DNA from: Pectobacterium polaris
GTDB lineage: Bacteria; Pseudomonadota; Gammaproteobacteria; Enterobacterales; Enterobacteriaceae
NCBI RefSeq assembly: GCF_002307355.1
Contig: NZ_CP017481.1
Span: forward strand, 4,588,001-4,652,000
DNA: 64,000 bases
Direction of reading: 5' to 3'
Positions 1 through 64,000 of the stretch are shown here, piece after piece. Under the pieces are notes generated by a model that was not told the DNA's origin, made no database searches, and saw only the letters and a program-made list of their open reading frames with translations. Both the position numbers and the translations under genes were made by a program. The first letter of the stretch is position 1. Each line of letters opens with the position of its first letter.

Positions 1-1169
1 TCCAGACCGATCTTGCGCACTTCGTCTTTGAACAGCTCTTTCAGCGGCTCAACCAGACCCAGCTTCATCTCTTTCGGCAGGCCACCCACGTTGTGGTGTG
101 ACTTGATCACGTGCGCTTTGCCAGTTGCAGAAGCAGCAGATTCAATCACGTCTGGATAGATGGTGCCTTGCGCCAGCCATTTCACTTCTTCTTGTTTGCT
201 GGCTTCTTCATCAAACACTTCAACGAACACGCGACCAATGATTTTACGCTTGGCTTCTGGCTCATCTTCACCCGCCAGCTCGCTTAGGAAGCGATCTTCC
301 GCCGCAACGTGAACAATGTTCAGACCGAAATGATCGCCGAACATTTCCAGCACCTGATCGGCTTCGTTCAGGCGCAGCAGGCCGTTATCGACAAACACGC
401 AGGTCAGACGATCGCCAATCGCACGGTGCAGCAGCATTGCAGTAACGGAAGAATCCACGCCGCCAGACAGACCCAGAATCACGTGATCGTTGCCTACCTG
501 CTCACGAATACGGTTCACCGCATCGTCGATGATCTTGGCTGGCGTCCACAGTGCTTCACACTGGCAAATATCAAGAACAAAACGCTCCAGCATACGCTGG
601 CCCTGACGGGTGTGCGTCACTTCCGGGTGGAACTGCACGCCGTAAAAACGCTTCTCTTCGTTAGCCATGATGGCAAACGGACAGGTATCGGTGCTGGCAA
701 CGGTCTCAAACCCTTCAGGGATGGCCGTCACTTTGTCGCCGTGGCTCATCCAGACATCCAGCAACGGTGCGCCAGCGGCGCTCAACGCATCCTGAATATC
801 ACGCACCAGCGCGCTATCCGTTTTCACTTCTACCTGCGCATAACCAAACTCACGCTCGTTGGAACCTTCAACGTGGCCACCCAACTGCATCGCCATCGTC
901 TGCATGCCATAGCACACGCCTAATACCGGTACGCCAGCATTGAAAACGTATTCTGGCGCACGTGGGCTGCCAAACTCAGTGGTGCTTTCCGGGCCGCCGG
1001 ACAGGATGATCCCGTTCGGATTAAACCCGCGAATCTGTGCTTCCGTGACATCCCATGCCCACAGTTCACAGTAAACGCCCAGTTCACGCACGCGACGTGC
1101 AACCAGCTGCGTGTACTGCGAGCCGAAATCCAGAATAAGAATGCGGTGTTGATGAATGTTTTGAGTCAT
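1..1169 (-). CDS. guaA: GMP synthase (glutamine-hydrolysing), partial
   Basis: Converts XMP to GMP with glutamine as nitrogen donor, the last step of guanine nucleotide synthesis. The gene reads leftward and leaves the window before its stop, so about 390 of the roughly 525 codons usual for the family are present. The start at 1169 gives [20 protein letters not shown], the usual N-terminus of the class I glutamine amidotransferase domain. The nucleophile motif GVCYG follows near residue 85. The ATP-pyrophosphatase domain comes next and contains an SGGVDSS-type loop, encoded around 440-475. It lies 118 bp downstream of guaB on the same strand, which is the standard guaBA operon. Identification is secure; only the C-terminal part is missing. 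Confidence 0.97.
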
Positions 1170-1287
1170 GAGGAGCATGTTCCAAAAAGCAAAAGACAAA
1201 AGCGAAAAGTAAACCCAGCTAACCGCTCGGCCTTATGCAAAGGCGGAGCGGCGCAAAATAGTACAGGGTTTATTGCGTTAAATCACC

Positions 1288-2754
1288 TTATGAACCCATA
1301 CGGTAGTTCGGTGACTCTTTAGTAATGGTAACGTCGTGAACGTGGCTTTCCTGAATGCCCGCGCCGCTGATGCGTACAAACTCAGCCTGCGTGCGCAATG
1401 CATCAATGGTGGCGCAACCGGTCAGGCCCATGCAGGAGCGCAAGCCGCCCATCTGCTGGTGAACGATCTCTTTCAGGCGGCCTTTATAGGCTACGCGGCC
1501 TTCGATACCTTCCGGCACCAGTTTGTCGGCGGCGTTATCGGTCTGGAAGTAACGGTCTGATGAGCCTTTGGACATTGCGCCCAGTGAACCCATGCCGCGG
1601 TAAGATTTGAATGAACGGCCTTGATACAGTTCGATTTCGCCTGGGGATTCTTCCGTACCCGCCAGCATGGAACCGACCATGACACACGCCGCGCCTGCTG
1701 CGATGGCTTTAGCGATGTCGCCGGAGAAGCGGATACCGCCATCGGCGATGACTGGAATGCCTGTGCCTTCCAGCGCTTCAACCGCATCAGAGATAGCCGT
1801 AATCTGCGGAACGCCCACGCCAGTCACGATACGGGTCGTACAGATAGAACCAGGGCCGATACCGACTTTCACGGCGCTAACGCCCGCTTCAACCAGCGCT
1901 TTCGCACCTGAGCCCGTCGCTACGTTGCCGCCGATGATTTCGAGGTTCGGGTATTTAGCACGTGTTTCGCGAATACGCTGTAATACGCCTTCGGAATGAC
2001 CGTGTGAGGAGTCGATCAGCAGGACGTCAACGCCTGCGGCAACCAGCGCATCAACACGCTCTTCGTTACCCGCACCTGCGCCAACCGCTGCACCTACGCG
2101 CAGACGACCGTGCTCGTCTTTACACGCGTTCGGTTTACGTTCTGCTTTCTGGAAATCTTTTACCGTGATCATGCCGATCAGGTGGAATTGGTCGTCAATC
2201 ACCAGCGCTTTTTCGACGCGTTTTTCGTGCATTTTTTGCAGCACGACATCACGCGCTTCGCCTTCTTTGACCGTGACCAGACGCTCTTTTGGCGTCATGA
2301 ACGCGCTAACCGGTTTTTCCAAATCGGTAACAAAACGCACGTCACGACCGGTGATGATACCGACCAGTTCGTTGTCTTTTGCCACGACAGGGTAACCAGC
2401 GAAGCCGTTGCGCTCGGTCAACTCTTTCATTTCACGCAGCGTCGTTTCTGGCGTTACCGTTTGTGGATCAACCACAACGCCGCTTTCGTGTTTTTTCACG
2501 CGGCTAACTTCTTCAGCCTGACGCTCAATGGACATATTTTTGTGAATAAAGCCCAGACCGCCTTCCTGCGCCAGCGCAATGGCCAGGCCGGATTCGGTAA
2601 CGGTATCCATCGCTGCGGACAGCATAGGGATATTCAGGCGAATGTTTTTCGTCAACTGCGTGGACAGATCGGCAGTATTAGGCAGAACAGTAGAATGAGC
2701 GGGAACCAGGAGGACGTCGTCAAACGTCAGTGCTTCTTTAGCGATACGTAGCAT
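1288..2754 (-). CDS. guaB: Inosine-5'-monophosphate dehydrogenase
   Basis: Oxidises IMP to XMP with NAD+, the committed step towards GMP. The reading frame is open to 2808, but the start at 2754 ([20 protein letters not shown]) gives 488 residues, the E. coli length. The extra 18 codons upstream look like leader. The protein has a TIM-barrel interrupted by a pair of CBS domains at about residues 93-205. The catalytic-cysteine loop GPGSICTTR lies near residue 300. It is first gene of guaBA and is divergent from xseA. A PurR-like operator lies about 65 bp upstream of the start. Confidence 0.97.
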
Positions 2755-2816
2755 GGGCAATATCTCACCAAGGTGGATGTAAGAATAGATAAAATATTGC
2801 CGTGGCATTCTACAGG

Positions 2817-2832
2817 GCGTAATCGGTTGCCT
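2817..2832 (-). promoter_or_regulatory. Candidate PurR operator upstream of guaBA
   Basis: On the minus strand this 16-mer reads AGGCAACCGATTACGC, close to the PurR operator consensus ACGCAAACGNTTNCGT. It lies in the guaB-xseA divergent intergenic region. E. coli guaBA is known to be repressed by PurR from an operator in its promoter region. No binding data can be given here. Confidence 0.7.
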
Positions 2833-2925
2833 CCAGCATTATTTTACTAAAATGCTTGATTACCTTTTTCAGGTAGGTAGTATCGATCAATTAAGTGACT
2901 GTTTTAAAATTTGATCTGGCTCACA

Positions 2926-4320
2926 ATGTCTCAATTTCCCTCCTCTGCAATTTTTACCGTTAGCCGCCTGAATCAGACGGTCAGACAACTGTTGGAAATG
3001 GAAATGGGCCAGATTTGGCTCTCCGGCGAAATCTCCAACCTCTCTCAGCCCTCATCCGGCCACTGGTATTTCACGCTAAAAGACGAACGTGCACAGGTAC
3101 GCTGCGCGATGTTTCGTACCAGCAACCGCAGAGTGACGTTCCGCCCACAAAACGGTCAGCAAGTGCTGATTCGTGCAACCATCACGCTATATGAACCTCG
3201 CGGCGACTATCAGCTACTGGCGGAAAGCATGCAGCCCGCTGGTGATGGCCTGCTACAGCAGCAGTTTGAACAGCTCAAGCAGCGCCTCGCTGCCGAAGGG
3301 TTGTTCGACCAACAGTTTAAGCAGGTTCTGCCCTCTCCCGCCAAGCAGGTCGGCGTGATTACGTCAGCCAGCGGTGCCGCCCTGCACGATATTTTGCAGG
3401 TGTTGCAGCGCCGCGATCCGTCACTGCCGGTGATCGTGTATCCCACGTCGGTGCAAGGTGCGGAAGCGCCGCTACAGATTGTTCGCGCTATTGAGCTGGC
3501 TAACCAGCGGGATGAGTGTGATGTGTTAATCGTCGGGCGCGGCGGCGGTTCGCTGGAAGATCTCTGGAGCTTTAATGACGAACGGGTCGCCCGCGCCATC
3601 TTCGCCAGCCGCATTCCTATCGTCAGCGCCGTCGGCCATGAAACTGATGTCACTATCGCCGATTTCGTCGGTGACCTGCGCGCGCCCACGCCGTCGGCTG
3701 CTGCCGAGTTAGTAAGTCGTAACCAACTTGAGCTATTGCGTCAGATACAGTCCCAGCGCCAGCGTCTGGAAATGGCGATGGATTATTACCTTGCCCAGCG
3801 CAATCGGGAATTTACCCGCCTGCACCACCGTTTACAGCAGCAGCATCCGCAGCTGCGACTGGCGCGTCAGCAGGCACAGCTGGTTAAACTGCGTCAGCGG
3901 TTGGATGACGCCATGCAGCAGCAGCTTCGGCAGACCTCGCGCCGAAGTGAACGCTTACAACAGCGTCTGATGCAACAGCAGCCGCAAACCCGTATTCATC
4001 GTGCGCAGCAGCGCTTGCAGCAGCTTAGCTATCAGATGCAAAGCGCAGTAGAACGTCAGTTGAATCAGAACAAGCAGAAGCTAGGCATCGCCTGTTCGCG
4101 ACTGGAAGGCGTTAGCCCGCTGGCGACGCTGGCGCGTGGCTATAACGTCACCACCGCCCCGGACGGTAAAGTGCTGAAAAACGTCGCGCAAATTTCCCCC
4201 GGCGAAACGCTGAAAACTCGTTTACAGGACGGCTGGGTAGAAAGTCAGGTCACGACACTGGCTCCGAATCAAAATTCCGCGAAAAAGCGGCGAAAACCCT
4301 CATCTCCGACGCAAAAATAA
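2926..4320 (+). CDS. xseA: Exodeoxyribonuclease VII large subunit
   Basis: Large subunit of ExoVII, which degrades single-stranded DNA from both ends to short oligonucleotides. It works with the small subunit XseB, which is not in this window. An in-frame TTG at 2911 would add five residues; the ATG at 2926 gives [20 protein letters not shown], matching the E. coli start, and is preferred (464 aa). The N-terminal OB-fold is at about 1-100, and a catalytic region carries the glycine-rich [10 protein letters not shown] motif near residue 205. A long Gln/Arg-rich coiled coil follows at about 270-390, and the C-terminal segment ends in a lysine-rich tail. It is monocistronic and divergent from guaB. 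Confidence 0.96.
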
Positions 4321-4341
4321 CGCGAACGGCATAAAATGCGT

Positions 4342-4381
4342 GAATGGGGATTTGTCCTAAAACAACGGCGATCCCCCATTC
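4342..4381 (+). terminator. Hairpin downstream of xseA
   Basis: The arms GAATGGGGAT and ATCCCCCATTC, with one bulged C, enclose a loop of about 19 nt. The hairpin begins about 20 nt after the xseA stop. No T-tract follows, so it may act as an mRNA-stabilising or weak termination structure rather than a strong intrinsic terminator. Confidence 0.5.
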
Positions 4382-4550
4382 TTACCCCCGCCATCTGAAC
4401 TATACTCATTCCCAGCTCACTAATTTATATTCACCGTTTTCACCGCACGGGTTATCAGCCTCTGCGCGGTGACGCGGATAGGATAAAAAGACAGTGAGCT
4501 TTGTTGATCGTCTGTGTTACCCCTGATGAGCGTTTTCAAGGAGATGAGGT

Positions 4551-5594
4551 ATGAAGTCCAGACCGATTTGTAGCGTGATCCCCCCTTACATTTTGCATCG
4601 CATTATCGCAAACGGCACAGACGAACAGCGCCACTGTGCGCAACAAACGCTGATGCACGTTCAGTCATTAATGGTCAGCCACCATCCGCGCCCGGAACCC
4701 CATGAGAAATTACCCGCCGGGCAGGCAAATCGCAGCATTCACGATGCCGAACAGCAGCAACAGTTGCCCGGCAAGCTGGTTCGCGCTGAAGGCCAACCCA
4801 GCAACGGTGATGTTGCCGTCGATGAGGCCTACAACTATCTGGGCGTAACCTATGATTTCTTCTGGAAGATTTTCCAACGTAACTCGCTGGACGCCGAGGG
4901 GCTATCGCTGGCTGGCACAGTACATTACGGTCAGGATTATCAGAACGCCTTCTGGAACGGGCAGCAGATGGTGTTCGGAGATGGCGACGGCAAAATCTTT
5001 AATCGCTTCACGATTGCGCTTGATGTGGTCGCACATGAACTCACTCACGGCATCACCGAAAATGAAGCAGGGCTAATTTATTTCCGCCAGTCCGGTGCGC
5101 TAAATGAATCGCTGTCCGATGTCTTTGGCTCCATGGTCAAGCAGTATCATTTGGGGCAAACCGCTGAGCAGGCCGATTGGCTTATCGGTGACAAGCTTCT
5201 GGCCGAGGGTATTCACGGCATGGGGCTGCGGTCAATGTCTCATCCGGGCACGGCGTATGATGATGAGCTGCTCGGTATCGACCCCCAACCCTCTCACATG
5301 AACGAGTATGTGAACACGCGTGAAGACAACGGCGGCGTACACTTGAATTCAGGTATCCCCAACCGGGCATTCTATCTCACAGCTATCGCGCTGGGCGGCC
5401 ATTCATGGGAAAAAGCCGGCCGCATCTGGTACGACACGCTGTGTGATAAAACGCTGCCGCAAAATGCGGATTTCGAAATTTTCGCGCGCCACACCATTCA
5501 ACATGCCGCTCAACGTTTTAACCACACCGTTGCCGATATCGTCATGCAATCGTGGGAAACGGTAGGCGTGGAGGTACGACAGGAGTTCTTATGA
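4551..5594 (+). CDS. prt1: Thermolysin-family (M4) zinc metalloprotease, Prt1/protealysin type
   Basis: A zinc endopeptidase of peptidase family M4 with 347 residues. The active site HELTH is at residues 162-166, and the third zinc ligand is Glu186 in NESLSDV. The catalytic-His region GGVHLNSG lies near residue 265. There is no classical signal peptide. Instead the N-terminus carries PPYILHRI at residues 11-18, the motif of the short propeptide in protealysin-type precursors of Serratia. A strong ribosome site (AAGGAGATGAGG) precedes the ATG. The protein resembles Prt1 described from soft-rot Erwinia. How such proteins leave the cell is not evident from the sequence. Its stop codon overlaps the start of the next gene, which looks like an inhibitor of this enzyme class. 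Confidence 0.92.
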   Translation: MKSRPICSVIPPYILHRIIANGTDEQRHCAQQTLMHVQSLMVSHHPRPEPHEKLPAGQANRSIHDAEQQQQLPGKLVRAEGQPSNGDVAVDEAYNYLGVTYDFFWKIFQRNSLDAEGLSLAGTVHYGQDYQNAFWNGQQMVFGDGDGKIFNRFTIALDVVAHELTHGITENEAGLIYFRQSGALNESLSDVFGSMVKQYHLGQTAEQADWLIGDKLLAEGIHGMGLRSMSHPGTAYDDELLGIDPQPSHMNEYVNTREDNGGVHLNSGIPNRAFYLTAIALGGHSWEKAGRIWYDTLCDKTLPQNADFEIFARHTIQHAAQRFNHTVADIVMQSWETVGVEVRQEFL

Positions 5595-5935
5595 AAACGC
5601 TGCCAGAGCTCAACGACGATGCCATCATTGAGCTAGCGCGTGAAGGGGGATTTGCCTTTATCCCCAAGCTGGCGGGGCCGCGACGTTTCGCGCTCGCCAG
5701 CGTACCGCCATCCGAACGGGAGCGGATTTGTAACGCGATCCGTAATGCCGCACCTCAGGCTCGCGAACCCGGTGAACCTGATGGCCCAGGGCGCGGCGAC
5801 CAGTTCTATTACCGCATCCACATCAGCTACTGCCAACCGCAGCAGAATCAATATACCGATATCATTCTGCTGATCCCCGAAGACCGCGCGCCGCCGGAGC
5901 TGACCGAGCTGTGGCGCAACGGCGTAGAGGAGTAA
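5591..5935 (+). CDS. Emfourin-like M4 protease inhibitor
   Basis: A small 114-residue protein. Its ATG at 5591 overlaps the protease stop in an ATGA tetranucleotide, with AGGAG just upstream, so translational coupling is expected. The reading frame is open upstream to 5552, but the ATG with the ribosome site is clearly better. It starts MKTLPELNDDAIIELAREGG. It has an acidic, proline-containing middle (residues about 58-68) and a beta-strand-rich C-terminal half (YYRIHISY, DIILLIPED). There is no signal peptide or membrane segment. In Serratia the gene after protealysin encodes emfourin, a protein inhibitor of M4 peptidases, in a two-gene operon. Position, length and the remembered start pattern fit that family. 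The assignment comes from context and recall, not an alignment. Confidence 0.75.
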   Translation: MKTLPELNDDAIIELAREGGFAFIPKLAGPRRFALASVPPSERERICNAIRNAAPQAREPGEPDGPGRGDQFYYRIHISYCQPQQNQYTDIILLIPEDRAPPELTELWRNGVEE

Positions 5936-5958
5936 CCATTGATTAAGTAATAATGAAT

Positions 5959-6183
5959 TTAATCGGCAGGCGCGTAGCTGAATGCGACTCGCCGTTTGGA
6001 AATCATCCCGTGCTGCTGGCAAAAATAATCCACCGCACCACAGGCTTTCAGTTCCTGAAGCGAGTGCTTACATTCAGGGCACGCAGCCTCACGCAGATAA
6101 TCCTGCTGGCAGGCAGTACACTGAAACCGCGCACCACTTTTCCAAGCTAGAGGATGACCACAGCTCGGGCAATTTGCTTCCAT
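5959..6183 (-). CDS. yfgJ: YfgJ-family zinc-ribbon protein
   Basis: A 74-residue protein with two zinc-ribbon units. CPSCGH and CTACQQ form one, CPECKH and the C-terminal CGAVDYFCQQHG form the other. The segment LKACGAVDYFC is typical of the E. coli YfgJ family, and yfgJ also lies between xseA and der in E. coli. The molecular function is unknown; small zinc ribbons often bind nucleic acid or protein. It starts 2 bp after the stop of the upstream cupin gene on the same strand, so the two are probably co-transcribed. Confidence 0.85.
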   Translation of the reverse strand: MEANCPSCGHPLAWKSGARFQCTACQQDYLREAACPECKHSLQELKACGAVDYFCQQHGMISKRRVAFSYAPAD

Positions 6184-6185
6184 AT

Positions 6186-6629
6186 TTATCCTCTCGTTTC
6201 ACCACGTTCAGGCAGCACATTTCTGTCCAATTCAGGCAGCATAACCACACTTTCCTGCTCGTTGGCGTCAGTGCGGGAAATCACCAACACGGCGACATCA
6301 TCACTGGGATTATAGGGTAAATGTGGGACGTTCTCAGGGATATAGAGGAAATTACCTTCGGGTAATTCAATCATGTTTTCAAGCTGTTCCCCGTAATACA
6401 CACAGGAAATACCGCTCAGCGCGTAAATCGCCGTTTCGTGATGCTCGTGCTTATGCGCCTTGCCTTGCGAACGCGGTGGAATCCACGCCAACTGCATATG
6501 AAGATGCTGGGCACCCACCGTCTCGCGTGAAATTCCAACCGAGTAAACCAAGCCTTGTTTGCCCTGATACTGGGTCTGCGGGGCAATCCGCTGGCAATAT
6601 ACGCCCCGCTCAGAATGCTTTGTTTTCAT
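6186..6629 (-). CDS. Cupin-domain protein
   Basis: A 147-residue single-domain cupin. The first cupin motif is visible as HKHEHHETAIYALSG with its metal-binding histidines and glutamate. The second is seen in EGNFLYIPENVPHLPYN. A GTG at 6632 precedes the ATG directly; the ATG is preferred. Cupins of this size include sugar-epimerase-like, dioxygenase-like and ligand-binding proteins, and no specific substrate can be read from the sequence. It is the upstream partner of yfgJ (2-bp gap). It is absent from this position in E. coli as I remember it. Confidence 0.75.
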   Translation of the reverse strand: MKTKHSERGVYCQRIAPQTQYQGKQGLVYSVGISRETVGAQHLHMQLAWIPPRSQGKAHKHEHHETAIYALSGISCVYYGEQLENMIELPEGNFLYIPENVPHLPYNPSDDVAVLVISRTDANEQESVVMLPELDRNVLPERGETRG

Positions 6630-6741
6630 CACTGCGCCTCAGGAAGAAGACTGTCCAAGAGTACGCTATCAAATTCCTGTTCTGTCAGCCAAAAGGCAAG
6701 ACGTAAGACTCTGTCACTTACTGCAACAGAAGCCAACAGCG

Positions 6742-7701
6742 CTAAATCACGCCCAGTGAACGTAAAAAGTAGAGCCCGAACGCAATCACAAAGAAGGCTC
6801 CCGCCGTCGTCAACCCGATGATATTCGCCGCCAGAGTAGCGTTTCCGCCCATCGCTCGCGTCATCACGTAGCTTCCCGATGCCGTCGGCGTTGAGGAGAA
6901 CAGGAAGATAATACCGAGTTCAACGCCCCTGAAGCCCACCAGCCATCCCCCAAACGTCAACAGCCCCGGAACGACCAACAGCTTCGCCACGGAAGCAAGC
7001 ATCGCGACGTTGGACGACCGAAACATACTACGCCACTCCAGACTGGCTCCGGCACAGAGCAACGCCAGCGGCAACGCCATTGAGGAAATAAAGCTGCCCG
7101 TTTGCTTAATCACGGCTGGCATCGGTAGATGGCTCTGCGCATACGCGGCACCGCAGAGTAAACCGATGATCAGCGGGTTGGTGGCGATGCCTCGTAATAA
7201 CATGAGAACGCTGATGCGTTGATCAGGCGATTTACGCTGCAAACTGCGCGTGAGGGTAATCACCGACAGCGCGTTGAACATGATCACCGTGACAACCAGA
7301 TACAGCGACCCCACCGCCACGCCCTCTTCACCATACGCGCTCACGGCAAACGCGAGCCCCATAATGCCCGTGTTAGAGCGGAAGCCGCCCTGCACGAAGA
7401 TGCCACGCTCAGTGGGTTCTTTAATGAGGCGGACAGCAGCAATTTCCAGCAGCAGGAATGTCGCCAGCGTGCCTAACGTGCCATACAGCACCAGCGGCCA
7501 CTGTTCCGAAAACGATTGATGATTGCTTGCCACGCTGAAAAACAGCAGGCAAGGCAAAGAAAGATTGAACACCAGACGCATCGCTGCATCGCAAAAGGCA
7601 TCATTTAGCAGGCCGATTTTGCGCAACGCAACGCCCATAAACAACATCAACAAATTGGGCATCGTGACGTTGAACGCAAAACTCCAGGTTTCCCAGGACA
7701 T
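6742..7701 (-). CDS. AEC (auxin efflux carrier)-family transporter
   Basis: A 319-residue inner membrane protein with about ten hydrophobic segments arranged in two groups of five. A break around residues 150-165 is rich in charged residues (LQRKSPDQR). The N-terminus (NVTMPNLLMLFMGVALRKIGLL) and the glycine/asparagine pattern GGFRSNTGIMG near residue 110 are typical of the AEC family, part of the BASS-like 5+5 fold transporters. Bacterial members export or exchange small organic acids such as malate or malonate. The substrate here cannot be told. It is transcribed leftward as a single gene or ahead of the cupin-yfgJ pair, about 110 bp away. Confidence 0.85.
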   Translation of the reverse strand: MSWETWSFAFNVTMPNLLMLFMGVALRKIGLLNDAFCDAAMRLVFNLSLPCLLFFSVASNHQSFSEQWPLVLYGTLGTLATFLLLEIAAVRLIKEPTERGIFVQGGFRSNTGIMGLAFAVSAYGEEGVAVGSLYLVVTVIMFNALSVITLTRSLQRKSPDQRISVLMLLRGIATNPLIIGLLCGAAYAQSHLPMPAVIKQTGSFISSMALPLALLCAGASLEWRSMFRSSNVAMLASVAKLLVVPGLLTFGGWLVGFRGVELGIIFLFSSTPTASGSYVMTRAMGGNATLAANIIGLTTAGAFFVIAFGLYFLRSLGVI

Positions 7702-7740
7702 GGCTTTCCTTGATTATTATTGGTTTCGTCTCTAACAAAA

Positions 7741-7766
7741 CGGGGCGAATATCGCTATTCGCCCCG
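7741..7766 (-). terminator. Intrinsic terminator of der
   Basis: A perfect 11-bp stem (CGGGGCGAATA / TATTCGCCCCG) with a 4-nt loop. On the minus strand it is followed by TTTTG. It sits 8 bp beyond the der stop codon and ends the rodZ-to-der transcription unit. Confidence 0.88.
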
Positions 7767-7774
7767 TAGATAAA

Positions 7775-9262
7775 TCACTTACTTTTTTTAAGATGCGACA
7801 TCAACCGCTTACGCTTGCGGAGCTGGTTTGGCGTCAGCGTATTGCGCTTGTCTGCAAAGGGGTTTTCCCCCTCTTTAAACTGAATACGAATCGGCGTGCC
7901 CATCACTTCCAGCGAACGACGATAGTAGTTCATCAGGTAGCGCTTGTAAGAATCCGGCAGGTCTTTCACCTGGTTACCGTGGATCACCACAATCGGCGGG
8001 TTATAACCACCGGCATGCGCATATTTCAGCTTCACGCGACGACCGCGCACCAGCGGCGGCTGATGATCGTCTGCCGCCATTTGCATCACGCGGGTCAACA
8101 TCGCCGTACTGACGCGACGAGTCGCGCAAGAATAGGCTTCGGTTACCGACTCAAACAGATTACCCACGCCGCTGCCGTGTAGCGCAGAAATGAAGTGAAT
8201 GCGGGCAAAATCGATAAAGCCGAGGCGCAGATCCAGCATATCTTTCACCTGATCGCGCACTTCCTGTGACAGGCCATCCCACTTGTTCACTACGATCACC
8301 AGTGAGCGCCCACTATTGAGGATAAAGCCCAACAGCGAGAGATCCTGATCGGAAATGCCTTCACGCGCATCGATAACCAACAGAACTACGTTGGCATCTT
8401 CAATCGCCTGCAACGTCTTGATCACGGAGAATTTCTCTACCGTTTCCGTCACTTTGCCGCGCTTACGTACCCCAGCGGTATCAATCAGAACGTATTCACG
8501 TTCGTCACGCACCATAGGGATGTAGATACTGTCACGCGTCGTGCCCGGCATGTCATACACCACCACGCGTTCTTCACCCAGAATACGGTTAGTCAGCGTG
8601 GATTTACCCACGTTCGGACGCCCGACAATCGCCAGTTTGATCGGCAAATCTTCAGGGTTGAAATCGTCTTCTGCTTCTTCTTCGCTGGCCTTATCTTCCG
8701 CTTCTAACGCAGCCCAGTAAGCCGCGTTCTCTTCTTCTTCGGTTAACTCGACCGGCTCTTCTATTTCATCCTGCACGAACGGCAGCAAAACCGTTTCCAG
8801 CAGTGACGTCACGCCACGGCCATGAGACGCCGCGATCGCGTACACTTCGCCCATACCGAGCGAGTAGAAATCCGCCGTGACCGTATCTGGGTCGAGGCCA
8901 TCGGTCTTATTGGCGACCAGCACCGTAGTTTTTTTGCGGCTACGCAAATGCTTGGCAATGCCTTCATCCGCAGGCATCAGCCCCGCGCGAGCATCCACCA
9001 TGAACAGCACGATATCCGCCTCTTCAATCGCGACCAGCGATTGGCCCGCCATGCGCGTTTCTACACCGTCTTCTGTACCGTCAATGCCACCGGTATCGAC
9101 GATAATAAATTCATGCCCTTCCACTTCTGCACGACCATACTTGCGGTCACGAGTCAGCCCAGGAAAATCCGCCACTAATGCATCACGAGTGCGCGTTAAG
9201 CGGTTAAATAGCGTGGATTTCCCCACATTCGGGCGCCCGACCAGCGCGACGACAGGTATCAT
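7775..9262 (-). CDS. der: Ribosome-assembly GTPase Der (EngA)
   Basis: An essential double-GTPase needed for maturation of the 50S ribosomal subunit. Two tandem G domains are visible. The first begins at residue 8 with GRPNVGKST, with DTGG and NKTDG further on. The second begins near residue 208 with another GRPNVGKST, followed by DTAG and NKWDG. An acidic linker (about 165-200) joins them and a KH-like domain forms the C-terminus. The length of 495 aa is close to the E. coli 490. It lies directly after bamB, as in E. coli, and ends at a strong terminator. Confidence 0.98.
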
Positions 9263-9329
9263 TGTTACAACCTCATTACTTATATTTCAATACGTTACAG
9301 CGAAATACTCGCTGACGATAAAAAGACGA

Positions 9330-9358
9330 AACGGCCCCTGATAATGTCAGGAGCCGTT
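9330..9358 (-). terminator. Terminator-like hairpin between bamB and der
   Basis: AACGGC-CCCTGA pairs with TCAGG-AGCCGTT around a 5-nt loop. On the minus strand the stem runs into GTTTCGTCTTTTTATC. A second hairpin (GAGCACA / TGTGCTC, 9363-9387) lies just before it on the transcript. The pair may partly separate bamB from der transcription. Confidence 0.65.
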
Positions 9359-9405
9359 ATACGAGCACACCCAAAAACGCTGTGCTCCAAATCAATACGG
9401 GTTAC

Positions 9406-10587
9406 TTAGCGAGTGAACGCGTAGACATCACCGTTTTTCGCCTGAATCAGCAGCTTATCGCTGGCAACCACAGGCTTGCTCAGGAAGCCAGAGCTATCCA
9501 CTTTTTGCTGCGCTACGAAGCGACCATCCGCCGTATTCAGCCAGTGCAGATACCCTTCGGCATCGCCGACAACCAGATAACCATTATACAGCGCCGGAGC
9601 CGTTAAGTTACGGTGCAGCAGATCGCTTTGACGCCACAGGCTCACGCCGCCGTTGGTATTCAATGCAACAACACGATCGTCCTGATCGACCAGATAGATG
9701 CGGTCACCGTCAATGATGAAATCATGCACTGAACCCAGTTCACGCTTCCACAGAACCTGACCAGAACGCAGATCCAGCGCGGTCATGTTGCCATTATAGC
9801 CCAACGCGTAAACCACTTCGCCCGCTACCACTGGCGTGGTGTCGACATCATTCAGACGATCGATTTCGGTTGCGCCACTCGGCTGTGAAATACGCTGTTG
9901 CCAAATGAGCTGGCCCTGATTGATCATCACGGCGTTTACACGACCGTTATCACCACCCACAATCGCCGCACCAAATGCGGTTGTCGGGGCAGATTCACCG
10001 CGCAGAGACAGCGTCGGCATATCTAAGTTGACGCTCCACTTGATTGCGCCATCGGCTTCATTCAATGCCTGCAACATGCCGTTGCTGGTGTGAATCAGCA
10101 CGACACCGTCGCTGACGACAGGGCGAGACAACGCTTCGCCAGCCACTTTGGTCTGCCATACCGGCGTACCATCTTCCGCGTTCAGCGCATAAACCTGCGC
10201 TCTTTCGCTGCCGACATAGACATGGTTACCAGAAACCGTTACGCCGCCGGACAGCAGCGCTGGATTATTGCGGGAGAAGAAATTGGTCTTCTCTGACAGA
10301 TCCGCACGCCAAACCTCTTTGCCATCACTCAGATCCATCGCTTTCACGGTGCCACGACGATCGGCAGCAAAAACGCGATTATCCTGCCATGCGGGGTGAA
10401 GATTGGAGTAAAACTCACCAATCCCGCTCCCAACCGAGCTGTTCCACACCTTGGTTGGCGTGAACTGGTTTTCCACCTGCGGCAGTGGAGACATAGTGAC
10501 AACATCTTCTTCGCTGTTAAACAGCGAACATCCGCTCAGCAGGGCAACAGAAACCAGTCCTACCAAAAGTGTTTTACGCAATTGCAT
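9406..10587 (-). CDS. bamB: Outer membrane assembly lipoprotein BamB
   Basis: A lipoprotein of the BAM complex that inserts beta-barrel proteins into the outer membrane; it contacts BamA through a beta-propeller. The signal peptide ends in the lipobox LLSGC, with the acylated cysteine at residue 20. The rest consists of eight PQQ-type propeller blades, seen as repeats such as GKEVWRADL, GTPVWQTKV and GQVLWKREL. The length of 393 aa fits the E. coli 392. It follows yfgM by 10 bp. Confidence 0.97.
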   Translation of the reverse strand: MQLRKTLLVGLVSVALLSGCSLFNSEEDVVTMSPLPQVENQFTPTKVWNSSVGSGIGEFYSNLHPAWQDNRVFAADRRGTVKAMDLSDGKEVWRADLSEKTNFFSRNNPALLSGGVTVSGNHVYVGSERAQVYALNAEDGTPVWQTKVAGEALSRPVVSDGVVLIHTSNGMLQALNEADGAIKWSVNLDMPTLSLRGESAPTTAFGAAIVGGDNGRVNAVMINQGQLIWQQRISQPSGATEIDRLNDVDTTPVVAGEVVYALGYNGNMTALDLRSGQVLWKRELGSVHDFIIDGDRIYLVDQDDRVVALNTNGGVSLWRQSDLLHRNLTAPALYNGYLVVGDAEGYLHWLNTADGRFVAQQKVDSSGFLSKPVVASDKLLIQAKNGDVYAFTR

Positions 10588-10597
10588 GGAATTCCTC

Positions 10598-11218
10598 TTA
10601 GCTGGACAGGTTATTCAGTTTCATACGCAGTAACGCTTGCTGTGCCTGCGATGGATTGGAAGACAACCCTTTGTTGTAGGCATCGCGCGCAGCCTGATTA
10701 TCCCCTTTGCTCACCAGGATATCACCACGCACTTCCGCAGCCTGTGACGCCCAACCTTCCAGTTTGATGGCATCCAATGTTTTCAGCGCGTCATCCGCTT
10801 TGTTTTCTTGTAGCTGAACCCGCGCCAGACGCAGATTCACTACCGCCAGCAGGTCGGCATCTTTAGTCTGTGACTGCGCCTGTACCAGCTGCTGTGCGGC
10901 TTTAGCATAATCTTTCTGATCAACGTAATGACGAGCCAGTTCCAGAGAAGCCAGCGCACCATAGGTATTCTTATTCTCAGCCGTAAATTTCTCAGTTGAA
11001 GCAATCGCTTCAGCTTTGCCTTCGGCCAATTGCTCCGTCACCTGCTGATAAGATGCCGATGCCGCCTGCACACTGTCATTTTGATGGCTTTGCCAGAAAC
11101 GCCAGCCAACCAGTGCGCCAACGCCCAGCACAACACCGACAACTAACGCCTTTCCGTTCTCCGCGAGGAAACGACGTAGTGCATCAACCTGTTCATTCTC
11201 TGTGGTATAGACTTCCAC
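10598..11218 (-). CDS. yfgM: YfgM, ancillary SecYEG translocon / periplasmic chaperone protein
   Basis: An inner membrane protein with one transmembrane segment near residues 22-40 (ALVVGVVLGVGALVGWRFW) and a periplasmic TPR domain. In E. coli YfgM associates with SecYEG and PpiD and helps pass on secreted proteins. The frame is open to 11296, but the GTG at 11218 is preceded by GAGGAGAG at good spacing. It gives 206 residues starting (M)EVYTTENEQ, the E. coli length. The start lies 13 bp after the hisS stop. Confidence 0.93.
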   Translation of the reverse strand: MEVYTTENEQVDALRRFLAENGKALVVGVVLGVGALVGWRFWQSHQNDSVQAASASYQQVTEQLAEGKAEAIASTEKFTAENKNTYGALASLELARHYVDQKDYAKAAQQLVQAQSQTKDADLLAVVNLRLARVQLQENKADDALKTLDAIKLEGWASQAAEVRGDILVSKGDNQAARDAYNKGLSSNPSQAQQALLRMKLNNLSS

Positions 11219-11231
11219 GGTGTCTCTCTCC

Positions 11232-12506
11232 TCAATCCAGTAACGTTGCCAGCCGCGATGCGACGTCGGCCTGTGCCAATGTATCCTGCTCGCCATTGCT
11301 CAGGTTTTTAACCACAACCTGACCGGCCGCCACTTCATTTTCGCCTAATACCAATGCGACGCGTGCGCCCCATTTATCAGCGCGAGCAAATTGCTTCTTA
11401 AAGTTGCCACCACCGTAGTTGGTCATCAGTTTCAACTGCGGCAGCGCGTCACGTAATTTCTCCGCCAGTTGCATTGCCGCAACCTGCGTTCCCGCACCGG
11501 AAGAAATCAGATAAGCATCTACGCCTGACTGTGCTTTGAAATCTGGATTGACAGACTGCACCAGCAGAACCAGACGCTCCAGACCCATCGCAAAACCGAC
11601 CGCTGGCGTCGCGTGCCCGCCCAGCTGTTCCACCATACCATCATAACGCCCACCGGCACAGACCGTGCCCTGCGCGCCCAGACTGGTCGTCACCCACTCA
11701 AATACGGTGCGGTTATAGTAATCCAAACCACGAACCAGGCGCGGATTAACGGTATATGGGATGCCGGACTGCGTTAAAAGTTCACCCAGCGCTTCAAAGT
11801 GTGCACGCGATTCATCATCCAGATAGTCCGTCAGCACTGGCGCGTCGTTCAGCAACACCTGAATCTGCGGATTTTTCGTATCCAGAACGCGCAGCGGGTT
11901 GGTGTACATCCGGCGCAGGCAGTCTTCATCCAGCTGATCTTTATGCTGTTCGAGGAACGCCACCAGCGCTTCGCGATAGCGCGCGCGCGCGTCTAACGAA
12001 CCAATCGAGTTCAGTTCCAGCTTCACGTGGTCGGCGATGCCCAGCACACGCCACCAGCGGGCTGTCATCAGAATCAGTTCAGCATCAATATCCGGCCCTT
12101 GCAGACCAAACACTTCACAGCCCAACTGATGGAACTGGCGATAGCGCCCTTTCTGCGGACGCTCGTAGCGGAACATCGGGCCGACATACCACAGCCGCTG
12201 TTCCTGATTATAGAGAATACCATGTTCAATACCGGCGCGGACGCAGCCTGCCGTCCCTTCCGGGCGCAGAGTCAGGCTATCGCCATTGCGATCGTCAAAG
12301 GTATACATCTCTTTTTCGACGACATCGGTCACTTCACCGATAGCGCGCTTAAACAGCGGCGTTTGCTCGACAATCGGCAAACGAATTTCATTATAGCCGT
12401 AGCCGCTGAGCACCTGTTTCAGGCTGTTTTCAATACGCTGCCACAATGCCGTTTCGGCTGGCAGGTAATCGTTCATGCCACGGATGGCTTGAATATTTTT
12501 TGCCAC
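11232..12506 (-). CDS. hisS: Histidyl-tRNA synthetase
   Basis: Class II aminoacyl-tRNA synthetase charging tRNA-His, 424 residues as in E. coli. It starts [19 protein letters not shown]. The class II motif 2 ([16 protein letters not shown]) is near residue 113, the histidine-specific [14 protein letters not shown] near residue 259, and motif 3 (GFAMGLERL) near residue 306. The C-terminal anticodon-binding domain follows. It lies in the ispG-hisS-yfgM-bamB order found across enterobacteria. Confidence 0.98.
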
Positions 12507-12615
12507 GTCAGTTCTCTATGCGTTTTTCAAAAAATAAACCCGATTATAGAGGGATTGTCGTCGCATCTTCAATGCGGGGCATCCCCATCGGGTTCAGGAA
12601 TCGTTAATTATGCGG

Positions 12616-12633
12616 GTGACGGCATACCGTCAC
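12616..12633 (-). terminator. Inverted repeat downstream of ispG
   Basis: A perfect 7-bp stem (GTGACGG / CCGTCAC) with a CATA loop lies 11 bp after the ispG stop. No T-tract follows on the minus strand, so it is probably a processing or stabilising hairpin inside the ispG-hisS transcript rather than a full terminator. Confidence 0.4.
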
Positions 12634-12643
12634 GCCGTCAGAG

Positions 12644-13765
12644 TTACTTATCCACCAGATTGACGGTAATACGCTGATTTTCGTCCATCATGGAGGCTTT
12701 CGCGCGGATCTTGGCTTCTAACTGATCGATCATCTGTTCGTTATCGAAGCGCTCTCTCTGCCGCACGCCGTCTTCATAAAAGCCGCTCTTGTTGTGTCCA
12801 CCGGTGACACCAATTGTCGACACCAGCGCTTCACCGGGACCATTCACCACGCAGCCGATAATCGAAACATCCATCGGTGTGATGAGATCTTCCAGCCGTT
12901 GTTCCAGCGCATTCACCGTACCGATCACGTCAAATTCCTGACGAGAACAGGTTGGGCAAGCAATGAAGTTGATCCCTCGAGCACGGATGCGCAGCGATTT
13001 CAGGATATCGAAACCGACTTTCACTTCTTCAACTGGATCGGCCGCCAGCGAGATACGCAGCGTGTCGCCAATGCCTTCAGACAGCAGCAAACCGAGGCCG
13101 ATAGCTGATTTCACCGCTCCGCTACGTGCGCCACCCGCTTCGGTAATACCGAGGTGCAGTGGCTGATCGATACGTGAAGCTAGCAAACGATAGGATTGCA
13201 CGGCAAGGAATACGTCCGAAGCTTTGACGCTGACTTTAAACTGATCGAAGTTCAGACGATCGAGGATATCGACATGGCGCATCGCCGATTCCAGCAGCGC
13301 TTCCGGCGTTGGCTCACCGTATTTTTCCTGCAAATCTTTTTCCAGCGAACCGCCGTTAACACCAATGCGGATCGGGATATTGTTGTAACGCGCGCAATCG
13401 ACAACCGAGCGAATACGCTCTTCATTACCGATATTACCGGGGTTGATACGCAGACAGTCGACACCGTATTCCGCAACTTTCAGCGCGATGCGGTAGTCAA
13501 AATGGATGTCAGCAACGAGCGGAACATTCACCTGCTGTTTGATAAGCTTAAAGGCTTCTGCCGCGTCCATAGTTGGCACGGAGACGCGGACGATATCGAC
13601 GCCAACACGTTCCAACGCTCTGATTTGGTTAACGGTAGCTTCAACGTCGGTGGTTCGCGTGTTGGTCATGGATTGCACCGCAATCGGCGCACCATCACCA
13701 ACAGGCACCTTGCCGACGTAAATCCGTGTTGATTTTCGACGGGTTATGGGTGCAGCGTTATGCAT
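12644..13765 (-). CDS. ispG: 4-hydroxy-3-methylbut-2-en-1-yl diphosphate synthase (flavodoxin)
   Basis: IspG (GcpE) is a 4Fe-4S enzyme of the MEP isoprenoid pathway that reductively opens the cyclic diphosphate MEcPP to HMBPP. The 373 residues match the family. The N-terminal TIM-barrel begins [20 protein letters not shown]. The cluster cysteines are seen as [10 protein letters not shown] near residue 270 and in VNGPGE near residue 305 ([12 protein letters not shown]). It needs the Fe-S machinery encoded further right in the window. It is located between rodZ and hisS. Confidence 0.98.
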
Positions 13766-13805
13766 TACTTCATCTCCAACATTGCAGTCTTACCTGAACA
13801 ACACG

Positions 13806-14804
13806 TTATTCTGCGGTCAGCGTCAGACGTGCAACCTGACTGCTACGCACAAATTGGCTTAAATCGACCGGCTTACCTTGAAATTGAATCTGTACCGCAG
13901 CAGGCGCACCAATTTTAAGTTTATAGGGTGACTGACCATCCAGATTCAGTGTGCCGCCATTACGCTGCATACCGCTGAACAGTTTCTTACCGCTGGCATC
14001 CGTCACTTCCAGCCAGCAATCGGCCGTGAAAGTCATCACCAAGGCATGAGCCGCAGAGACCGGATTGCTCTCCGCTACCGTACCCGCAGCGGGAGCCACG
14101 GCCCCAGCACCCAACAGAACATTGCCCGCAGCCTGTGGCTGTGCGGTGTTCGCGTGTGAAGGTGATTGGTTGGATGGTGCAGCGGACGATGCGGTTGTAG
14201 AAGAAGCAGGCGTTGAAGGTGTCGCCGCGACAGTAGCAGAAAGATCAACTGGCGTAGAAGGTGCCGCTGCCGAGTCCGGCGTCGCCGTTTCCTGCGCTGC
14301 GCTGTTGTCCATCAGTGGAACGGACTGCCCTTCCGTCTGTGCCTGCATCGAACTGGCGTGATCGACCATGCTGTTGATTTCCGCCTGCTGAGCCTGATGG
14401 TTTTGCCACCACCATGCGCCCGTTAGCCCCAGAACAACCAGCACGACCAGCCAGGTGATTGTCATCAACCAGCCATCACGCTTTTTGCGGCTTTTTTTCA
14501 GCGAAAAACTCTGCATCGGCGAGACTGAGATCGTTTTAGGTATGGCCTGCTTATCCACGATGGGAAGCAGTTCATCTTCGGGTAAATGAACCAGCTTGGC
14601 ATAAGAACGGATATAGCCGCGCAGAAAGGTCGGCGCTAAATCGGCAGGCGTCGTACCGTCTTCAATATCGCGAACGGTGGTGATTTTAAGGCACAAACGC
14701 TCAGCAATAGTTTGCTGAGTCAGCCCAAGGCGTTCACGCGCCTCACGCAGACGTTCGCCGGGTAGTTTTGCTTCTGTTTTATCTTGGGTGGCTTCAGTAT
14801 TCAT
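13806..14804 (-). CDS. rodZ: Cytoskeletal protein RodZ
   Basis: A bitopic membrane protein that links MreB filaments to the cell-wall elongation machinery and keeps cells rod-shaped. The N-terminal Cro/CI-like helix-turn-helix ([20 protein letters not shown], about residues 28-48) is the MreB-binding domain. A single transmembrane segment lies at about 113-133 ([20 protein letters not shown]). A long Ala/Ser/Thr/Pro-rich linker (about 140-245) precedes the periplasmic beta-domain ending near residue 330. The start overlaps the end of the upstream lipoprotein gene by 11 bp. Confidence 0.96.
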
Positions 14805-15591
14805 TAGCTAAGAAATGCTGGTACTGTTTAGATTGTGGAAAACTTCGCGCCAGCACGTTGCCATAACGTTCTTTATCGCCATCATGGCCCGCTAACGCGG
14901 CGAAACGAATCTGTAACCATAAGCTTTCGGCACTGGCCGGAAGAATATGCTGGTAAATATCAAGCAGCAGCTGCGTTTGCTCATTTTTCCCGGCAGCAAA
15001 CTGTTGGTTCGCTTCCGTCAGCAAAGCACTGCCTTTCGTCGGGTCATACTTCAGCGCCCGACTCAATAAATTGCGCGCGTCTTCAGTCTGTCCGGCATTG
15101 AAAAAGCAGTATCCCGCATTTTCCAACGCATCAGCAACCTGACTGTAATCAGGAAGTTGTGCAGCCGCACTAAACTGTCGCTGAGCCGCTACATACTGCC
15201 CTAAACTACACAGAAACGCACCGTAATTATTCATGACGCTGCCATTTTCCGGCGCCATGTTTAATACATGTTGATAACGCTGTTCAGCCAGACGATTTTC
15301 ACCTATCCGCTGCTCGTAAAGCGCCATCCCCAATTGTGTTCGATAATCCTGCGGAGCAATCGCTACCGCCTTCTCAAGATTCTGCCGTGCCGAATCCAGA
15401 TTATTGTGCGCCAGATAGGTCAACCCCAGCTGCAAGCGGGTTTGGGCGACCGCGGGATTTGTCGTCTCCTGAGGCGATTTCACACACCCCACTAGCAACA
15501 GCACCGCGACCAGGCCATTCAGCCAATACATTCCCTGTGATAAAGACATTCCTTGTAATAAAGAAAGTCTCTGTGATAGTGGCTTTGCCAT
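14794..15591 (-). CDS. pilW: PilW/PilF-type TPR lipoprotein (type IV pilus biogenesis/stability)
   Basis: A 265-residue lipoprotein made of tetratricopeptide repeats. A hydrophobic signal ends in the lipobox VLLLVGC, with the likely lipidated cysteine near residue 36. TPR-like helices run from about residue 45 to the end ([40 protein letters not shown]). PilF/PilW proteins are outer membrane pilotins that help secretin assembly or pilus stability. Three candidate starts exist: 15591, 15549 and 15531. The first 26 residues are built from an 18-bp tandem repeat (see that entry), so the true N-terminus is unsure. It overlaps rodZ by 11 bp, suggesting coupled translation. K-12 has no gene at this place as far as I recall. 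Confidence 0.85.
15529..15582 (-). repeat. 18-bp tandem repeat, three copies, at the 5' end of pilW
   Basis: Three 18-bp units (15529-15546, 15547-15564, 15565-15582) share the pattern CATTCCNTGTRATAAAGA on the plus strand; the third is more diverged. They encode hexapeptide units SLSQGM, SLLQGM and PLSQRL before the signal peptide. The two conserved units each provide an in-frame ATG that could be used as a start. Confidence 0.8.
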
Positions 15592-15780
15592 CCCTGTACC
15601 CCCGCCTTGTCGTCTTTGTCAGACATCCTGACCTGCGAGGTTACCTGAATATGAACAGGGTGACAGTCAGACCTAACAACAACGCGGCACGCCTCGCAAT
15701 TTGCTCACTTTTACCCTGCAAATTACCTCAGCGAACGACGTCGGGTTAACGCTTCCGCATTAACCCGCGCCGATTTGATA

Positions 15781-17037
15781 TCAGACTGCTTTCACCGCGA
15801 TAGGTTCACCGGCCATTTTCTTCTTCAACGTACGTTTGGTTCTGTCTACGACTTCACCCGCCAGCTGACCGCAGGCAGCATCAATGTCATCCCCACGGGT
15901 CTTACGTACGATCGTCGTGAAGCCATACTCCATCAGTACCTTGGAGAAACGGTCAACGCGGCTATTTGAGCTGCGGCCATACGGCGCGCCCGGGAACGGG
16001 TTCCACGGAATCAGGTTGATCTTGCATGGCGTATCTTTCAGGCATTCCGCCAGTTGATGCGCGTGCTCGGTGCCATCATTGATATGATCCAACATCACAT
16101 ACTCAACGGTAACACGTCCCTGATTCGCATTGGATTTTTCCAGATAGCGACGTACCGCGCTCAGGAACATCTCAATATTGTACTTTTTGTTGATCGGCAT
16201 GATTTCGTTTCGGATGTCGTCGGTCGGCGCATGCAGAGAAATCGCCAGCGCAACATCGATCATATCGCCCAGTTTATCCAACGCAGGCACTACGCCTGAC
16301 GTAGACAGCGTCACGCGACGCTTGGACAAACCAAAGCCGAAATCATCCAGCATGATTTCCATCGCCGGCACCACGTTAGTCAGGTTCAGCAACGGTTCGC
16401 CCATGCCCATCATCACAACGTTGGTGATTGGACGCTGGCCGGTGACTTTAAACGCACCGATAATCTTCGCCGCACGCCACACCTGTCCGATGATTTCCGA
16501 TACGCGCAGGTTACGGTTAAAGCCCTGCTGCGCCGTTGAACAGAATTTGCACTCCAGCGCACAGCCTACCTGAGACGACACACACAGCGTGGCGCGATCT
16601 TCTTCTGGAATATAAACCGTTTCAACCCGTTGACCACCCACCAGAATCGCCCATTTGATGGTGCCGTCGGAAGAGCGCTGTTCGTCCACCACTTCAGGGG
16701 CGCGAATTTCAGCGATCTCCTGCAATTTGGTGCGGAAGACTTTGTTTATATCCGTCATCTGGTTGAAGTCATCACAGCAGTAGTGATACATCCACTTCAT
16801 GACCTGATCGGCGCGGAACGGTTTCTCTCCCATCGACATGAAGAGGTCACGCATTTGCTGGCGGTTAAGATCCAACAGGTTGATTTTTTCCGCACTGGCT
16901 TTGACGGATTGAGAGGCATCAGCGGACGCCGGAGTGAATTCGGACACGGTTTGCTCGGATACGGTAGTTGTAGATGCGGTAGTGTGAGATGCCGTCGTTT
17001 CAGACATGACGGTTTCAGACGCGATTTGCTTAGACAT
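15781..17037 (-). CDS. rlmN: 23S rRNA/tRNA (adenine-C2)-methyltransferase RlmN
   Basis: A radical-SAM enzyme methylating C2 of A2503 in 23S rRNA and A37 in some tRNAs, which affects decoding fidelity. The CxxxCxxC cluster motif is visible as CALECKFC, and the GEPLLN and SxHA (SLHAP) segments are typical. The catalytic cysteine near the C-terminus lies in [13 protein letters not shown] at 17043 also lies in frame; the ATG at 17037 with AGGA upstream is preferred (418 aa). The core from [13 protein letters not shown] onward matches the E. coli protein. The N-terminus is longer and consists of pentapeptide repeats rich in Ser, Thr and Glu (see repeat entry). Confidence 0.96.
16931..17035 (-). 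repeat. 15-bp tandem repeat encoding seven pentapeptides in RlmN
   Basis: Consecutive, exactly 15-bp units from 16941 to 17030, with edge units on either side, share a CNGAYRCGGTTTGYT-like pattern on the plus strand. They encode residues 2-36 of RlmN as [30 protein letters not shown] and SEFTP. No length-disrupting unit is present, so copy-number change would keep the frame. Confidence 0.85.
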
Positions 17038-17112
17038 TGTCAATCCTGGCCTCGTTATTACACGTTATGGCGCTAAAAAGAAGGTTGAATTCGATGGTAA
17101 TGACCAAAGAAA

Positions 17113-17144
17113 CGCCCCGGATAAGTGCAGGCTCATCCGGGGCG
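17113..17144 (-). terminator. Rho-independent terminator-like hairpin between ndk and rlmN
   Basis: A 10-bp perfect GC-rich stem (CGCCCCGGAT / ATCCGGGGCG) with a 12-nt loop. On the minus strand it runs into TTTCTTTGG. It is oriented to stop leftward transcription from ndk before rlmN, about 160 bp after the ndk stop. Confidence 0.7.
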
Positions 17145-17302
17145 CAGCATTGTACAAATTTTAAAACAGGTAAGCTACCATCACCGCTTTTTTTCTGTGT
17201 CATTACTTCGCTGTCGCGCACTAACGCAACAAAAAAGAAGCAACATCACAGGCTGACCTGTTATCACGCACAACAATTCATCGTGCGTAACCGTTGTTTC
17301 AT

Positions 17303-17731
17303 TTACGCGCGCGCGCAGATTTCATCATCGCTGAAGAAATAAGCAATTTCACGCTGAGCGGATTCGATAGAATCAGAACCGTGTACCGCGTTCGCCGTGA
17401 AGCTGTCCGCGTAATCAGCACGCAGCGTTCCCGCCAGTGCGTTTGCCGGGTTGGTGGCACCCATGATGTCACGGTTACGTTGAACGGCGTTTTCACTTTC
17501 CAGCACCTGCACCATGATCGGGCCAGACATCATGAATTCAACCAAGCCATCAAAGAACGGCTTGCCTTTATGCTCAGCGTAAAAACCTTCCGCTTGCTCA
17601 CGGCTCAAACGCAGCATTTTAGCCGCAACAATGGTAAAACCTGCGCTTTCAAAGCGTGCGTAAATCGCACCGATGGCATTTTTAGCAACCGCGTTAGGTT
17701 TTACGATGGAGAAGGTACGTTCTATCGTCAT
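17303..17731 (-). CDS. ndk: Nucleoside diphosphate kinase
   Basis: Transfers the gamma phosphate between nucleoside triphosphates and diphosphates through a phospho-histidine. The 142 residues match the family (143 in E. coli). The start is [20 protein letters not shown]. The active-site region [13 protein letters not shown] is intact and the phospho-His motif HGSDS is near residue 117. The ATG has GAGG at suitable spacing. It is monocistronic. Confidence 0.98.
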
Positions 17732-18090
17732 ATTGACCTCATTAACTAAACTGTCAGATTACAGCCGGATTATAAGAATTGTATACCCAGCCAGTGAAAG
17801 TGGCGCAAATTATAGGGGTAGCGGCCTTTGTTGCCTACCAAGTAGATAACATTTTATTAAAAAAATATTACCTCTCATTTTCCCTTCATTAACGATTACG
17901 CATCACGCTTTTTCGTTTCTCACCGCCCCAATGCTGAATGTAACAAATCATCGGCGATCACAGTTCTGAAGGTTACTTGTAACGTTATAGGTTATTTGTT
18001 TTTAAAACAATAAGATAACTGGAATCTCTTTGTCATTCACTGCTAGCCTTGCTGCCGTACCCACCATAATGGCCAGTAAGAGGGCTGATA
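17732..18090. other. Intergenic region between ndk and aglA
   Basis: This 359-bp divergent region holds the promoters of ndk (leftward) and the alpha-glucoside operon (rightward). The only distinct element found is the AT-rich palindrome at 17992-18013. No small ORF with a ribosome site, tRNA or sRNA pattern was recognised. Confidence 0.6.
17992..18013. promoter_or_regulatory. AT-rich palindrome upstream of aglA, candidate operator
   Basis: TTATT-TGTTTT pairs with AAAACAATAA with one bulged base, about 80 bp before the aglA start. RpiR-family regulators bind AT-rich palindromes near the genes they control, and one is encoded at 22060. The link is inference only. Confidence 0.4.
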
Positions 18091-19671
18091 ATGAAAAGAG
18101 CGGTCAATGCATTGCAAAATTTCGGCAAGTCCCTGTATGGGCCGGTGCTGATACTCCCGATTGTCGGGTTATTCATCGCATTTGGGAATGTGTTCGGTAA
18201 CGGCAATTTAGCGGGCTACGTCCCTTTACTTAATCACCCCTTGATTCAGGATTTTGGTCAACTAGTTTCCAAATCTGCCGTGGCGATTCTGGCTAATTTG
18301 GCGCTGGTGTTCGCCGTCGGGATCCCGATCGGACTGGCGAAACGCGATAAAGGCTACGCTGCGCTGATTGGTCTGGTGATGTTTATCATCTTCATTAATG
18401 CCATGAACATCACGCTGCAATTGCAGGGCAAACTCGTACCAGCCGCAGAAATGCGCCCTGCCGGGCAAGGCATGGTGCTGGGCGTTCAGGTGCTGGAAAT
18501 GGGCGTGTTCGCTGGTATTTTGATCGGCGGATTCGCAGGCTATCTGTATAACCGCTATTCCAGTAAACAGTTTAACGGCGTGATGGCGATCTATTCCGGC
18601 CACTGCTTCGTCGCCATTCTGGTTATTCCGCTGGCGATTGCGCTGGGCTTTGCGATGAGCGCCCTGTGGCCGTTTGCTCAGCACGGTATTACCTGGTTGG
18701 CCTTCGCTATCAAAGGTGCGGGTCCTGTTGGCATCGCGATTTATGGCTTTCTCGAACGCGTACTGATCCCCACTGGGCTGCATCATCTGGTCTATACCCC
18801 GTTCCTGTACACCGAACTGGGCGGCACCGCAGAAGTATGCGGCAAGCTGTATCAGGGCGCACGTAACATCTATTTTGCTGAAATGGCCTGTCAGGACGTC
18901 AAACAGCTGAGTTCCACCGTGGTCTGGGATGCTCGCGGTATCAGTAAAATGTTTGGTCTGACGGCCGCTGCGCTGGCGATGTATGTGACAGCGAAGCCAG
19001 AAAAACGGCTGGCCGCCAAAGCCATTCTGATTCCGGCCGCGTTTACCTCTTTCTTACTGGGCGTTACTGAACCGCTGGAGTTCTCGTTCCTGTTCGTCGC
19101 GCCGATGCTGTTTGCCGTCCACGCCGTACTGACTGGCATAGGCATGATGCTGTTCTCCATCATGGGCGTGCATGCGATTGGTGCCAACGGCGTCATCGAC
19201 TTCCTGCTTTATAACCTGCCGCTAGGCACCGAGAAATCCAACTGGCCGATGTACATCGCGGTTGGGCTGACCATGTCGGTGATTTACTTCTTCGTCTTTC
19301 GCTTCCTGATTCTGTACTTCGACATGCCAACACCAGGGCGTGAAACCGATGAGGAAGAGACGCGACTTTATTCCAAAACCGAATATCAGGCCAAGACCGA
19401 GAATCCGGCAAAAACGCAGGACGCGGCGAAAGGCGATGCCCAACTTGTGGGTGCCACCATCATCGCCGGGCTGGGTGGCAAACCCAATATCGAAGTGGTG
19501 GATAACTGCTACACCCGCCTGCGGGTCACGCTCATCGACCCCGCTTTGGTAGACGAACAACAGCTTAAGAGCACCGGTGCGAAAGCCGTTATCCGACAGG
19601 GTAACAACGTACAGGTGGTTTACGGACTTCACGTCAAAACGATACGCGAAGCAGTTGAAAACGCGCTTTAA
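18091..19671 (+). CDS. aglA: PTS alpha-glucoside-specific EIICB permease
   Basis: Takes up alpha-glucosides (maltose, sucrose-isomer type sugars) with phosphorylation at C6. The EIIC domain with about ten membrane segments spans residues 10-405, with the glucose-family signatures YSGHCF, GLHHLVYTPF and GVTEPLEF. A charged linker (about 415-450) leads to the EIIB domain. Its phosphorylated cysteine is Cys473 in NCYTRLR. No EIIA domain is present, so the chromosomal glucose EIIA (Crr) would be needed. The 526 aa and the GH4 enzyme 13 bp downstream match the AglA-AglB arrangement of Klebsiella. A MalX/GlvC-type assignment is possible, but the whole operon favours Agl. Confidence 0.9.
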   Translation: MKRAVNALQNFGKSLYGPVLILPIVGLFIAFGNVFGNGNLAGYVPLLNHPLIQDFGQLVSKSAVAILANLALVFAVGIPIGLAKRDKGYAALIGLVMFIIFINAMNITLQLQGKLVPAAEMRPAGQGMVLGVQVLEMGVFAGILIGGFAGYLYNRYSSKQFNGVMAIYSGHCFVAILVIPLAIALGFAMSALWPFAQHGITWLAFAIKGAGPVGIAIYGFLERVLIPTGLHHLVYTPFLYTELGGTAEVCGKLYQGARNIYFAEMACQDVKQLSSTVVWDARGISKMFGLTAAALAMYVTAKPEKRLAAKAILIPAAFTSFLLGVTEPLEFSFLFVAPMLFAVHAVLTGIGMMLFSIMGVHAIGANGVIDFLLYNLPLGTEKSNWPMYIAVGLTMSVIYFFVFRFLILYFDMPTPGRETDEEETRLYSKTEYQAKTENPAKTQDAAKGDAQLVGATIIAGLGGKPNIEVVDNCYTRLRVTLIDPALVDEQQLKSTGAKAVIRQGNNVQVVYGLHVKTIREAVENAL

Positions 19672-19684
19672 CAGGAGACTGACC

Positions 19685-21046
19685 ATGACGAAACCCCCAT
19701 TCATTCTGACCATCGCTGGTGGCGGCAGTACCTATACCCCGGGCATCGTAAAGAGTCTGATGGTACGTCTCGCGGATTTCCCGCTGGCGGAGATTCGTTT
19801 GTATGACATCGACGGCCCGCGGCAGGATATCATCGCGCCAGTGGTGGAAAAGGTCATTCGCGACCACAGTGACAGCATCGTCTTTACCGTCACAGCCGAC
19901 GCAGAGACCGCGTTTACTGGAGCTCACTTTGTCTTTGCCCAGATGCGCGTCGGCCAGTACAAGATGCGCGAACAGGACGAGAAAATCCCACTACGTCACG
20001 GCGTCGTCGGGCAGGAAACCTGTGGCCCCGGCGGGCTGGCCTACGGCCTGCGTACGATTCTGCCGATGGCTGAGCTGATCGATCTGGTTGAGCGCTATGC
20101 GCATCAAGAGGCGTGGATCGTCAATTACTCCAACCCCGCCGCAATTGTTGCCGAAGGCGTGCGCCGCCTGCGTCCTAACGCCCGCGTACTGAATATCTGT
20201 GACATGCCGGTAGCTGCGATGCGTAACATTGCAGCCGTGCTGGGCGTCGATCGCCACGACATCACGGTCGATTATTTCGGGCTGAATCACTTTGGCTGGT
20301 TTACCCGCGTGCTGGTCGACGGCGTCGATCGTATGCCAGAACTGCGCGAACACATCGCCCGCTACGGCCTGTTGACCGCCGATGCCGCCGATACCGATCC
20401 GCAGCACGCCGATCCGTCGTGGGTGAAAACCTGGCGCAACATCAAACCAGTCATGGATCATTTCCCAGAATTCGTGCCGAATCCGTATTTGCAGTACTAC
20501 CTGATGCCGAATCAGATCGTGGAGCATCAGGATCCTGACTACACACGCGCCAATGAAGTGATGGACGGGCGTGAGAAGAAGCTGTTTGCGGCCGCCGCCA
20601 ACTACAAGGAAACCGGGGTTCTGTCCGATGCGTTCCACGTTGGCGTGCACGGTTCATTCATCGTTGATGTCGCCTGCTCGCTGGCGTTCGATCTGCGCCA
20701 GCGCCATCTGGTGATCGTCGAGAATAAAGGTGCCATCGCCAATCTGCCTTACGACGCGATGGTGGAAGTGTCTGCTTATATCACTTCGCAAGGGCCGGAA
20801 CCGGTGCGGATGGGGAATGTCCCGCAGTTCCATCGTGCCTTGCTGGAACAGCAGTTGGCGTCTGAACAGCTGCTGGTCGAAGCCACGCTGGAAGGCAGCT
20901 ACGAGAAGGCCTTGCAGGCATTTACTCTGAACCGAACCGTGCCGACAATGCAGCACGCCAAAGCCATTCTGGACGAGATGATTGAAGCCAATCAGGATTA
21001 CTGGCCGCAATTAAAACAAGCATATAGAGACGGTATTGCCCAATAA
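19685..21046 (+). CDS. aglB: 6-phospho-alpha-glucosidase (GH4)
   Basis: An NAD+- and divalent-metal-dependent glycosidase of family GH4 that splits the 6-phospho-alpha-glucosides delivered by AglA into glucose 6-phosphate and a sugar. The start at 19685 (MTKPPFILTIAGGGSTYTPG) has CAGGAGA upstream; the frame open from 19577 is the tail of the overlapping aglA gene. The N-terminal Rossmann glycine motif is GGGSTYTPG. The signature at residues 172-175 is Cys-Asp-Met-Pro, described for the alpha-specific members, whereas the beta-specific members have CNVP. A metal-binding His lies in GLNHFGWF. 453 residues. Confidence 0.93.
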   Translation: MTKPPFILTIAGGGSTYTPGIVKSLMVRLADFPLAEIRLYDIDGPRQDIIAPVVEKVIRDHSDSIVFTVTADAETAFTGAHFVFAQMRVGQYKMREQDEKIPLRHGVVGQETCGPGGLAYGLRTILPMAELIDLVERYAHQEAWIVNYSNPAAIVAEGVRRLRPNARVLNICDMPVAAMRNIAAVLGVDRHDITVDYFGLNHFGWFTRVLVDGVDRMPELREHIARYGLLTADAADTDPQHADPSWVKTWRNIKPVMDHFPEFVPNPYLQYYLMPNQIVEHQDPDYTRANEVMDGREKKLFAAAANYKETGVLSDAFHVGVHGSFIVDVACSLAFDLRQRHLVIVENKGAIANLPYDAMVEVSAYITSQGPEPVRMGNVPQFHRALLEQQLASEQLLVEATLEGSYEKALQAFTLNRTVPTMQHAKAILDEMIEANQDYWPQLKQAYRDGIAQ

Positions 21047-21149
21047 TCCGCGACTTGTCGGATGAGGAAAAATCGCTGACAATGAATCTATCATTGCACA
21101 TCAATGATAGATTCGGGGTCGAATTCGTCGGCCCCAACGTGGAGGAGCT

Positions 21150-22019
21150 ATGTCAGCATCGTCTTCTGATTTGCCCGTTTCTCATGAGCGGTTTGTCTCC
21201 GCAGACTGGCTTGCCAGCCACCTGAATGACAGCAGCATCACACTCATCGACGCCCGGATGCTACCGCCGGGCAACAGCACCCGTGATATTCATGCTGAAT
21301 ACCGCGCCGGTCATCTGCCTGGCGCGGTTTTTTTTGATATTGAAACGCTGTCCGATCACAGCACCGATCTGCCACATATGATGCCGACTCGCGAAGACTT
21401 CGCACGCGCGATGGGCAAGTTGGGGATCGATAACCAGCAGCATCTGGTGATTTACGATGAAGGCAATCTCTTCTCCGCGCCACGAGCGTGGTGGATGCTG
21501 CACACCTTCGGCGCGACATCACTTTCGATCCTGAGCGGCGGGCTGGCGGGCTGGACAGCGCAGAATCTACCGCAGGAACAGGGCGATGTAACGCCGAAGC
21601 CAACCACGTTCCACGCCACGCTGGATGAAAATGCGATTCGCTCACGCGATGACGTGCTTTCTATCAGCCGGGATAAATCAGAACAGATTGTCGATGCTCG
21701 CCCCGCCCCCCGTTTTAACGCCGAGGTGGATGAACCGCGTCCTGGTCTGCATCGCGGCCGCATTCCTGGTAGCCTCAACGTACCGTGGACTGATTTGGTG
21801 AGTAACGGTGCGCTGAAGCCTAATGCCGAGCTGGCGACCATTCTGCATAAACACGGTGTAGACTTTACTCGCCCCATCGTCGCCAGCTGCGGTTCCGGTG
21901 TAACGGCCTCTGTCGTCGTGCTGGCGCTGACGCAGTTAAATGTCCCGAATGTGACGCTGTACGACGGATCGTGGAGCGATTGGGGGAGCCGCGATGATGT
22001 CCCAATTGAGCGAGATTAG
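21150..22019 (+). CDS. sseA: 3-mercaptopyruvate sulfurtransferase SseA
   Basis: Transfers sulfur from 3-mercaptopyruvate to thiol acceptors or cyanide. It has two rhodanese domains: an inactive N-terminal one (about residues 20-140) and a catalytic C-terminal one (about 165-285). The active-site loop CGSGVTA, with Cys247, is the mercaptopyruvate-specific form; thiosulfate rhodaneses have CRxGx[RT]. A GGAGG ribosome site precedes the ATG. SseA lies next to sseB as in E. coli, but here it is enclosed by the alpha-glucoside genes and their likely regulator. Confidence 0.94.
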   Translation: MSASSSDLPVSHERFVSADWLASHLNDSSITLIDARMLPPGNSTRDIHAEYRAGHLPGAVFFDIETLSDHSTDLPHMMPTREDFARAMGKLGIDNQQHLVIYDEGNLFSAPRAWWMLHTFGATSLSILSGGLAGWTAQNLPQEQGDVTPKPTTFHATLDENAIRSRDDVLSISRDKSEQIVDARPAPRFNAEVDEPRPGLHRGRIPGSLNVPWTDLVSNGALKPNAELATILHKHGVDFTRPIVASCGSGVTASVVVLALTQLNVPNVTLYDGSWSDWGSRDDVPIERD

Positions 22020-22059
22020 TTCCGTTCGGTATTTTATTGCCGTCAATCAGGGGTAGCAG

Positions 22060-22848
22060 GTGGATAATCGGCTGACGTCCTTAATGCAGCACGGTCAGGT
22101 GCTGACGCGCGCGGAATACCGCGTGCTGGCTTTTATCGCCGACCATTCATCACTGATAGGCAAAATCACGGTGCGGGAGCTGGCGCAGAAGACCTATGTT
22201 TCCACGGCGACGATCATGCGGCTGTGCCAGAAAATCGGCTTTAGCGGCTACAGTGAATTCATTTATCACTGCAAAACGTTGCTCACGGAGCATCCGCGTC
22301 TGGCACCCTCGCCTGTCGTTACGCCCAATGACGCTTCGCTTCCTGATGCTTTCCAGCATTTTGTCGACAATTATCAGCGCACGTTTGCCTACATTAGCCA
22401 TCAGGATAGAGCCGCTTTCAGCGCTATCCTGCGACAGGAAAGCCACTTTTTCCTCTATGGCGCAGGGTTTTCCCATCTGTTTGCTGAATATTTGGCGAAG
22501 AAACTGCAGGTGCTGGGGAAAGATGCCTTCTCTTCCGGGTTAGGAGACAGTCGAGGCATTTTTCTCAATAATGCGCCGAAGTATCGGGTGTTTATCGCGA
22601 TCTCCCGCAGCGGGGAAACTGAGCAAGTGCTAGATAAGGCGCGTATCGCCAAAAACATTGGCATGAAGGTAATCGCGTTTACTCGAGCGTCGTTGAATTC
22701 ATTAGGCGAGTTAGCCGATTTGCACTTCCGGCTTTACGATGATGCGGTTCACTATGCGGCGGAAGCTGGTGAGATTAGCTCATTTGAATCGAATCTGGTG
22801 ATGTTGATCGATCTACTGCTATTGCAGGCAACAGCGGAAAAATCGTAA
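22060..22848 (+). CDS. RpiR/MurR-family transcriptional regulator
   Basis: A 262-residue DNA-binding regulator. The N-terminal HTH_6 domain (about residues 5-80) contains ITVRELAQKTYVSTATIMRL. The C-terminal SIS domain (about 105-250) carries FLYGAGFSHLFAEYLAKKL and FIAISRSGETEQVL, the sugar-phosphate-binding pattern. The start is a GTG at 22060. SIS-domain regulators sense phosphosugars and usually control adjacent sugar genes, so aglAB is the likely target, although sseA lies between them. It lies 40 bp after sseA in the same direction. Confidence 0.88.
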   Translation: MDNRLTSLMQHGQVLTRAEYRVLAFIADHSSLIGKITVRELAQKTYVSTATIMRLCQKIGFSGYSEFIYHCKTLLTEHPRLAPSPVVTPNDASLPDAFQHFVDNYQRTFAYISHQDRAAFSAILRQESHFFLYGAGFSHLFAEYLAKKLQVLGKDAFSSGLGDSRGIFLNNAPKYRVFIAISRSGETEQVLDKARIAKNIGMKVIAFTRASLNSLGELADLHFRLYDDAVHYAAEAGEISSFESNLVMLIDLLLLQATAEKS

Positions 22849-22884
22849 TCCGCTGTCGCCTGTATCAAATTTACCTATCCGGTA

Positions 22885-23679
22885 TCAAGCGTTACCGCTT
22901 CCCTTAAACTCTCTCAGGAAACTCCCCCACTTGCGCTCGTAAAACGGCGTGGTGTGCTTAATCATATAATGGCTGATGCCCGATTCGCCTTCCTTCACCA
23001 GACACAGATCGACAGGACGCTCGTCCGGCAAGGTGTCACTGGCAACGCTGCCCGCTTCACGGATGATGATTTCTTCATCCTGATCGGCATCAATCCCAAT
23101 CAGCAGGTGCGGCTGCTCTTCACCCGGTTCCTGAATCTGTGCCAAAAACGCCCGTTTTACATGGCGATGTTTGGTAAACAGCTGCGTCAGGGAATCAATC
23201 ATCTGTGCTGGCATCTCGGCTGGCTGGCTCAGTATGACCTGCATCTCTTCTTCAACAACGCGCTGCTGAACAAAACCGTTACCTTCGCCAGACAGGATAT
23301 GTTCAATTTCCTGTGGCAAAAACTCTTTGCCATACGGCAGCTTAGGGTTGAGGAACAGCGTGACGCCCTGCGTCATTTCAAACAGCGAACGTGTCGGCAG
23401 GGCCAGAAAAGCGGCTTCTTCCGCAATCGCGCTCTGCAAAGCTTCCAGAGAAGAGAAGAAAGGAATGGCGGATGAACCATCGTCTTTTTCCCAGTGCTGA
23501 ATGTTCACATTACTGCCCGCATGCAATACCACCTCACCGGATTCATCCCCGTCATCGGTACTGCCCAGCACAAACACCGTGGCTTCCATCAGTTCACTGA
23601 AAAATTCAGGACGATGCGCTGGCTCTGTTGCAGCCAGAATCAGCACTTCTTCCAGTTTATTACGTGGCGAAAACTCCAT
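22885..23679 (-). CDS. sseB: SseB family protein (serine sensitivity enhancing)
   Basis: A 264-residue cytoplasmic protein of the SseB family. The name comes from altered serine sensitivity when it is overexpressed in E. coli; its biochemical function is not established. It has an N-terminal SseB domain (NKLEEVLILAATEPAHRPEF) and an SseB-like C-terminal region that ends HTTPFYERKWGSFLREFKG. It stands between the RpiR-type regulator (convergent) and pepB (upstream), as in E. coli. Confidence 0.92.
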   Translation of the reverse strand: MEFSPRNKLEEVLILAATEPAHRPEFFSELMEATVFVLGSTDDGDESGEVVLHAGSNVNIQHWEKDDGSSAIPFFSSLEALQSAIAEEAAFLALPTRSLFEMTQGVTLFLNPKLPYGKEFLPQEIEHILSGEGNGFVQQRVVEEEMQVILSQPAEMPAQMIDSLTQLFTKHRHVKRAFLAQIQEPGEEQPHLLIGIDADQDEEIIIREAGSVASDTLPDERPVDLCLVKEGESGISHYMIKHTTPFYERKWGSFLREFKGSGNA

Positions 23680-23731
23680 ACTTTCCTCAACATGATTACG
23701 TTAAAAACTGACGCGTTAAGACCTGAACCGA

Positions 23732-25039
23732 CTACTTGGCGTTGCTCAGCAGGAGATTCGCCAGCGTACGTACACCGAGTCCCGTTGCGCCCGTCGCCCA
23801 CTGATCTACCGCGCCTTTACGGTACGTCGCGGAGCAGTCAATGTGCAGCCAGCCCTGCTGGTAATTTTTCACAAAGTGCGACAGGAAAGCCGCTGCCGTG
23901 CTGGCACCAGCGGTGTGTGCACCACTGGCAATGTTGTTCAGATCGGCAAAACTGGACGGCAGATGGCTGCGGTGGAACTCTTCCAGCGGCAGACGCCAGA
24001 ACGGTTCGCTTTCTTCTTTCGCACTTTCCTGCAATGCCGCCACCAGCTCATCATCAAAGCTGAACAGCGCGTGATAGTCGTTGCCCAGCGCCGTTTTTGC
24101 CGCGCCCGTCAGCGTTGCACAGTCGATAATCCACTGTGGATTCTGCTCGGAAGCATCGATCAGGCCATCCGCCAGCACCAGACGCCCTTCCGCGTCAGTG
24201 TTCATTACCTCAACCGTTTTACCGTTGCGATAACGAATGATGTCGCCCAGTCGGAATGCATTGCCGCTCACCATGTTGTCTGCGCAGCACAGGTACAGCT
24301 TCACACGCTGTTGCAAACCGCGCGCAGCTGCCAGCGCGAGCGCGCCCGTCAGAGTGGCCGCACCGCCCATGTCCGATTTCATGGAATCCATAGAACTGCT
24401 CGGTTTCAGGCTGTAGCCGCCGGTATCAAACGTAATACCTTTACCGACCAGACAGGCGAACACGGGTGCATCCGCGTTACCCGTCGGGTTATAGTCCAGC
24501 GCCAGCAGCACCGGCTGACGTTCAGAACCGCGTCCCACCGTATGCAGGCCAGCATAATTCTGCTCACGCAGATCTTCACCTTTGGTGATGCGGTAGCTGA
24601 CAGCGTCACAGGCGACGTCACACAGCAGATCGATTGCACGGGTCGCCAGCTGCTCTGGCCCCAGATCTTCAGCAGGCAGGTTGATGGTGTCACGCACCCA
24701 GTCCACAATCTTCAGGCGATCGTTCAGCTCTTTCTTGTCAGCGTCATTCAGTTCCGCCCATTCAACCGTTCTTTGCCCTTTCGGCCCGCGATATCCCTGC
24801 CAGAATGCCCAGCTGTTTGCCAGATCCCAGCCTTCACCGGCTAGCTTAACGTGTTTAATCCCCTGCCCATCAATTTTGCGGGCAGCACGTTGGATCACCG
24901 CCAGTGCAGCTTTGCCATTCAGGGACGCCCCGACATGAATGGTAAAACCCTGCTCATTCACACTCAGCGTCGCTTTTTCTCCCCAGCGCGCGTCAGCAGG
25001 TTGAGTGGAGAGTGAAATCAGCATGGTATTGTTCGTCAT
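23732..25039 (-). CDS. pepB: Peptidase B (M17 aminopeptidase)
   Basis: A cytosolic leucyl-aminopeptidase-family enzyme that removes N-terminal residues from peptides using two metal ions. The M17 signature [12 protein letters not shown] is present near residue 280. The metal-binding lysine and aspartate lie in [16 protein letters not shown]. The frame is open to 25078; the ATG at 25039 with GGAGAA upstream gives 435 residues, close to the E. coli 427, and aligns with its [15 protein letters not shown] start region. It is transcribed leftward after the isc operon. Confidence 0.94.
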
Positions 25040-25222
25040 AGTGCTTCTCCGATAATAGGTATTCCTGCCACTTTTCATGTTTGCAGGTGATGTTCATAGT
25101 TGCAGACGTTCTGCTTATCAATGCGTGTTTATAAACGCTTTCGCTTATAAATACTCGGTTTGCAGACAAATAAACGGTGCATCATGACATGCAAATGTTA
25201 CGAATGTTGGCACGAGAATAAA

Positions 25223-25246
25223 ACGGGCCACCAAAGGCAGCCCCGT
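25223..25246 (-). terminator. Terminator at the end of the isc operon
   Basis: An imperfect GC-rich hairpin (ACGGGCCACC / GGCAGCCCCGT). On the minus strand it is followed by TTTTATTC. It begins 8 bp beyond the iscX stop codon. Confidence 0.65.
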
Positions 25247-25253
25247 CATCGTG

Positions 25254-25454
25254 TTATTCAGCTTCATCTAACCAGACCAGCAGGATCGCTTCCAGAATTT
25301 TTTCATTGGAGGCGTCCGGCCGATCGTCAAATTCATCCAGCTCGCAGATCCACTGATGCATATCCGTGAAACGTACGGTTTTCGGATCGAGATCGGGAAA
25401 CTTATCGTAAAGCGCTTCGCCGATAGCCCGGCTGTCTGTCCATTTTAATCCCAT
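25254..25454 (-). CDS. iscX: Fe-S cluster assembly protein IscX
   Basis: A small acidic protein of 66 residues, as in E. coli, that binds IscS and iron. It is thought to adjust the rate of cluster assembly. It starts [20 protein letters not shown], typical of the family, and ends in acidic LVWLDEAE. It is the last gene of the isc operon, 21 bp after fdx. Confidence 0.95.
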
Positions 25455-25475
25455 AACGGTTACTCCCTATGCAGA

Positions 25476-25811
25476 TTAATGCTCGCGCGCGTGGTTGATC
25501 GTATAGCGCGGGATCTCGACAACCAGATCGTCCCCGGCGATACGCGCCTGACAGCCCAGACGACTTTCCGGCTCCAGCCCCCAGGCCTTATCCAGCATGT
25601 CGTCCTCATCTTCCGTACTTTCTGCCAGCGAGTCGAAACCTTCGCGCACGATGCAATGGCAGGTAGTGCAGGCACAGGATTTCTCGCAGGCGTGCTCAAC
25701 GTCAATACCGTTACGCAGGGCGACTTCCAAAATGCTTTCACCGCGTTCCGCTTCCAAAACCGCGCCTTCAGGACACAGATCCTGATGCGGTAAAAAGACT
25801 ATCTTAGGCAT
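25476..25811 (-). CDS. fdx: ISC-type [2Fe-2S] ferredoxin
   Basis: An electron donor in Fe-S cluster synthesis. The cluster cysteines are in CEKSCACTTCHC and LGCQAR. The start at 25811 (MPKIVFLPHQDLCPEG) gives 111 residues, as in E. coli; the frame open further upstream runs into hscA. It starts one base after the hscA stop codon, so translation is tightly linked. Confidence 0.97.
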   Translation of the reverse strand: MPKIVFLPHQDLCPEGAVLEAERGESILEVALRNGIDVEHACEKSCACTTCHCIVREGFDSLAESTEDEDDMLDKAWGLEPESRLGCQARIAGDDLVVEIPRYTINHAREH

Positions 25812-25812
25812 G

Positions 25813-27663
25813 TTACACCTCATCCACAGAATGGCCTGCCAGCGCGCGACGGATAGAGGCATCCATGCGACGGGCGGCGAATTCCTGGGTTTGTTGATCG
25901 ACTGTTTTAATCGCGGCTTCAATCGCCACGGGATCGCTTCCCTGCATCATCGTATGCAGGTGTTCGGATGCCGCGACAATGATGCCTTTTTCGTCATGGC
26001 TCAATAACTCTGCGTCAGCCACCAGCGCGCTTTGCAAACTTTCCAACACGCGTGAAGCCTCCACTTTTTGCTCTGCCAGACGACGCGCACCGACATCTTC
26101 TTTCGCATTCAGCATCGAATCGGTGATCATCGTGGCAATTTCCGTATCGCTCAAACCGTATGACGGTTTAACCTGAATGGATGCCTCGACGCCCGTCGAT
26201 TTCTCCATCGCCGTGACGCTCAGCAGGCCATCTGCATCAACCTGAAAGGTCACGCGAATGTGAGCCCCACCGGCAGGCAGCGGCGGCAGACCACGCAGTG
26301 AGAAGCGCGCAAGCGATCGGCAATCCGTGACCATTTCGCGTTCACCTTGCAAGACATGAATCATCATGCCGCTCTGGCCGTCTTTGAAGGTGGTGAATTC
26401 CTGTGCGCGGGCAACTGGGATCGTGGTATTGCGCGGAATGATTTTTTCCACCAGCCCGCCCATCGTCTCTAGCCCCAGCGACAACGGGACCACGTCCAGC
26501 AGCAGCATTTCGCTGTCTGGCTTGTTACCCACCAGAATATCCGCCTGAATCGCCGCACCGATAGCCACGACCTTGTCTGGATCGATCGACGTCAGCGGCG
26601 TGCGGCCAAAAAACGTTCCGACGTGATCGCGCACTAGCGGAACGCGAGTCGATCCACCTACCATCACGACTTCCAGCACGTCTTCTGGCATCAGCCCCGC
26701 GTCTTTCAGCGTGCGACGGCAGGACAGCAGCGTGCGTTTCACCAGAGAAGCAATCAGCGAATCAAACTGCTCGCGGGTGATATCACCCTGCCAGTCAGCG
26801 ACATCCATACGCACCGACTCGGCGCTGCTGAGTGCAACTTTAGCCTTCACCGCCGCGTGGCGAAAGGCATGATCTAACTGACGATCGTCACGATCGTGAA
26901 TGCCCGCCTGCTCACGCAGCCACTCCGCCAGCAGATGATCGAAATCATCACCGCCCAACGCAGAATCGCCGCCCGTCGCCAGCACTTCAAAGACGCCACG
27001 GCTCAGGCGCAGAATGGAAATATCAAAGGTGCCGCCGCCCAGATCGTAAATGGCGATCACGCCCTCTTTACCGGAATCCAGCCCGTAGGCAATGGCGGCC
27101 GCAGTCGGTTCGTTCAGCAGGCGCAATACGTGCAGCCCGGCAAGACGTGCTGCGTCTTTGGTGCCCTGACGCTGTGCGTCATCGAAATAGGCAGGAACGG
27201 TAATCACCACGCCATCCGGCACGCCGCCTAACGCCGCTTCCGCACGCGCAGCCAGCGCGGACAAAATATCCGCCGATACCTGTACAGGATTGAGGTTGCC
27301 AGCCGAGGTCTGAATCAGCGGCAGGCCGTTATCGCTGGCATGAAAGTGATACGGTAAATGCGGGTAGCGCTGCTGAATGTCGTCCAGAGAACGCCCCATC
27401 AGGCGTTTGACTGAGCTGACGGTATTTTCCAGATCGTGGGCAGCATTGTCGCGCGCATCCCAGCCGACGCTGTGACCATCGTGACGATAGTGAACAACCG
27501 AGGGCAGCAAGTCACGCCCATCGCTATCTGCCAGCGTCTGAGCTTCACCGCTGCGTACGGTGGCAACAAGAGAATGGGTGGTGCCTAAATCAATACCGAC
27601 AGCCAGACGACGCTGGTGCGGTGCGGCGCTAAGGCCAGGCTCACTAATTTGTAATAAGGCCAT
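25813..27663 (-). CDS. hscA: Hsp70-type chaperone HscA
   Basis: The specialised Hsp70 that binds IscU and drives Fe-S cluster transfer, using ATP and the co-chaperone HscB. The 616-residue protein has the nucleotide-binding domain at about 20-385, with GIDLGTTHS and [14 protein letters not shown]. The substrate-binding domain follows; it recognises the LPPVK peptide of IscU, and that peptide is present in the iscU gene here. It sits between hscB and fdx as usual. Confidence 0.98.
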
Positions 27664-27738
27664 ATTGAGCTTCCATCAATTGGCTGGCGAGAAACCCGGT
27701 ATGGCAATCACCATCGGGTTACCCGCCGGATTAACCAG

Positions 27739-28257
27739 TTATCTGTCCAGCAATTGTTCTTCGAGTTCTTCAACCTGTTGCTGGAGCTTGTCTAAAAAGC
27801 GTAGCTTGCGCACGGTATCTGCGGCGTCTGTCCACGTCTCATTATCGAGTTCATCACACATATGCGAACGGCGCTTAGCGATCGTTGCCTGCAACCGCTC
27901 GGCGAAGGCCGTCAGTGCCTCATCGGCATCCGACCGCTGTGAGATCGCGTCCAGCTCTTCGCGCAGTTCCAGCTGTTCCATCAGGAATGCCGTGTCCTTC
28001 ATCGTATGCTGTTCGTTGTTCACATCAAAACCGTGCAGCGACAACATATACTCCGCGCGTCTCAGCGGATGCTTGAGCGCCTGATAGGCATTGTTGATCG
28101 TCGCCGCCTGCTGCACCGCCAGCATGCGCTCGCGCTCTGGGCTGGCAGCATAACGGTCAGGATGGAACTGCCGCTGCAAATCCTGAAAACGGGATGCAAG
28201 CAGGCCGCCATCCACAGCATAGCGAATCGGCAGCCCGAATAACGTAAAGTAATCCAT
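27739..28257 (-). CDS. hscB: J-type co-chaperone HscB
   Basis: A J-domain protein that brings IscU to HscA and stimulates its ATPase. The start at 28257 ([20 protein letters not shown]) gives 172 residues; E. coli has 171. The HPD motif is in [11 protein letters not shown] near residue 33. The C-terminal three-helix domain for IscU binding follows from about residue 85. The open frame upstream to 28296 is not expected to be translated. Confidence 0.96.
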
Positions 28258-28328
28258 AGTGGTACTCTGGGAGTTCTGGGTAGCAATGCAGGCCATTAAC
28301 CAATCGCACGCTCACTACCCAAGAGGGG

Positions 28329-28652
28329 TCAGACGTTGAAACTTTCGCCGCAACCGCATTCGCCGGAAATGTTCGGATTATTGAACTTAAAGCCTTCGTT
28401 CAGCCCTTCTTTGACGAAATCCAACTCGGTTCCGTCAAGATAGACCAGACTTTTGCCGTCCACGATGACCTTTACGCCTTTGTCTTCAAAGACCGTATCA
28501 CCGTCGTTCAAATCATCAACAAACTCCAGCACGTACGCCATCCCGGAACAGCCGGATGTCCGTACGCCAAGACGCAGCCCAAGGCCTTTGCCCCGGTTTG
28601 CGATGAAAGCGTTCACGCGTTGTGCCGCACTTTCGCTCAGAGAAATCGACAT
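28329..28652 (-). CDS. iscA: Iron-sulfur assembly protein IscA
   Basis: An A-type Fe-S carrier and iron-binding scaffold. The start at 28652 ([20 protein letters not shown]) gives 107 residues, the E. coli length. The three conserved cysteines are in SGCSGM (Cys35) and GECGCG (Cys99, Cys101). It is placed between iscU and hscB. Confidence 0.97.
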
Positions 28653-28732
28653 ACTGTTACCTCGATCGTTCGCCACCTCGACGGTATCAGGCACCGCAAG
28701 AAACGGTGCCCCGACGAGTTCAGCCGCAGAGA

Positions 28733-29119
28733 TTACTGCGCGTCGCGTTTACTTTTGTAATCCGCAATCGCTGCCTTGATAGCGTCTTCCGCCAGAATGG
28801 AGCAGTGAATCTTCACTGGCGGTAGCTCAAGCTCTTCGGCAATCTGCGTGTTCTTAATCGCTTCAGCTTCATTCAGCGATTTGCCTTTTACCCACTCTGT
28901 AACCAGCGAGCTGGAGGCAATGGCAGAACCACAACCGTATGTCTTGAAGCGGGCATCTTCGATGATACCCTCATTGTTGACTTTTATCTGCAACTTCATC
29001 ACATCGCCGCACGCTGGCGCGCCGACCATGCCGCTGCCGATAGAAGGATCGGCGTTGTCAAATGAACCCACGTTGCGTGGATTTTCATAGTGATCAATTA
29101 CTTTTTCGCTGTAAGCCAT
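28733..29119 (-). CDS. iscU: Iron-sulfur scaffold protein IscU
   Basis: The scaffold on which [2Fe-2S] clusters are built from sulfur supplied by IscS. It has 128 residues as in E. coli. Cluster ligands are Cys37 (PACGDV), Cys63 (YGCGSA) and Cys106 (IHCSIL), with His105. The LPPVK peptide recognised by HscA is present just before the last cysteine. It follows iscS by 24 bp. Confidence 0.98.
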
Positions 29120-29143
29120 GATAGTCGTCCCCGAACTGGTGAA

Positions 29144-30358
29144 TTAATGATGCGCCCACTCGATGCTGCTGATATCCACGCCCTGCTTGAACATTTCCCA
29201 CAGCGGAGAAAGATCGCGCAGACGACCGATGGATTTACGTACCAGCTCGATGGTGTAGTCGATCTCTTCTTCGGTAGTAAAACGTCCCAGCGAAAAGCGG
29301 ATCGAGCTATGTGCCAGCTCATCATTCATGCCCAGCGCACGTAACACGTAGGAGGGCTCCAGACTGGCCGACGTACAGGCAGAACCGGACGAGACCGCCA
29401 GATCCTTGAGCGCCATAATCAGCGATTCACCTTCAACATAGTTGAAGCTGACATTCAGGATATTGGGCACGCCCTGCTCGATATCACCATTCAGATAGAC
29501 TTCTTCAATATCATTAATGCCGTTCCACAGACGATCGCGCAACGCACGCAGGCGATTCATTTCTGCGGTCATCTCTTCTTTCGCGATGCGGTAGGCTTCA
29601 CCCATGCCGACAATCTGGTGCACAGGCAAGGTGCCAGAGCGCATGCCGCGCTCATGACCGCCGCCGTGCATCTGCGCTTCGAGACGAATACGGGGTTTAC
29701 GACGAACATACAGTGCCCCGATCCCTTTCGGTCCATAGATTTTATGGCCGGAGAAAGACATCAGATCCACTTTTAACTGGTTCAGATCGATAGGCAGTTT
29801 GCCTACACTCTGTGTGGCATCAACATGGAACACGATACCGCGGCTACGGCACATGTCACCGATAGCGGCAATATCCTGCACAACGCCGATTTCATTATTG
29901 ACGTGCATGATGGAAACCAGAATGGTGTCCTCACGCATTGCCGCTTCGAGTTCAGCCAGATCGATAATGCCGTTACGCTGCGGGGCCAGATAAGTGACCT
30001 CGAAGCCTTCGCGTTCAAGCTGACGGCAGGTATCCAGCACGGCTTTGTGCTCGGTCTTGCTGGTGATGATGTGCTTACCCTTCTTCTGATAGAAGTTGGC
30101 AACACCTTTAATCGCGAGGTTATCGGCTTCGGTCGCGCCTGACGTGAAGACGATCTCACGCGGGTCGGCACCGACCAGTTCAGCAATTTGGTTACGGGCG
30201 ATATCAACCGCCTCTTCCGCTTGCCAGCCAAAACGGTGGGAACGGGAAGCCGGGTTACCGAACGTACCGTCCAACGTCAAACACTGCATCATTTTCTCAG
30301 CGACGCGCGGGTCAACCGGCGTGGTAGCTGAATAATCGAGATAGATAGGTAACTTCAT
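29144..30358 (-). CDS. iscS: Cysteine desulfurase IscS
   Basis: A PLP enzyme that takes sulfur from cysteine as a persulfide and supplies Fe-S clusters, tRNA thiolation and other pathways. It has 404 residues, identical in length to E. coli. The PLP lysine is in [12 protein letters not shown] and the persulfide cysteine in [17 protein letters not shown] near residue 328. It starts [20 protein letters not shown]. It is separated from iscR by a 250-bp intergenic segment with a strong hairpin. Confidence 0.98.
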
Positions 30359-30569
30359 TGCTCATAAACTCCGTGCATCACTTCAAAACGTACAATGCGT
30401 TTTGTTTTATTGACAGGCTGTTTATACCCGCAACCTCTCGGGCCAATGCAAAAAATCTGGCGATGTTATCGTGGAACAATTTATCGTCAGAACACGCCGT
30501 GACAGTCGGACTAACGCCAATGCCACATTGGGCAATGTGGTCAGGATTATGCGGCTATCAGAAAGGCAA

Positions 30570-30599
30570 AACGTGACGAGTAAAGGTACTCGTCACGTT
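30570..30599 (-). terminator. Strong hairpin between iscR and iscS
   Basis: A perfect 13-bp stem (AACGTGACGAGTA / TACTCGTCACGTT) with a 4-nt loop lies 9 bp after the iscR stop. On the minus strand it leads into TTTTGCCTTTC. In E. coli, structure after iscR protects the iscR part of the message when RyhB pairs near iscS and triggers decay of the rest. Partial termination is an alternative. Confidence 0.75.
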
Positions 30600-30608
30600 G
30601 AAGGTATA

Positions 30609-31103
30609 TTAGGCGCGCAGGTTAACGTTGATCGTTTCCTGGATACGTCCATTGGCGGTGCGACGCGTGTCAGCATCCTGACGATCCGCAACGTTCAGTA
30701 CTTCCTTATTGTTCACCAGCTCATCCAGCGTGATGTTATTCAGGAAGTCGGTAATACGGTCGCTCAGATCGCGCCACAGCGTGTGCGTCAGGCAGCGATC
30801 GCCACCTTGGCAGCCTTCGCGGCCCTGGCAACGCGTTGCATCAACAGATTCATCGACGGCCGAAATGACCATACCAACAGCGATTTCATTCGCGTTTTTA
30901 CCCAGCAGGTAACCGCCGCCCGGGCCACGAACACTGGCAACCAGTCCGTTCTTACGCAAGCGTGAAAATAGCTGCTCCAGATAAGACAGTGAAATACCCT
31001 GGCGTTCAGAAATATCCGCCAATGGAACCGGTCCTTCCTGGGAGTGCAGAGCCACATCGAGCATGGCGGTAACGGCGTAACGGCCTTTGGATGTCAGTCT
31101 CAT
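30609..31103 (-). CDS. iscR: Fe-S-sensing transcription regulator IscR
   Basis: An Rrf2-family regulator that carries a [2Fe-2S] cluster and represses its own operon when clusters are plentiful. The start at 31103 ([20 protein letters not shown]) gives 164 residues. Cluster ligands Cys92, Cys98, Cys104 and His107 are all at the E. coli positions. The winged helix ([18 protein letters not shown]) is intact. It is the first gene of iscRSUA-hscBA-fdx-iscX. Confidence 0.98.
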
Positions 31104-31122
31104 GATAGTGGTACCTGTAGAT

Positions 31123-31149
31123 AAAACATGTATTATGAAAACATGTATT
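31123..31149 (-). repeat. Direct repeat in the iscR leader
   Basis: The 12-mer AAAACATGTATT occurs twice (31123-31134 and 31138-31149), exactly 15 bp apart, between the isc promoter and the iscR start. Each copy contains the palindrome ACATGT. Its role is unknown; it may be a leader element of the isc transcript. Confidence 0.6.
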
Positions 31150-31165
31150 GGCAGAACATAACGTG

Positions 31166-31194
31166 AGTCTGACATTCCCGAGTATTTTAGTCAA
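31166..31194 (-). promoter_or_regulatory. isc operon promoter with likely type 1 IscR site
   Basis: The minus strand carries TTGACT, a 17-bp spacer and CAGACT. The segment ACTCGGGAATGTCAGACT matches what I remember of the E. coli iscR promoter, where IscR binds a type 1 site over the core elements. The placement is about 65 bp before the iscR start. Confidence 0.7.
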
Positions 31195-31222
31195 CTATTT
31201 AACCGAGTAAATTACTCAAGTA

Positions 31223-31948
31223 TTATTCGCCGTGTGTTTTTTGTACCGAACTGAGTATCCCACGTAGAATATTAAGTTCCTGACTTTCAGGTCTGGCGCG
31301 GGTAAACAGGCGACGCAGCTTGTTCATTACCTGCCCTTGATGTGCTGGCCGGATAAATCCGGTTTGCAGCAGCGTCTGTTCAAGATGCTGATAAAACCGC
31401 TCCAGATCGTCGACCAGCGGGTATGGCGACTCTTCATGTGCCGGCTGCCCAGCCTGTAAGCGATCCAAATGCGCGATGCGCACTTCATAAGCAATGATCT
31501 GTACCGCCATCGCCAGATTGAGCGAGCTGTATTCCGGGTTAGCGGGAATCGCCACATGGTAATGGCATTTCTGCAGTTCCTCGTTCGTCAGCCCTACGCG
31601 TTCACGCCCAAACACCAGCGCGACCGGCGCGTGTTCCGCTTCCTGCGCGCTGCGAACGCCGCACTCGCGCGGTTCCAGCATCGGCCAAGGTAAGGTTCGA
31701 GAACGTGCGCTGGTGCCAACGACCAGACCACAGCCTTCGAGCGCCTGATCGAACGAATCCACAATGGTGGCATTGCCGATAACATCGCTGGCGCCTGCCG
31801 CCAACGCAATTGCCTGCGAATCAGGCTTCACCAATGGGTTGACCAAATAAAGTTTGCTTAATCCCATGGTTTTCATCGCCCTGGCCACTGAGCCCATATT
31901 GCCAGTGTGCGACGTTTCAACCAGAACAATGCGAATATTGTCTAACAT
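31223..31948 (-). CDS. trmJ: tRNA (cytidine/uridine-2'-O-)-methyltransferase TrmJ
   Basis: A SPOUT-class enzyme that 2'-O-methylates position 32 of several tRNAs. The start at 31948 ([20 protein letters not shown]) gives 241 residues; E. coli has 246. The SAM-binding trefoil-knot residues lie in [13 protein letters not shown] and [14 protein letters not shown]. The frame open to 31996 is not favoured. It is upstream of iscR on the same strand and divergent from suhB, as in E. coli. Confidence 0.96.
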
Positions 31949-32083
31949 ATGTACTCTATTGTGCGAAAGGAAGTCGTGCGAAAAGGAAACCGACATACCT
32001 TAACACAGACTTAGCTATTTTACTTTTCTGCTGCTATACTCTGCGCCGCTTTCCGTTCTTTAACATTCCAGTGGACCGATACC

Positions 32084-32887
32084 ATGCATCCGATGCTCAA
32101 CATCGCTATACGCGCTGCGCGTAAAGCCGGTAATTTAATTGCCAAGAACTATGAAACGCCAGACGCCGTCGAAGCTAGCCAGAAAGGCAGCAACGATTTT
32201 GTGACCAACGTTGATCGGGATGCAGAACGTCTGATCGTTGAAGTCATCCGTAAATCTTACCCACAGCACACCATTATTGGTGAAGAGTGTGGCGAGCTGG
32301 TTGGCGAAGATCCGGCAGTACAATGGGTTATCGATCCTCTGGATGGCACCACCAACTTCATCAAACGTTTACCTCACTTCGCTGTTTCTATCGCGGTCCG
32401 CATTAAAGGCCGTACCGAAGTTGCCGTTGTTTACGATCCGATGCGTAATGAACTGTTTACCGCGACTCGCGGTCAAGGCGCACAGCTGAACGGCTACCGT
32501 CTGCGCAGCAGCACTGCCCGCGATCTGGACGGCACCGTACTGGCAACAGGTTTCCCTTTCAAATTAAAACAACACAGCAAAAGCTATATCAACGTCATCG
32601 GCGCGCTGTTCACCCACTGTGCGGATTTCCGCCGTACGGGTTCTGCTGCACTGGATCTGGCTTATGTGGCCGCGGGTCGCGTTGACGGTTTCTTTGAAAT
32701 CGGCCTGAAGCCGTGGGATTTTGCCGGTGGCGAGCTGCTGGTACGTGAAGCTGGCGGGATCGTGACAGATTTCGTTGGCGGCCATAACTATCTGGCATCC
32801 GGCAATCTGGTTGCAGGTAACCCACGTGTGGTGAAATCCATTCTGGGCACCATCCGTGAAGAACTGAGCGACGCACTGAAACGCTAA
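32084..32887 (+). CDS. suhB: Inositol-1-monophosphatase / Nus factor SuhB
   Basis: Hydrolyses inositol monophosphates in vitro. In E. coli it also acts as an RNA polymerase and NusG-associated factor in rRNA antitermination. It has 267 residues like E. coli. Metal-binding motifs of the family are present: GEECGE, WVIDPLDGTTNF (about residues 82-93) and KPWDFAGGELLVREAGG. It is divergent from trmJ. Confidence 0.97.
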   Translation: MHPMLNIAIRAARKAGNLIAKNYETPDAVEASQKGSNDFVTNVDRDAERLIVEVIRKSYPQHTIIGEECGELVGEDPAVQWVIDPLDGTTNFIKRLPHFAVSIAVRIKGRTEVAVVYDPMRNELFTATRGQGAQLNGYRLRSSTARDLDGTVLATGFPFKLKQHSKSYINVIGALFTHCADFRRTGSAALDLAYVAAGRVDGFFEIGLKPWDFAGGELLVREAGGIVTDFVGGHNYLASGNLVAGNPRVVKSILGTIREELSDALKR

Positions 32888-32896
32888 TTCCGACCC

Positions 32897-32936
32897 ACTC
32901 CGGCTCACCCTCATAAAAACGAAATTGGGCCGGAGT
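32897..32936 (+). terminator. Terminator of suhB
   Basis: An 8-bp GC-rich stem (ACTCCGGC / GCCGGAGT) with a long loop of about 24 nt, followed by TGTTATTTTTCTTT. It lies 9 bp after the suhB stop. Confidence 0.75.
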
Positions 32937-32988
32937 TGTTATTTTTCTTTACATATGAATCCTGTATACGCATTGTTTATCCTTATAC

Positions 32989-33001
32989 GATAATAATTAT
33001 C
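32989..33001. promoter_or_regulatory. Candidate Fur box upstream of the iron ABC operon
   Basis: The palindrome GATAATAATTATC resembles the core of the Fur consensus and lies about 60 bp before the binding-protein start. A further TGATAA element at 33015 may extend the site. It supports iron regulation of the downstream three-gene operon. Confidence 0.65.
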
Positions 33002-33059
33002 AAACTCATTACACTGATAACTTCATCACATTGATAAACTGTGAATTAGGATCGCCACC

Positions 33060-34178
33060 ATGTTAAGAAAATCAGTAAGATCACTCTTTCTGACTGCACT
33101 CCTCACCACTCCGCTTTTCAGCTATGCCACCCAATATCCTCTTACCGTCACCGATTTCGACGGAAGAAGTGTGACCATTAAACAAGAGCCACAGCGCATC
33201 ATTCTGCAAGATGGGCGCGATATTATGACGATGGCATTGCTTGACCGCGATAATCCCTTTCAGCGTCTGGTCGCCTGGAACAATCTGGCGAAAAAACAGG
33301 ACACCGCAACCTGGGATATGCTGAAAGGAAAATGGCCTCAGTCCGTTGGCATTCTGGATATGGGCTTCAGTGACAAAGGTAACGTCGATTTGGAAAGCGT
33401 GCTGTCAAAACAGCCGGATCTGATGATTGCCCAGCTGCGTGCCAAGGCAGCGCTGAAGGAAAGCGGCGTGATCGACAAGCTTAGCGCTCTGAATATTCCC
33501 GTACTGTTCGTCGATTATGAAGTGAATCCGGCTAAAGATACCGCTCCGAGCATCGACCTGTTGGGTCAAGTTCTGAACCGTGAAGCCAATGCCAAAGCGT
33601 ATACCGATTTCTATCGTCAACATTTCGATGCCATTCAGCAGAAAACCGCGGCAATCACCCCAAAACCTAGCGTCTTTGTTGAGCCGATTGCCGGTAACTC
33701 GGATTCCTGCTGCTTCACACACAGCAACAGCGGCTGGGGCGGATTGGTAGAAGCGGTCGGCGCGAAAAATATTGGTTCAGATTTGCTGCCGGGCGCGTCA
33801 GGCTTTGTCTCGCTGGAAAAAATTATCAGCATGAAACCTGACGTCTACATTATGACAGGCTCTAAGCGTGGTAACAGCCAGGTCCTGCCGTTAGGCTATG
33901 GCGCCAGCGTAGAAGACGTGCGCAATCAGGCCACTACGCTGCTCAATCGCACTGGCATTAGCCAGATCCCAGCAGTACAGGCGAAACACGTTTACGGCGT
34001 TTACCACCATTTCTACAACCATCCCTACAACATTGTCGGTATGGAATATTTGTCAAAGGACATTTATCCTCAGGCCTTTACCAGCCTGAATCCTGATGAT
34101 ACGTATCGCCATATCATTCAGAATTTTACCTCGCTGCCTGACAGTGAGTTTATCTTTGCCTGGAAACAAGGTGAGTAA
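33060..34178 (+). CDS. Periplasmic binding protein of an iron/siderophore ABC transporter
   Basis: A 372-residue periplasmic solute-binding protein of the TroA/FhuD-like superfamily (PF01497). The signal peptide ends near residue 23 (LLTTPLFSYAT). The mature N-terminus YPLTVTDFDGRSVTIKQEPQ is the typical first strand of this family. An unusual Cys-Cys pair occurs at residues 217-218 (SDSCCFTHS), in the region after the inter-lobe helix. The second binding protein at 38714 has an equivalent pair. It is first of three genes, followed 6 bp later by a FecCD permease and then an ATPase, under a Fur-like box. The ligand (ferric siderophore, haem or other chelate) cannot be told. Confidence 0.88.
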   Translation: MLRKSVRSLFLTALLTTPLFSYATQYPLTVTDFDGRSVTIKQEPQRIILQDGRDIMTMALLDRDNPFQRLVAWNNLAKKQDTATWDMLKGKWPQSVGILDMGFSDKGNVDLESVLSKQPDLMIAQLRAKAALKESGVIDKLSALNIPVLFVDYEVNPAKDTAPSIDLLGQVLNREANAKAYTDFYRQHFDAIQQKTAAITPKPSVFVEPIAGNSDSCCFTHSNSGWGGLVEAVGAKNIGSDLLPGASGFVSLEKIISMKPDVYIMTGSKRGNSQVLPLGYGASVEDVRNQATTLLNRTGISQIPAVQAKHVYGVYHHFYNHPYNIVGMEYLSKDIYPQAFTSLNPDDTYRHIIQNFTSLPDSEFIFAWKQGE

Positions 34179-34184
34179 TTTTTC

Positions 34185-35267
34185 ATGAGTACAACCACTG
34201 AACCGGGTATCCGCAATACTGCCGCGGATGCCAACACCATTATGGACAACTATCGCGGCATCATTCGACGCCGTGTGGGTGTTATGGCGATACTGCTGTT
34301 GATCATCATCGGCTCGTTGTTGCTGGATTTTACGATGGGGCCTTCAGGGCTGACGCTTGATGTACTTTGGCAGACGCTGACCGATCCGGCCAGCGCCGAT
34401 GCGGGTACACGCGTGATCGTCTGGGATATTCGTCTGCCTTACGCGCTGATGGCTATCGTGGTTGGACTGTCACTGGGTCTGGCCGGTGCAGAAATGCAGA
34501 CGATCCTGAACAACCCACTGGCCAGCCCGTTTACGCTCGGCGTTTCCTCCGCTGCTGCATTCGGTGCTGCGCTGGCTATCGTCCTCGGTATCGGCATCCC
34601 CGGTATTCCGGCTCAGTGGTTTATCTCCGCAAACGCTTTTATCTTTGCGCTGCTGGCAGCGTTGCTGCTTGATGGTATTACGCGCTGGACGCAGGTCGCT
34701 ACCTCCGGCGTCGTGCTGTTCGGTATCGCGCTGGTGTTCACCTTTAATGCGCTGGTTTCCATGCTCCAGTTCATCGCCAACGAAGACACGCTGCAAGGTC
34801 TGGTGTTCTGGACGATGGGCAGTCTGGCCCGAGCCTCGTGGGAAAAATTGGGAATTCTGCTGTTGGTGCTCGCTATCGTGATGCCCATTTCGCTGATGAG
34901 CTCATGGAAACTGACCGCGCTGCGGTTGGGTGAAGATCGCGCCGTGAGTTTTGGCATTAACGTTCGCCGCCTGCGTCTGGCGACGCTGCTGCGCATCAGT
35001 ATTTTGTCCGCTATTTCAGTCGCGTTTGTTGGCCCCATCGGCTTTATCGGCCTGGTTGCTCCGCATATCGCACGTATGATTTTCGGTGAAGATCATCGCT
35101 TTTATCTGCCTGCCAGTGCGTTAACTGGCGCGCTGGTGTTGTCGATGGCGTCCGTTGCCTCGAAAAATCTCATCCCCGGCGTCATTATCCCGGTCGGGAT
35201 CGTCACATCACTGGTTGGCGTCCCCTTCTTCCTGAGCATCATCCTGCGCCACAGAGGAAACGTATGA
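34185..35267 (+). CDS. FecCD-family iron-type ABC transporter permease
   Basis: A 360-residue membrane protein with about ten transmembrane segments, of the BtuC/FecCD type used for ferric siderophores and B12. The family motif GLSLGLAGAEMQTILNNPLA (about residues 90-110) and the coupling region FVGPIGFIGLVAPHIAR (about 283-299) are clear. The stop overlaps the ATPase start by 4 bp (ATGA). Only one permease gene is present, so the channel would be a homodimer. Confidence 0.93.
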   Translation: MSTTTEPGIRNTAADANTIMDNYRGIIRRRVGVMAILLLIIIGSLLLDFTMGPSGLTLDVLWQTLTDPASADAGTRVIVWDIRLPYALMAIVVGLSLGLAGAEMQTILNNPLASPFTLGVSSAAAFGAALAIVLGIGIPGIPAQWFISANAFIFALLAALLLDGITRWTQVATSGVVLFGIALVFTFNALVSMLQFIANEDTLQGLVFWTMGSLARASWEKLGILLLVLAIVMPISLMSSWKLTALRLGEDRAVSFGINVRRLRLATLLRISILSAISVAFVGPIGFIGLVAPHIARMIFGEDHRFYLPASALTGALVLSMASVASKNLIPGVIIPVGIVTSLVGVPFFLSIILRHRGNV

Positions 35268-36064
35268 ACCAGCAAACCTCTTCTGGATTACGCCTTTCCC
35301 ACTTTCGCGCCGGTTACCCCAAGCGTCAGGTGATTCGCGATCTGTCCGTACCACAGCTGCCGCGCGGGAAAATTACCGTGCTGCTCGGCCCTAACGGCAG
35401 CGGTAAATCCACGCTGTTGCGTGCAATGGCAGGTCTGAATGCTTCCGAAGGTGAACTGTGGTTGGATGACACCAACCTGATGGCGTTACCTTTCACTCAG
35501 CGGGCGGAAAAAGTTGTTTATCTGCCGCAATCGTTGCCGGCGGGCGTTCACCTGCACGTGCTGGAATCGATTATCGTCGCACAGCGCGCGTCTGGCGGCA
35601 TGCACAACGCCGAAAAGCAGGATGAAGTGATGAACCTGCTGCGTCAGTTAGGCATTGAACATCTGGCGTTGAGCTATCTCGATCAGCTCTCTGGCGGACA
35701 GAAACAGCTGGTCGGGTTAGCGCAATCGCTGATCCGTCAACCTTCGCTGCTCCTGCTGGACGAACCGCTCAGTGCGTTGGATCTGAACTATCAGTTCCAC
35801 GTGATGGATTTGGTACGCAAGGAAACGCGCAAGCGCAACATCATCACCGTCGTGGTGGTGCATGACATCAATATCGCGCTACGTCACGGCGACCATGTAT
35901 TGATGCTGCAAAACGGTAATCTGATTGCCGATGGTGCACCAGCCGAGGTGATTAGCCCGGAAAGCCTGTCAGCAGTCTATGGTGTACGCGGACGCATCGA
36001 ACGCTGTTCGCAGGGCGTGCCGCAGGTGATTATCGACGGGCTGGTCAGCGAACCCACCGTCTAA
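35264..36064 (+). CDS. ABC transporter ATP-binding protein (iron type)
   Basis: The cytoplasmic ATPase of the transporter, 266 residues of the FepC/FhuC class. Walker A is GPNGSGKST, near residue 43. The ABC signature is LSGGQKQLVGLAQSL, and Walker B LLLLDEPLSALD is followed by the switch histidine in VVVHDINIA. It overlaps the permease stop by 4 bp. A perfect hairpin terminator follows. Confidence 0.95.
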   Translation: MNQQTSSGLRLSHFRAGYPKRQVIRDLSVPQLPRGKITVLLGPNGSGKSTLLRAMAGLNASEGELWLDDTNLMALPFTQRAEKVVYLPQSLPAGVHLHVLESIIVAQRASGGMHNAEKQDEVMNLLRQLGIEHLALSYLDQLSGGQKQLVGLAQSLIRQPSLLLLDEPLSALDLNYQFHVMDLVRKETRKRNIITVVVVHDINIALRHGDHVLMLQNGNLIADGAPAEVISPESLSAVYGVRGRIERCSQGVPQVIIDGLVSEPTV

Positions 36065-36083
36065 GCTTTTCTCTGTACGGATA

Positions 36084-36105
36084 GACGGTGAGTTCCCTCA
36101 CCGTC
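36084..36105 (+). terminator. Terminator of the iron ABC operon
   Basis: A perfect 9-bp stem (GACGGTGAG / CTCACCGTC) with a TTCC loop, followed by TTCCTTAG, 20 bp after the ATPase stop. Confidence 0.8.
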
Positions 36106-36189
36106 TTCCTTAGCTTACCAAACGCGACGGCGCTGATTCACCGCACCAGAACCATACACCGTACGCGCTATACCTCACGTTGCCGCTAT

Positions 36190-36513
36190 TCAGTACAAAC
36201 GCGCAGAGGCAAGCCCATCGCGCATGTTCGTCAGCATGTTCTCAAACAGACGCAATGCCAAACCCACGCTGTTTACGTTGTAGTAGAGCGCCGCGTCATT
36301 ATGCTTCAGATAATGTTCAAACTCGGGTTTATCGAGCAGTTTATAAATTGCAGTAAATCGCAAAATAAGGTGGCTGCAATTATTGAGATAGAGATCAAGC
36401 GTGCGGTAATCACTTTTCATTAGCTGAGTAAGCAACGCGGTCATATGCTCGAATTCCGTCAGTAGCGACGCATAATCCCCCAGATTTTCCGCACTGTGCT
36501 CAGTCGATTCCAT
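36190..36513 (-). CDS. Small helical protein of unknown function
   Basis: I do not recognise this 107-residue protein. The start at 36513 is chosen because GGGAG precedes it at good spacing; the frame is open to 36546. It is predicted by eye to be mostly helical, acidic at the N-terminus (ESTEHSAENLGDY), without a signal peptide or membrane segment. It has heptad-like hydrophobic spacing (LLTEFEHMTALLTQLM) and single His and Cys residues in NNCSHLILRF. It lies 84 bp downstream of the chemoreceptor gene on the same strand, so the two are probably co-transcribed. Base composition resembles its neighbours. Confidence 0.6.
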   Translation of the reverse strand: MESTEHSAENLGDYASLLTEFEHMTALLTQLMKSDYRTLDLYLNNCSHLILRFTAIYKLLDKPEFEHYLKHNDAALYYNVNSVGLALRLFENMLTNMRDGLASARLY

Positions 36514-36597
36514 ACCGTCATCTCCCTTGGCTTTCGCACTGGTCAATCGAACCTATAGCCGCATACCGCCTTACTGCGCAGCATACGGCGCGATAGA

Positions 36598-38265
36598 TTA
36601 GAAACGCTGCCAGTCTGCTTCATCCGAAGCAATAACAGCTTTTTTCCTTACGGGAGAAAGACGCGGCGCGGATATTCCAGGTAGCGCGGATGCAGAAGCG
36701 GAGGCCAGCGCCAGAGGGGTAACCTGCCCCACAATGAACTGCCCCACCAGCTGGCTCAACGTACTTGCCTGTTCCTGCAACGACTGCGACGCCGCAGACG
36801 CCTCTTCCACTAATGAGGCGTTTTGCTGAGTCACATCATCCATCTGGTTAACCGCCTGATGCACCTGGCTGATCCCCTGGGTTTGTTCCTCGGTCGCCGC
36901 CGCGATTTCATTGACTAAATCCGTTACCTGCTGGATCGCATCCTTCATCGCCGACATGTTTTTCCCTACATCGCTGGCTTGATCGACGCCCGCCGACACC
37001 AGCGAGTTTGAGGCATCAATCAGATCCTTGATTTCGCGCGCCGCGGTAGACGACCGCTGTGCCAGCGTACGCACTTCTCCCGCCACCACCGCAAAACCAC
37101 GCCCCTGCTCGCCGGCACGCGCAGCTTCTACCGCCGCATTCAGGGCGAGGATATTAGTCTGAAACGCAATACCTTCAATAAGCGCAATGATGTCGGTGAT
37201 CTTGCCTGAGCTGGTGCGAATGTGTTCCATCGTATTCAGCATCGTGTTGACGGAATCCGCGCTATTGATGGAGATCTTGCTGGCATTCCCCGCCAGCAGG
37301 CTCGCCTGTTGCGTGTTCTCCGCGTTCTGGCGCACCGTCTCACTGATTTCCGTCATACTGGCCGCCGTTTGTTCCAGCGAAGCAGCCTGTTCCTCGGTGC
37401 GGGATGACAGATCTTCATTCCCCGCCGCAATCTGCGTCGCCGCGCTGCTCACCGATTGCGATGAAGCACTCACCGAAGCCAGCGCTGAGGATACCCGCTG
37501 CATCAGGCTGTTAAAGGCACGGGCGGTATTTCCCACTTCATCCTTGCGTCGCTCGTCCGCTTGAATCGTCAGGTCGAGATGGGTGCTAACGCTTTCCATC
37601 GTTTGACTCATGTTATTCAAACTTTTTCTAATGCCCAGAATGGTTCTCACCGCGAAAAAGCCGATCAACAACACGATCAATAACGTACCAGACAACAGGC
37701 CAAACCACGTTTGGTCATAAATCCGTTTATTCAGCTGACGCAGTTCGTCGCCCATTTCAACATTCAGATCGAATTGCTTACGGTAATTGGCGAGTAACTC
37801 ACGTACCGCTTCTCCAGGTCCGTTTGCTCCTTGCAACAGGCCAAGCGCGATCTCGTTTTGGTTCGACTTTGATGCGTTAAGAAAAACAGGTAGCGATACC
37901 TGTAATTTTTTGGTCAGATCAATCGCCGTATGGGTCAGTTGGCGATCCTCCTCACTGGAGGCATCATTGATCAGGTAATACTCATTGAGCGTCTTTATTT
38001 CCTCGATGGTTCTATTAATATCCTGCTCAATCGCGGGCAGCTTGCGATCGTCATCCGTGGTCTGATGACGATACAAAAAAAGCACCAGCGAATTGCTTTT
38101 ATCCACCAAACTATTTAAATCTTTAATGCTCGGAATCGCATTATCCTGAACATATTCAAAACGAGATTGGAACCCTGATAACAATGATAAAGTAACAATA
38201 ACTAATGAAATAAGCGCCAGCGACATTAGCGAAAACGTCAACAGCAGGCGTTGCGTGATATTCAT
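36598..38265 (-). CDS. Methyl-accepting chemotaxis protein
   Basis: A transmembrane chemoreceptor of 555 residues that controls the flagellar motor through CheA and CheW. The first membrane segment is at about 10-30. The periplasmic domain (about 31-190) is a four-helix-bundle type without a clear ligand motif. The second membrane segment is at about 191-211, followed by HAMP (about 212-265). The signalling domain carries the conserved tip [20 protein letters not shown] and methylation helices rich in Glu/Gln. The C-terminus DWQRF is a WxxF-type tail like the NWETF pentapeptide that binds CheR and CheB. A sigma-28-like promoter lies upstream. Confidence 0.93.
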
Positions 38266-38392
38266 AACCGCTCCATTTTTTTTGAATTTTTATACCGTAT
38301 TTTTTTCCTGATTCCGGTATGTCAAATAAACCGAATTTCCCTCCCTACGTGGCGTTTTGCGTAAAAGTCAGACATACCTTTACCACGTTCAA

Positions 38393-38419
38393 TTATCGCC
38401 ACAGAAGCAGACAGCTTGA
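38393..38419 (-). promoter_or_regulatory. Sigma-28 (FliA)-like promoter of the chemoreceptor
   Basis: On the minus strand TCAA is followed after 15 bp by GGCGATAA. The sigma-28 consensus is TAAA-N15-GCCGATAA, so 7 of 8 bases in the -10 and 3 of 4 in the -35 match with exact spacing. It lies about 125 bp before the start codon. It would place the receptor in the flagellar class III regulon. Confidence 0.6.
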
Positions 38420-38638
38420 TAGCATCGATCATTAAAATCACTTAATAATCCCAAAACGATAGTTACTAGCTATCAAAATAAGATAATTGATCGTCACAAA
38501 CATCTAACGATCCGGCAATGGGGAAAACTGGAAAGAAAACGTTTACTTTATTTTCCGGCAGGATAAAAAATGTGGTGACATGAACATCGCCAGCGCTGCG
38601 GTTGATAGACGATAAAATCGGTGAAAAAGCACAAAAAA

Positions 38639-38666
38639 AAGCACTGACCGATGAGGTTCAGTGCTT
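38639..38666 (-). terminator. Terminator of the orphan iron-binding protein gene
   Basis: A 9-bp stem (AAGCACTGA / TCAGTGCTT) followed on the minus strand by a run of T residues (TTTTTTGTGC). It lies about 50 bp after the stop. Confidence 0.85.
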
Positions 38667-38713
38667 TTCTATTATCTGGTTTACTGCATCATCTGGCTTA
38701 CTGCCTGACGGCG

Positions 38714-39841
38714 TTATTTCTTCGCTGGCAGAGTAACCCAGTAGCCTGGCTGATATGTCAGCGGCAGGAACTTCTCGTGGAAGGTACGGAACGTTGCATC
38801 AGGATCGATATCCTTAAACAGTTCCGGGTGCATCCATTTTGCTAATACCTGGATCGCCACAAACTGATACGGGCTATCATAGAACTGATGCCAGATTGCA
38901 TGGGCGTTGCCATCAGTTGCTACCGGCAGCGTTTTGAATGCTGAGCGTTCCATCAGTTTTTGCAGGCGTTGCAGCGCTTCTTTCTGATCGGCTCCTGGTC
39001 CAACGCCAACCCAGCCATTCGCCGTGTTGTAGTTTTTCCAGTTAGCTCCGGTCACCACCACCACATCCGGGCGAGAACTGATAATTTGCTCTGGGTTCAG
39101 CGTACCAAACGTGCCGGGGATAATGTTTTTGGCAATGTTGTCACCGCCAGCGGCCTCAACCATACGGCCAAAGTTCTCATCACCAAATGACATGCAGCAC
39201 TCTTCGTCATAGCCGCCTGCACGGTCGATCATCACTTTCGGGCGTGGCCCCTGATAGTTCTTCAACCGATCGGTGACGAGCTCAATCTGCTCACGACGGA
39301 ATTTAATAATCTCTTCCGCACGCTGTGGTTTGCCAACCAGCTGGCCCATGATGTGAATGCTTTTTTCTGCATTCTCAAACGGCTTCTCGCGGAAATCGAT
39401 GAACACCACCGGAATCCCCAGCGAACTGAGTTTCTCGATCAGTTTGCCTTCATCCGTCGCCGCTTTTGACTCCAGATTCATCAGTACCAAATCCGGCTTC
39501 AGCGTCAATGCCTGCTCGACGTTGAAGGTGCCGTCTTTCGCTCCGCCAAAGGTCGGCAGCTTTTTGATTTCCGGGTATTGCTTTTCATAAGCCATATAGC
39601 CGTCATAATCGGCTTTCGGCAGATCGTCGCGCCAGCCAACGACGCGCTGGAACGGTGCCTCGGTATCAAAGGCAGCCAGCAGATAAATCTGTCGACCTTC
39701 CCCTAAGATAATCCGCTTCACTTCGGATTTGATTTCTACTTTCCTGCCACTAACGTCTTCAATAACAATCGGGTTAGCGCTGGCGGCAACGCTCACACTC
39801 AGCCCCAACAGAGCAACGACTGAAAACAGCCATTTCTTCAT
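38714..39841 (-). CDS. Orphan periplasmic iron/siderophore-binding protein
   Basis: A 375-residue periplasmic binding protein of the same family as the one at 33060. The signal peptide ends near residue 22 (VSVAASANP). The mature start IVIEDVSGRKVEIKSEVKR and the Cys215-Cys216 pair in DEECCMSFGDENFG correspond to those of the first protein. No permease or ATPase gene is next to it, so it either uses the transporter encoded at 34185-36064 or one elsewhere. A near-perfect 19-bp Fur box lies 30 bp upstream and a strong terminator follows, so it forms its own iron-regulated unit. Confidence 0.88.
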   Translation of the reverse strand: MKKWLFSVVALLGLSVSVAASANPIVIEDVSGRKVEIKSEVKRIILGEGRQIYLLAAFDTEAPFQRVVGWRDDLPKADYDGYMAYEKQYPEIKKLPTFGGAKDGTFNVEQALTLKPDLVLMNLESKAATDEGKLIEKLSSLGIPVVFIDFREKPFENAEKSIHIMGQLVGKPQRAEEIIKFRREQIELVTDRLKNYQGPRPKVMIDRAGGYDEECCMSFGDENFGRMVEAAGGDNIAKNIIPGTFGTLNPEQIISSRPDVVVVTGANWKNYNTANGWVGVGPGADQKEALQRLQKLMERSAFKTLPVATDGNAHAIWHQFYDSPYQFVAIQVLAKWMHPELFKDIDPDATFRTFHEKFLPLTYQPGYWVTLPAKK

Positions 39842-39870
39842 TATTATTCCCTTCTGCGATTATGGTTATA

Positions 39871-39889
39871 AATGATAATAGTTATCATT
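39871..39889. promoter_or_regulatory. Fur box upstream of the orphan binding protein
   Basis: AATGATAATAGTTATCATT is a 9-1-9 inverted repeat with a single mismatch between arms and strong similarity to the Fur consensus. It ends 30 bp upstream of the start codon, where it would cover the promoter. Confidence 0.85.
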
Positions 39890-39959
39890 ATTGAAATGAT
39901 ATCCTGCCGTGATTATCCGAAGCAATGGGTTTTTAGCGCAGCGCTAATAAAAGGTAAAA

Positions 39960-41060
39960 TTAGCCGGAGAATGGCCGAATGCCGCCCATCATCGCGGGCT
40001 GTGCACTGAGGTAAAGCAGGACGCCGGAGCCAACTAAAATCAGCCCGCCGGCAAAAGCTAGAAGAGAAAACGTCGCACGCTGCCACACGGGCGAGGCACG
40101 GTTTGCACCTAAGCGCTCAACCACGCGACGGCAGTAAAAAACCAACACGGCCAGCGCCGAGATCGTGATCGCCGTTCCAGCAGCCATTACCAGCGCAGAG
40201 GCGACGCCCCACCAATACACGCCGATCACTTTAGAGAAAAGCAGCACCAGAATAGCGCCGGAACACGGGCGCATACCCATTGCCAGCACAATCATCAAGC
40301 GCGTACGCCAGCTACTATCGCGCTCAAGTTCTTCATTGCTCGGGAGATGGCGGTGCCCGCAGCCGCAGTCGGCATCGTGCTGATGAGGAGAAAAAAGCGC
40401 AGGCGTCGGACGAAGCACCATGCGTCCATCGGTTGGTACGTTAAATTGGGTGACGTGAGAAGTCGTTACGTGCAAAGGCGTCACGCGCAAAATCGTCGCG
40501 GGCTTAGGCTGCCGCACAAGGGCGATATACAGCTGTTTCAACGCGCGGAAACAGAGCAGTAGCCCCAGCCCCGCTACCAGCACAAAGCTCCCCTTTTCCA
40601 TCCAGAAGCTGCTGCTATGCAGCGTTCGGCTCGACAGTTGCAAGATTCCTAATACCACGGTCACCAACGCTACCGCCATCAGACCCTGAACCAACGACGC
40701 GGCAAGCGTCAACTTCAGGCTGCTTTTCAGCTTCGACGGGTGCGTCGCCAGATAGGTCATGATGACGACTTTACCGTGCCCCGGCCCGACGGCATGAAGC
40801 ACGCCATAGACCAGACTGAACATCATCAGACTCAGCCCCGCCTGATGCGGTTGCTGTTCTACCATCTGCAACAGGTGCGACATCTGCTGATGCAGCGATT
40901 TCTGCCAGATCGCGCTTTGCAGCACGATTTGCGGCCAGTACCCCACGATGTAATGCAACGCCGAGGCCAGCAACGCCAAGAACAGCCACAGCGGCCACAG
41001 ATCGTACAGCCGACTCAACAACGAGCGCTGACGCTGCAGTGAGCCGAGGTTCACTGACAT
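39960..41060 (-). CDS. NicO-family nickel/cobalt-type metal transporter
   Basis: A 366-residue inner membrane protein of the NicO/RcnA superfamily (COG2215 type). Membrane segments start at about residue 26. The family motif HAVGPGHGKVVIMTYLATHP lies near residue 90 and the second motif GMRPCSGAILVLLF near residue 258. Between them is a cytoplasmic loop rich in His, Cys and Asp (HQHDADCGCGHRH) fit for metal binding. The start overlaps the DUF1007 stop by 10 bp. Members are annotated as Ni/Co transporters, but the direction and true metal here are open; the adjacent operator-like motifs hint at zinc. Confidence 0.85.
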   Translation of the reverse strand: MSVNLGSLQRQRSLLSRLYDLWPLWLFLALLASALHYIVGYWPQIVLQSAIWQKSLHQQMSHLLQMVEQQPHQAGLSLMMFSLVYGVLHAVGPGHGKVVIMTYLATHPSKLKSSLKLTLAASLVQGLMAVALVTVVLGILQLSSRTLHSSSFWMEKGSFVLVAGLGLLLCFRALKQLYIALVRQPKPATILRVTPLHVTTSHVTQFNVPTDGRMVLRPTPALFSPHQHDADCGCGHRHLPSNEELERDSSWRTRLMIVLAMGMRPCSGAILVLLFSKVIGVYWWGVASALVMAAGTAITISALAVLVFYCRRVVERLGANRASPVWQRATFSLLAFAGGLILVGSGVLLYLSAQPAMMGGIRPFSG

Positions 41061-41710
41061 TGTAACGTCACCCGCTGTGCAAACTGTTTCCCTAGCTCCA
41101 TGTCTTCATCCGGCGCATCGTTCTTATCCAGCGATAGCGCATAAGATTGCAGTTCAGTATTGGGTTCCGGCGTGACGAGCGAGGTTTTACAACGTGAAGC
41201 CAGCGCAGGTGCCAGTTTAACGGCCTTGTCGTTCTGGTAGGACATATCGACAAAGTAGGTAGGATCGTAAGTAGAAATCAGCAAAGGCTTGCCGACCAGC
41301 GGCTGTGGATGTGCCAGCGGCAGCACAAACTCCAATACCGCCTGATTGCCTTTGCGGGAAAGGTGATATTCGGTTGGCATCGGCGCATATTTCACGGGCT
41401 GACCATCACGATAAATATCGGTGAAATAGTGCTGCCCTAATACATTCGCCATCACTTCCGCTGCCAGCTTTTTCCAGACTTCAGAATCCTTCTTCGCTTT
41501 CCCTGCGTCATACAACAGGTCGGCAGACGTGATGGGATCCATCGTCCACAGCATACGTAAACCGGTGATGTTGTCGTTCTGGCTCTCAACTGTCGTCTGC
41601 ATATCAATAAAACTGTGTGGGTGAGCGAAAACGGGCTGGCCGAATGCCAGACCTGTTATCAGCAACGTTATCCGTCCGCACCACCGTTTCAAAGCGTTAT
41701 AATGTAACAT
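41051..41710 (-). CDS. DUF1007-family periplasmic protein
   Basis: A DUF1007-family protein of 219 residues (223 if the GTG at 41722 is used). It has a signal peptide ending in GQPVFAHPHSF near residue 30. A histidine pair directly at the predicted mature N-terminus (AHPHSF) could bind metal. The remainder is beta-rich, with a dimerising-type pattern TMDPITSADLLYD. The family is commonly paired with NicO permeases in gammaproteobacteria, and the two genes overlap by 10 bp here. Function is unproven; a periplasmic metal-delivery or sensing partner is plausible. The ATG has no good ribosome site, so the start is uncertain. Confidence 0.8.
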   Translation of the reverse strand: MLHYNALKRWCGRITLLITGLAFGQPVFAHPHSFIDMQTTVESQNDNITGLRMLWTMDPITSADLLYDAGKAKKDSEVWKKLAAEVMANVLGQHYFTDIYRDGQPVKYAPMPTEYHLSRKGNQAVLEFVLPLAHPQPLVGKPLLISTYDPTYFVDMSYQNDKAVKLAPALASRCKTSLVTPEPNTELQSYALSLDKNDAPDEDMELGKQFAQRVTLQCQ

Positions 41711-41739
41711 TATTTTTACCACACTACGTTATATTGACA
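41695..41739. promoter_or_regulatory. Pair of Zur-like motifs at the DUF1007 start
   Basis: CGTTATAATGTAACA (41695-41709) and CGTTATATTGACA (41727-41739) are two similar AT-rich motifs flanking the presumed start. The first matches 12 of 15 positions of the Zur core TGTTATAATATAACA when read on the minus strand. They suggest zinc-dependent control of DUF1007-NicO. This is a by-eye match. Confidence 0.4.
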
Positions 41740-41753
41740 ATGCGTGCCATTGC

Positions 41754-42914
41754 TTACGCCTTTCCGACCACAGCATGGTGACTGACGGAAGGCCGGATAA
41801 ACAGAGCCGGAACTGCCAACAGCGCCATCACCCAGAACGTACCGCCCTGTAGATGTTCAAACAGGAAACCGGACACCATCGTCATCACCGCGATACTCCC
41901 GCCCATTGCCAGCGCGGAATACACCGCCTGTAACCGCAATACGTCCCCATCGCTGCGTGCCGCGATAAAACGCATGGCAGCCAGATGGCAGACGGTGAAG
42001 GTTCCACAGTGCAATATCTGTATCACAATCAGCCACGGCAGAGCCACCGTCGCGCCCATCAAGCCCCAGCGCACCACGCCGCATACGGCAGAGAGCAGCA
42101 AAAGTTGCCTGGCGCTCCAACGTCGGAACAGCCGTTGGCTGAAGGTAAAAATGACAATCTCCGCGACCACGCCCAATGACCAGAGATAGCCGATAATCGA
42201 GGCGGAATAGCCCGAATCCTGCCAATAAATGACGCTGAAACCATAGTACGCCGCGTGTGCGCCTTGCAGCAGCGACACGCAAAGCAGGAAGCGCCATACC
42301 GCAGGTTCGGTCAGCAATCGTTTCCACGGCGTGACGCTAACCGACTGCGCTGTCGACGTTGCCGCTTGCGGCATCACGCTGGGGCGAAGCAGCATGCCTA
42401 ACAGCATCACAACCAGCCCCGCGCTGAGGATTGCCAGAATCGCGGGGTGTCCCCAGATAGCGACCAATTCACCCGTTGCGGCAGAAGCGATAACAAACGC
42501 GATCGAACCCCAGACGCGTACCTTGCCGTAATCCATCACGACCTGTCGCTGCCACGTCGCCGCTAATGCATCCGTCAGTGGCACCAGCGGTGCAAAAAAC
42601 AGGTTAAACCCGATCATCACTATCATCAGCCACAGCCAGGCATTCCCCAGCCAGAAACCAACAGCCAGCGCCAATGACAGCAACGCCAACCCACGTAGCA
42701 CCGTAATCAATTTGGACGGATCTTTCACGCTGGGCGTGATGACCAGACTGCCGACGAAGCGCGCCACGAGCCCCGCGCCCAGCAGCATGCCGATCGACTC
42801 AGCGGACAGCCCCTCACCTTTCAGCCACCCGCCCCAAAACGGCAGGAAAACGCCATAGCAAAAAAAGTAGGTGAAATAGCTCAGCGCTAACCAGCGCGTC
42901 GATTGCAAAACCAT
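41754..42914 (-). CDS. hcaT: MFS transporter, HcaT (3-phenylpropionate permease) family
   Basis: A 386-residue major facilitator with 12 membrane segments, of the nucleoside:H+ symporter-like subgroup. The start MVLQSTRWLALSYFTYFFCY and motifs such as LLGAGLVARFVGSL and LLQGAHAAYYGFSVIYWQ closely follow E. coli HcaT. There the gene is named for 3-phenylpropionate uptake. No hca catabolic genes are in the window, so the substrate in this organism is uncertain. The location near glyA is the same as in E. coli. Confidence 0.9.
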   Translation of the reverse strand: MVLQSTRWLALSYFTYFFCYGVFLPFWGGWLKGEGLSAESIGMLLGAGLVARFVGSLVITPSVKDPSKLITVLRGLALLSLALAVGFWLGNAWLWLMIVMIGFNLFFAPLVPLTDALAATWQRQVVMDYGKVRVWGSIAFVIASAATGELVAIWGHPAILAILSAGLVVMLLGMLLRPSVMPQAATSTAQSVSVTPWKRLLTEPAVWRFLLCVSLLQGAHAAYYGFSVIYWQDSGYSASIIGYLWSLGVVAEIVIFTFSQRLFRRWSARQLLLLSAVCGVVRWGLMGATVALPWLIVIQILHCGTFTVCHLAAMRFIAARSDGDVLRLQAVYSALAMGGSIAVMTMVSGFLFEHLQGGTFWVMALLAVPALFIRPSVSHHAVVGKA

Positions 42915-43019
42915 GATTCCTCCCTTTCGATGACCAACTCTCCTAGCTTCAGCACTTTTTTGCTGGCTACTCTTTTTTGCCAGTTACTGTGTCAGAGTGC
43001 ATGCGGTCGCGCAACGCGT

Positions 43020-43155
43020 TATTCACCATTAAACGTGAACGGAAGTATCGGCCCGCAGAGTGGCGACCAGAGATGGCACGCCATAAAAAAACGTGAGGAA
43101 CGTTTTTCAACGTCGCTTGCGACGACCCGAAGGGTGGCGGCCGGATGGCCGCCAT
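43020..43155. repeat. Hairpin-rich intergenic repeat (REP-like)
   Basis: Contains two perfect hairpins: CGTCGC-TT-GCGACG (43110-43123) and GGCGGCC-CGGAT-GGCCGCC (43135-43153). Two short related words, GGCACGCCATAAAAAACG and GGCCGCCATAAAAAACG, occur about 65 bp apart. The composition and the coding-like pattern on the minus strand are those of repeats that are often misannotated as small proteins. Copies elsewhere cannot be checked from this window. Confidence 0.5.
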
Positions 43156-43159
43156 AAAA

Positions 43160-43183
43160 AACGCCAGCACTCAGGCTGGCGTT
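43160..43183 (-). terminator. Terminator of glyA
   Basis: A 9-bp stem (AACGCCAGC / GCTGGCGTT) with a 6-nt loop. On the minus strand it is followed by TTTTTATGG. It lies 40 bp beyond the glyA stop. Confidence 0.9.
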
Positions 43184-43223
43184 TAGGACGTGTTCCGACA
43201 GTGATGTCAGAGAAAATGCCGAA

Positions 43224-44477
43224 TTATGCGTAAACCGGGAAGCGGGCGCAGATCTCCAGAACTTTCTGTTTCACGCGCTCAATGGTCGCTTCGTCGTTGA
43301 TGTTGTCCAACACATCACAGATCCAGCCAGCCAGTTCACGCACTTCCGCTTCTTTAAAGCCGCGACGAGTTGCCGCTGGCGTACCGATACGGATACCGGA
43401 AGTCACAAACGGGCTCTTCGGATCATTAGGCACGCTGTTTTTGTTCACGGTGATGTTTGCACGGCCCAGCGCAGCATCAGCTTCTTTACCAGTCAGGTTT
43501 TTGCTCACCAGATCCAGCAGGAACAGGTGGTTGCTGGTTCCACCAGAAACGACGTTGAAACCACGTGACAGGAAGACTTCAACCATTGCTTTAGCGTTTT
43601 TCGCAACCTGCTGCTGGTAAACCTTGAATTCAGGCTCCATCGCTTCTTTCAGCGCCACCGCTTTACCGGCGATAACGTGCATCAACGGGCCGCCCTGACC
43701 GCCAGGGAATACCGCAGAGTTCAGTTTTTTGTACAGCTCTTCGTCGCCGCCTTTCGCCAGAATCAGGCCACCGCGTGGGCCAGCCAGCGTTTTGTGCGTG
43801 GTGGTAGTCACGATGTGAGCATGAGGAACCGGGTTAGGGTAAACATCAGCAGCGATCAGACCAGCAACGTGCGCCATATCAACAAACAGGTAAGCACCGA
43901 TGCTGTCAGCAATTTCGCGCATCTTCGCCCAGTCAACAACGCCAGAGTAAGCAGAGAAACCGCCGACGATCATTTTTGGCTTGTGCGTACGCGCCAGTTC
44001 AGCCATTTCGTCGTAATCAATCTTGCCGCTTTCGTCGATGCCGTAAGGAATGACGTTATACAGTTTACCTGACAGGTTAACCGGAGAACCGTGCGTCAGG
44101 TGACCACCGTGCGCCAGGTTCATACCCAGAATGGTGTCGCCCGGCTGCAGCAGCGCGGTGTAAACGGCAAAGTTAGCCTGAGAGCCGGAGTGTGGCTGCA
44201 CGTTGGCATAATCTGCACCGAACAGTGCTTTCGCGCGATCGATCGCCAACTGCTCAACAATGTCAACGTACTCACAGCCGCCGTAGTAACGCTTGCCCGG
44301 ATAACCTTCAGCATACTTGTTCGTCAGCTGAGACCCTTGAGCCTGCATAACGCGTGGGCTGGTGTAGTTTTCTGACGCAATCAGTTCAATGTGCTCTTCC
44401 TGACGCACCACTTCTTGCTCCATTGCTTGCCACAGGTCGGCATCATAATCGGCAATGTTCATTTCACGCTTTAACAT
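43224..44477 (-). CDS. glyA: Serine hydroxymethyltransferase
   Basis: A PLP enzyme interconverting serine and glycine with tetrahydrofolate, the main source of one-carbon units for purines. It has 417 residues as in E. coli. The PLP lysine lies in [15 protein letters not shown], and the start is [20 protein letters not shown]. It is divergent from hmp. A PurR-type operator lies in the shared intergenic region, fitting its role in purine supply. Confidence 0.98.
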
Positions 44478-44613
44478 CCGGATCTCCTGACTCAGCTAAC
44501 ATAAATATACTGGGAATTAATGGCCCATTTGGGAATTGGGCTACCCTTTTGGGGAATGGCGTATAGTGTAAACCGTTTTTCCCTAATGAAGATAGGTCTT
44601 GACAGAGGTTTTT

Positions 44614-44629
44614 ACGCAAACGATTAGCT
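44614..44629 (-). promoter_or_regulatory. PurR operator of glyA
   Basis: The plus strand reads ACGCAAACGATTAGCT; the first nine bases match the PurR consensus exactly. E. coli glyA is a PurR target with a very similar operator in the same divergent region. Confidence 0.75.
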
Positions 44630-44784
44630 ACAGGCAGCACAAGGCTTCAGCAACTATCTGCTGCGCAGTGGTAAACGGATTTTTCTTCATTCTCAACCTG
44701 CTATTTCTTCATGTTATTCCCTTTGGCTCCGCCTAAAAACCCCTACCACCAAAAAGGTAATTTACAGCGGCGGACAAACCCAAT

Positions 44785-44807
44785 AAGATGCATATAAAAT
44801 ACAACTT
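44785..44807 (+). promoter_or_regulatory. NsrR site upstream of hmp
   Basis: A 23-bp inverted repeat with arms AAGATGCAT and TACAACTT fits the NsrR 11-1-11 consensus. It ends 30 bp before the hmp start, where the nitric-oxide-sensitive repressor NsrR acts in E. coli. Confidence 0.78.
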
Positions 44808-44837
44808 ATAAGTCATGCCAATAAATAAGGAGTCACC

Positions 44838-46028
44838 ATGCTGGATAATCAAACTATCGCAATCGTTAAATCAACCATTCCTCTGCTGGCGGAAACAGGC
44901 CCGAAACTGACCGCGCATTTTTACGATCGCATGTTTACGCACAACCCTGAGCTCAAAGATATTTTTAACATGAGCAACCAGCGCAATGGCGATCAGCGTG
45001 AAGCGTTGTTCAATGCCATCTGTGCTTATGCAACGAATATTGAAAATCTGGCCGCGCTGCTGCCTGCGGTTGAGCGTATCGCCCAGAAGCATGCCAGCTT
45101 TAACATTCAGGCCGATCAGTATCAGATCGTGGGTAATCACTTATTGGCAACGCTGGATGAACTGTTTAGCCCAGGGCAAGAAGTACTGGATGCTTGGGGT
45201 AAAGCCTATGGCGTACTGGCGAATGTCTTCATTCAGCGCGAAGGCGATATCTACCGCAGTACCGAAGCGCAAAACGGCGGCTGGAGCGGTGTGCGACCTT
45301 TCCGTATTGTGAACAAGCAGCCGCAAAGCTCGGTGATTACCAGCTTCACGTTGGAACCCACCGACGGACAGCCTATTGCTGATTTTCAACCGGGCCAGTA
45401 TCTGGCGGTTTATATCAAGCATGACAGTTTTGCCAATCAGGAGATTCGCCAATACTCTCTGACTCACGCGCCAAATGGAAAATCCTACCGGATTGCGGTG
45501 AAACGTGAAGCACAGGGCACCGTTTCCGGCTATCTGCATGATACCGCGCGTGAAGGCGATATCATTCATCTGGCGGCTCCGCACGGCGATTTCTTCCTTG
45601 ATATTCCCGCTTCCACGCCAGTTGCCCTGATTTCTGGCGGCGTGGGGCAAACCCCCATGTTAGGTATGTTGCATACGCTCAAGCAGCAGGAGCATCAGGC
45701 GAAGGTGCTATGGCTGCATGCAGCAGAAAATGGCACAGCGCATGCGTTTGCGGATGAAATCGGTAAAACGGGACAGTCTCTGCCGCAGTTCCAGCACCAC
45801 ATCTGGTATCGGGAACCGCAGCAGGCCGATCGTCCGGGCGAAGACTACCACCACAGCGGGCTGATGCAGTTGGCCTCGTTAAAAGATGAATTAACCACGC
45901 CGGATATGCACTATTACCTGTGCGGCCCTGTGGTTTTCATGCAGTTTATCGCACAGCAGTTGCTGGCTATGGGTATCCCCGCAGAGCAGCTACATTACGA
46001 ATGTTTTGGTCCGCATAAAGTTGTCTAA
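44838..46028 (+). CDS. hmp: Flavohaemoprotein (nitric oxide dioxygenase)
   Basis: Detoxifies nitric oxide to nitrate using O2 and NADH. It has 396 residues as in E. coli. The globin domain (about 1-138) has the proximal haem His in [13 protein letters not shown] near residue 85. The FAD-binding domain follows, with RQYSLTHAP, and then the NAD domain with [13 protein letters not shown]. It ends with [10 protein letters not shown]. Plant hosts produce NO in defence, so the enzyme is relevant to a plant pathogen. The gene has its own NsrR-type site and terminator. Confidence 0.98.
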
Positions 46029-46053
46029 CCCTCATTGATAACGGATCAAACCC

Positions 46054-46075
46054 AAAGGCCGCTTTTGCGGCCTTT
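46054..46075 (+). terminator. Terminator of hmp
   Basis: A perfect 9-bp stem (AAAGGCCGC / GCGGCCTTT) with a TTTT loop and a T-run after it, 25 bp beyond the hmp stop. Confidence 0.93.
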
Positions 46076-46187
46076 TTTTCATCTTTCAGAAAACCGCCGT
46101 CTGTAAAACACCTTATTGATCACAAATTTATATGCCAATACGGCAGCACTCCGCTAAAAAAGAGGTGGGTCACAAAAAACAAGACCT

Positions 46188-46230
46188 TATTAAAATAACA
46201 TTTCATTTTTAATGAATAGTTATTTCATCA
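46188..46230 (+). promoter_or_regulatory. Two adjacent KdgR-like boxes upstream of paeY
   Basis: The first box (46188-46208) ends in CATTTCATTT. The second (46210-46230) is an imperfect palindrome with arms ATGAA and TTCAT. Both resemble the consensus AAATGAAACANTGTTTCATTT of KdgR, the pectinolysis repressor. They lie 155-200 bp before paeY. Each has several mismatches, so they are candidates. Confidence 0.5.
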
Positions 46231-46386
46231 AAGAGACCTCGTTTAGGCATCGGCTTGAGTGCACAATAAAAGCCCGACGTTCTCGCTAAAGGCCGTGACA
46301 AGAGCGATAAAAAACAGCGACCTTCCTTTGATAACGCCTGTGTTCATTAACCGTTTTCGACTAACCAACAAGGGATATGTCTGACC

Positions 46387-48045
46387 ATGGCAAAACGATT
46401 TTCAGAAAGTGTAGCTTTAGCGCTGATACTTTCCGCCCCTTTCACACTCGTACACGCTAAAACGCCCGCTGCGGCACACCAGACTGCCGCGCCGGACAGC
46501 GTTAACTTACTGTCGGGTTCAACGCTGGATGAAAAAACCGGCTTATCCGGTAATGTCACCGCACGGGATATTCATCTGCCTGCCACCATCATTATCAGAG
46601 ACCAGCAGGGTCAGAAGCGGCAGACACAGACCGATGAGCAAGGAAAATATCATCTCGATGTCTCTGGCCTCACACCGCCGCTACGTCTGTTAGCCATCGA
46701 ATCTGGCGGCAATAACTGCCTGCTGAATAATATTTCCCGTGCAATCTGCCTGTCCGCTGTCGCTCCGTCATTGCATGACGGCAAAGAGAATATTGCCAAT
46801 ATCAACCCGCTGACTGACCGTATTACCTCAGATATTGCGGTAGCAGCAGGCTACATTGGTCCACAGCAGCTAACGGACGACACGGCATCACCGAAACTGG
46901 ACGCCGCAGCATGGAAAAAAGCCTACGCCGATTTTCATGCAGGCTTTAATGACGCGCTAAAACAGGTAGGCGTCAGTGCGCCCAAGCGTTTCGATCCTCT
47001 GACTTACCCCGCAACCCAGCAGGATGCAGTCACCAAAATCGTCAACGTCATTAACCATAACCGCAATTATCACAACGACACCGGCTATTCCGGCCATACG
47101 GTACTGACCGACAGTGCATTCCATCCCATTGTTGGCCTGAATAATAAAGGCGATTATGAACCGCTGGATTACCGTTCTGCCCGCCAGAGTCTGGACGCGA
47201 TCCAGAAAGCGCAAACCCGCATTTTCATGGTCGGCGACTCAACCGCGGCAACCTATGAAAAAATGCGCTTCCCGCGCATGGGATGGGGTCAGGTTTTTGA
47301 ACAACAGTTCAGTAAAAATAGCGGCGTAAAAGTGGTAAATGGCACACGTGCAGGCCGTAGCTCACGCGACTATTTCTACGAAGGCTGGTTCCGCCAGATG
47401 CAGCCGCTGATGAAAGAGGGTGATTTCCTGTTTATTCAAATGGGGCACAACGATCAAAATTGCAACAGTGCAAAAGCGGTGCGTGGCCCAGCGGATGTTG
47501 CTAACCTTTGTACTTACCCGAACGATGCGGCAGGGAAAAAGCAGGCACCGCAGGGGAAAGCCGATATGTCATTCCAGACATCGCTGGAGCGCTACATCAC
47601 TTTCGCCCGCCAGCACAAACTCACACCAGTTCTGCTGACCCCTACCACCCGAGTAAAAACGGCTGACGGGAAAAATGGCACGCCTGCGGTACACAGCCAC
47701 TTCACCAAGCAAAATTCAGAAAATGGTTATGCTTTCATCGGCGATTACAGCCAGACCATCAAGAATACAGCTGCCGATAACAAGGTGATTTTACTGGACG
47801 TTGAACCCGCCACTATCGCGCTGGCGAATCAGGGCAACAGCGACCATTGGAAACAATACTGGCTGGTGATCGATCCTAAGCAATATCCTTACTATCGCGA
47901 TCAGGCGGGTAGCCTGAGCAAACCGGATACCACCCATTTTCAGAAAAAAGGCGCTATCGCTGTGGCAGGGATTGTCGCTGACGCCATTCGGCAGGAACCC
48001 GCTTTAGCGTCGCTGGCGGAAAAAACGGTCAGCAAGCACAAGTAG
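46387..48045 (+). CDS. paeY: Pectin acetylesterase PaeY
   Basis: Removes acetyl groups from pectin so that lyases and methylesterase can act. It has 552 residues. The signal peptide ends near residue 24 (TLVHAK). An N-terminal region (about 40-260) has a carboxypeptidase-regulatory-like beta pattern (ITIRDQQG-like). The SGNH/GDSL hydrolase domain begins with MVGDSTAATY, where Ser285 is the nucleophile. Block III is QMGHNDQN and the catalytic Asp/His are in PDTTHFQKKG near the C-terminus. In Dickeya, paeY precedes pemA in the same way. It is probably KdgR-regulated. Confidence 0.9.
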   Translation: MAKRFSESVALALILSAPFTLVHAKTPAAAHQTAAPDSVNLLSGSTLDEKTGLSGNVTARDIHLPATIIIRDQQGQKRQTQTDEQGKYHLDVSGLTPPLRLLAIESGGNNCLLNNISRAICLSAVAPSLHDGKENIANINPLTDRITSDIAVAAGYIGPQQLTDDTASPKLDAAAWKKAYADFHAGFNDALKQVGVSAPKRFDPLTYPATQQDAVTKIVNVINHNRNYHNDTGYSGHTVLTDSAFHPIVGLNNKGDYEPLDYRSARQSLDAIQKAQTRIFMVGDSTAATYEKMRFPRMGWGQVFEQQFSKNSGVKVVNGTRAGRSSRDYFYEGWFRQMQPLMKEGDFLFIQMGHNDQNCNSAKAVRGPADVANLCTYPNDAAGKKQAPQGKADMSFQTSLERYITFARQHKLTPVLLTPTTRVKTADGKNGTPAVHSHFTKQNSENGYAFIGDYSQTIKNTAADNKVILLDVEPATIALANQGNSDHWKQYWLVIDPKQYPYYRDQAGSLSKPDTTHFQKKGAIAVAGIVADAIRQEPALASLAEKTVSKHK

Positions 48046-48078
48046 TTATCAGTCAGGCAAAACAATAAGACAGAACCG

Positions 48079-48102
48079 CGCGCGGCGTTACACCGCCGCG
48101 CG
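48079..48102 (+). terminator. GC-rich hairpin between paeY and pemA
   Basis: A perfect 9-bp stem (CGCGCGGCG / CGCCGCGCG) with a 6-nt loop, followed by only a weak T-rich stretch (TTATATAC). It may attenuate read-through into pemA, or stabilise the paeY message. Confidence 0.6.
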
Positions 48103-48140
48103 TTATATACCTTTCCCTTACCGATTACAGGACTCTGGAC

Positions 48141-49247
48141 ATGATAAACGCCTCACACCTCTGCAAAACGCTGACCTTAGCCATGTTGATTTCCTCACCC
48201 TGGGCGCTAGCGCAGGCTGCCGACTACAATGCGCTGGTTTCCAGCAACGCAGGGGACGCCAAAGCCTACAAAACCATCTCTGAAGCTATCGCCAGCGCCC
48301 CGGCGGACAGCTCGCCGTTTGTTATCTATGTGAAAAATGGCGTGTACCACGAACGCCTGACGATTACGCGCCCCAACATTCACTTACAGGGCGAAAGCCG
48401 TGACGGCACCGTGATCACCGCGACCACCGCCGCTGGGATGCTCAAACCCGATGGCAGCAAGTGGGGAACCTATGGCAGTAACACGGTGAAAGTCGATGCG
48501 CCCGATTTCAGCGCTCGTTCACTGACCATCAACAATGGTTTTGATTATCCGGCCAATCAGGCTAAAGCCAACGACGATCACACCAAATTAAAAGACTCAC
48601 AGGCCGTTGCGCTGCTGGTTGCTGAAAATAGCGATCGGGCGTGGTTCCATGATGTCAGCCTGACGGGCTATCAGGACACGCTCTATGTGAAAGGGGGACG
48701 CAGCTTCTTCTCACAATGCCGAATCAGCGGCACCGTTGATTTCATCTTTGGTAACGGTACTGCGCTGTTTGACGACTGCGATATTGTCGCGCGTAACCGT
48801 ACCGACGTGAAAGATCAGCCGATTGGCTATCTCACCGCGCCCAGCACCGACATTAAACAAAAATATGGTTTGGTCATTATCAATAGCCGGGTGACGAAAG
48901 AACAAGACGTCCCAGCGAACAGCTATGGCCTGGGTCGCCCGTGGCACCCAACGACCACCTTTGACGATGGGCGCTATGCCGATCCTAACGCGATCGGCCA
49001 GACCGTCTTCCTGAACACCACCATGGATGACCACATTTATGGCTGGGACAAAATGTCAGGCAAAGATAAACAAGGCGAGAAAATCTGGTTCCATCCGCAG
49101 GACTCACGCTTTTTCGAGTATAAATCCAGCGGTAAAGGAGCAGAGAAAAACGATCAGCGCCGTCAGTTAAGCGACGCGGAAGCAGCAGAATACACCGCAG
49201 ACAAAGTGTTAGCGGGTTGGGTTCCTACCGCGCCTAAAGGGAAGTAG
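48141..49247 (+). CDS. pemA: Pectin methylesterase (pectinesterase A)
   Basis: A secreted enzyme that demethylates pectin to pectate and methanol, preparing it for pectate lyases and polygalacturonase. It has 368 residues. The signal peptide ends near residue 26 (ALAQAADYN). It is a parallel beta-helix of family CE8, with catalytic aspartates in GYQDTLYV and DFIFGNG and the arginine in GLGRPWHP. Soft-rot bacteria export PemA through the type II (Out) system. It lies 95 bp after paeY. Confidence 0.95.
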   Translation: MINASHLCKTLTLAMLISSPWALAQAADYNALVSSNAGDAKAYKTISEAIASAPADSSPFVIYVKNGVYHERLTITRPNIHLQGESRDGTVITATTAAGMLKPDGSKWGTYGSNTVKVDAPDFSARSLTINNGFDYPANQAKANDDHTKLKDSQAVALLVAENSDRAWFHDVSLTGYQDTLYVKGGRSFFSQCRISGTVDFIFGNGTALFDDCDIVARNRTDVKDQPIGYLTAPSTDIKQKYGLVIINSRVTKEQDVPANSYGLGRPWHPTTTFDDGRYADPNAIGQTVFLNTTMDDHIYGWDKMSGKDKQGEKIWFHPQDSRFFEYKSSGKGAEKNDQRRQLSDAEAAEYTADKVLAGWVPTAPKGK

Positions 49248-49266
49248 AGTAGAAGTAAATGTGACG

Positions 49267-49295
49267 AAGCCAGCCTGATTGATAAAGGCTGGCTT
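49267..49295. terminator. Bidirectional terminator between pemA and glnB
   Basis: A 9-bp stem (AAGCCAGCC / GGCTGGCTT) lies between the convergent pemA and glnB genes. It can serve both directions, although T-tracts are short on each side. Confidence 0.7.
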
Positions 49296-49325
49296 CTAAG
49301 CGGTATTAGCGGGGAAGCGAAAAGA

Positions 49326-49679
<354 letters not shown>

Positions 49680-49771
49680 TTATCTATGTTGCGGCCAAAG
49701 CCGAGCATCAGCAAGTGAACAGCATGTCAGAACTCAGGCGGACAATCTACACCCGCACGGCACTCTCAGCG

Positions 49772-51109
49772 CTAGTCTTTAAAATCGTTGGCATCCAGCT
49801 CGTGGCGGCCCAACAGTTTATAAAATTCCGTTCGGTTACGCCCGGCCATTCGCGCAGCCTGCGTCACGTTACCTTTTGCGATCTGTAATAATTTTCGCAG
49901 GTAATTAAGCTCAAACTGATGTCGTGCTTCAACAAACGTTGGCAGGGCGGTATTTTCACCTTCCAGCGCTTGTTCAACCAGCGCATCGCTGATCACCGGT
50001 GCGCTGGTCAGTGCCACACACTGTTCGATGACATTCACCAGTTGACGCACGTTACCCGGCCAGCTTGCCGTCATCAAGCGCTTCATCGCATCGGTTGAAA
50101 AGGTGCGCACAAAAGGCTTGTGACGATTAGCAGATTCACGCAGCAGATGGTTTGCCAGCATCGGGATATCTTCAGCACGTTCATGCAGCGCTGGCAGCTT
50201 CATATTCACCACGTTGAGTCGATAATAGAGATCTTCGCGGAATTCGTTCTTCTCCATCGCCTTCGGCAAATCACGGTGCGTGGCGGAAATAATCCGCACG
50301 TCAATGTCCAAATCGCGGTTGCTACCCAGCGGGCGGACTTTTCGCTCCTGCAAAACACGAAGCAACTTAACCTGTAAGGACAGCGGCATATCGCCGATTT
50401 CATCTAAAAACAGCGTGCCGCCTTCCGCCGCCTGAAAAAGCCCTTCACGGCTGCTAACCGCACCGGTAAAGGCCCCTTTCGCATGGCCGAACAGCTCCGA
50501 TTCCAGCAATGGCTCCGGCAGCGCACCGCAGTTAATCGCAATGAAGGCTTTCTTCGCACGTGGGCTTGCCGCATGAATCGCCTGAGCCAGCACCTCTTTC
50601 CCGGTGCCGCTCTGACCGTTAATTAGCACGCTGACGTCCGACTGCGCGACCATTCTGGCCTGCTCTAGCAGACGCAGCATAATCGGACTGCGCGTCACGA
50701 TAGTTTCACGCCAGCTTTCATCACCCGCTGGGGCGGACAATGCCAGTGCTTCGTCTATCGCTTTGTAGAGCGCATCACGGTCAACGGGCTTCGTCAGGAA
50801 GCTGAATACGCCCTGCTGTGTAGCCGCGACCGCATCGGGAATGGAACCGTGAGCGGTTAAAATGATCACCGGCATCCCCGGCTGATAGCGCTGAATTTCG
50901 GCAAACAACGCCATGCCATCCATTTCATCCATACGAAGATCGCTGATCACCAGATCGAACGTCTCGCGCGTTAACAGCCGCAGCGCCTCTTGGCCGCTCT
51001 CCGCCGTCATCACGCTAAATCCTTCGCTGGTCAGCCGCATACCCAACAGTTTCAGCAGGCTGGGGTCATCATCCACGAGCAACAAACTCGCCGTTTTTCG
51101 GGCTGTCAT
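49772..51109 (-). CDS. glrR: Sigma-54-dependent response regulator GlrR (QseF)
   Basis: A response regulator of the NtrC class. It has a receiver domain (1-120, phosphorylated Asp57 in VISDLRMDE) and a central AAA+ ATPase (about 135-370) with Walker A GQSGTGKE and the sigma-54 contact GAFTGA. A Fis-type helix-turn-helix lies at the C-terminus (NVTQAARMAGRNRTEFYKLL). It activates sigma-54 promoters, best known at glmY, which lies just beyond glrK here with three matching operators. The stop codon of the preceding lipoprotein gene overlaps its start by 4 bp. Confidence 0.96.
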   Translation of the reverse strand: MTARKTASLLLVDDDPSLLKLLGMRLTSEGFSVMTAESGQEALRLLTRETFDLVISDLRMDEMDGMALFAEIQRYQPGMPVIILTAHGSIPDAVAATQQGVFSFLTKPVDRDALYKAIDEALALSAPAGDESWRETIVTRSPIMLRLLEQARMVAQSDVSVLINGQSGTGKEVLAQAIHAASPRAKKAFIAINCGALPEPLLESELFGHAKGAFTGAVSSREGLFQAAEGGTLFLDEIGDMPLSLQVKLLRVLQERKVRPLGSNRDLDIDVRIISATHRDLPKAMEKNEFREDLYYRLNVVNMKLPALHERAEDIPMLANHLLRESANRHKPFVRTFSTDAMKRLMTASWPGNVRQLVNVIEQCVALTSAPVISDALVEQALEGENTALPTFVEARHQFELNYLRKLLQIAKGNVTQAARMAGRNRTEFYKLLGRHELDANDFKD

Positions 51110-51957
51110 TGTCTTGTTGACTCCTTCTTCGTCGTCGCGTTGTCCGTATGTGATTCCATCGGCGGCGTATAGGTGTCATCCGCATCAACTGGCTCATTTC
51201 TGGATTTCGTTGCCAAATTGCGCGAACCGTCTTTATTTGCACTACCGCTATTCGCACCAGAACTACCACGACGATCGCCGTCGTTATCCGGCATTTCCCC
51301 CGATAGCTGCTTACGAGACGACAGTTGGCGCTCAATATCCGTCAGATTTTCCAGTTTCTGCGTGGTTGTTTCTAACTGATATTGCAGATGACTTTGCTGT
51401 ACACGCAAGGTGTCTAGCTGTTTGTCGCTGGATTCCTGCAAACGCTTATAGCGCAGACGCTCATCCGACAGCGCCAAGAACAACGTTTGTCTGTCACGCC
51501 AGGTTTGCATCAGCGGGCGCAGTGCCGCCGGGAAAGCCAGACGATATAAATTGATCTGTTCCAGCACCTGACGGCGTTCAGCCTGAGTAATGCCAGCATT
51601 ATCCAGCAGGATGCCCTGCTTAAACACGCTATCCCAGCTATCACCCGCAACCTGCCCGGCTTCCTCACGGGCCTGGAACTGTGTCAAACGCCCGGCACAG
51701 TCCATCGCCCGCAGCCAGTACAGCGCGTTGTTCATAGATTCACGATCGTCTATCTGCCACAGATGCTCACATTGCGCGATACGGAAATCGGCAACCTGCT
51801 CTTTCGGCGGTGTCGCCTCCGTCTCCAGCAACGCCGTGCCGCTGATTACATGGCTATTACACGCAGCCAAAACGAGCGGTGACGACATCGCCACCACTTT
51901 CAACAGACGGGAAAATCTTCTACTCGCCAGCCATCCCTTCATAAATCCTACATTCAT
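51106..51957 (-). CDS. qseG: Lipoprotein QseG (YfhG)
   Basis: An outer membrane lipoprotein encoded between the sensor kinase and the regulator; in E. coli QseG interacts with the kinase and affects its signalling. The signal peptide ends in SPLVLAAC with the lipidated cysteine near residue 33. The middle is helical and coiled-coil prone (about 150-210, LDTLRVQQSHLQYQLETTTQ). The C-terminus is a Ser/Asp/Asn-rich disordered tail. It has 283 residues, longer than the E. coli protein as I remember it. It overlaps glrR by 4 bp. Confidence 0.88.
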   Translation of the reverse strand: MNVGFMKGWLASRRFSRLLKVVAMSSPLVLAACNSHVISGTALLETEATPPKEQVADFRIAQCEHLWQIDDRESMNNALYWLRAMDCAGRLTQFQAREEAGQVAGDSWDSVFKQGILLDNAGITQAERRQVLEQINLYRLAFPAALRPLMQTWRDRQTLFLALSDERLRYKRLQESSDKQLDTLRVQQSHLQYQLETTTQKLENLTDIERQLSSRKQLSGEMPDNDGDRRGSSGANSGSANKDGSRNLATKSRNEPVDADDTYTPPMESHTDNATTKKESTRQ

Positions 51958-51975
51958 TATCTATTCATTCTCGGA

Positions 51976-53412
51976 CTATTCGTTATCGGACAATAAGGGC
52001 AGCTCGATGCGGAAACACACATCAGCATAGTCCACGGTAATTAGGCTAAGCTCACCACGCATACGACGAATGCAATCACGCGCGATGCTCAACCCCAACC
52101 CGCTTCCTTTGACTGCACCACGGCGCTGATGGCTGCCCTGATAAAAGGGCTCAAAAATCATGCTCCGCTCTGCATCGGGAATGGGCGTACCACTGTTGGC
52201 GACATCAATCTGAACGCGATTGCCAATCTGACGGCTATAAATCCAAATGTTACCGGATTCCTTACCGTAGTGCACCGCATTGGAATAGAGATTGTCGATC
52301 ACTCGCATCAATAACGTCGTCTCCGCCCAACAGTGCTCAACGGCTAGCGTCACATCGGTATGAATCATTTTGGCGCGGGCAGGCAAACTGTGAGAGGCCA
52401 CGACAATATCGACGATTTCTTCGATTTCCACTCGCTCCAGTTCGGTCGGCGTATCCGCCAGCTTGCGATTGTAGTCCAGCAGTTGATCGATCAGCTGTAG
52501 CAGGTGGCGACTGCTGCTATCAAGAATAGCGACGACTTCTTTTTGATCGGTAGTCAGCGGACCAACCACCTCATCGGCCAGCAATTCGGTGCCTTCACGC
52601 AGACTAGCCAGCGGTGTTTTCAGTTCATGGGAGATATGCCGTAAAAACTCATGTCGCTGTGATTCGAGCCAGGACAGACGCTCGCTCAGCCAGATAATGC
52701 GCTGCGCCAGTGTCCGAATCTCACGCGGCCCTTTAAAGGTGCTGGTGTTACCCAGCGAGCGCCCTTCTCCAAGGCGGTTAATCATTCGCTCGACGCCATT
52801 AACGGGGCCGATAATCATCCGAGTAAAGAGAACCACCAGCAGCACGCTGACCAGAAACAAGAGCAACGCCTGCCAGCCAAAGAACTGGCCTCGTTCGGAA
52901 ATAGCCTGCTGAAGTTGTTGCCCGCGGGAGAAAACGACGTCACGCGTCACCTGCACCATCTGTCCGTTAGCGCGGGAGAATCCTTCCAGCAGGCTGGATG
53001 CCGTTTGCTCTGGGCCGCTGTTATGGCAGCGTATTTCGCCGAGCTGAGTCAGGAGTTGACGTAGCGTCTGGTAATAACGGGGATCGGGCAGGACCTGCGC
53101 GTGAGAATCCAGCATTTGCAAATACTGTTTACGCTGGTTCTGATAGAGCGTCGCCAGCGTCTGATCGTCCAATACGCAGTATTGCCGGTAGCTACGCTCC
53201 ATCGCCAGCGCGACGCTGGTCATTGCCTCGCTGCGGCGGGCATCCGTCAGCGTTGTCCGGTTAATATCCGCAGCCTGTTCGCTCAGCATGTTCAGGCTTT
53301 GATAAGCCTGATAGGCCAGCACCAACAGCGGCAGCAACACCAGCAAGAACGCCATAATTACTAATTGCCGCAGGGAACGCGGAAATAAACGCCATCGTTT
53401 CAAAGAAATCAT
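51976..53412 (-). CDS. glrK: Sensor histidine kinase GlrK (QseE)
   Basis: A membrane histidine kinase that phosphorylates GlrR. It has two membrane segments (about 14-36 and 170-192) with a periplasmic sensor between them, then HAMP. The dimerisation domain carries the phospho-histidine in FLRHISHELKTPLASL, and the ATPase domain the N, G1 and G2 boxes (NLYSNAVHYG, GSGLGLSIARD). 478 residues. It heads the glrK-qseG-glrR operon and is preceded by glmY. Confidence 0.95.
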   Translation of the reverse strand: MISLKRWRLFPRSLRQLVIMAFLLVLLPLLVLAYQAYQSLNMLSEQAADINRTTLTDARRSEAMTSVALAMERSYRQYCVLDDQTLATLYQNQRKQYLQMLDSHAQVLPDPRYYQTLRQLLTQLGEIRCHNSGPEQTASSLLEGFSRANGQMVQVTRDVVFSRGQQLQQAISERGQFFGWQALLLFLVSVLLVVLFTRMIIGPVNGVERMINRLGEGRSLGNTSTFKGPREIRTLAQRIIWLSERLSWLESQRHEFLRHISHELKTPLASLREGTELLADEVVGPLTTDQKEVVAILDSSSRHLLQLIDQLLDYNRKLADTPTELERVEIEEIVDIVVASHSLPARAKMIHTDVTLAVEHCWAETTLLMRVIDNLYSNAVHYGKESGNIWIYSRQIGNRVQIDVANSGTPIPDAERSMIFEPFYQGSHQRRGAVKGSGLGLSIARDCIRRMRGELSLITVDYADVCFRIELPLLSDNE

Positions 53413-53583
53413 CTCGTTACCTATCGAATCCGCTCTGATGCTAACTGAGTCTTATAAAAGTTCAACGTTTTCCCTTACGACATGCGCAACGCTTCGCAAT
53501 GTGGCATGAATACCAATGTAAGGACGGCAAAAATCACGCCGTAAAAACAATCAGGGGGATTCTCTGGGGAGACGTGGCGGGGT

Positions 53584-53806
53584 TAAAACGTCACGCGGCC
53601 AGAAGAATCACTCCTTCTGGCCGCGTAACTGAATAGGCGGTGCCTCACTCAACGTGTCGCCCGATGCTTGATAACGTTCGTTTTCACGCCCGATTATCGG
53701 TCTGGTGGACGATAGGCACCCTTTCTTTTGGCATCATTCCAGATGTTATGAGCGAAAATGTTTGCCAGTTAGCAACGCAATCATAACCAGTTGAATGAGC
53801 AACTAC
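53584..53806 (-). ncRNA. glmY: Small regulatory RNA GlmY
   Basis: A small RNA that, in enterobacteria, sequesters the adaptor RapZ and so protects GlmZ, raising glucosamine-6-phosphate synthase when amino sugar is short. The 5' end GTAGTTGCTCATTC resembles the GlmY/GlmZ family start. Internal blocks CTGGAATGA, TATCGTCCAC and ACGTTGAGTGAGGCACC also match what I remember of GlmZ. A perfect 12-bp terminator stem lies at 53594-53625. Its place between glrK and purL is that of glmY in E. coli, while glmZ lies elsewhere. The 3' end is approximate (about 223 nt in total). Confidence 0.88.
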
Positions 53807-53807
53807 A

Positions 53808-53830
53808 CTTAATATGCACTTATGATGCCA
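53808..53830 (-). promoter_or_regulatory. Overlapping sigma-54 and sigma-70 promoter of glmY
   Basis: On the minus strand TGG-CATCATAAGT-GCA gives the GG-N10-GC spacing of sigma-54 promoters, with the GC about 12 bp before the expected start. A TATTAA element in the same stretch can act as a sigma-70 -10 box. Overlapping promoters of both types drive glmY in E. coli. Confidence 0.78.
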
Positions 53831-53946
53831 ACCTTAAAACAAACAAATTAAGATAATGATTATTATTGATTTTTATTTTAAATCCAACCAAGAAACAAAT
53901 GACCCGAAATACAAATAACGAAAATACGCGCAAAAGAGACGCTTTA

Positions 53947-53964
53947 TGTCGCTAAAAACAGACA
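53947..53964. promoter_or_regulatory. GlrR operator 1 upstream of glmY
   Basis: A perfect match to TGTC-N10-GACA, the GlrR binding motif, about 145 bp upstream of the glmY start. Confidence 0.82.
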
Positions 53965-54009
53965 GCTTTATGATGCCATCACACCACTCATATAAATCAA
54001 ATAGTTAAA

Positions 54010-54027
54010 TGTCACCAATTAGAGACA
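54010..54027. promoter_or_regulatory. GlrR operator 2 upstream of glmY
   Basis: A second perfect TGTC-N10-GACA, 63 bp from the first (six helical turns). Confidence 0.82.
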
Positions 54028-54041
54028 GCAAAAAGTCTGTC

Positions 54042-54059
54042 CGTCGCAAAAAAACGACA
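54042..54059. promoter_or_regulatory. GlrR operator 3 upstream of glmY
   Basis: CGTC-N10-GACA, one mismatch from the GlrR motif, 32 bp (three helical turns) from operator 2. Confidence 0.7.
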
Positions 54060-54080
54060 AACTGAGAAAATAGACGTAAA

Positions 54081-54100
54081 AAAGGGGCCGAAGCCCCTTT
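54081..54100 (-). terminator. Terminator of purL
   Basis: A perfect 8-bp stem (AAAGGGGC / GCCCCTTT) with a 4-nt loop. On the minus strand T residues follow (TTTTTTACG). It starts 17 bp beyond the purL stop. Confidence 0.92.
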
Positions 54101-54117
54101 ATCTCACTGACCTTAAC

Positions 54118-57100
54118 TTAGCCCAGCTGTCTACGCGCATTGCGGAACATACGCATCCACGGGCCATCCTCGCCCCATTCTTCCGGGTGCCAGGAGTTAC
54201 TGACGGTACGGAACACACGCTCAGGGTGCGGCATCATGACGGTTGCCCGACCACTGGTGCTGGTTACTGCCGTAATACCGTTTGGCGAGCCATTCGGGTT
54301 AGCCGGATAGTTCTCGGTTACCTGACCGTAGTGGTTGATATAACGCAGTGCCACCAGACCGTGTTCTTCAATCGCCGCCAAATGCGCATCGTCGCGGACT
54401 TCGACTTGTCCTTCACCGTGTGAAACGGCAATCGGCATGCGCGATCCGGCCATGTCATTCATGAACAGCGACGGGCTTTTCTCCACTTCGACCAAGCTGA
54501 AGCGCGCTTCAAAGCGATCGGATTTATTGCGGACAAAACGCGGCCAGAGATCGGCACCCGGAATCAGCTCACGCAGGTTAGACATCATCTGGCAGCCGTT
54601 ACAGACACCTAACGCCAGCGTCTGAGGACGCAGGAAGAATTCAGCGAATTCATCACGAACGCGAGAGTTGAACAGAATGGATTTAGCCCAGCCTTCACCC
54701 GCGCCCAGCACATCACCATAAGAGAAGCCGCCACATGCAACCAGCGCCTGGAAATCCTGCAAGTTACGACGATTCGCCAGCAGGTCACTCATATGGATGT
54801 CGATGGCATCAAAGCCCGCACGGTGGAACGCCGCCGCCATTTCTACGTGAGAGTTCACACCCTGCTCACGCAGCACTGCCACTTTAGGGCGGACATTCTT
54901 AGCGATATAAGGTGCAGCAATATCTTCCTTCGGATCGAAGGTCAGCGACACGTTCAGGCCAGGATCGTTATCATCCTGTCTGGCGATGTGTTCCTGATCG
55001 GCACACTGCGGGTTATCACGCAGGCGCTGCATCTGCCAGCTGGTTTCAGCCCACCAGCGACGCAGCGTTGAACGGCTTTCCTGATAGATCGCTTCTGCAC
55101 CCTGATTGATGGTGAAACGCGTGCCTTCTTCAGCATGACCAAGGTAATGCACGCAATCTGCCAGACCATGCAGTGCCAGAACCGCTTCCACTTCCGCACG
55201 ACGTGCCGCAGGGATCTGAATGACGGCGCCAAGCTCTTCGTTAAACAGCGTCGCCAGCGTATCCTCACCCTGAGACGCGATATCGACAGTCACGCCGCAA
55301 TGGCCAGCAAACGCCATCTCTGCCAGCGTAACCAGCAGGCCACCGTCTGAACGGTCGTGGTAGGCCAGAAGCGCTTTATCTGCGACCAGCTGCTGCATGG
55401 CGTTAAAGAAGCCTGCCAACTGCTCAGGGCTATGAACATCTGCCGTTTTACGACCCAACTGACGATAAACTTGTGCCAGCGCTGTAGCGCCCAGTGCTTT
55501 ATTACCAGCGCCCAAATCGATGAGCAGCAGTGCATTATCCTGTCCGATACGCAGTTGTGGCGTTACCGTGTTACGTACGTCTTCCACGCGGGCAAACGCA
55601 GAGATCACCAGCGACATCGGCGAGGTTACCGCGCGATCTTCGCCCTCTTCCTGCCAGCGGGTTTTCATCGACATGGAGTCTTTACCCACCGGAATCGTCA
55701 GACCCAGCGCTGGGCACAGCTCTTCACCCACGGCTTTCACCGCATCGTACAGTCCGGCATCTTCGCCCGGGTGGCCTGCTGCTGCCATCCAGTTCGCAGA
55801 CAGCTTCACGCGAGTCAGCGGGCCGATATGCGTGGCCGCAATGTTCGTCAGCGCCTCACCCACCGCCAAACGCGCGGAGGCGGCGAAGTTACGCAGCGCG
55901 ACTGGCGCACGTTCACCGATAGACATTGCCTCGCCATAATAGCTATCAAGGCTGGCGGTGGTCACCGCACAGTCAGCCACCGGCACCTGCCACGGACCGA
56001 CCATCTGATCGCGGGCTACCATACCGGTAACAGAGCGGTCACCGATGGTGATCAGGAAGGTTTTTTCGGCGACAACAGGCAAGTGCAGCACGCGCTCGAC
56101 CGCTTCTGCCAGATAGATTTCATCACGCTGTAACGGCGTGCCTTCTACCTGTTTGCGCTCAACGTCACGCAGCATCTTCGGCGTTTTGCCTAACAGCACA
56201 TCCAGCGGGAGATCGATAGGCTGGTTGTTGAAGTGACGATCGTTCATCGTCAGATGCAGTTCTTCCGTCGCTTCACCAATCACCGCATAAGGCGCACGTT
56301 CACGACGGCAGATTTCATCAAACAGTGCCAGTTGCTCTGGCGCAACGGCCAGAACGTAGCGCTCCTGCGATTCGTTACACCAGACTTCCAGCGGGCTCAT
56401 GCCCGGCTCGTCATTCAGAATATCACGCAGTTCAAAGCGACCGCCGCGACCGCCATCACTCACCAGTTCTGGCATCGCGTTGGACAGACCGCCCGCGCCA
56501 ACATCGTGAATAAACAGGATCGGGTTGGCTTCACCCAATTGCCAGCAGCGGTCGATCACTTCCTGACAGCGGCGTTCCATTTCTGGGTTATCGCGCTGTA
56601 CAGAAGCAAAATCCAGATCCGCATCAGACTGACCCGATGCCATAGAAGAGGCTGCACCGCCGCCCAGACCGATATTCATGGACGGTCCGCCCAATACAAT
56701 CAGTTTGGCACCGACGATAATTTCGCCTTTTTGGACGTGATCGGCGCGGATGTTACCAATGCCGCCCGCCAGCATGATCGGTTTATGGTAGCCGCGCAGC
56801 TCTGTGCCATTGTGGCTATCGACGCGCTCTTCATAAGTACGGAAATAACCCGTCAGTGCAGGACGGCCGAATTCGTTGTTGAATGCCGCGCCGCCCAATG
56901 GGCCTTCGGTCATGATATCCAGCGCGCTGACAATACGCTCTGGCTTGCCGAACTCTTCTTCTTCCCACGGCTGAACAAAGCCAGGAATGCGCAGGTTCGA
57001 TACAGAGAAGCCCACCAGACCCGCTTTCGGCTTGGAGCCACGGCCTGTCGCGCCTTCGTCACGAATTTCACCGCCGGATCCTGTTGCAGCGCCCGGCCAC

Positions 57101-58005
57101 GGTGAAATGGCGGTTGGGTGGTTATGCGTTTCAACCTTCATCAGGATGTGTGCATCTTCCTGATGGTAAGTGTATTGCCCGTTGGGATCGGTGTAGAAAC
57201 GGCCGACGGCGGAGCCTTCCATGACGGCGGCGTTATCTTTATAGGCAGAGAGAACGTGATCGGGGGTGTGTTCAAAGGTGTTTTTGATCATTTTGAACAG
57301 TGACTTCGGCTGAGTGACGCCATCGATCACCCAATCAGCGTTAAAAATCTTGTGGCGGCAGTGCTCAGAGTTAGCCTGTGCGAACATGTACAGTTCGATA
57401 TCGGTTGGGTTACGGCCCAGTTTGGTGAAGGCTTCCAGCAGATAATCAATTTCATCTTCTGCCAATGCCAGTCCCAGACGGACGTTCGCCTCTTCCAGTG
57501 CCTGACGCCCTTGCAGCAGAATTTCGATACGTTTGAAAGGTGCAGGTTGATGATGAGAGAACAGCGCTTCGGCCTGTTTCAGGTCGCTAAATACGCTTTC
57601 CATCATCCGGTCATGCAGCAGTGCCCCCAGTTGCTGCCACTGTTCATCGCTCAGCGTAGGCGCATGAATATAGAAAGCCAGGCCGCGCTCCAGGCGCAGT
57701 ACTTTGCTTAGTCCACAATTATGGGCGATATCCGTTGCTTTGGAAGACCACGGCGAAATCGTGCCGGGACGCGGCGTGACCAGTAACAGATGGCCTTGCG
57801 GTTCGTGCTCCGCGAGAGAAGGACCATACTTCAGCAAACGTGTCAGTTTGGCCTGTTCATCGTTGTTCAACGGGGCGCTGACATCGGCGAAATGTACGTA
57901 TTCAGCATAGATATCACTGACCGGCAAAACGTGCTCTTTGCAGCGGACCAGCAATTTATTAATACGAAAAGCCGATAAAGCAGGTGAACCACGCAGTATT
58001 TCCAT
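54118..58005 (-). CDS. purL: Phosphoribosylformylglycinamidine synthase
   Basis: The large single-chain FGAM synthase of purine synthesis, which converts FGAR with glutamine and ATP to FGAM. It has 1295 residues as in E. coli. The N-terminal PurS-like and linker parts (1-220) are followed by two ATP-binding synthetase halves; substrate motifs include [25 protein letters not shown] and [11 protein letters not shown]. The C-terminal class I glutaminase domain has its nucleophile in [11 protein letters not shown] near residue 1135. A perfect PurR operator lies upstream. Confidence 0.98.
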
Positions 58006-58102
58006 AATCTAAAGTTCTCTCGTCTTCGATGCACTGGCTGCGATACAGCCATGGGGCACAACAGGGGGGAAACGCGCATATTATAGAGAATCCTTCCCTC
58101 GG

Positions 58103-58118
58103 ACGAAACCGTTTGCGT
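58103..58118 (-). promoter_or_regulatory. PurR operator of purL
   Basis: ACGAAACCGTTTGCGT is, in reverse complement, ACGCAAACGGTTTCGT, an exact consensus PurR operator. It is about 100 bp upstream of the purL start codon. Confidence 0.92.
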
Positions 58119-58284
58119 GGCGATAATTTCACTTCGCTTCCGACGAGTGATTAATCGGTGACCAAATCAATAAAAGTTGCACACTGGCGGTTTGTTAAGC
58201 AAAATGCCCCCACTCTGGGAAATGACGTATAAAAAAACTGCCGTTACAGACAGCCTGGCCACACGGCCGCCGAGAGATAACTAT

Positions 58285-59730
58285 TTGAAGCCGTTAAAAT
58301 TAAATTATTTTTTCATCGGGATTATCACGTTACTGCTGGCGTTAGCGCTATGGCCTAGCATTCCCTGGCGCAGTAGTCAGGATGTACAGCTCAGGCAGAT
58401 CCTCTCACGCGGTGAGTTGCGTATCAGCACGGTCAACTCACCGCTGACTTATGCCGTGAGCAACGGATCCCCGACAGGTCTGGACTATGAACTGGCAAAA
58501 CGGTTCGCCGATTACCTCGGCGTCAAGCTGGTGGTCTCGTCACGCAAGAATCTTGACGAGCTGTTCGACGATCTGGACGGTGACGATGCCGACCTGCTGG
58601 CTGCCGGGCTGATCTACAACCACGAGCGTCTGGAACGCTTCCGTGCCGGCCCAACCTACTATTCCATTTCACAACAGATGGTGTACCGCCTCGGTTCACC
58701 CCGCCCAAAAACGCTGGATAAACTGCAAGGCCGCCTCGTCGTCACATCCGGTTCCGCCCATGCTGCTACCCTGCGCGATCTAAAAGCAGAGAAATACCCG
58801 CAGCTAAGCTGGGAATCAGCTTCCGATCAGAGCACGCAGGAATTACTGAAGCAGGTTGCCGATGGCAAACTGGACTATACGCTGGGTGATTCGGTCACCA
58901 TCGGCCTGATGCAGCGAATTCATCCGCAGCTTGCCGTCGCCTTCGATCTCAGCGATGAAGAGCCAGTTACCTGGTATATGCGCCGTTCACACGATGACAG
59001 CCTGTCCGCCGCGCTGCTGGATTTCTTCAGCCAGATTGTCGAAGACGGTACGCTCGCACGTTTGGAGGAGAAGTATCTCGGTCACGTTGGCGAATTTGAC
59101 TATGTCGATACCACCACGTTCCTGAGCGCGATTGATGAAACGCTGCCGGATCTGCGCCCGCTATTTGAAAAATACGCCACCGATATTGACTGGAAGTTGC
59201 TGGCTGCCATCTCTTATCAGGAATCACACTGGAACCCGCTGGCGACTTCTCCTACTGGCGTGCGCGGGCTGATGATGCTCACACGCAACACGGCAGAAAG
59301 CCTGAACGTCACCGACCGAGTCGATCCGGAACAGAGTATCCGCGGCGGTGCGCAATATATGTCGCACATGATGCAGAAAATGCCGGACACTATTCCAGAA
59401 GATGAAAAAATCTGGTTTGCGCTGGCGTCTTACAATATGGGATACGCCCATCTGCTTGATGCGCGTAAATTGACCGAGAAACAGAAGGGTAACCCCGACA
59501 GCTGGGTCGATGTGAAGATGCGCCTGCCAATGCTGAGCCAGAAGCGCTATTACACTCAAACCACCTACGGCTACGCGCGCGGACATGAAGCCTATAACTA
59601 CGTGGAAAACATTCGGCGTTATATGGTGAGTCTCGAAGGCTATCTGATAGAAAAAGAAGCCAAAGTGCAGCAGCAAACCCAGATCGCGCAAGGCTATCCG
59701 GCCGTGCCTCTCAGCAAGGTACCGGAATAA
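58285..59730 (+). CDS. mltF: Membrane-bound lytic transglycosylase F
   Basis: Cleaves peptidoglycan glycan strands with formation of 1,6-anhydromuramic ends. The frame is open from 58177, with ATGs at 58204 and 58222. The TTG at 58285 gives [14 protein letters not shown], which lines up with the E. coli start MKKLKINYLFIG, and is preferred (481 aa), though its ribosome site is weak. An N-terminal membrane anchor or signal (about 8-26) is followed by a periplasmic solute-binding domain (PF00497, about 45-270). The C-terminal SLT domain has the catalytic Glu in [20 protein letters not shown]. It is divergent from purL, as in E. coli. Confidence 0.92.
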
Positions 59731-59759
59731 AAAGAACTGGAATAGATCCGTATGGAAGG

Positions 59760-60293
<534 letters not shown>

Positions 60294-60303
60294 TCACTTA
60301 GAA

Positions 60304-60443
60304 CCTATCCCATTAGGGCTATTTCACTTGCCATTTTGAACCTGGGCAGTGCTCAAAATCCTCACGTACTACGTGTACGCTCCGGTTTTTCCGCGCTGTC
60401 CGAGTCCAAACTGGCTGCGCCAATAAACGCCTACTGGAATAGG
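60304..60443. repeat. 140-bp imperfect palindromic intergenic element
   Basis: The ends CCTATCCCATTAGGGC (60304-60319) and CGCCTACTGGAATAGG (60428-60443) are inverted copies. The inner parts also pair: TTTGAACCTGGGCAGTGC on the left with the complement of GCGCTGTCCGAGTCCAAA on the right. The whole sequence can fold into one long hairpin. Size and form resemble enterobacterial palindromic repeats of the ERIC/YPAL class. It carries no transposase and lies between tadA and pgpC. Confidence 0.75.
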
Positions 60444-60519
60444 CCCTTATTATTCATATTTTGGCGGCGCATTATACCTATATGAAGAGATGAAAAAATC
60501 AGATGAAGGAATGAAAAAA

Positions 60520-61158
60520 TTATTCCAGCTGTTGCAGGCTACCGTCGGGGGTGACTCGCCAGCGGTGTTCGCAAAAATAGAGTAGCGGATTGTCCTGTTT
60601 GCTGTCGCTGTAACCGCTGTAGAGCTTGAGCGGTGCGCCGAGACGCTGCTCCATCTGCGTTACTTTTTCATGTCCGAGACAACGCAGCGTTAATACCCAA
60701 CCGCCGTAGCGGCGTGTAATCTGGCTTCCCATCAGGCGAACGCCGGGCAGAAAAGGCGAATCATGATAGACCTGTTCCACCAGCCGCTGCGGCGATCCGG
60801 TCACCAGCCAGACCTGTGCATCACTGTCTTCAAGGTAGGTTTTCAGCCGCTGCTGAACCTGCGGAAACGGAATGACATCATGACGAAACGCGCCGACAAA
60901 CTGCTTTTCCAGTTGAACCAACTCGTCTTCATCACGCCCAAACGTAATCGCCCACAGCAGCCAGCTCATCGGCAACCGGGCCGCACGGCCGCGAATCAAT
61001 AACCCCAGCCCGATAATCGGTAATAGCGGGACAACCAGAACGAGATTTAACGGCAACCGACGAAGTAAAAAACGTAAAAAGCTGCCAAACATGTCCTGCT
61101 GATGCAACGTGCCATCCAGATCAAAAAAAACAATGCGTTGCTCTCGCTTATCACTCAA
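60520..61158 (-). CDS. pgpC: Phosphatidylglycerophosphatase C (YfhB)
   Basis: A HAD-family phosphatase of the inner membrane that dephosphorylates phosphatidylglycerol phosphate. The catalytic DxDGT motif is in VFFDLDGTLHQQD near residue 12. A hydrophobic stretch follows (LNLVLVVPLLPIIGLGLLI, about 37-55). Motif II is WLVTGSPQRL, and motif III lies in YSGYSDSKQDNPLL. It has 212 residues, against 211 in E. coli. It lies 31 bp downstream of murQ on the same strand. Confidence 0.92.
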   Translation of the reverse strand: MSDKREQRIVFFDLDGTLHQQDMFGSFLRFLLRRLPLNLVLVVPLLPIIGLGLLIRGRAARLPMSWLLWAITFGRDEDELVQLEKQFVGAFRHDVIPFPQVQQRLKTYLEDSDAQVWLVTGSPQRLVEQVYHDSPFLPGVRLMGSQITRRYGGWVLTLRCLGHEKVTQMEQRLGAPLKLYSGYSDSKQDNPLLYFCEHRWRVTPDGSLQQLE

Positions 61159-61189
61159 AACATTTCTCCCGACTTACACCAAGAAAATC

Positions 61190-62116
61190 TTATCCACCAA
61201 TCAGCGCCTCACGCAGATAACCGTTGTGCTGTTTCAGGCGCTCACGCGCAGCTGTCACATCAATATTAGCCAGCAGCATCAGAATCGCAGGCTTAACTTC
61301 ATTATCAGCCTGTACCAGCACCTGCCGCGCCTTTTCCCGCTCGGCCCCCGTTGCTTCAACCACGATGCGGCAAGCCCGGTCCAACAGCTTCACGTTGGTT
61401 GCCTTCACATCGACCATCAAATTCTGGTACACCTTTCCCAGCTTAACCATTACGCCAGTAGAAATCATATTCAGGACGAGTTTTTGCGCCGTTCCTGACT
61501 TCAACCGCGTCGACCCCGTTAACGCCTCCGGGCCAACCACCGGAGAAATCGCCACCTGCGCTTCTTGCGCGATGGGTGAATGCGGATTACAGGAGATCGC
61601 CGCCGTCCGGCAGCCAACGTCACGCGCATAGCGCAAGGCACCAATCACATACGGCGTCCGGCCTGATGCCGCAAGGCCGACAACCATATCCACTGCGGTT
61701 AAATTCAGCGCTTTTAAGTCCGCCTCACCGAGTGCAGGATCGTCTTCCGCACCTTCAACCGCCTTCAGCAGTGCACCCGGCCCACCCGCAATCAGGCCGA
61801 TAACCAGCCCGTGCGGCACGCCAAACGTTGGCGGACACTCTGAGGCATCCAGCACGCCCAAACGGCCGCTGGTCCCTGCACCCAGATAGATCAGCCGCCC
61901 GCCTTCCTGCAACGACGCCGTCGCTAGATCGACAGCCTCGGCAATCGCGGGTAAAACCTGCGCAATGGCTTCGGGTACTTTCCGATCTTCCTGATTAAAC
62001 GCGTGCATCATCTCCAGCGTAGAGAGCTGATCCAGCACCATCGTCGCCGGGTTTCTCGTTTCGGAAACCAGCTTCCCTAAATTAAGGTTCTCTCCATCCG
62101 TCACATCTGAACGCAT
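61190..62116 (-). CDS. murQ: N-acetylmuramic acid 6-phosphate etherase
   Basis: Cleaves the lactyl ether of MurNAc 6-phosphate to GlcNAc 6-phosphate, recycling cell-wall sugar. It has 308 residues. The SIS domain holds [20 protein letters not shown] and the family signature [15 protein letters not shown]. The start is [20 protein letters not shown]. No murP or murR lies next to it, so substrate must come from anhydro-MurNAc recycling or from a PTS gene elsewhere. It appears co-transcribed with pgpC. Confidence 0.96.
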
Positions 62117-62270
62117 TCTGCTACCTCATGCTTTGTGCCAGCGCTTTCTACACGCCTATGACAAACAACCATTTTCACCACTATACTGCTTTTGAGACCG
62201 ATGAAAGTACGCTATTCTGCATCGAATTAACCCTCCATATTCATCTCGCAAGGTAAACAGAGAAACCTCA

Positions 62271-62960
62271 GTGCGACTCTCCGGGTTCAGACTCTCCAGT
62301 TACACGCTTTTCTTTATTAGCTGTCTGCTGTTTCTGCTGGCGGGTTCCCTACGTGCGGACTGGGATTTTATTACCATTAATCAGCGAACCGAGCAGCTTT
62401 ATGGCCCGGCAACGCCCGATGCTCGCCGCCGAATAGATGAATGGCAGACGCTGTTGGTCAATTCCCGCAATAAAGAGGAAAAGGCGCTGCTGAGCAGCGT
62501 GAACCAATTTTTCAATGATCGTATGCTGTTTCGCGATGATATTGTCGTCTGGAATCAGGAAGATTACTGGGCTACGCCGATTGAAGCACTGCGTAAAGGT
62601 GCCGGGGACTGCGAAGATTATGCGCTTGCCAAGTATTTTACGCTGCGCCATTTAGGCGTCTCAGCGGACAAATTACGCATTACCTATGTTAAAGCCCTGC
62701 GCCTGAATAAAGCGCACATGGTGCTGACCTATTATCCCACGCCAACCTCAATTCCGCTGGTGTTGGACAATCTGACCGACAAGATCCAACCGGCGACAGA
62801 GCGCAATGATTTAGTTCCGGTGTACGCCTTTAATGGCGGAGGTCTCTGGCTGCCGGGCGCCAGCGGCAGCAACAAACGAGTCAGTGACAGTAAACGACTT
62901 TCACGCTGGCAGGATGTATTAACCAAAATGCGTGCCGAAGGGTTTTCAATTGAGGAGTAA
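62271..62960 (+). CDS. lapG: LapG-type periplasmic cysteine protease
   Basis: A transglutaminase-like cysteine protease that cuts the N-terminal region of LapA-type giant adhesins and releases cells from surfaces. It has 229 residues starting at a GTG with a weak ribosome site. A signal or anchor segment spans about 10-27. The catalytic triad is Cys114 (GAGDCEDYALAKY), His149 (KAHMVLTYY) and Asp166 (LVLDNL). LapG is held inactive by LapD when c-di-GMP is high; lapD starts 9 bp after the stop. The adhesin and its type I secretion genes would be expected to the right of the window. Confidence 0.93.
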   Translation: MRLSGFRLSSYTLFFISCLLFLLAGSLRADWDFITINQRTEQLYGPATPDARRRIDEWQTLLVNSRNKEEKALLSSVNQFFNDRMLFRDDIVVWNQEDYWATPIEALRKGAGDCEDYALAKYFTLRHLGVSADKLRITYVKALRLNKAHMVLTYYPTPTSIPLVLDNLTDKIQPATERNDLVPVYAFNGGGLWLPGASGSNKRVSDSKRLSRWQDVLTKMRAEGFSIEE

Positions 62961-62969
62961 GGGTAGGCT

Positions 62970-64000
62970 ATGTCTCTATACAAACAATTACTGATAGCCA
63001 TCTGCCTGTTTGTGCTAATTATTTTCAGCGGGAGTTTTTTCGTCAGCCTGGAAAATTCGCGTGAACAGTACAATAACCAGCTTCACTCTCACGCGCAGGA
63101 TGCCGCTACCGCACTGGGACTTTCCCTGACGCCGAATATCGATGATCCGGCAATGGTAGAGCTGATGGTCAGCTCGATTTTCGACAGCGGCTATTTTTCC
63201 AGTATTCGCGTGCGGGATTTAAAAACCAGCAATGTCACGCTGGAGCGCACCGCGTCACCAGATATCCCTGATGTACCACGCTGGTTTGTTCAGTTAGTGG
63301 ACCTGCAACCCGGCGCGGGCGAAGCCATCGTGATGCGCGGCTGGGAACAGGCGGCAAAAGTCGAAGTCGTCAGCCATCCGATGTTCGCGGTGACCCGACT
63401 GTGGCGCAGCAGTACGGCCTCTTTCCTGTGGCTGCTCGGCTGCGGCACGCTGGGCGTGTTACTCGGCGCGCTGTTCCTGCGCCGCCAGCTACGTCCGCTC
63501 GATTATATTGTCGATCAGTCGCTGGCGATTACCCGTCGTGAATTCCTTAGCCAGCCGGATTTGCCCAATACGCCCGAATTCCGCCGCGTCGCACAGGCGA
63601 TGAACCTGATGGTTAGCAAGCTCAAAACGCTGTTTGAAGAAGAGGCGGAACGGAGCGAGCGTTTACGTCAGGACGCCTATCAGGATCCTCAAACCGGATT
63701 GAATAACCGCCGCGCGTTTGACATGCAGTTCAACGACAAACTGGCCGACGAAGAAACCGCCCCCGGCTTTCTGATCATGATTCGCGTACAGGATCTGGCG
63801 GGGATGAACCAACGGCTGGGCGGCCAGCGCACCGATGCCCTATTAGCCTCTGTCGGGCATATCCTGCGCAAAATGCAAAAACAGCATACCAATGCGGAGA
63901 GCCTTCTGGCACGCATCCGTGGTGGGGAATTTGCGCTGTTCTGCCCCGGTCTGGTCGATAAAGAAGCCTATGCGCTGATTGGCGAACTGACACGCAACAT
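62970..64000 (+). CDS. lapD: LapD-type c-di-GMP receptor, partial
   Basis: The membrane protein that senses c-di-GMP inside the cell and traps LapG in the periplasm. About 343 residues are present before the window ends. There is a first membrane segment (about 5-25) and a LapD/MoxY-type periplasmic domain (about 26-150). A second membrane segment (about 151-172) is followed by HAMP and a GGDEF domain beginning DPQTGLNNRRAFDMQF. The active-site motif is RGGEF, a degenerate form as in known LapD, so cyclase activity is unlikely. The EAL domain that would bind c-di-GMP lies beyond the edge. Confidence 0.93.
   Translation, partial: MSLYKQLLIAICLFVLIIFSGSFFVSLENSREQYNNQLHSHAQDAATALGLSLTPNIDDPAMVELMVSSIFDSGYFSSIRVRDLKTSNVTLERTASPDIPDVPRWFVQLVDLQPGAGEAIVMRGWEQAAKVEVVSHPMFAVTRLWRSSTASFLWLLGCGTLGVLLGALFLRRQLRPLDYIVDQSLAITRREFLSQPDLPNTPEFRRVAQAMNLMVSKLKTLFEEEAERSERLRQDAYQDPQTGLNNRRAFDMQFNDKLADEETAPGFLIMIRVQDLAGMNQRLGGQRTDALLASVGHILRKMQKQHTNAESLLARIRGGEFALFCPGLVDKEAYALIGELTRN

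What the first reader, a model, noticed from the sequence alone, without database searches (positions are those of the whole stretch)
4551..5935. Protease and putative protease inhibitor encoded with overlapping stop and start codons
The M4 protease has a protealysin-type PPYxxxRI propeptide motif and no export signal. The next gene, coupled by ATGA, looks like emfourin, the inhibitor known from Serratia. A plant pathogen making an M4 protease together with its own cytoplasmic inhibitor suggests controlled activation or self-protection, and Prt1 has usually been described alone.
Basis: partly seen in the sequence, partly recalled or inferred. Interest (0 to 1): 0.7.

Follow-up and report, generated by a model that had tools for sequence, protein, structure and literature searches.

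The report
Protease with its own inhibitor gene
A soft-rot bacterium carries a protein-cutting enzyme gene overlapping the gene for a small protein that very probably blocks that enzyme; the pair is a known kind, but comparing genomes ties together two separately named versions and shows a relative that kept the enzyme and lost most of the blocker.

Summary
Window 4551-5594 encodes a 347-aa protealysin-type M4 protease (three Pfam matches above cut-off). 5591-5935 encodes a 114-aa emfourin (PF20242, 85.5 bits against a cut-off of 27; one solved relative, 6zyg). They overlap by four bases, ATGA. The protease is the only Peptidase_M4_C match in the genome. In the genus, the protease propeptide family is found in 25 of 25 genomes and emfourin in 24 of 25; all 24 show the same overlap.

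This is a known kind of operon. The Serratia pair is published, and public records already name several Pectobacterium proteins 'protealysin inhibitor emfourin'.

Three additions are worth keeping. (1) The Pseudomonas pair published as RhpP/RhpC is, by a fingerprint of lengths and residue numbers, the same kind; its paper says Pectobacterium lacks the partner, which these genomes contradict. (2) Pectobacterium fontis keeps an intact protease but most of its inhibitor gene is gone. (3) Two database proteins carry protease and emfourin in one chain.

Inhibition by the Pectobacterium protein is inferred from homology, not shown.

The parts
4538..4543 (+). Shine-Dalgarno-like AAGGAG, 7 nt before the protease ATG
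   Evidence: sequence; fully conserved columns in the 16-sequence upstream alignment
4551..5594 (+). protealysin-type M4 metalloprotease, 347 aa
   Evidence: PF16485 76.7 bits, PF01447 107.4, PF02868 182.9; 2vqx 534.7 bits
4581..4604 (+). propeptide motif PPYILHRI (residues 11-18)
   Evidence: translation; PLN_propep match at residues 7-48
5034..5048 (+). HELTH zinc-binding/catalytic motif (residues 162-166); further checked residues E186, H264, D259, Y177
   Evidence: the seven checked positions (H162, E163, H166, E186, H264, D259, Y177) are identical in 81 of 81 aligned proteases; residue roles recalled from thermolysin
5581..5585 (+). Shine-Dalgarno-like AGGAG for the second gene, inside the protease coding end
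   Evidence: sequence
5591..5594 (+). ATGA overlap of protease stop and emfourin start
   Evidence: -4 spacing in 24 of 24 genus loci L002-L025
5591..5935 (+). emfourin (M4in) homologue, 114 aa
   Evidence: PF20242 85.5 bits; 6zyg 125.9 bits, residues 1-111

Best explanation
This is the Pectobacterium version of the protealysin-emfourin operon. One transcript most likely makes a leaderless M4 protease and, directly after it, its own cytoplasmic inhibitor. Emfourin would bind the protease one to one at the active-site region and keep it inactive inside the cell. The protease would act when it outlives, outnumbers or leaves its inhibitor (release by lysis, vesicles or an unknown export route). 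Shown here: the identity of both genes, the conserved overlap, the conserved pairing, the intact catalytic residues, and that this is the only Peptidase_M4_C match in the genome. Inferred: co-transcription, binding, inhibition, and when release happens.
For: Pfam and PDB matches. One emfourin match and one M4_C match in the genome, both here. Pairing: emfourin in 24 of 25 and protease propeptide in 25 of 25 genus genomes; in a 345-genome order sample 15 have emfourin and 17 the propeptide, and all 15 are among the 17, on the same contig and strand about 1 kb apart. Both genes under purifying selection: median omega 0.041 (protease) and 0.137 (emfourin) over 55 pairs of 11 sequences each. Homologue experiments: emfourin binds protealysin 1:1 at the active-site region, and deleting only the emfourin gene lowers FtsZ and brings an earlier fall in culture density in Serratia (PMC9505478, passages); RhpP alone harms Psph and E. 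coli growth, a change of His279 abolishes this, and RhpC suppresses it in E. coli (PMC6490944).
Against: Inhibition by this protein is untested. Pectobacterium fontis and (in a draft genome) Lonsdalea britannica keep open proteases with a broken emfourin gene, so the inhibitor is not strictly needed everywhere. G200 and G308, two genomes of one genus, carry related proteases without an emfourin match. No sigma-70-like promoter was found in 4280-6250 by the simple scan. Of 80 named loci, 6 have no neighbouring emfourin by my profile.
Confidence: 0.87

Rival explanations
1. The small protein is mainly an escort, as proposed for RhpC: it keeps the protease inactive in the cytoplasm and is needed for its move to the periplasm. 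This is compatible with inhibition and would explain how a protease without a visible signal leaves the cytoplasm.
For: In Psph, RhpP reached the periplasm only when RhpC was present, and gspD and gspE mutations did not block this (PMC6490944, passages). The pair described there (356 aa, H176, H180, E200, H279; 99 aa; 20 bp gap) is matched by L159, whose 99-aa protein is PF20242 at 73.3 bits. A review table lists Prt1 as not secreted in rich medium and its secretion as induced by gelatin.
Against: RhpC-type and Pectobacterium emfourins are very distant (no BLASTP match; 18% identity in the profile alignment), so the escort role may not carry over. P. fontis keeps the protease without an intact partner.
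Confidence: 0.3
2. The pair is a toxin-immunity module for competition with other bacteria: the protease is delivered to neighbours and emfourin protects kin.
For: Proposed for Serratia because protealysin cleaves FtsZ and RecA and the inhibitor shares its operon (PMC9505478, passages).
Against: The neighbours are exonuclease VII large subunit, a zinc-ribbon protein, a cupin, a membrane transporter and an EngA-type GTPase, with no secretion-system gene among them. The pair sits at one spot in nearly all genus genomes, unlike typical variable immunity loci (recalled). No delivery was tested, and the rest of the genome was not searched for secretion systems.
Confidence: 0.1
3. The emfourin acts on another protease, or on proteases from outside, and its place beside the M4 gene is incidental.
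For: Emfourin of Serratia is described as an inhibitor of protealysin and also of thermolysin, so it is not specific to one enzyme.
Against: No other M4_C match in the genome. The pairing is seen from Pectobacterium to Streptomyces, cyanobacteria and Chloroflexota, and two proteins join both domains in one chain.
Confidence: 0.03

Closest known systems
Protealysin-emfourin operon (pln-m4in) of Serratia proteamaculans
   Same: Protease and inhibitor genes in one operon (passages); these two proteins are closest, among solved structures, to 2vqx (listed as METALLOPROTEINASE, recalled as protealysin) and 6zyg ('Protealysin-associated protein').
   Different: Different genus and a plant-associated host; no activity data for the Pectobacterium pair; the Serratia gene order and spacing were not compared here.
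RhpP-RhpC (rhpPC) of Pseudomonas savastanoi pv. phaseolicola
   Same: M4 protease without a detected signal peptide, small partner directly downstream that suppresses its toxicity. L159, with the printed fingerprint, has a protease 44% identical to this one over 352 residues and a PF20242 partner.
   Different: Partner is 99 aa, and the L159 equivalent has no BLASTP match to this emfourin; genes are separated by 20 bp rather than overlapping; the L159 protease has PPYMLERM but no PLN_propep match at E 0.001.
Prt1 of Pectobacterium carotovorum EC14
   Same: Same genus and M4 family; Prt1 is counted among protealysin-like proteases (PMC6778150, passages).

Membership tests
Emfourin (PF20242) | Match above the curated Pfam cut-off | tested here: met
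   85.5 bits against 27
Emfourin (PF20242) | Homology to the solved prototype 6zyg | tested here: met
   E 1.2e-35 over residues 1-111
Emfourin (PF20242) | Gene beside an M4 protease gene | tested here: met
   4-base overlap
Emfourin (PF20242) | Tight inhibition of M4 proteases | not testable with these tools
   needs purified proteins
Protealysin-like M4 proteases | Protealysin propeptide with PPY motif | tested here: met
   PF16485 76.7 bits against 28.1; PPYILHRI
Protealysin-like M4 proteases | HExxH plus downstream Glu and catalytic His | tested here: met
   seven checked positions identical in 81 of 81
Protealysin-like M4 proteases | No classical signal peptide | tested here: inconclusive
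   hydropathy only, maximum 1.45; no signal-peptide program at hand
Protealysin-like M4 proteases | Autocatalytic propeptide removal | not testable with these tools
   needs protein
RhpPC | M4 protease followed by a small PF20242 partner | tested here: met
   this pair; L159 with the RhpPC fingerprint; the Psph sequence itself was not obtained, so that RhpC is PF20242 is an inference
RhpPC | Partner needed for movement to the periplasm | not testable with these tools
   needs fractionation
Secreted toxin-immunity pairs | Delivery system coded beside the pair | tested here: not met
   Pfam of five neighbouring proteins shows none; delivery by a system coded elsewhere not tested

The most novel reading that the evidence does not exclude
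Emfourin and RhpC are one family of double-role partners: inhibitor and export escort. In soft-rot bacteria the emfourin would then be what lets the leaderless Prt1-type protease leave the cytoplasm, and P. fontis, which has lost most of its emfourin gene but kept an intact protease, would hold its protease inside the cell or keep it silent.
Probability: 0.2. Interest if true: 0.6.

Novelty: already known. Interest (0 to 1): 0.32.

Why it matters
The pair itself is known, so the gain is in joining two bodies of work. Emfourin (Serratia) and RhpC (Pseudomonas) appear to be one family under two names, one called an inhibitor and one a chaperone. A published statement that Pectobacterium lacks the partner looks like a limit of BLAST. 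Work on Prt1 as a free secreted protease may need to include its inhibitor. The naturally broken inhibitor gene in P. fontis makes it possible to ask whether the inhibitor is needed for self-protection.

Tried and rejected
A simple promoter scan of 4280-6250 found no sigma-70-like site (1.3 expected by chance) and five terminator-like sites, all on the minus strand; not pursued. NCBIfam gave no emfourin match and two matches far below cut-off for the protease. Plasmid records: one emfourin-like match, in a Klebsiella aerogenes record, not followed. The EC14 Prt1 paper is not held. I looked for Psph RhpC by a protein search with a 17-row, mostly Pseudomonas, emfourin alignment; no P. savastanoi or P. 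syringae name is shown among the 120 listed of 370 (many rows carry no name or a cut one). I therefore used a fingerprint of printed lengths and residue numbers in unnamed Pseudomonas-type genomes. Fifty-one loci were examined (L124, the 30 best, and 20 that I picked by small size or weak score). In 50 of the 51 an HExxH-bearing ORF of protease length lies on the emfourin's strand (pattern match, not Pfam); L174 shows none in its 2001 fetched bases. L159, L162 and L164 have a 356-aa start option with H176, E200, H279 and a 99-aa partner option, at gaps of 21, 30 and 41 bp; L166 has the same residue numbers in a 355-aa option (gap 24); the other loci of that type have 355- or 357-aa options. 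No structure was predicted: 6zyg made it unnecessary for the window, and L159-type proteins come from a source the prediction tool does not list. The upstream alignment covers 16 of 25 candidate sequences, because 9 loci lay on the other strand and the script skipped them. The 80 named loci are the best 80 of 137 relatives, so they lean to close relatives. In the class sample of 369 genomes, 8 have an emfourin match at E 0.001, of which 3 exceed the cut-off, and 11 have a propeptide match, of which 2 exceed it; the genome with emfourin but no propeptide match over the cut-off (G683) still has a Pfam-confirmed M4 protease next to it. Six of the 78 emfourin pieces also match DUF6438 (PF20033, best 6.7e-06), not followed. 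The control set of 14 well-known genomes rings for emfourin in one, Methanosarcina acetivorans. On rechecking I withdrew one idea: L105 looked split, but both pieces lie in one open frame.

Full report
What is there. Window 4551-5594 codes for a 347-residue protein and 5591-5935 for a 114-residue protein on the same strand; the stop of the first and the start of the second share ATGA at 5591-5594. Each start has a Shine-Dalgarno-like stretch (4538-4543, 5581-5585). The first protein matches the protealysin propeptide (PF16485), the M4 catalytic domain (PF01447) and the M4 helical domain (PF02868), all above cut-off; the second matches Emfourin (PF20242) with 85.5 bits against a cut-off of 27 and nothing else at E 1. 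Among solved structures the protease is closest to 2vqx (534.7 bits, listed as METALLOPROTEINASE; that this is protealysin is recalled), and the small protein has one match, 6zyg 'Protealysin-associated protein' (125.9 bits).

Which organism. 

Is it more than chance. Seven catalytic or zinc-site positions are identical in 81 of 81 aligned proteases (window plus 80 named loci). Among 11 Pectobacterium sequences the median dN/dS over 55 pairs is 0.041 for the protease and 0.137 for emfourin, so both are kept as proteins. The genome has one emfourin match and one M4_C match, both here, so the neighbour is the only candidate M4 target found inside the cell.

How general is the pair. In 25 genomes of the genus (own included) the propeptide family is found in 25 and emfourin in 24; all 24 show the 4-base overlap (L002-L025). 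In a sample of 345 genomes of the order, 15 have emfourin and 17 the propeptide; all 15 are among the 17, with both matches on one contig and strand about 1 kb apart. In this sample every match is in the window's own family (29 genomes of it listed: 15 with emfourin, 17 with the propeptide). In 80 named loci around protease relatives (the best 80 of 137) an iterated profile finds emfourin-like sequence within the fetched flanks in 74, counting the broken L055 and L061; of 78 pieces scanned (77 from these loci plus the window) 76 match PF20242 and 6 match DUF6438. In L078 it lies upstream of the protease, in L085 on the other strand. The six without are five Frankia and one Actinomadura; a Pfam search of three of these genomes (L081, L084, L088) finds an emfourin match somewhere in each. 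Two proteins, P0134 and P0141, carry propeptide, both M4 domains and emfourin in one chain. P0141 is filed under a plant, probably a bacterial contaminant, and either could come from an indel or sequencing error at an overlap.

The site. Among the 24 genus loci, xseA is found upstream in 23 and yfgJ downstream in 23, within flanks of about 1.5 kb (L010 lacks the first, L013 the second). In the window the neighbours are exonuclease VII large subunit, a zinc-ribbon protein, a cupin, a membrane transporter (PF03547) and an EngA-type GTPase. In E. coli K-12 xseA and yfgJ overlap by 4 bases with nothing between, so the pair occupies a spot that is empty there. Whether it was gained or lost was not tested.

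Broken inhibitor genes. In Pectobacterium fontis M022 (L061; its contig length equals that of G014:C49, L038) the protease is full-length and 93% identical, with all seven positions intact, and its ribosome-binding region is kept. Its emfourin gene keeps the ATGA start and about the first 28-34 codons and then lacks roughly 240 bp. A whole-genome Pfam search finds no emfourin in this genome (G014; G382). The protease's omega values against 13 relatives, 0.032-0.061, are like those of the window's protease against others (0.033-0.057). In Lonsdalea britannica (L055) emfourin similarity is split over three frames while the protease is open; this is a draft genome and may hold sequencing errors. 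Two genomes of one unnamed genus (G200, G308) carry related proteases and no emfourin match; G308 has two full-length copies and a propeptide-only ORF in tandem between a coproporphyrinogen oxidase gene and an EngA-type gene. So the inhibitor is usual but not indispensable. Recent loss, a silent protease, or export could each explain this.

What is known. The Serratia work (passages read) reports that protealysin and emfourin genes form one operon, that emfourin binds protealysin 1:1 at the active-site region, and that deleting emfourin alone lowers FtsZ. NCBI-derived names already call several Pectobacterium proteins 'protealysin inhibitor emfourin' (P0001 and others; a few are still 'hypothetical protein').

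The link to RhpPC. A PLoS Pathogens paper (PMC6490944: outline with abstract, passages, and sections 6, 7, 13, 15 and 29 read) describes RhpP, a 356-aa M4 protease, and RhpC, a 99-aa protein 20 bp downstream that suppresses RhpP toxicity and is needed for its move to the periplasm. I did not have the Psph sequences. In a sample of 298 genomes of the genus of L073 (Pseudomonas) 89 have an emfourin match over the cut-off. L159 has a 356-aa protease start option with H176, E200 and H279, the numbers printed for RhpP, and a 99-aa ORF 21 bp downstream; L162 and L164 have the same numbers with gaps of 30 and 41 bp. The 99-aa proteins of L159 and L162 match PF20242 with 73.3 and 73.0 bits, profile comparison of the L159 protein with the emfourin alignment gives probability 98%, and the L159 and L162 proteases are 44% and 43% identical to the window's over 352 residues. 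BLASTP gives no match between these two 99-aa proteins and the window's emfourin at E 10. [quoted passage not shown] 24 of 25 genus genomes contradict this, and the BLASTP blindness would explain it, since the paper used BlastP. In the held library 'emfourin' occurs in 2 papers and 'RhpP' together with 'RhpC' in 2 others, so none of these four uses both names; papers outside this library were not searched.

How it most likely works. Protease and inhibitor are made together; the inhibitor keeps the protease inactive in the cytoplasm. How the protease later becomes active or leaves the cell is not known. A review table lists Prt1 as not secreted in rich medium and its secretion as induced by gelatin. 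The escort role proposed for RhpC would fill that gap but is untested for emfourins of this type.

Noticed in passing
L061 4035-4142 (Pectobacterium fontis M022) and L038: Emfourin gene reduced to about its first 28-34 codons, start overlap kept, protease intact; the remnant still has the near-invariant R-x-G-G stretch.
   Followed up: partly
L055 4034-4370 (Lonsdalea britannica): Emfourin similarity spread over three reading frames beside an open protease gene; draft genome.
   Followed up: partly
P0134, P0141: Protease and emfourin domains in a single predicted chain (449 and 438 aa), possible natural fusions or artefacts.
   Followed up: partly
L121 1740-4542 (G308): Tandem protealysin-like proteases, two full-length and one propeptide-only ORF, no emfourin in that genome.
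   Followed up: partly
window 4343-4351 and 4371-4380: Inverted repeat just after xseA (AATGGGGAT / ATCCCCCATT); in P. fontis both arms differ and still pair, by eye; perhaps the end of the xseA transcript.
   Followed up: no
window 6186-6632 (minus strand): 148-aa cupin (PF07883) between yfgJ and the transporter gene; the transporter match begins at +2107 in the window and +2092 in L039 but at about +1490 to +1600 in the other full-flank Pectobacterium loci (+1346 in L061), so this gene seems present only in some.
   Followed up: no
proteases of L002-L037 and L039-L118: The fourth residue of the HExxH motif varies between T, A, S, V and G among relatives, while the seven checked positions are fixed.
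   Followed up: no
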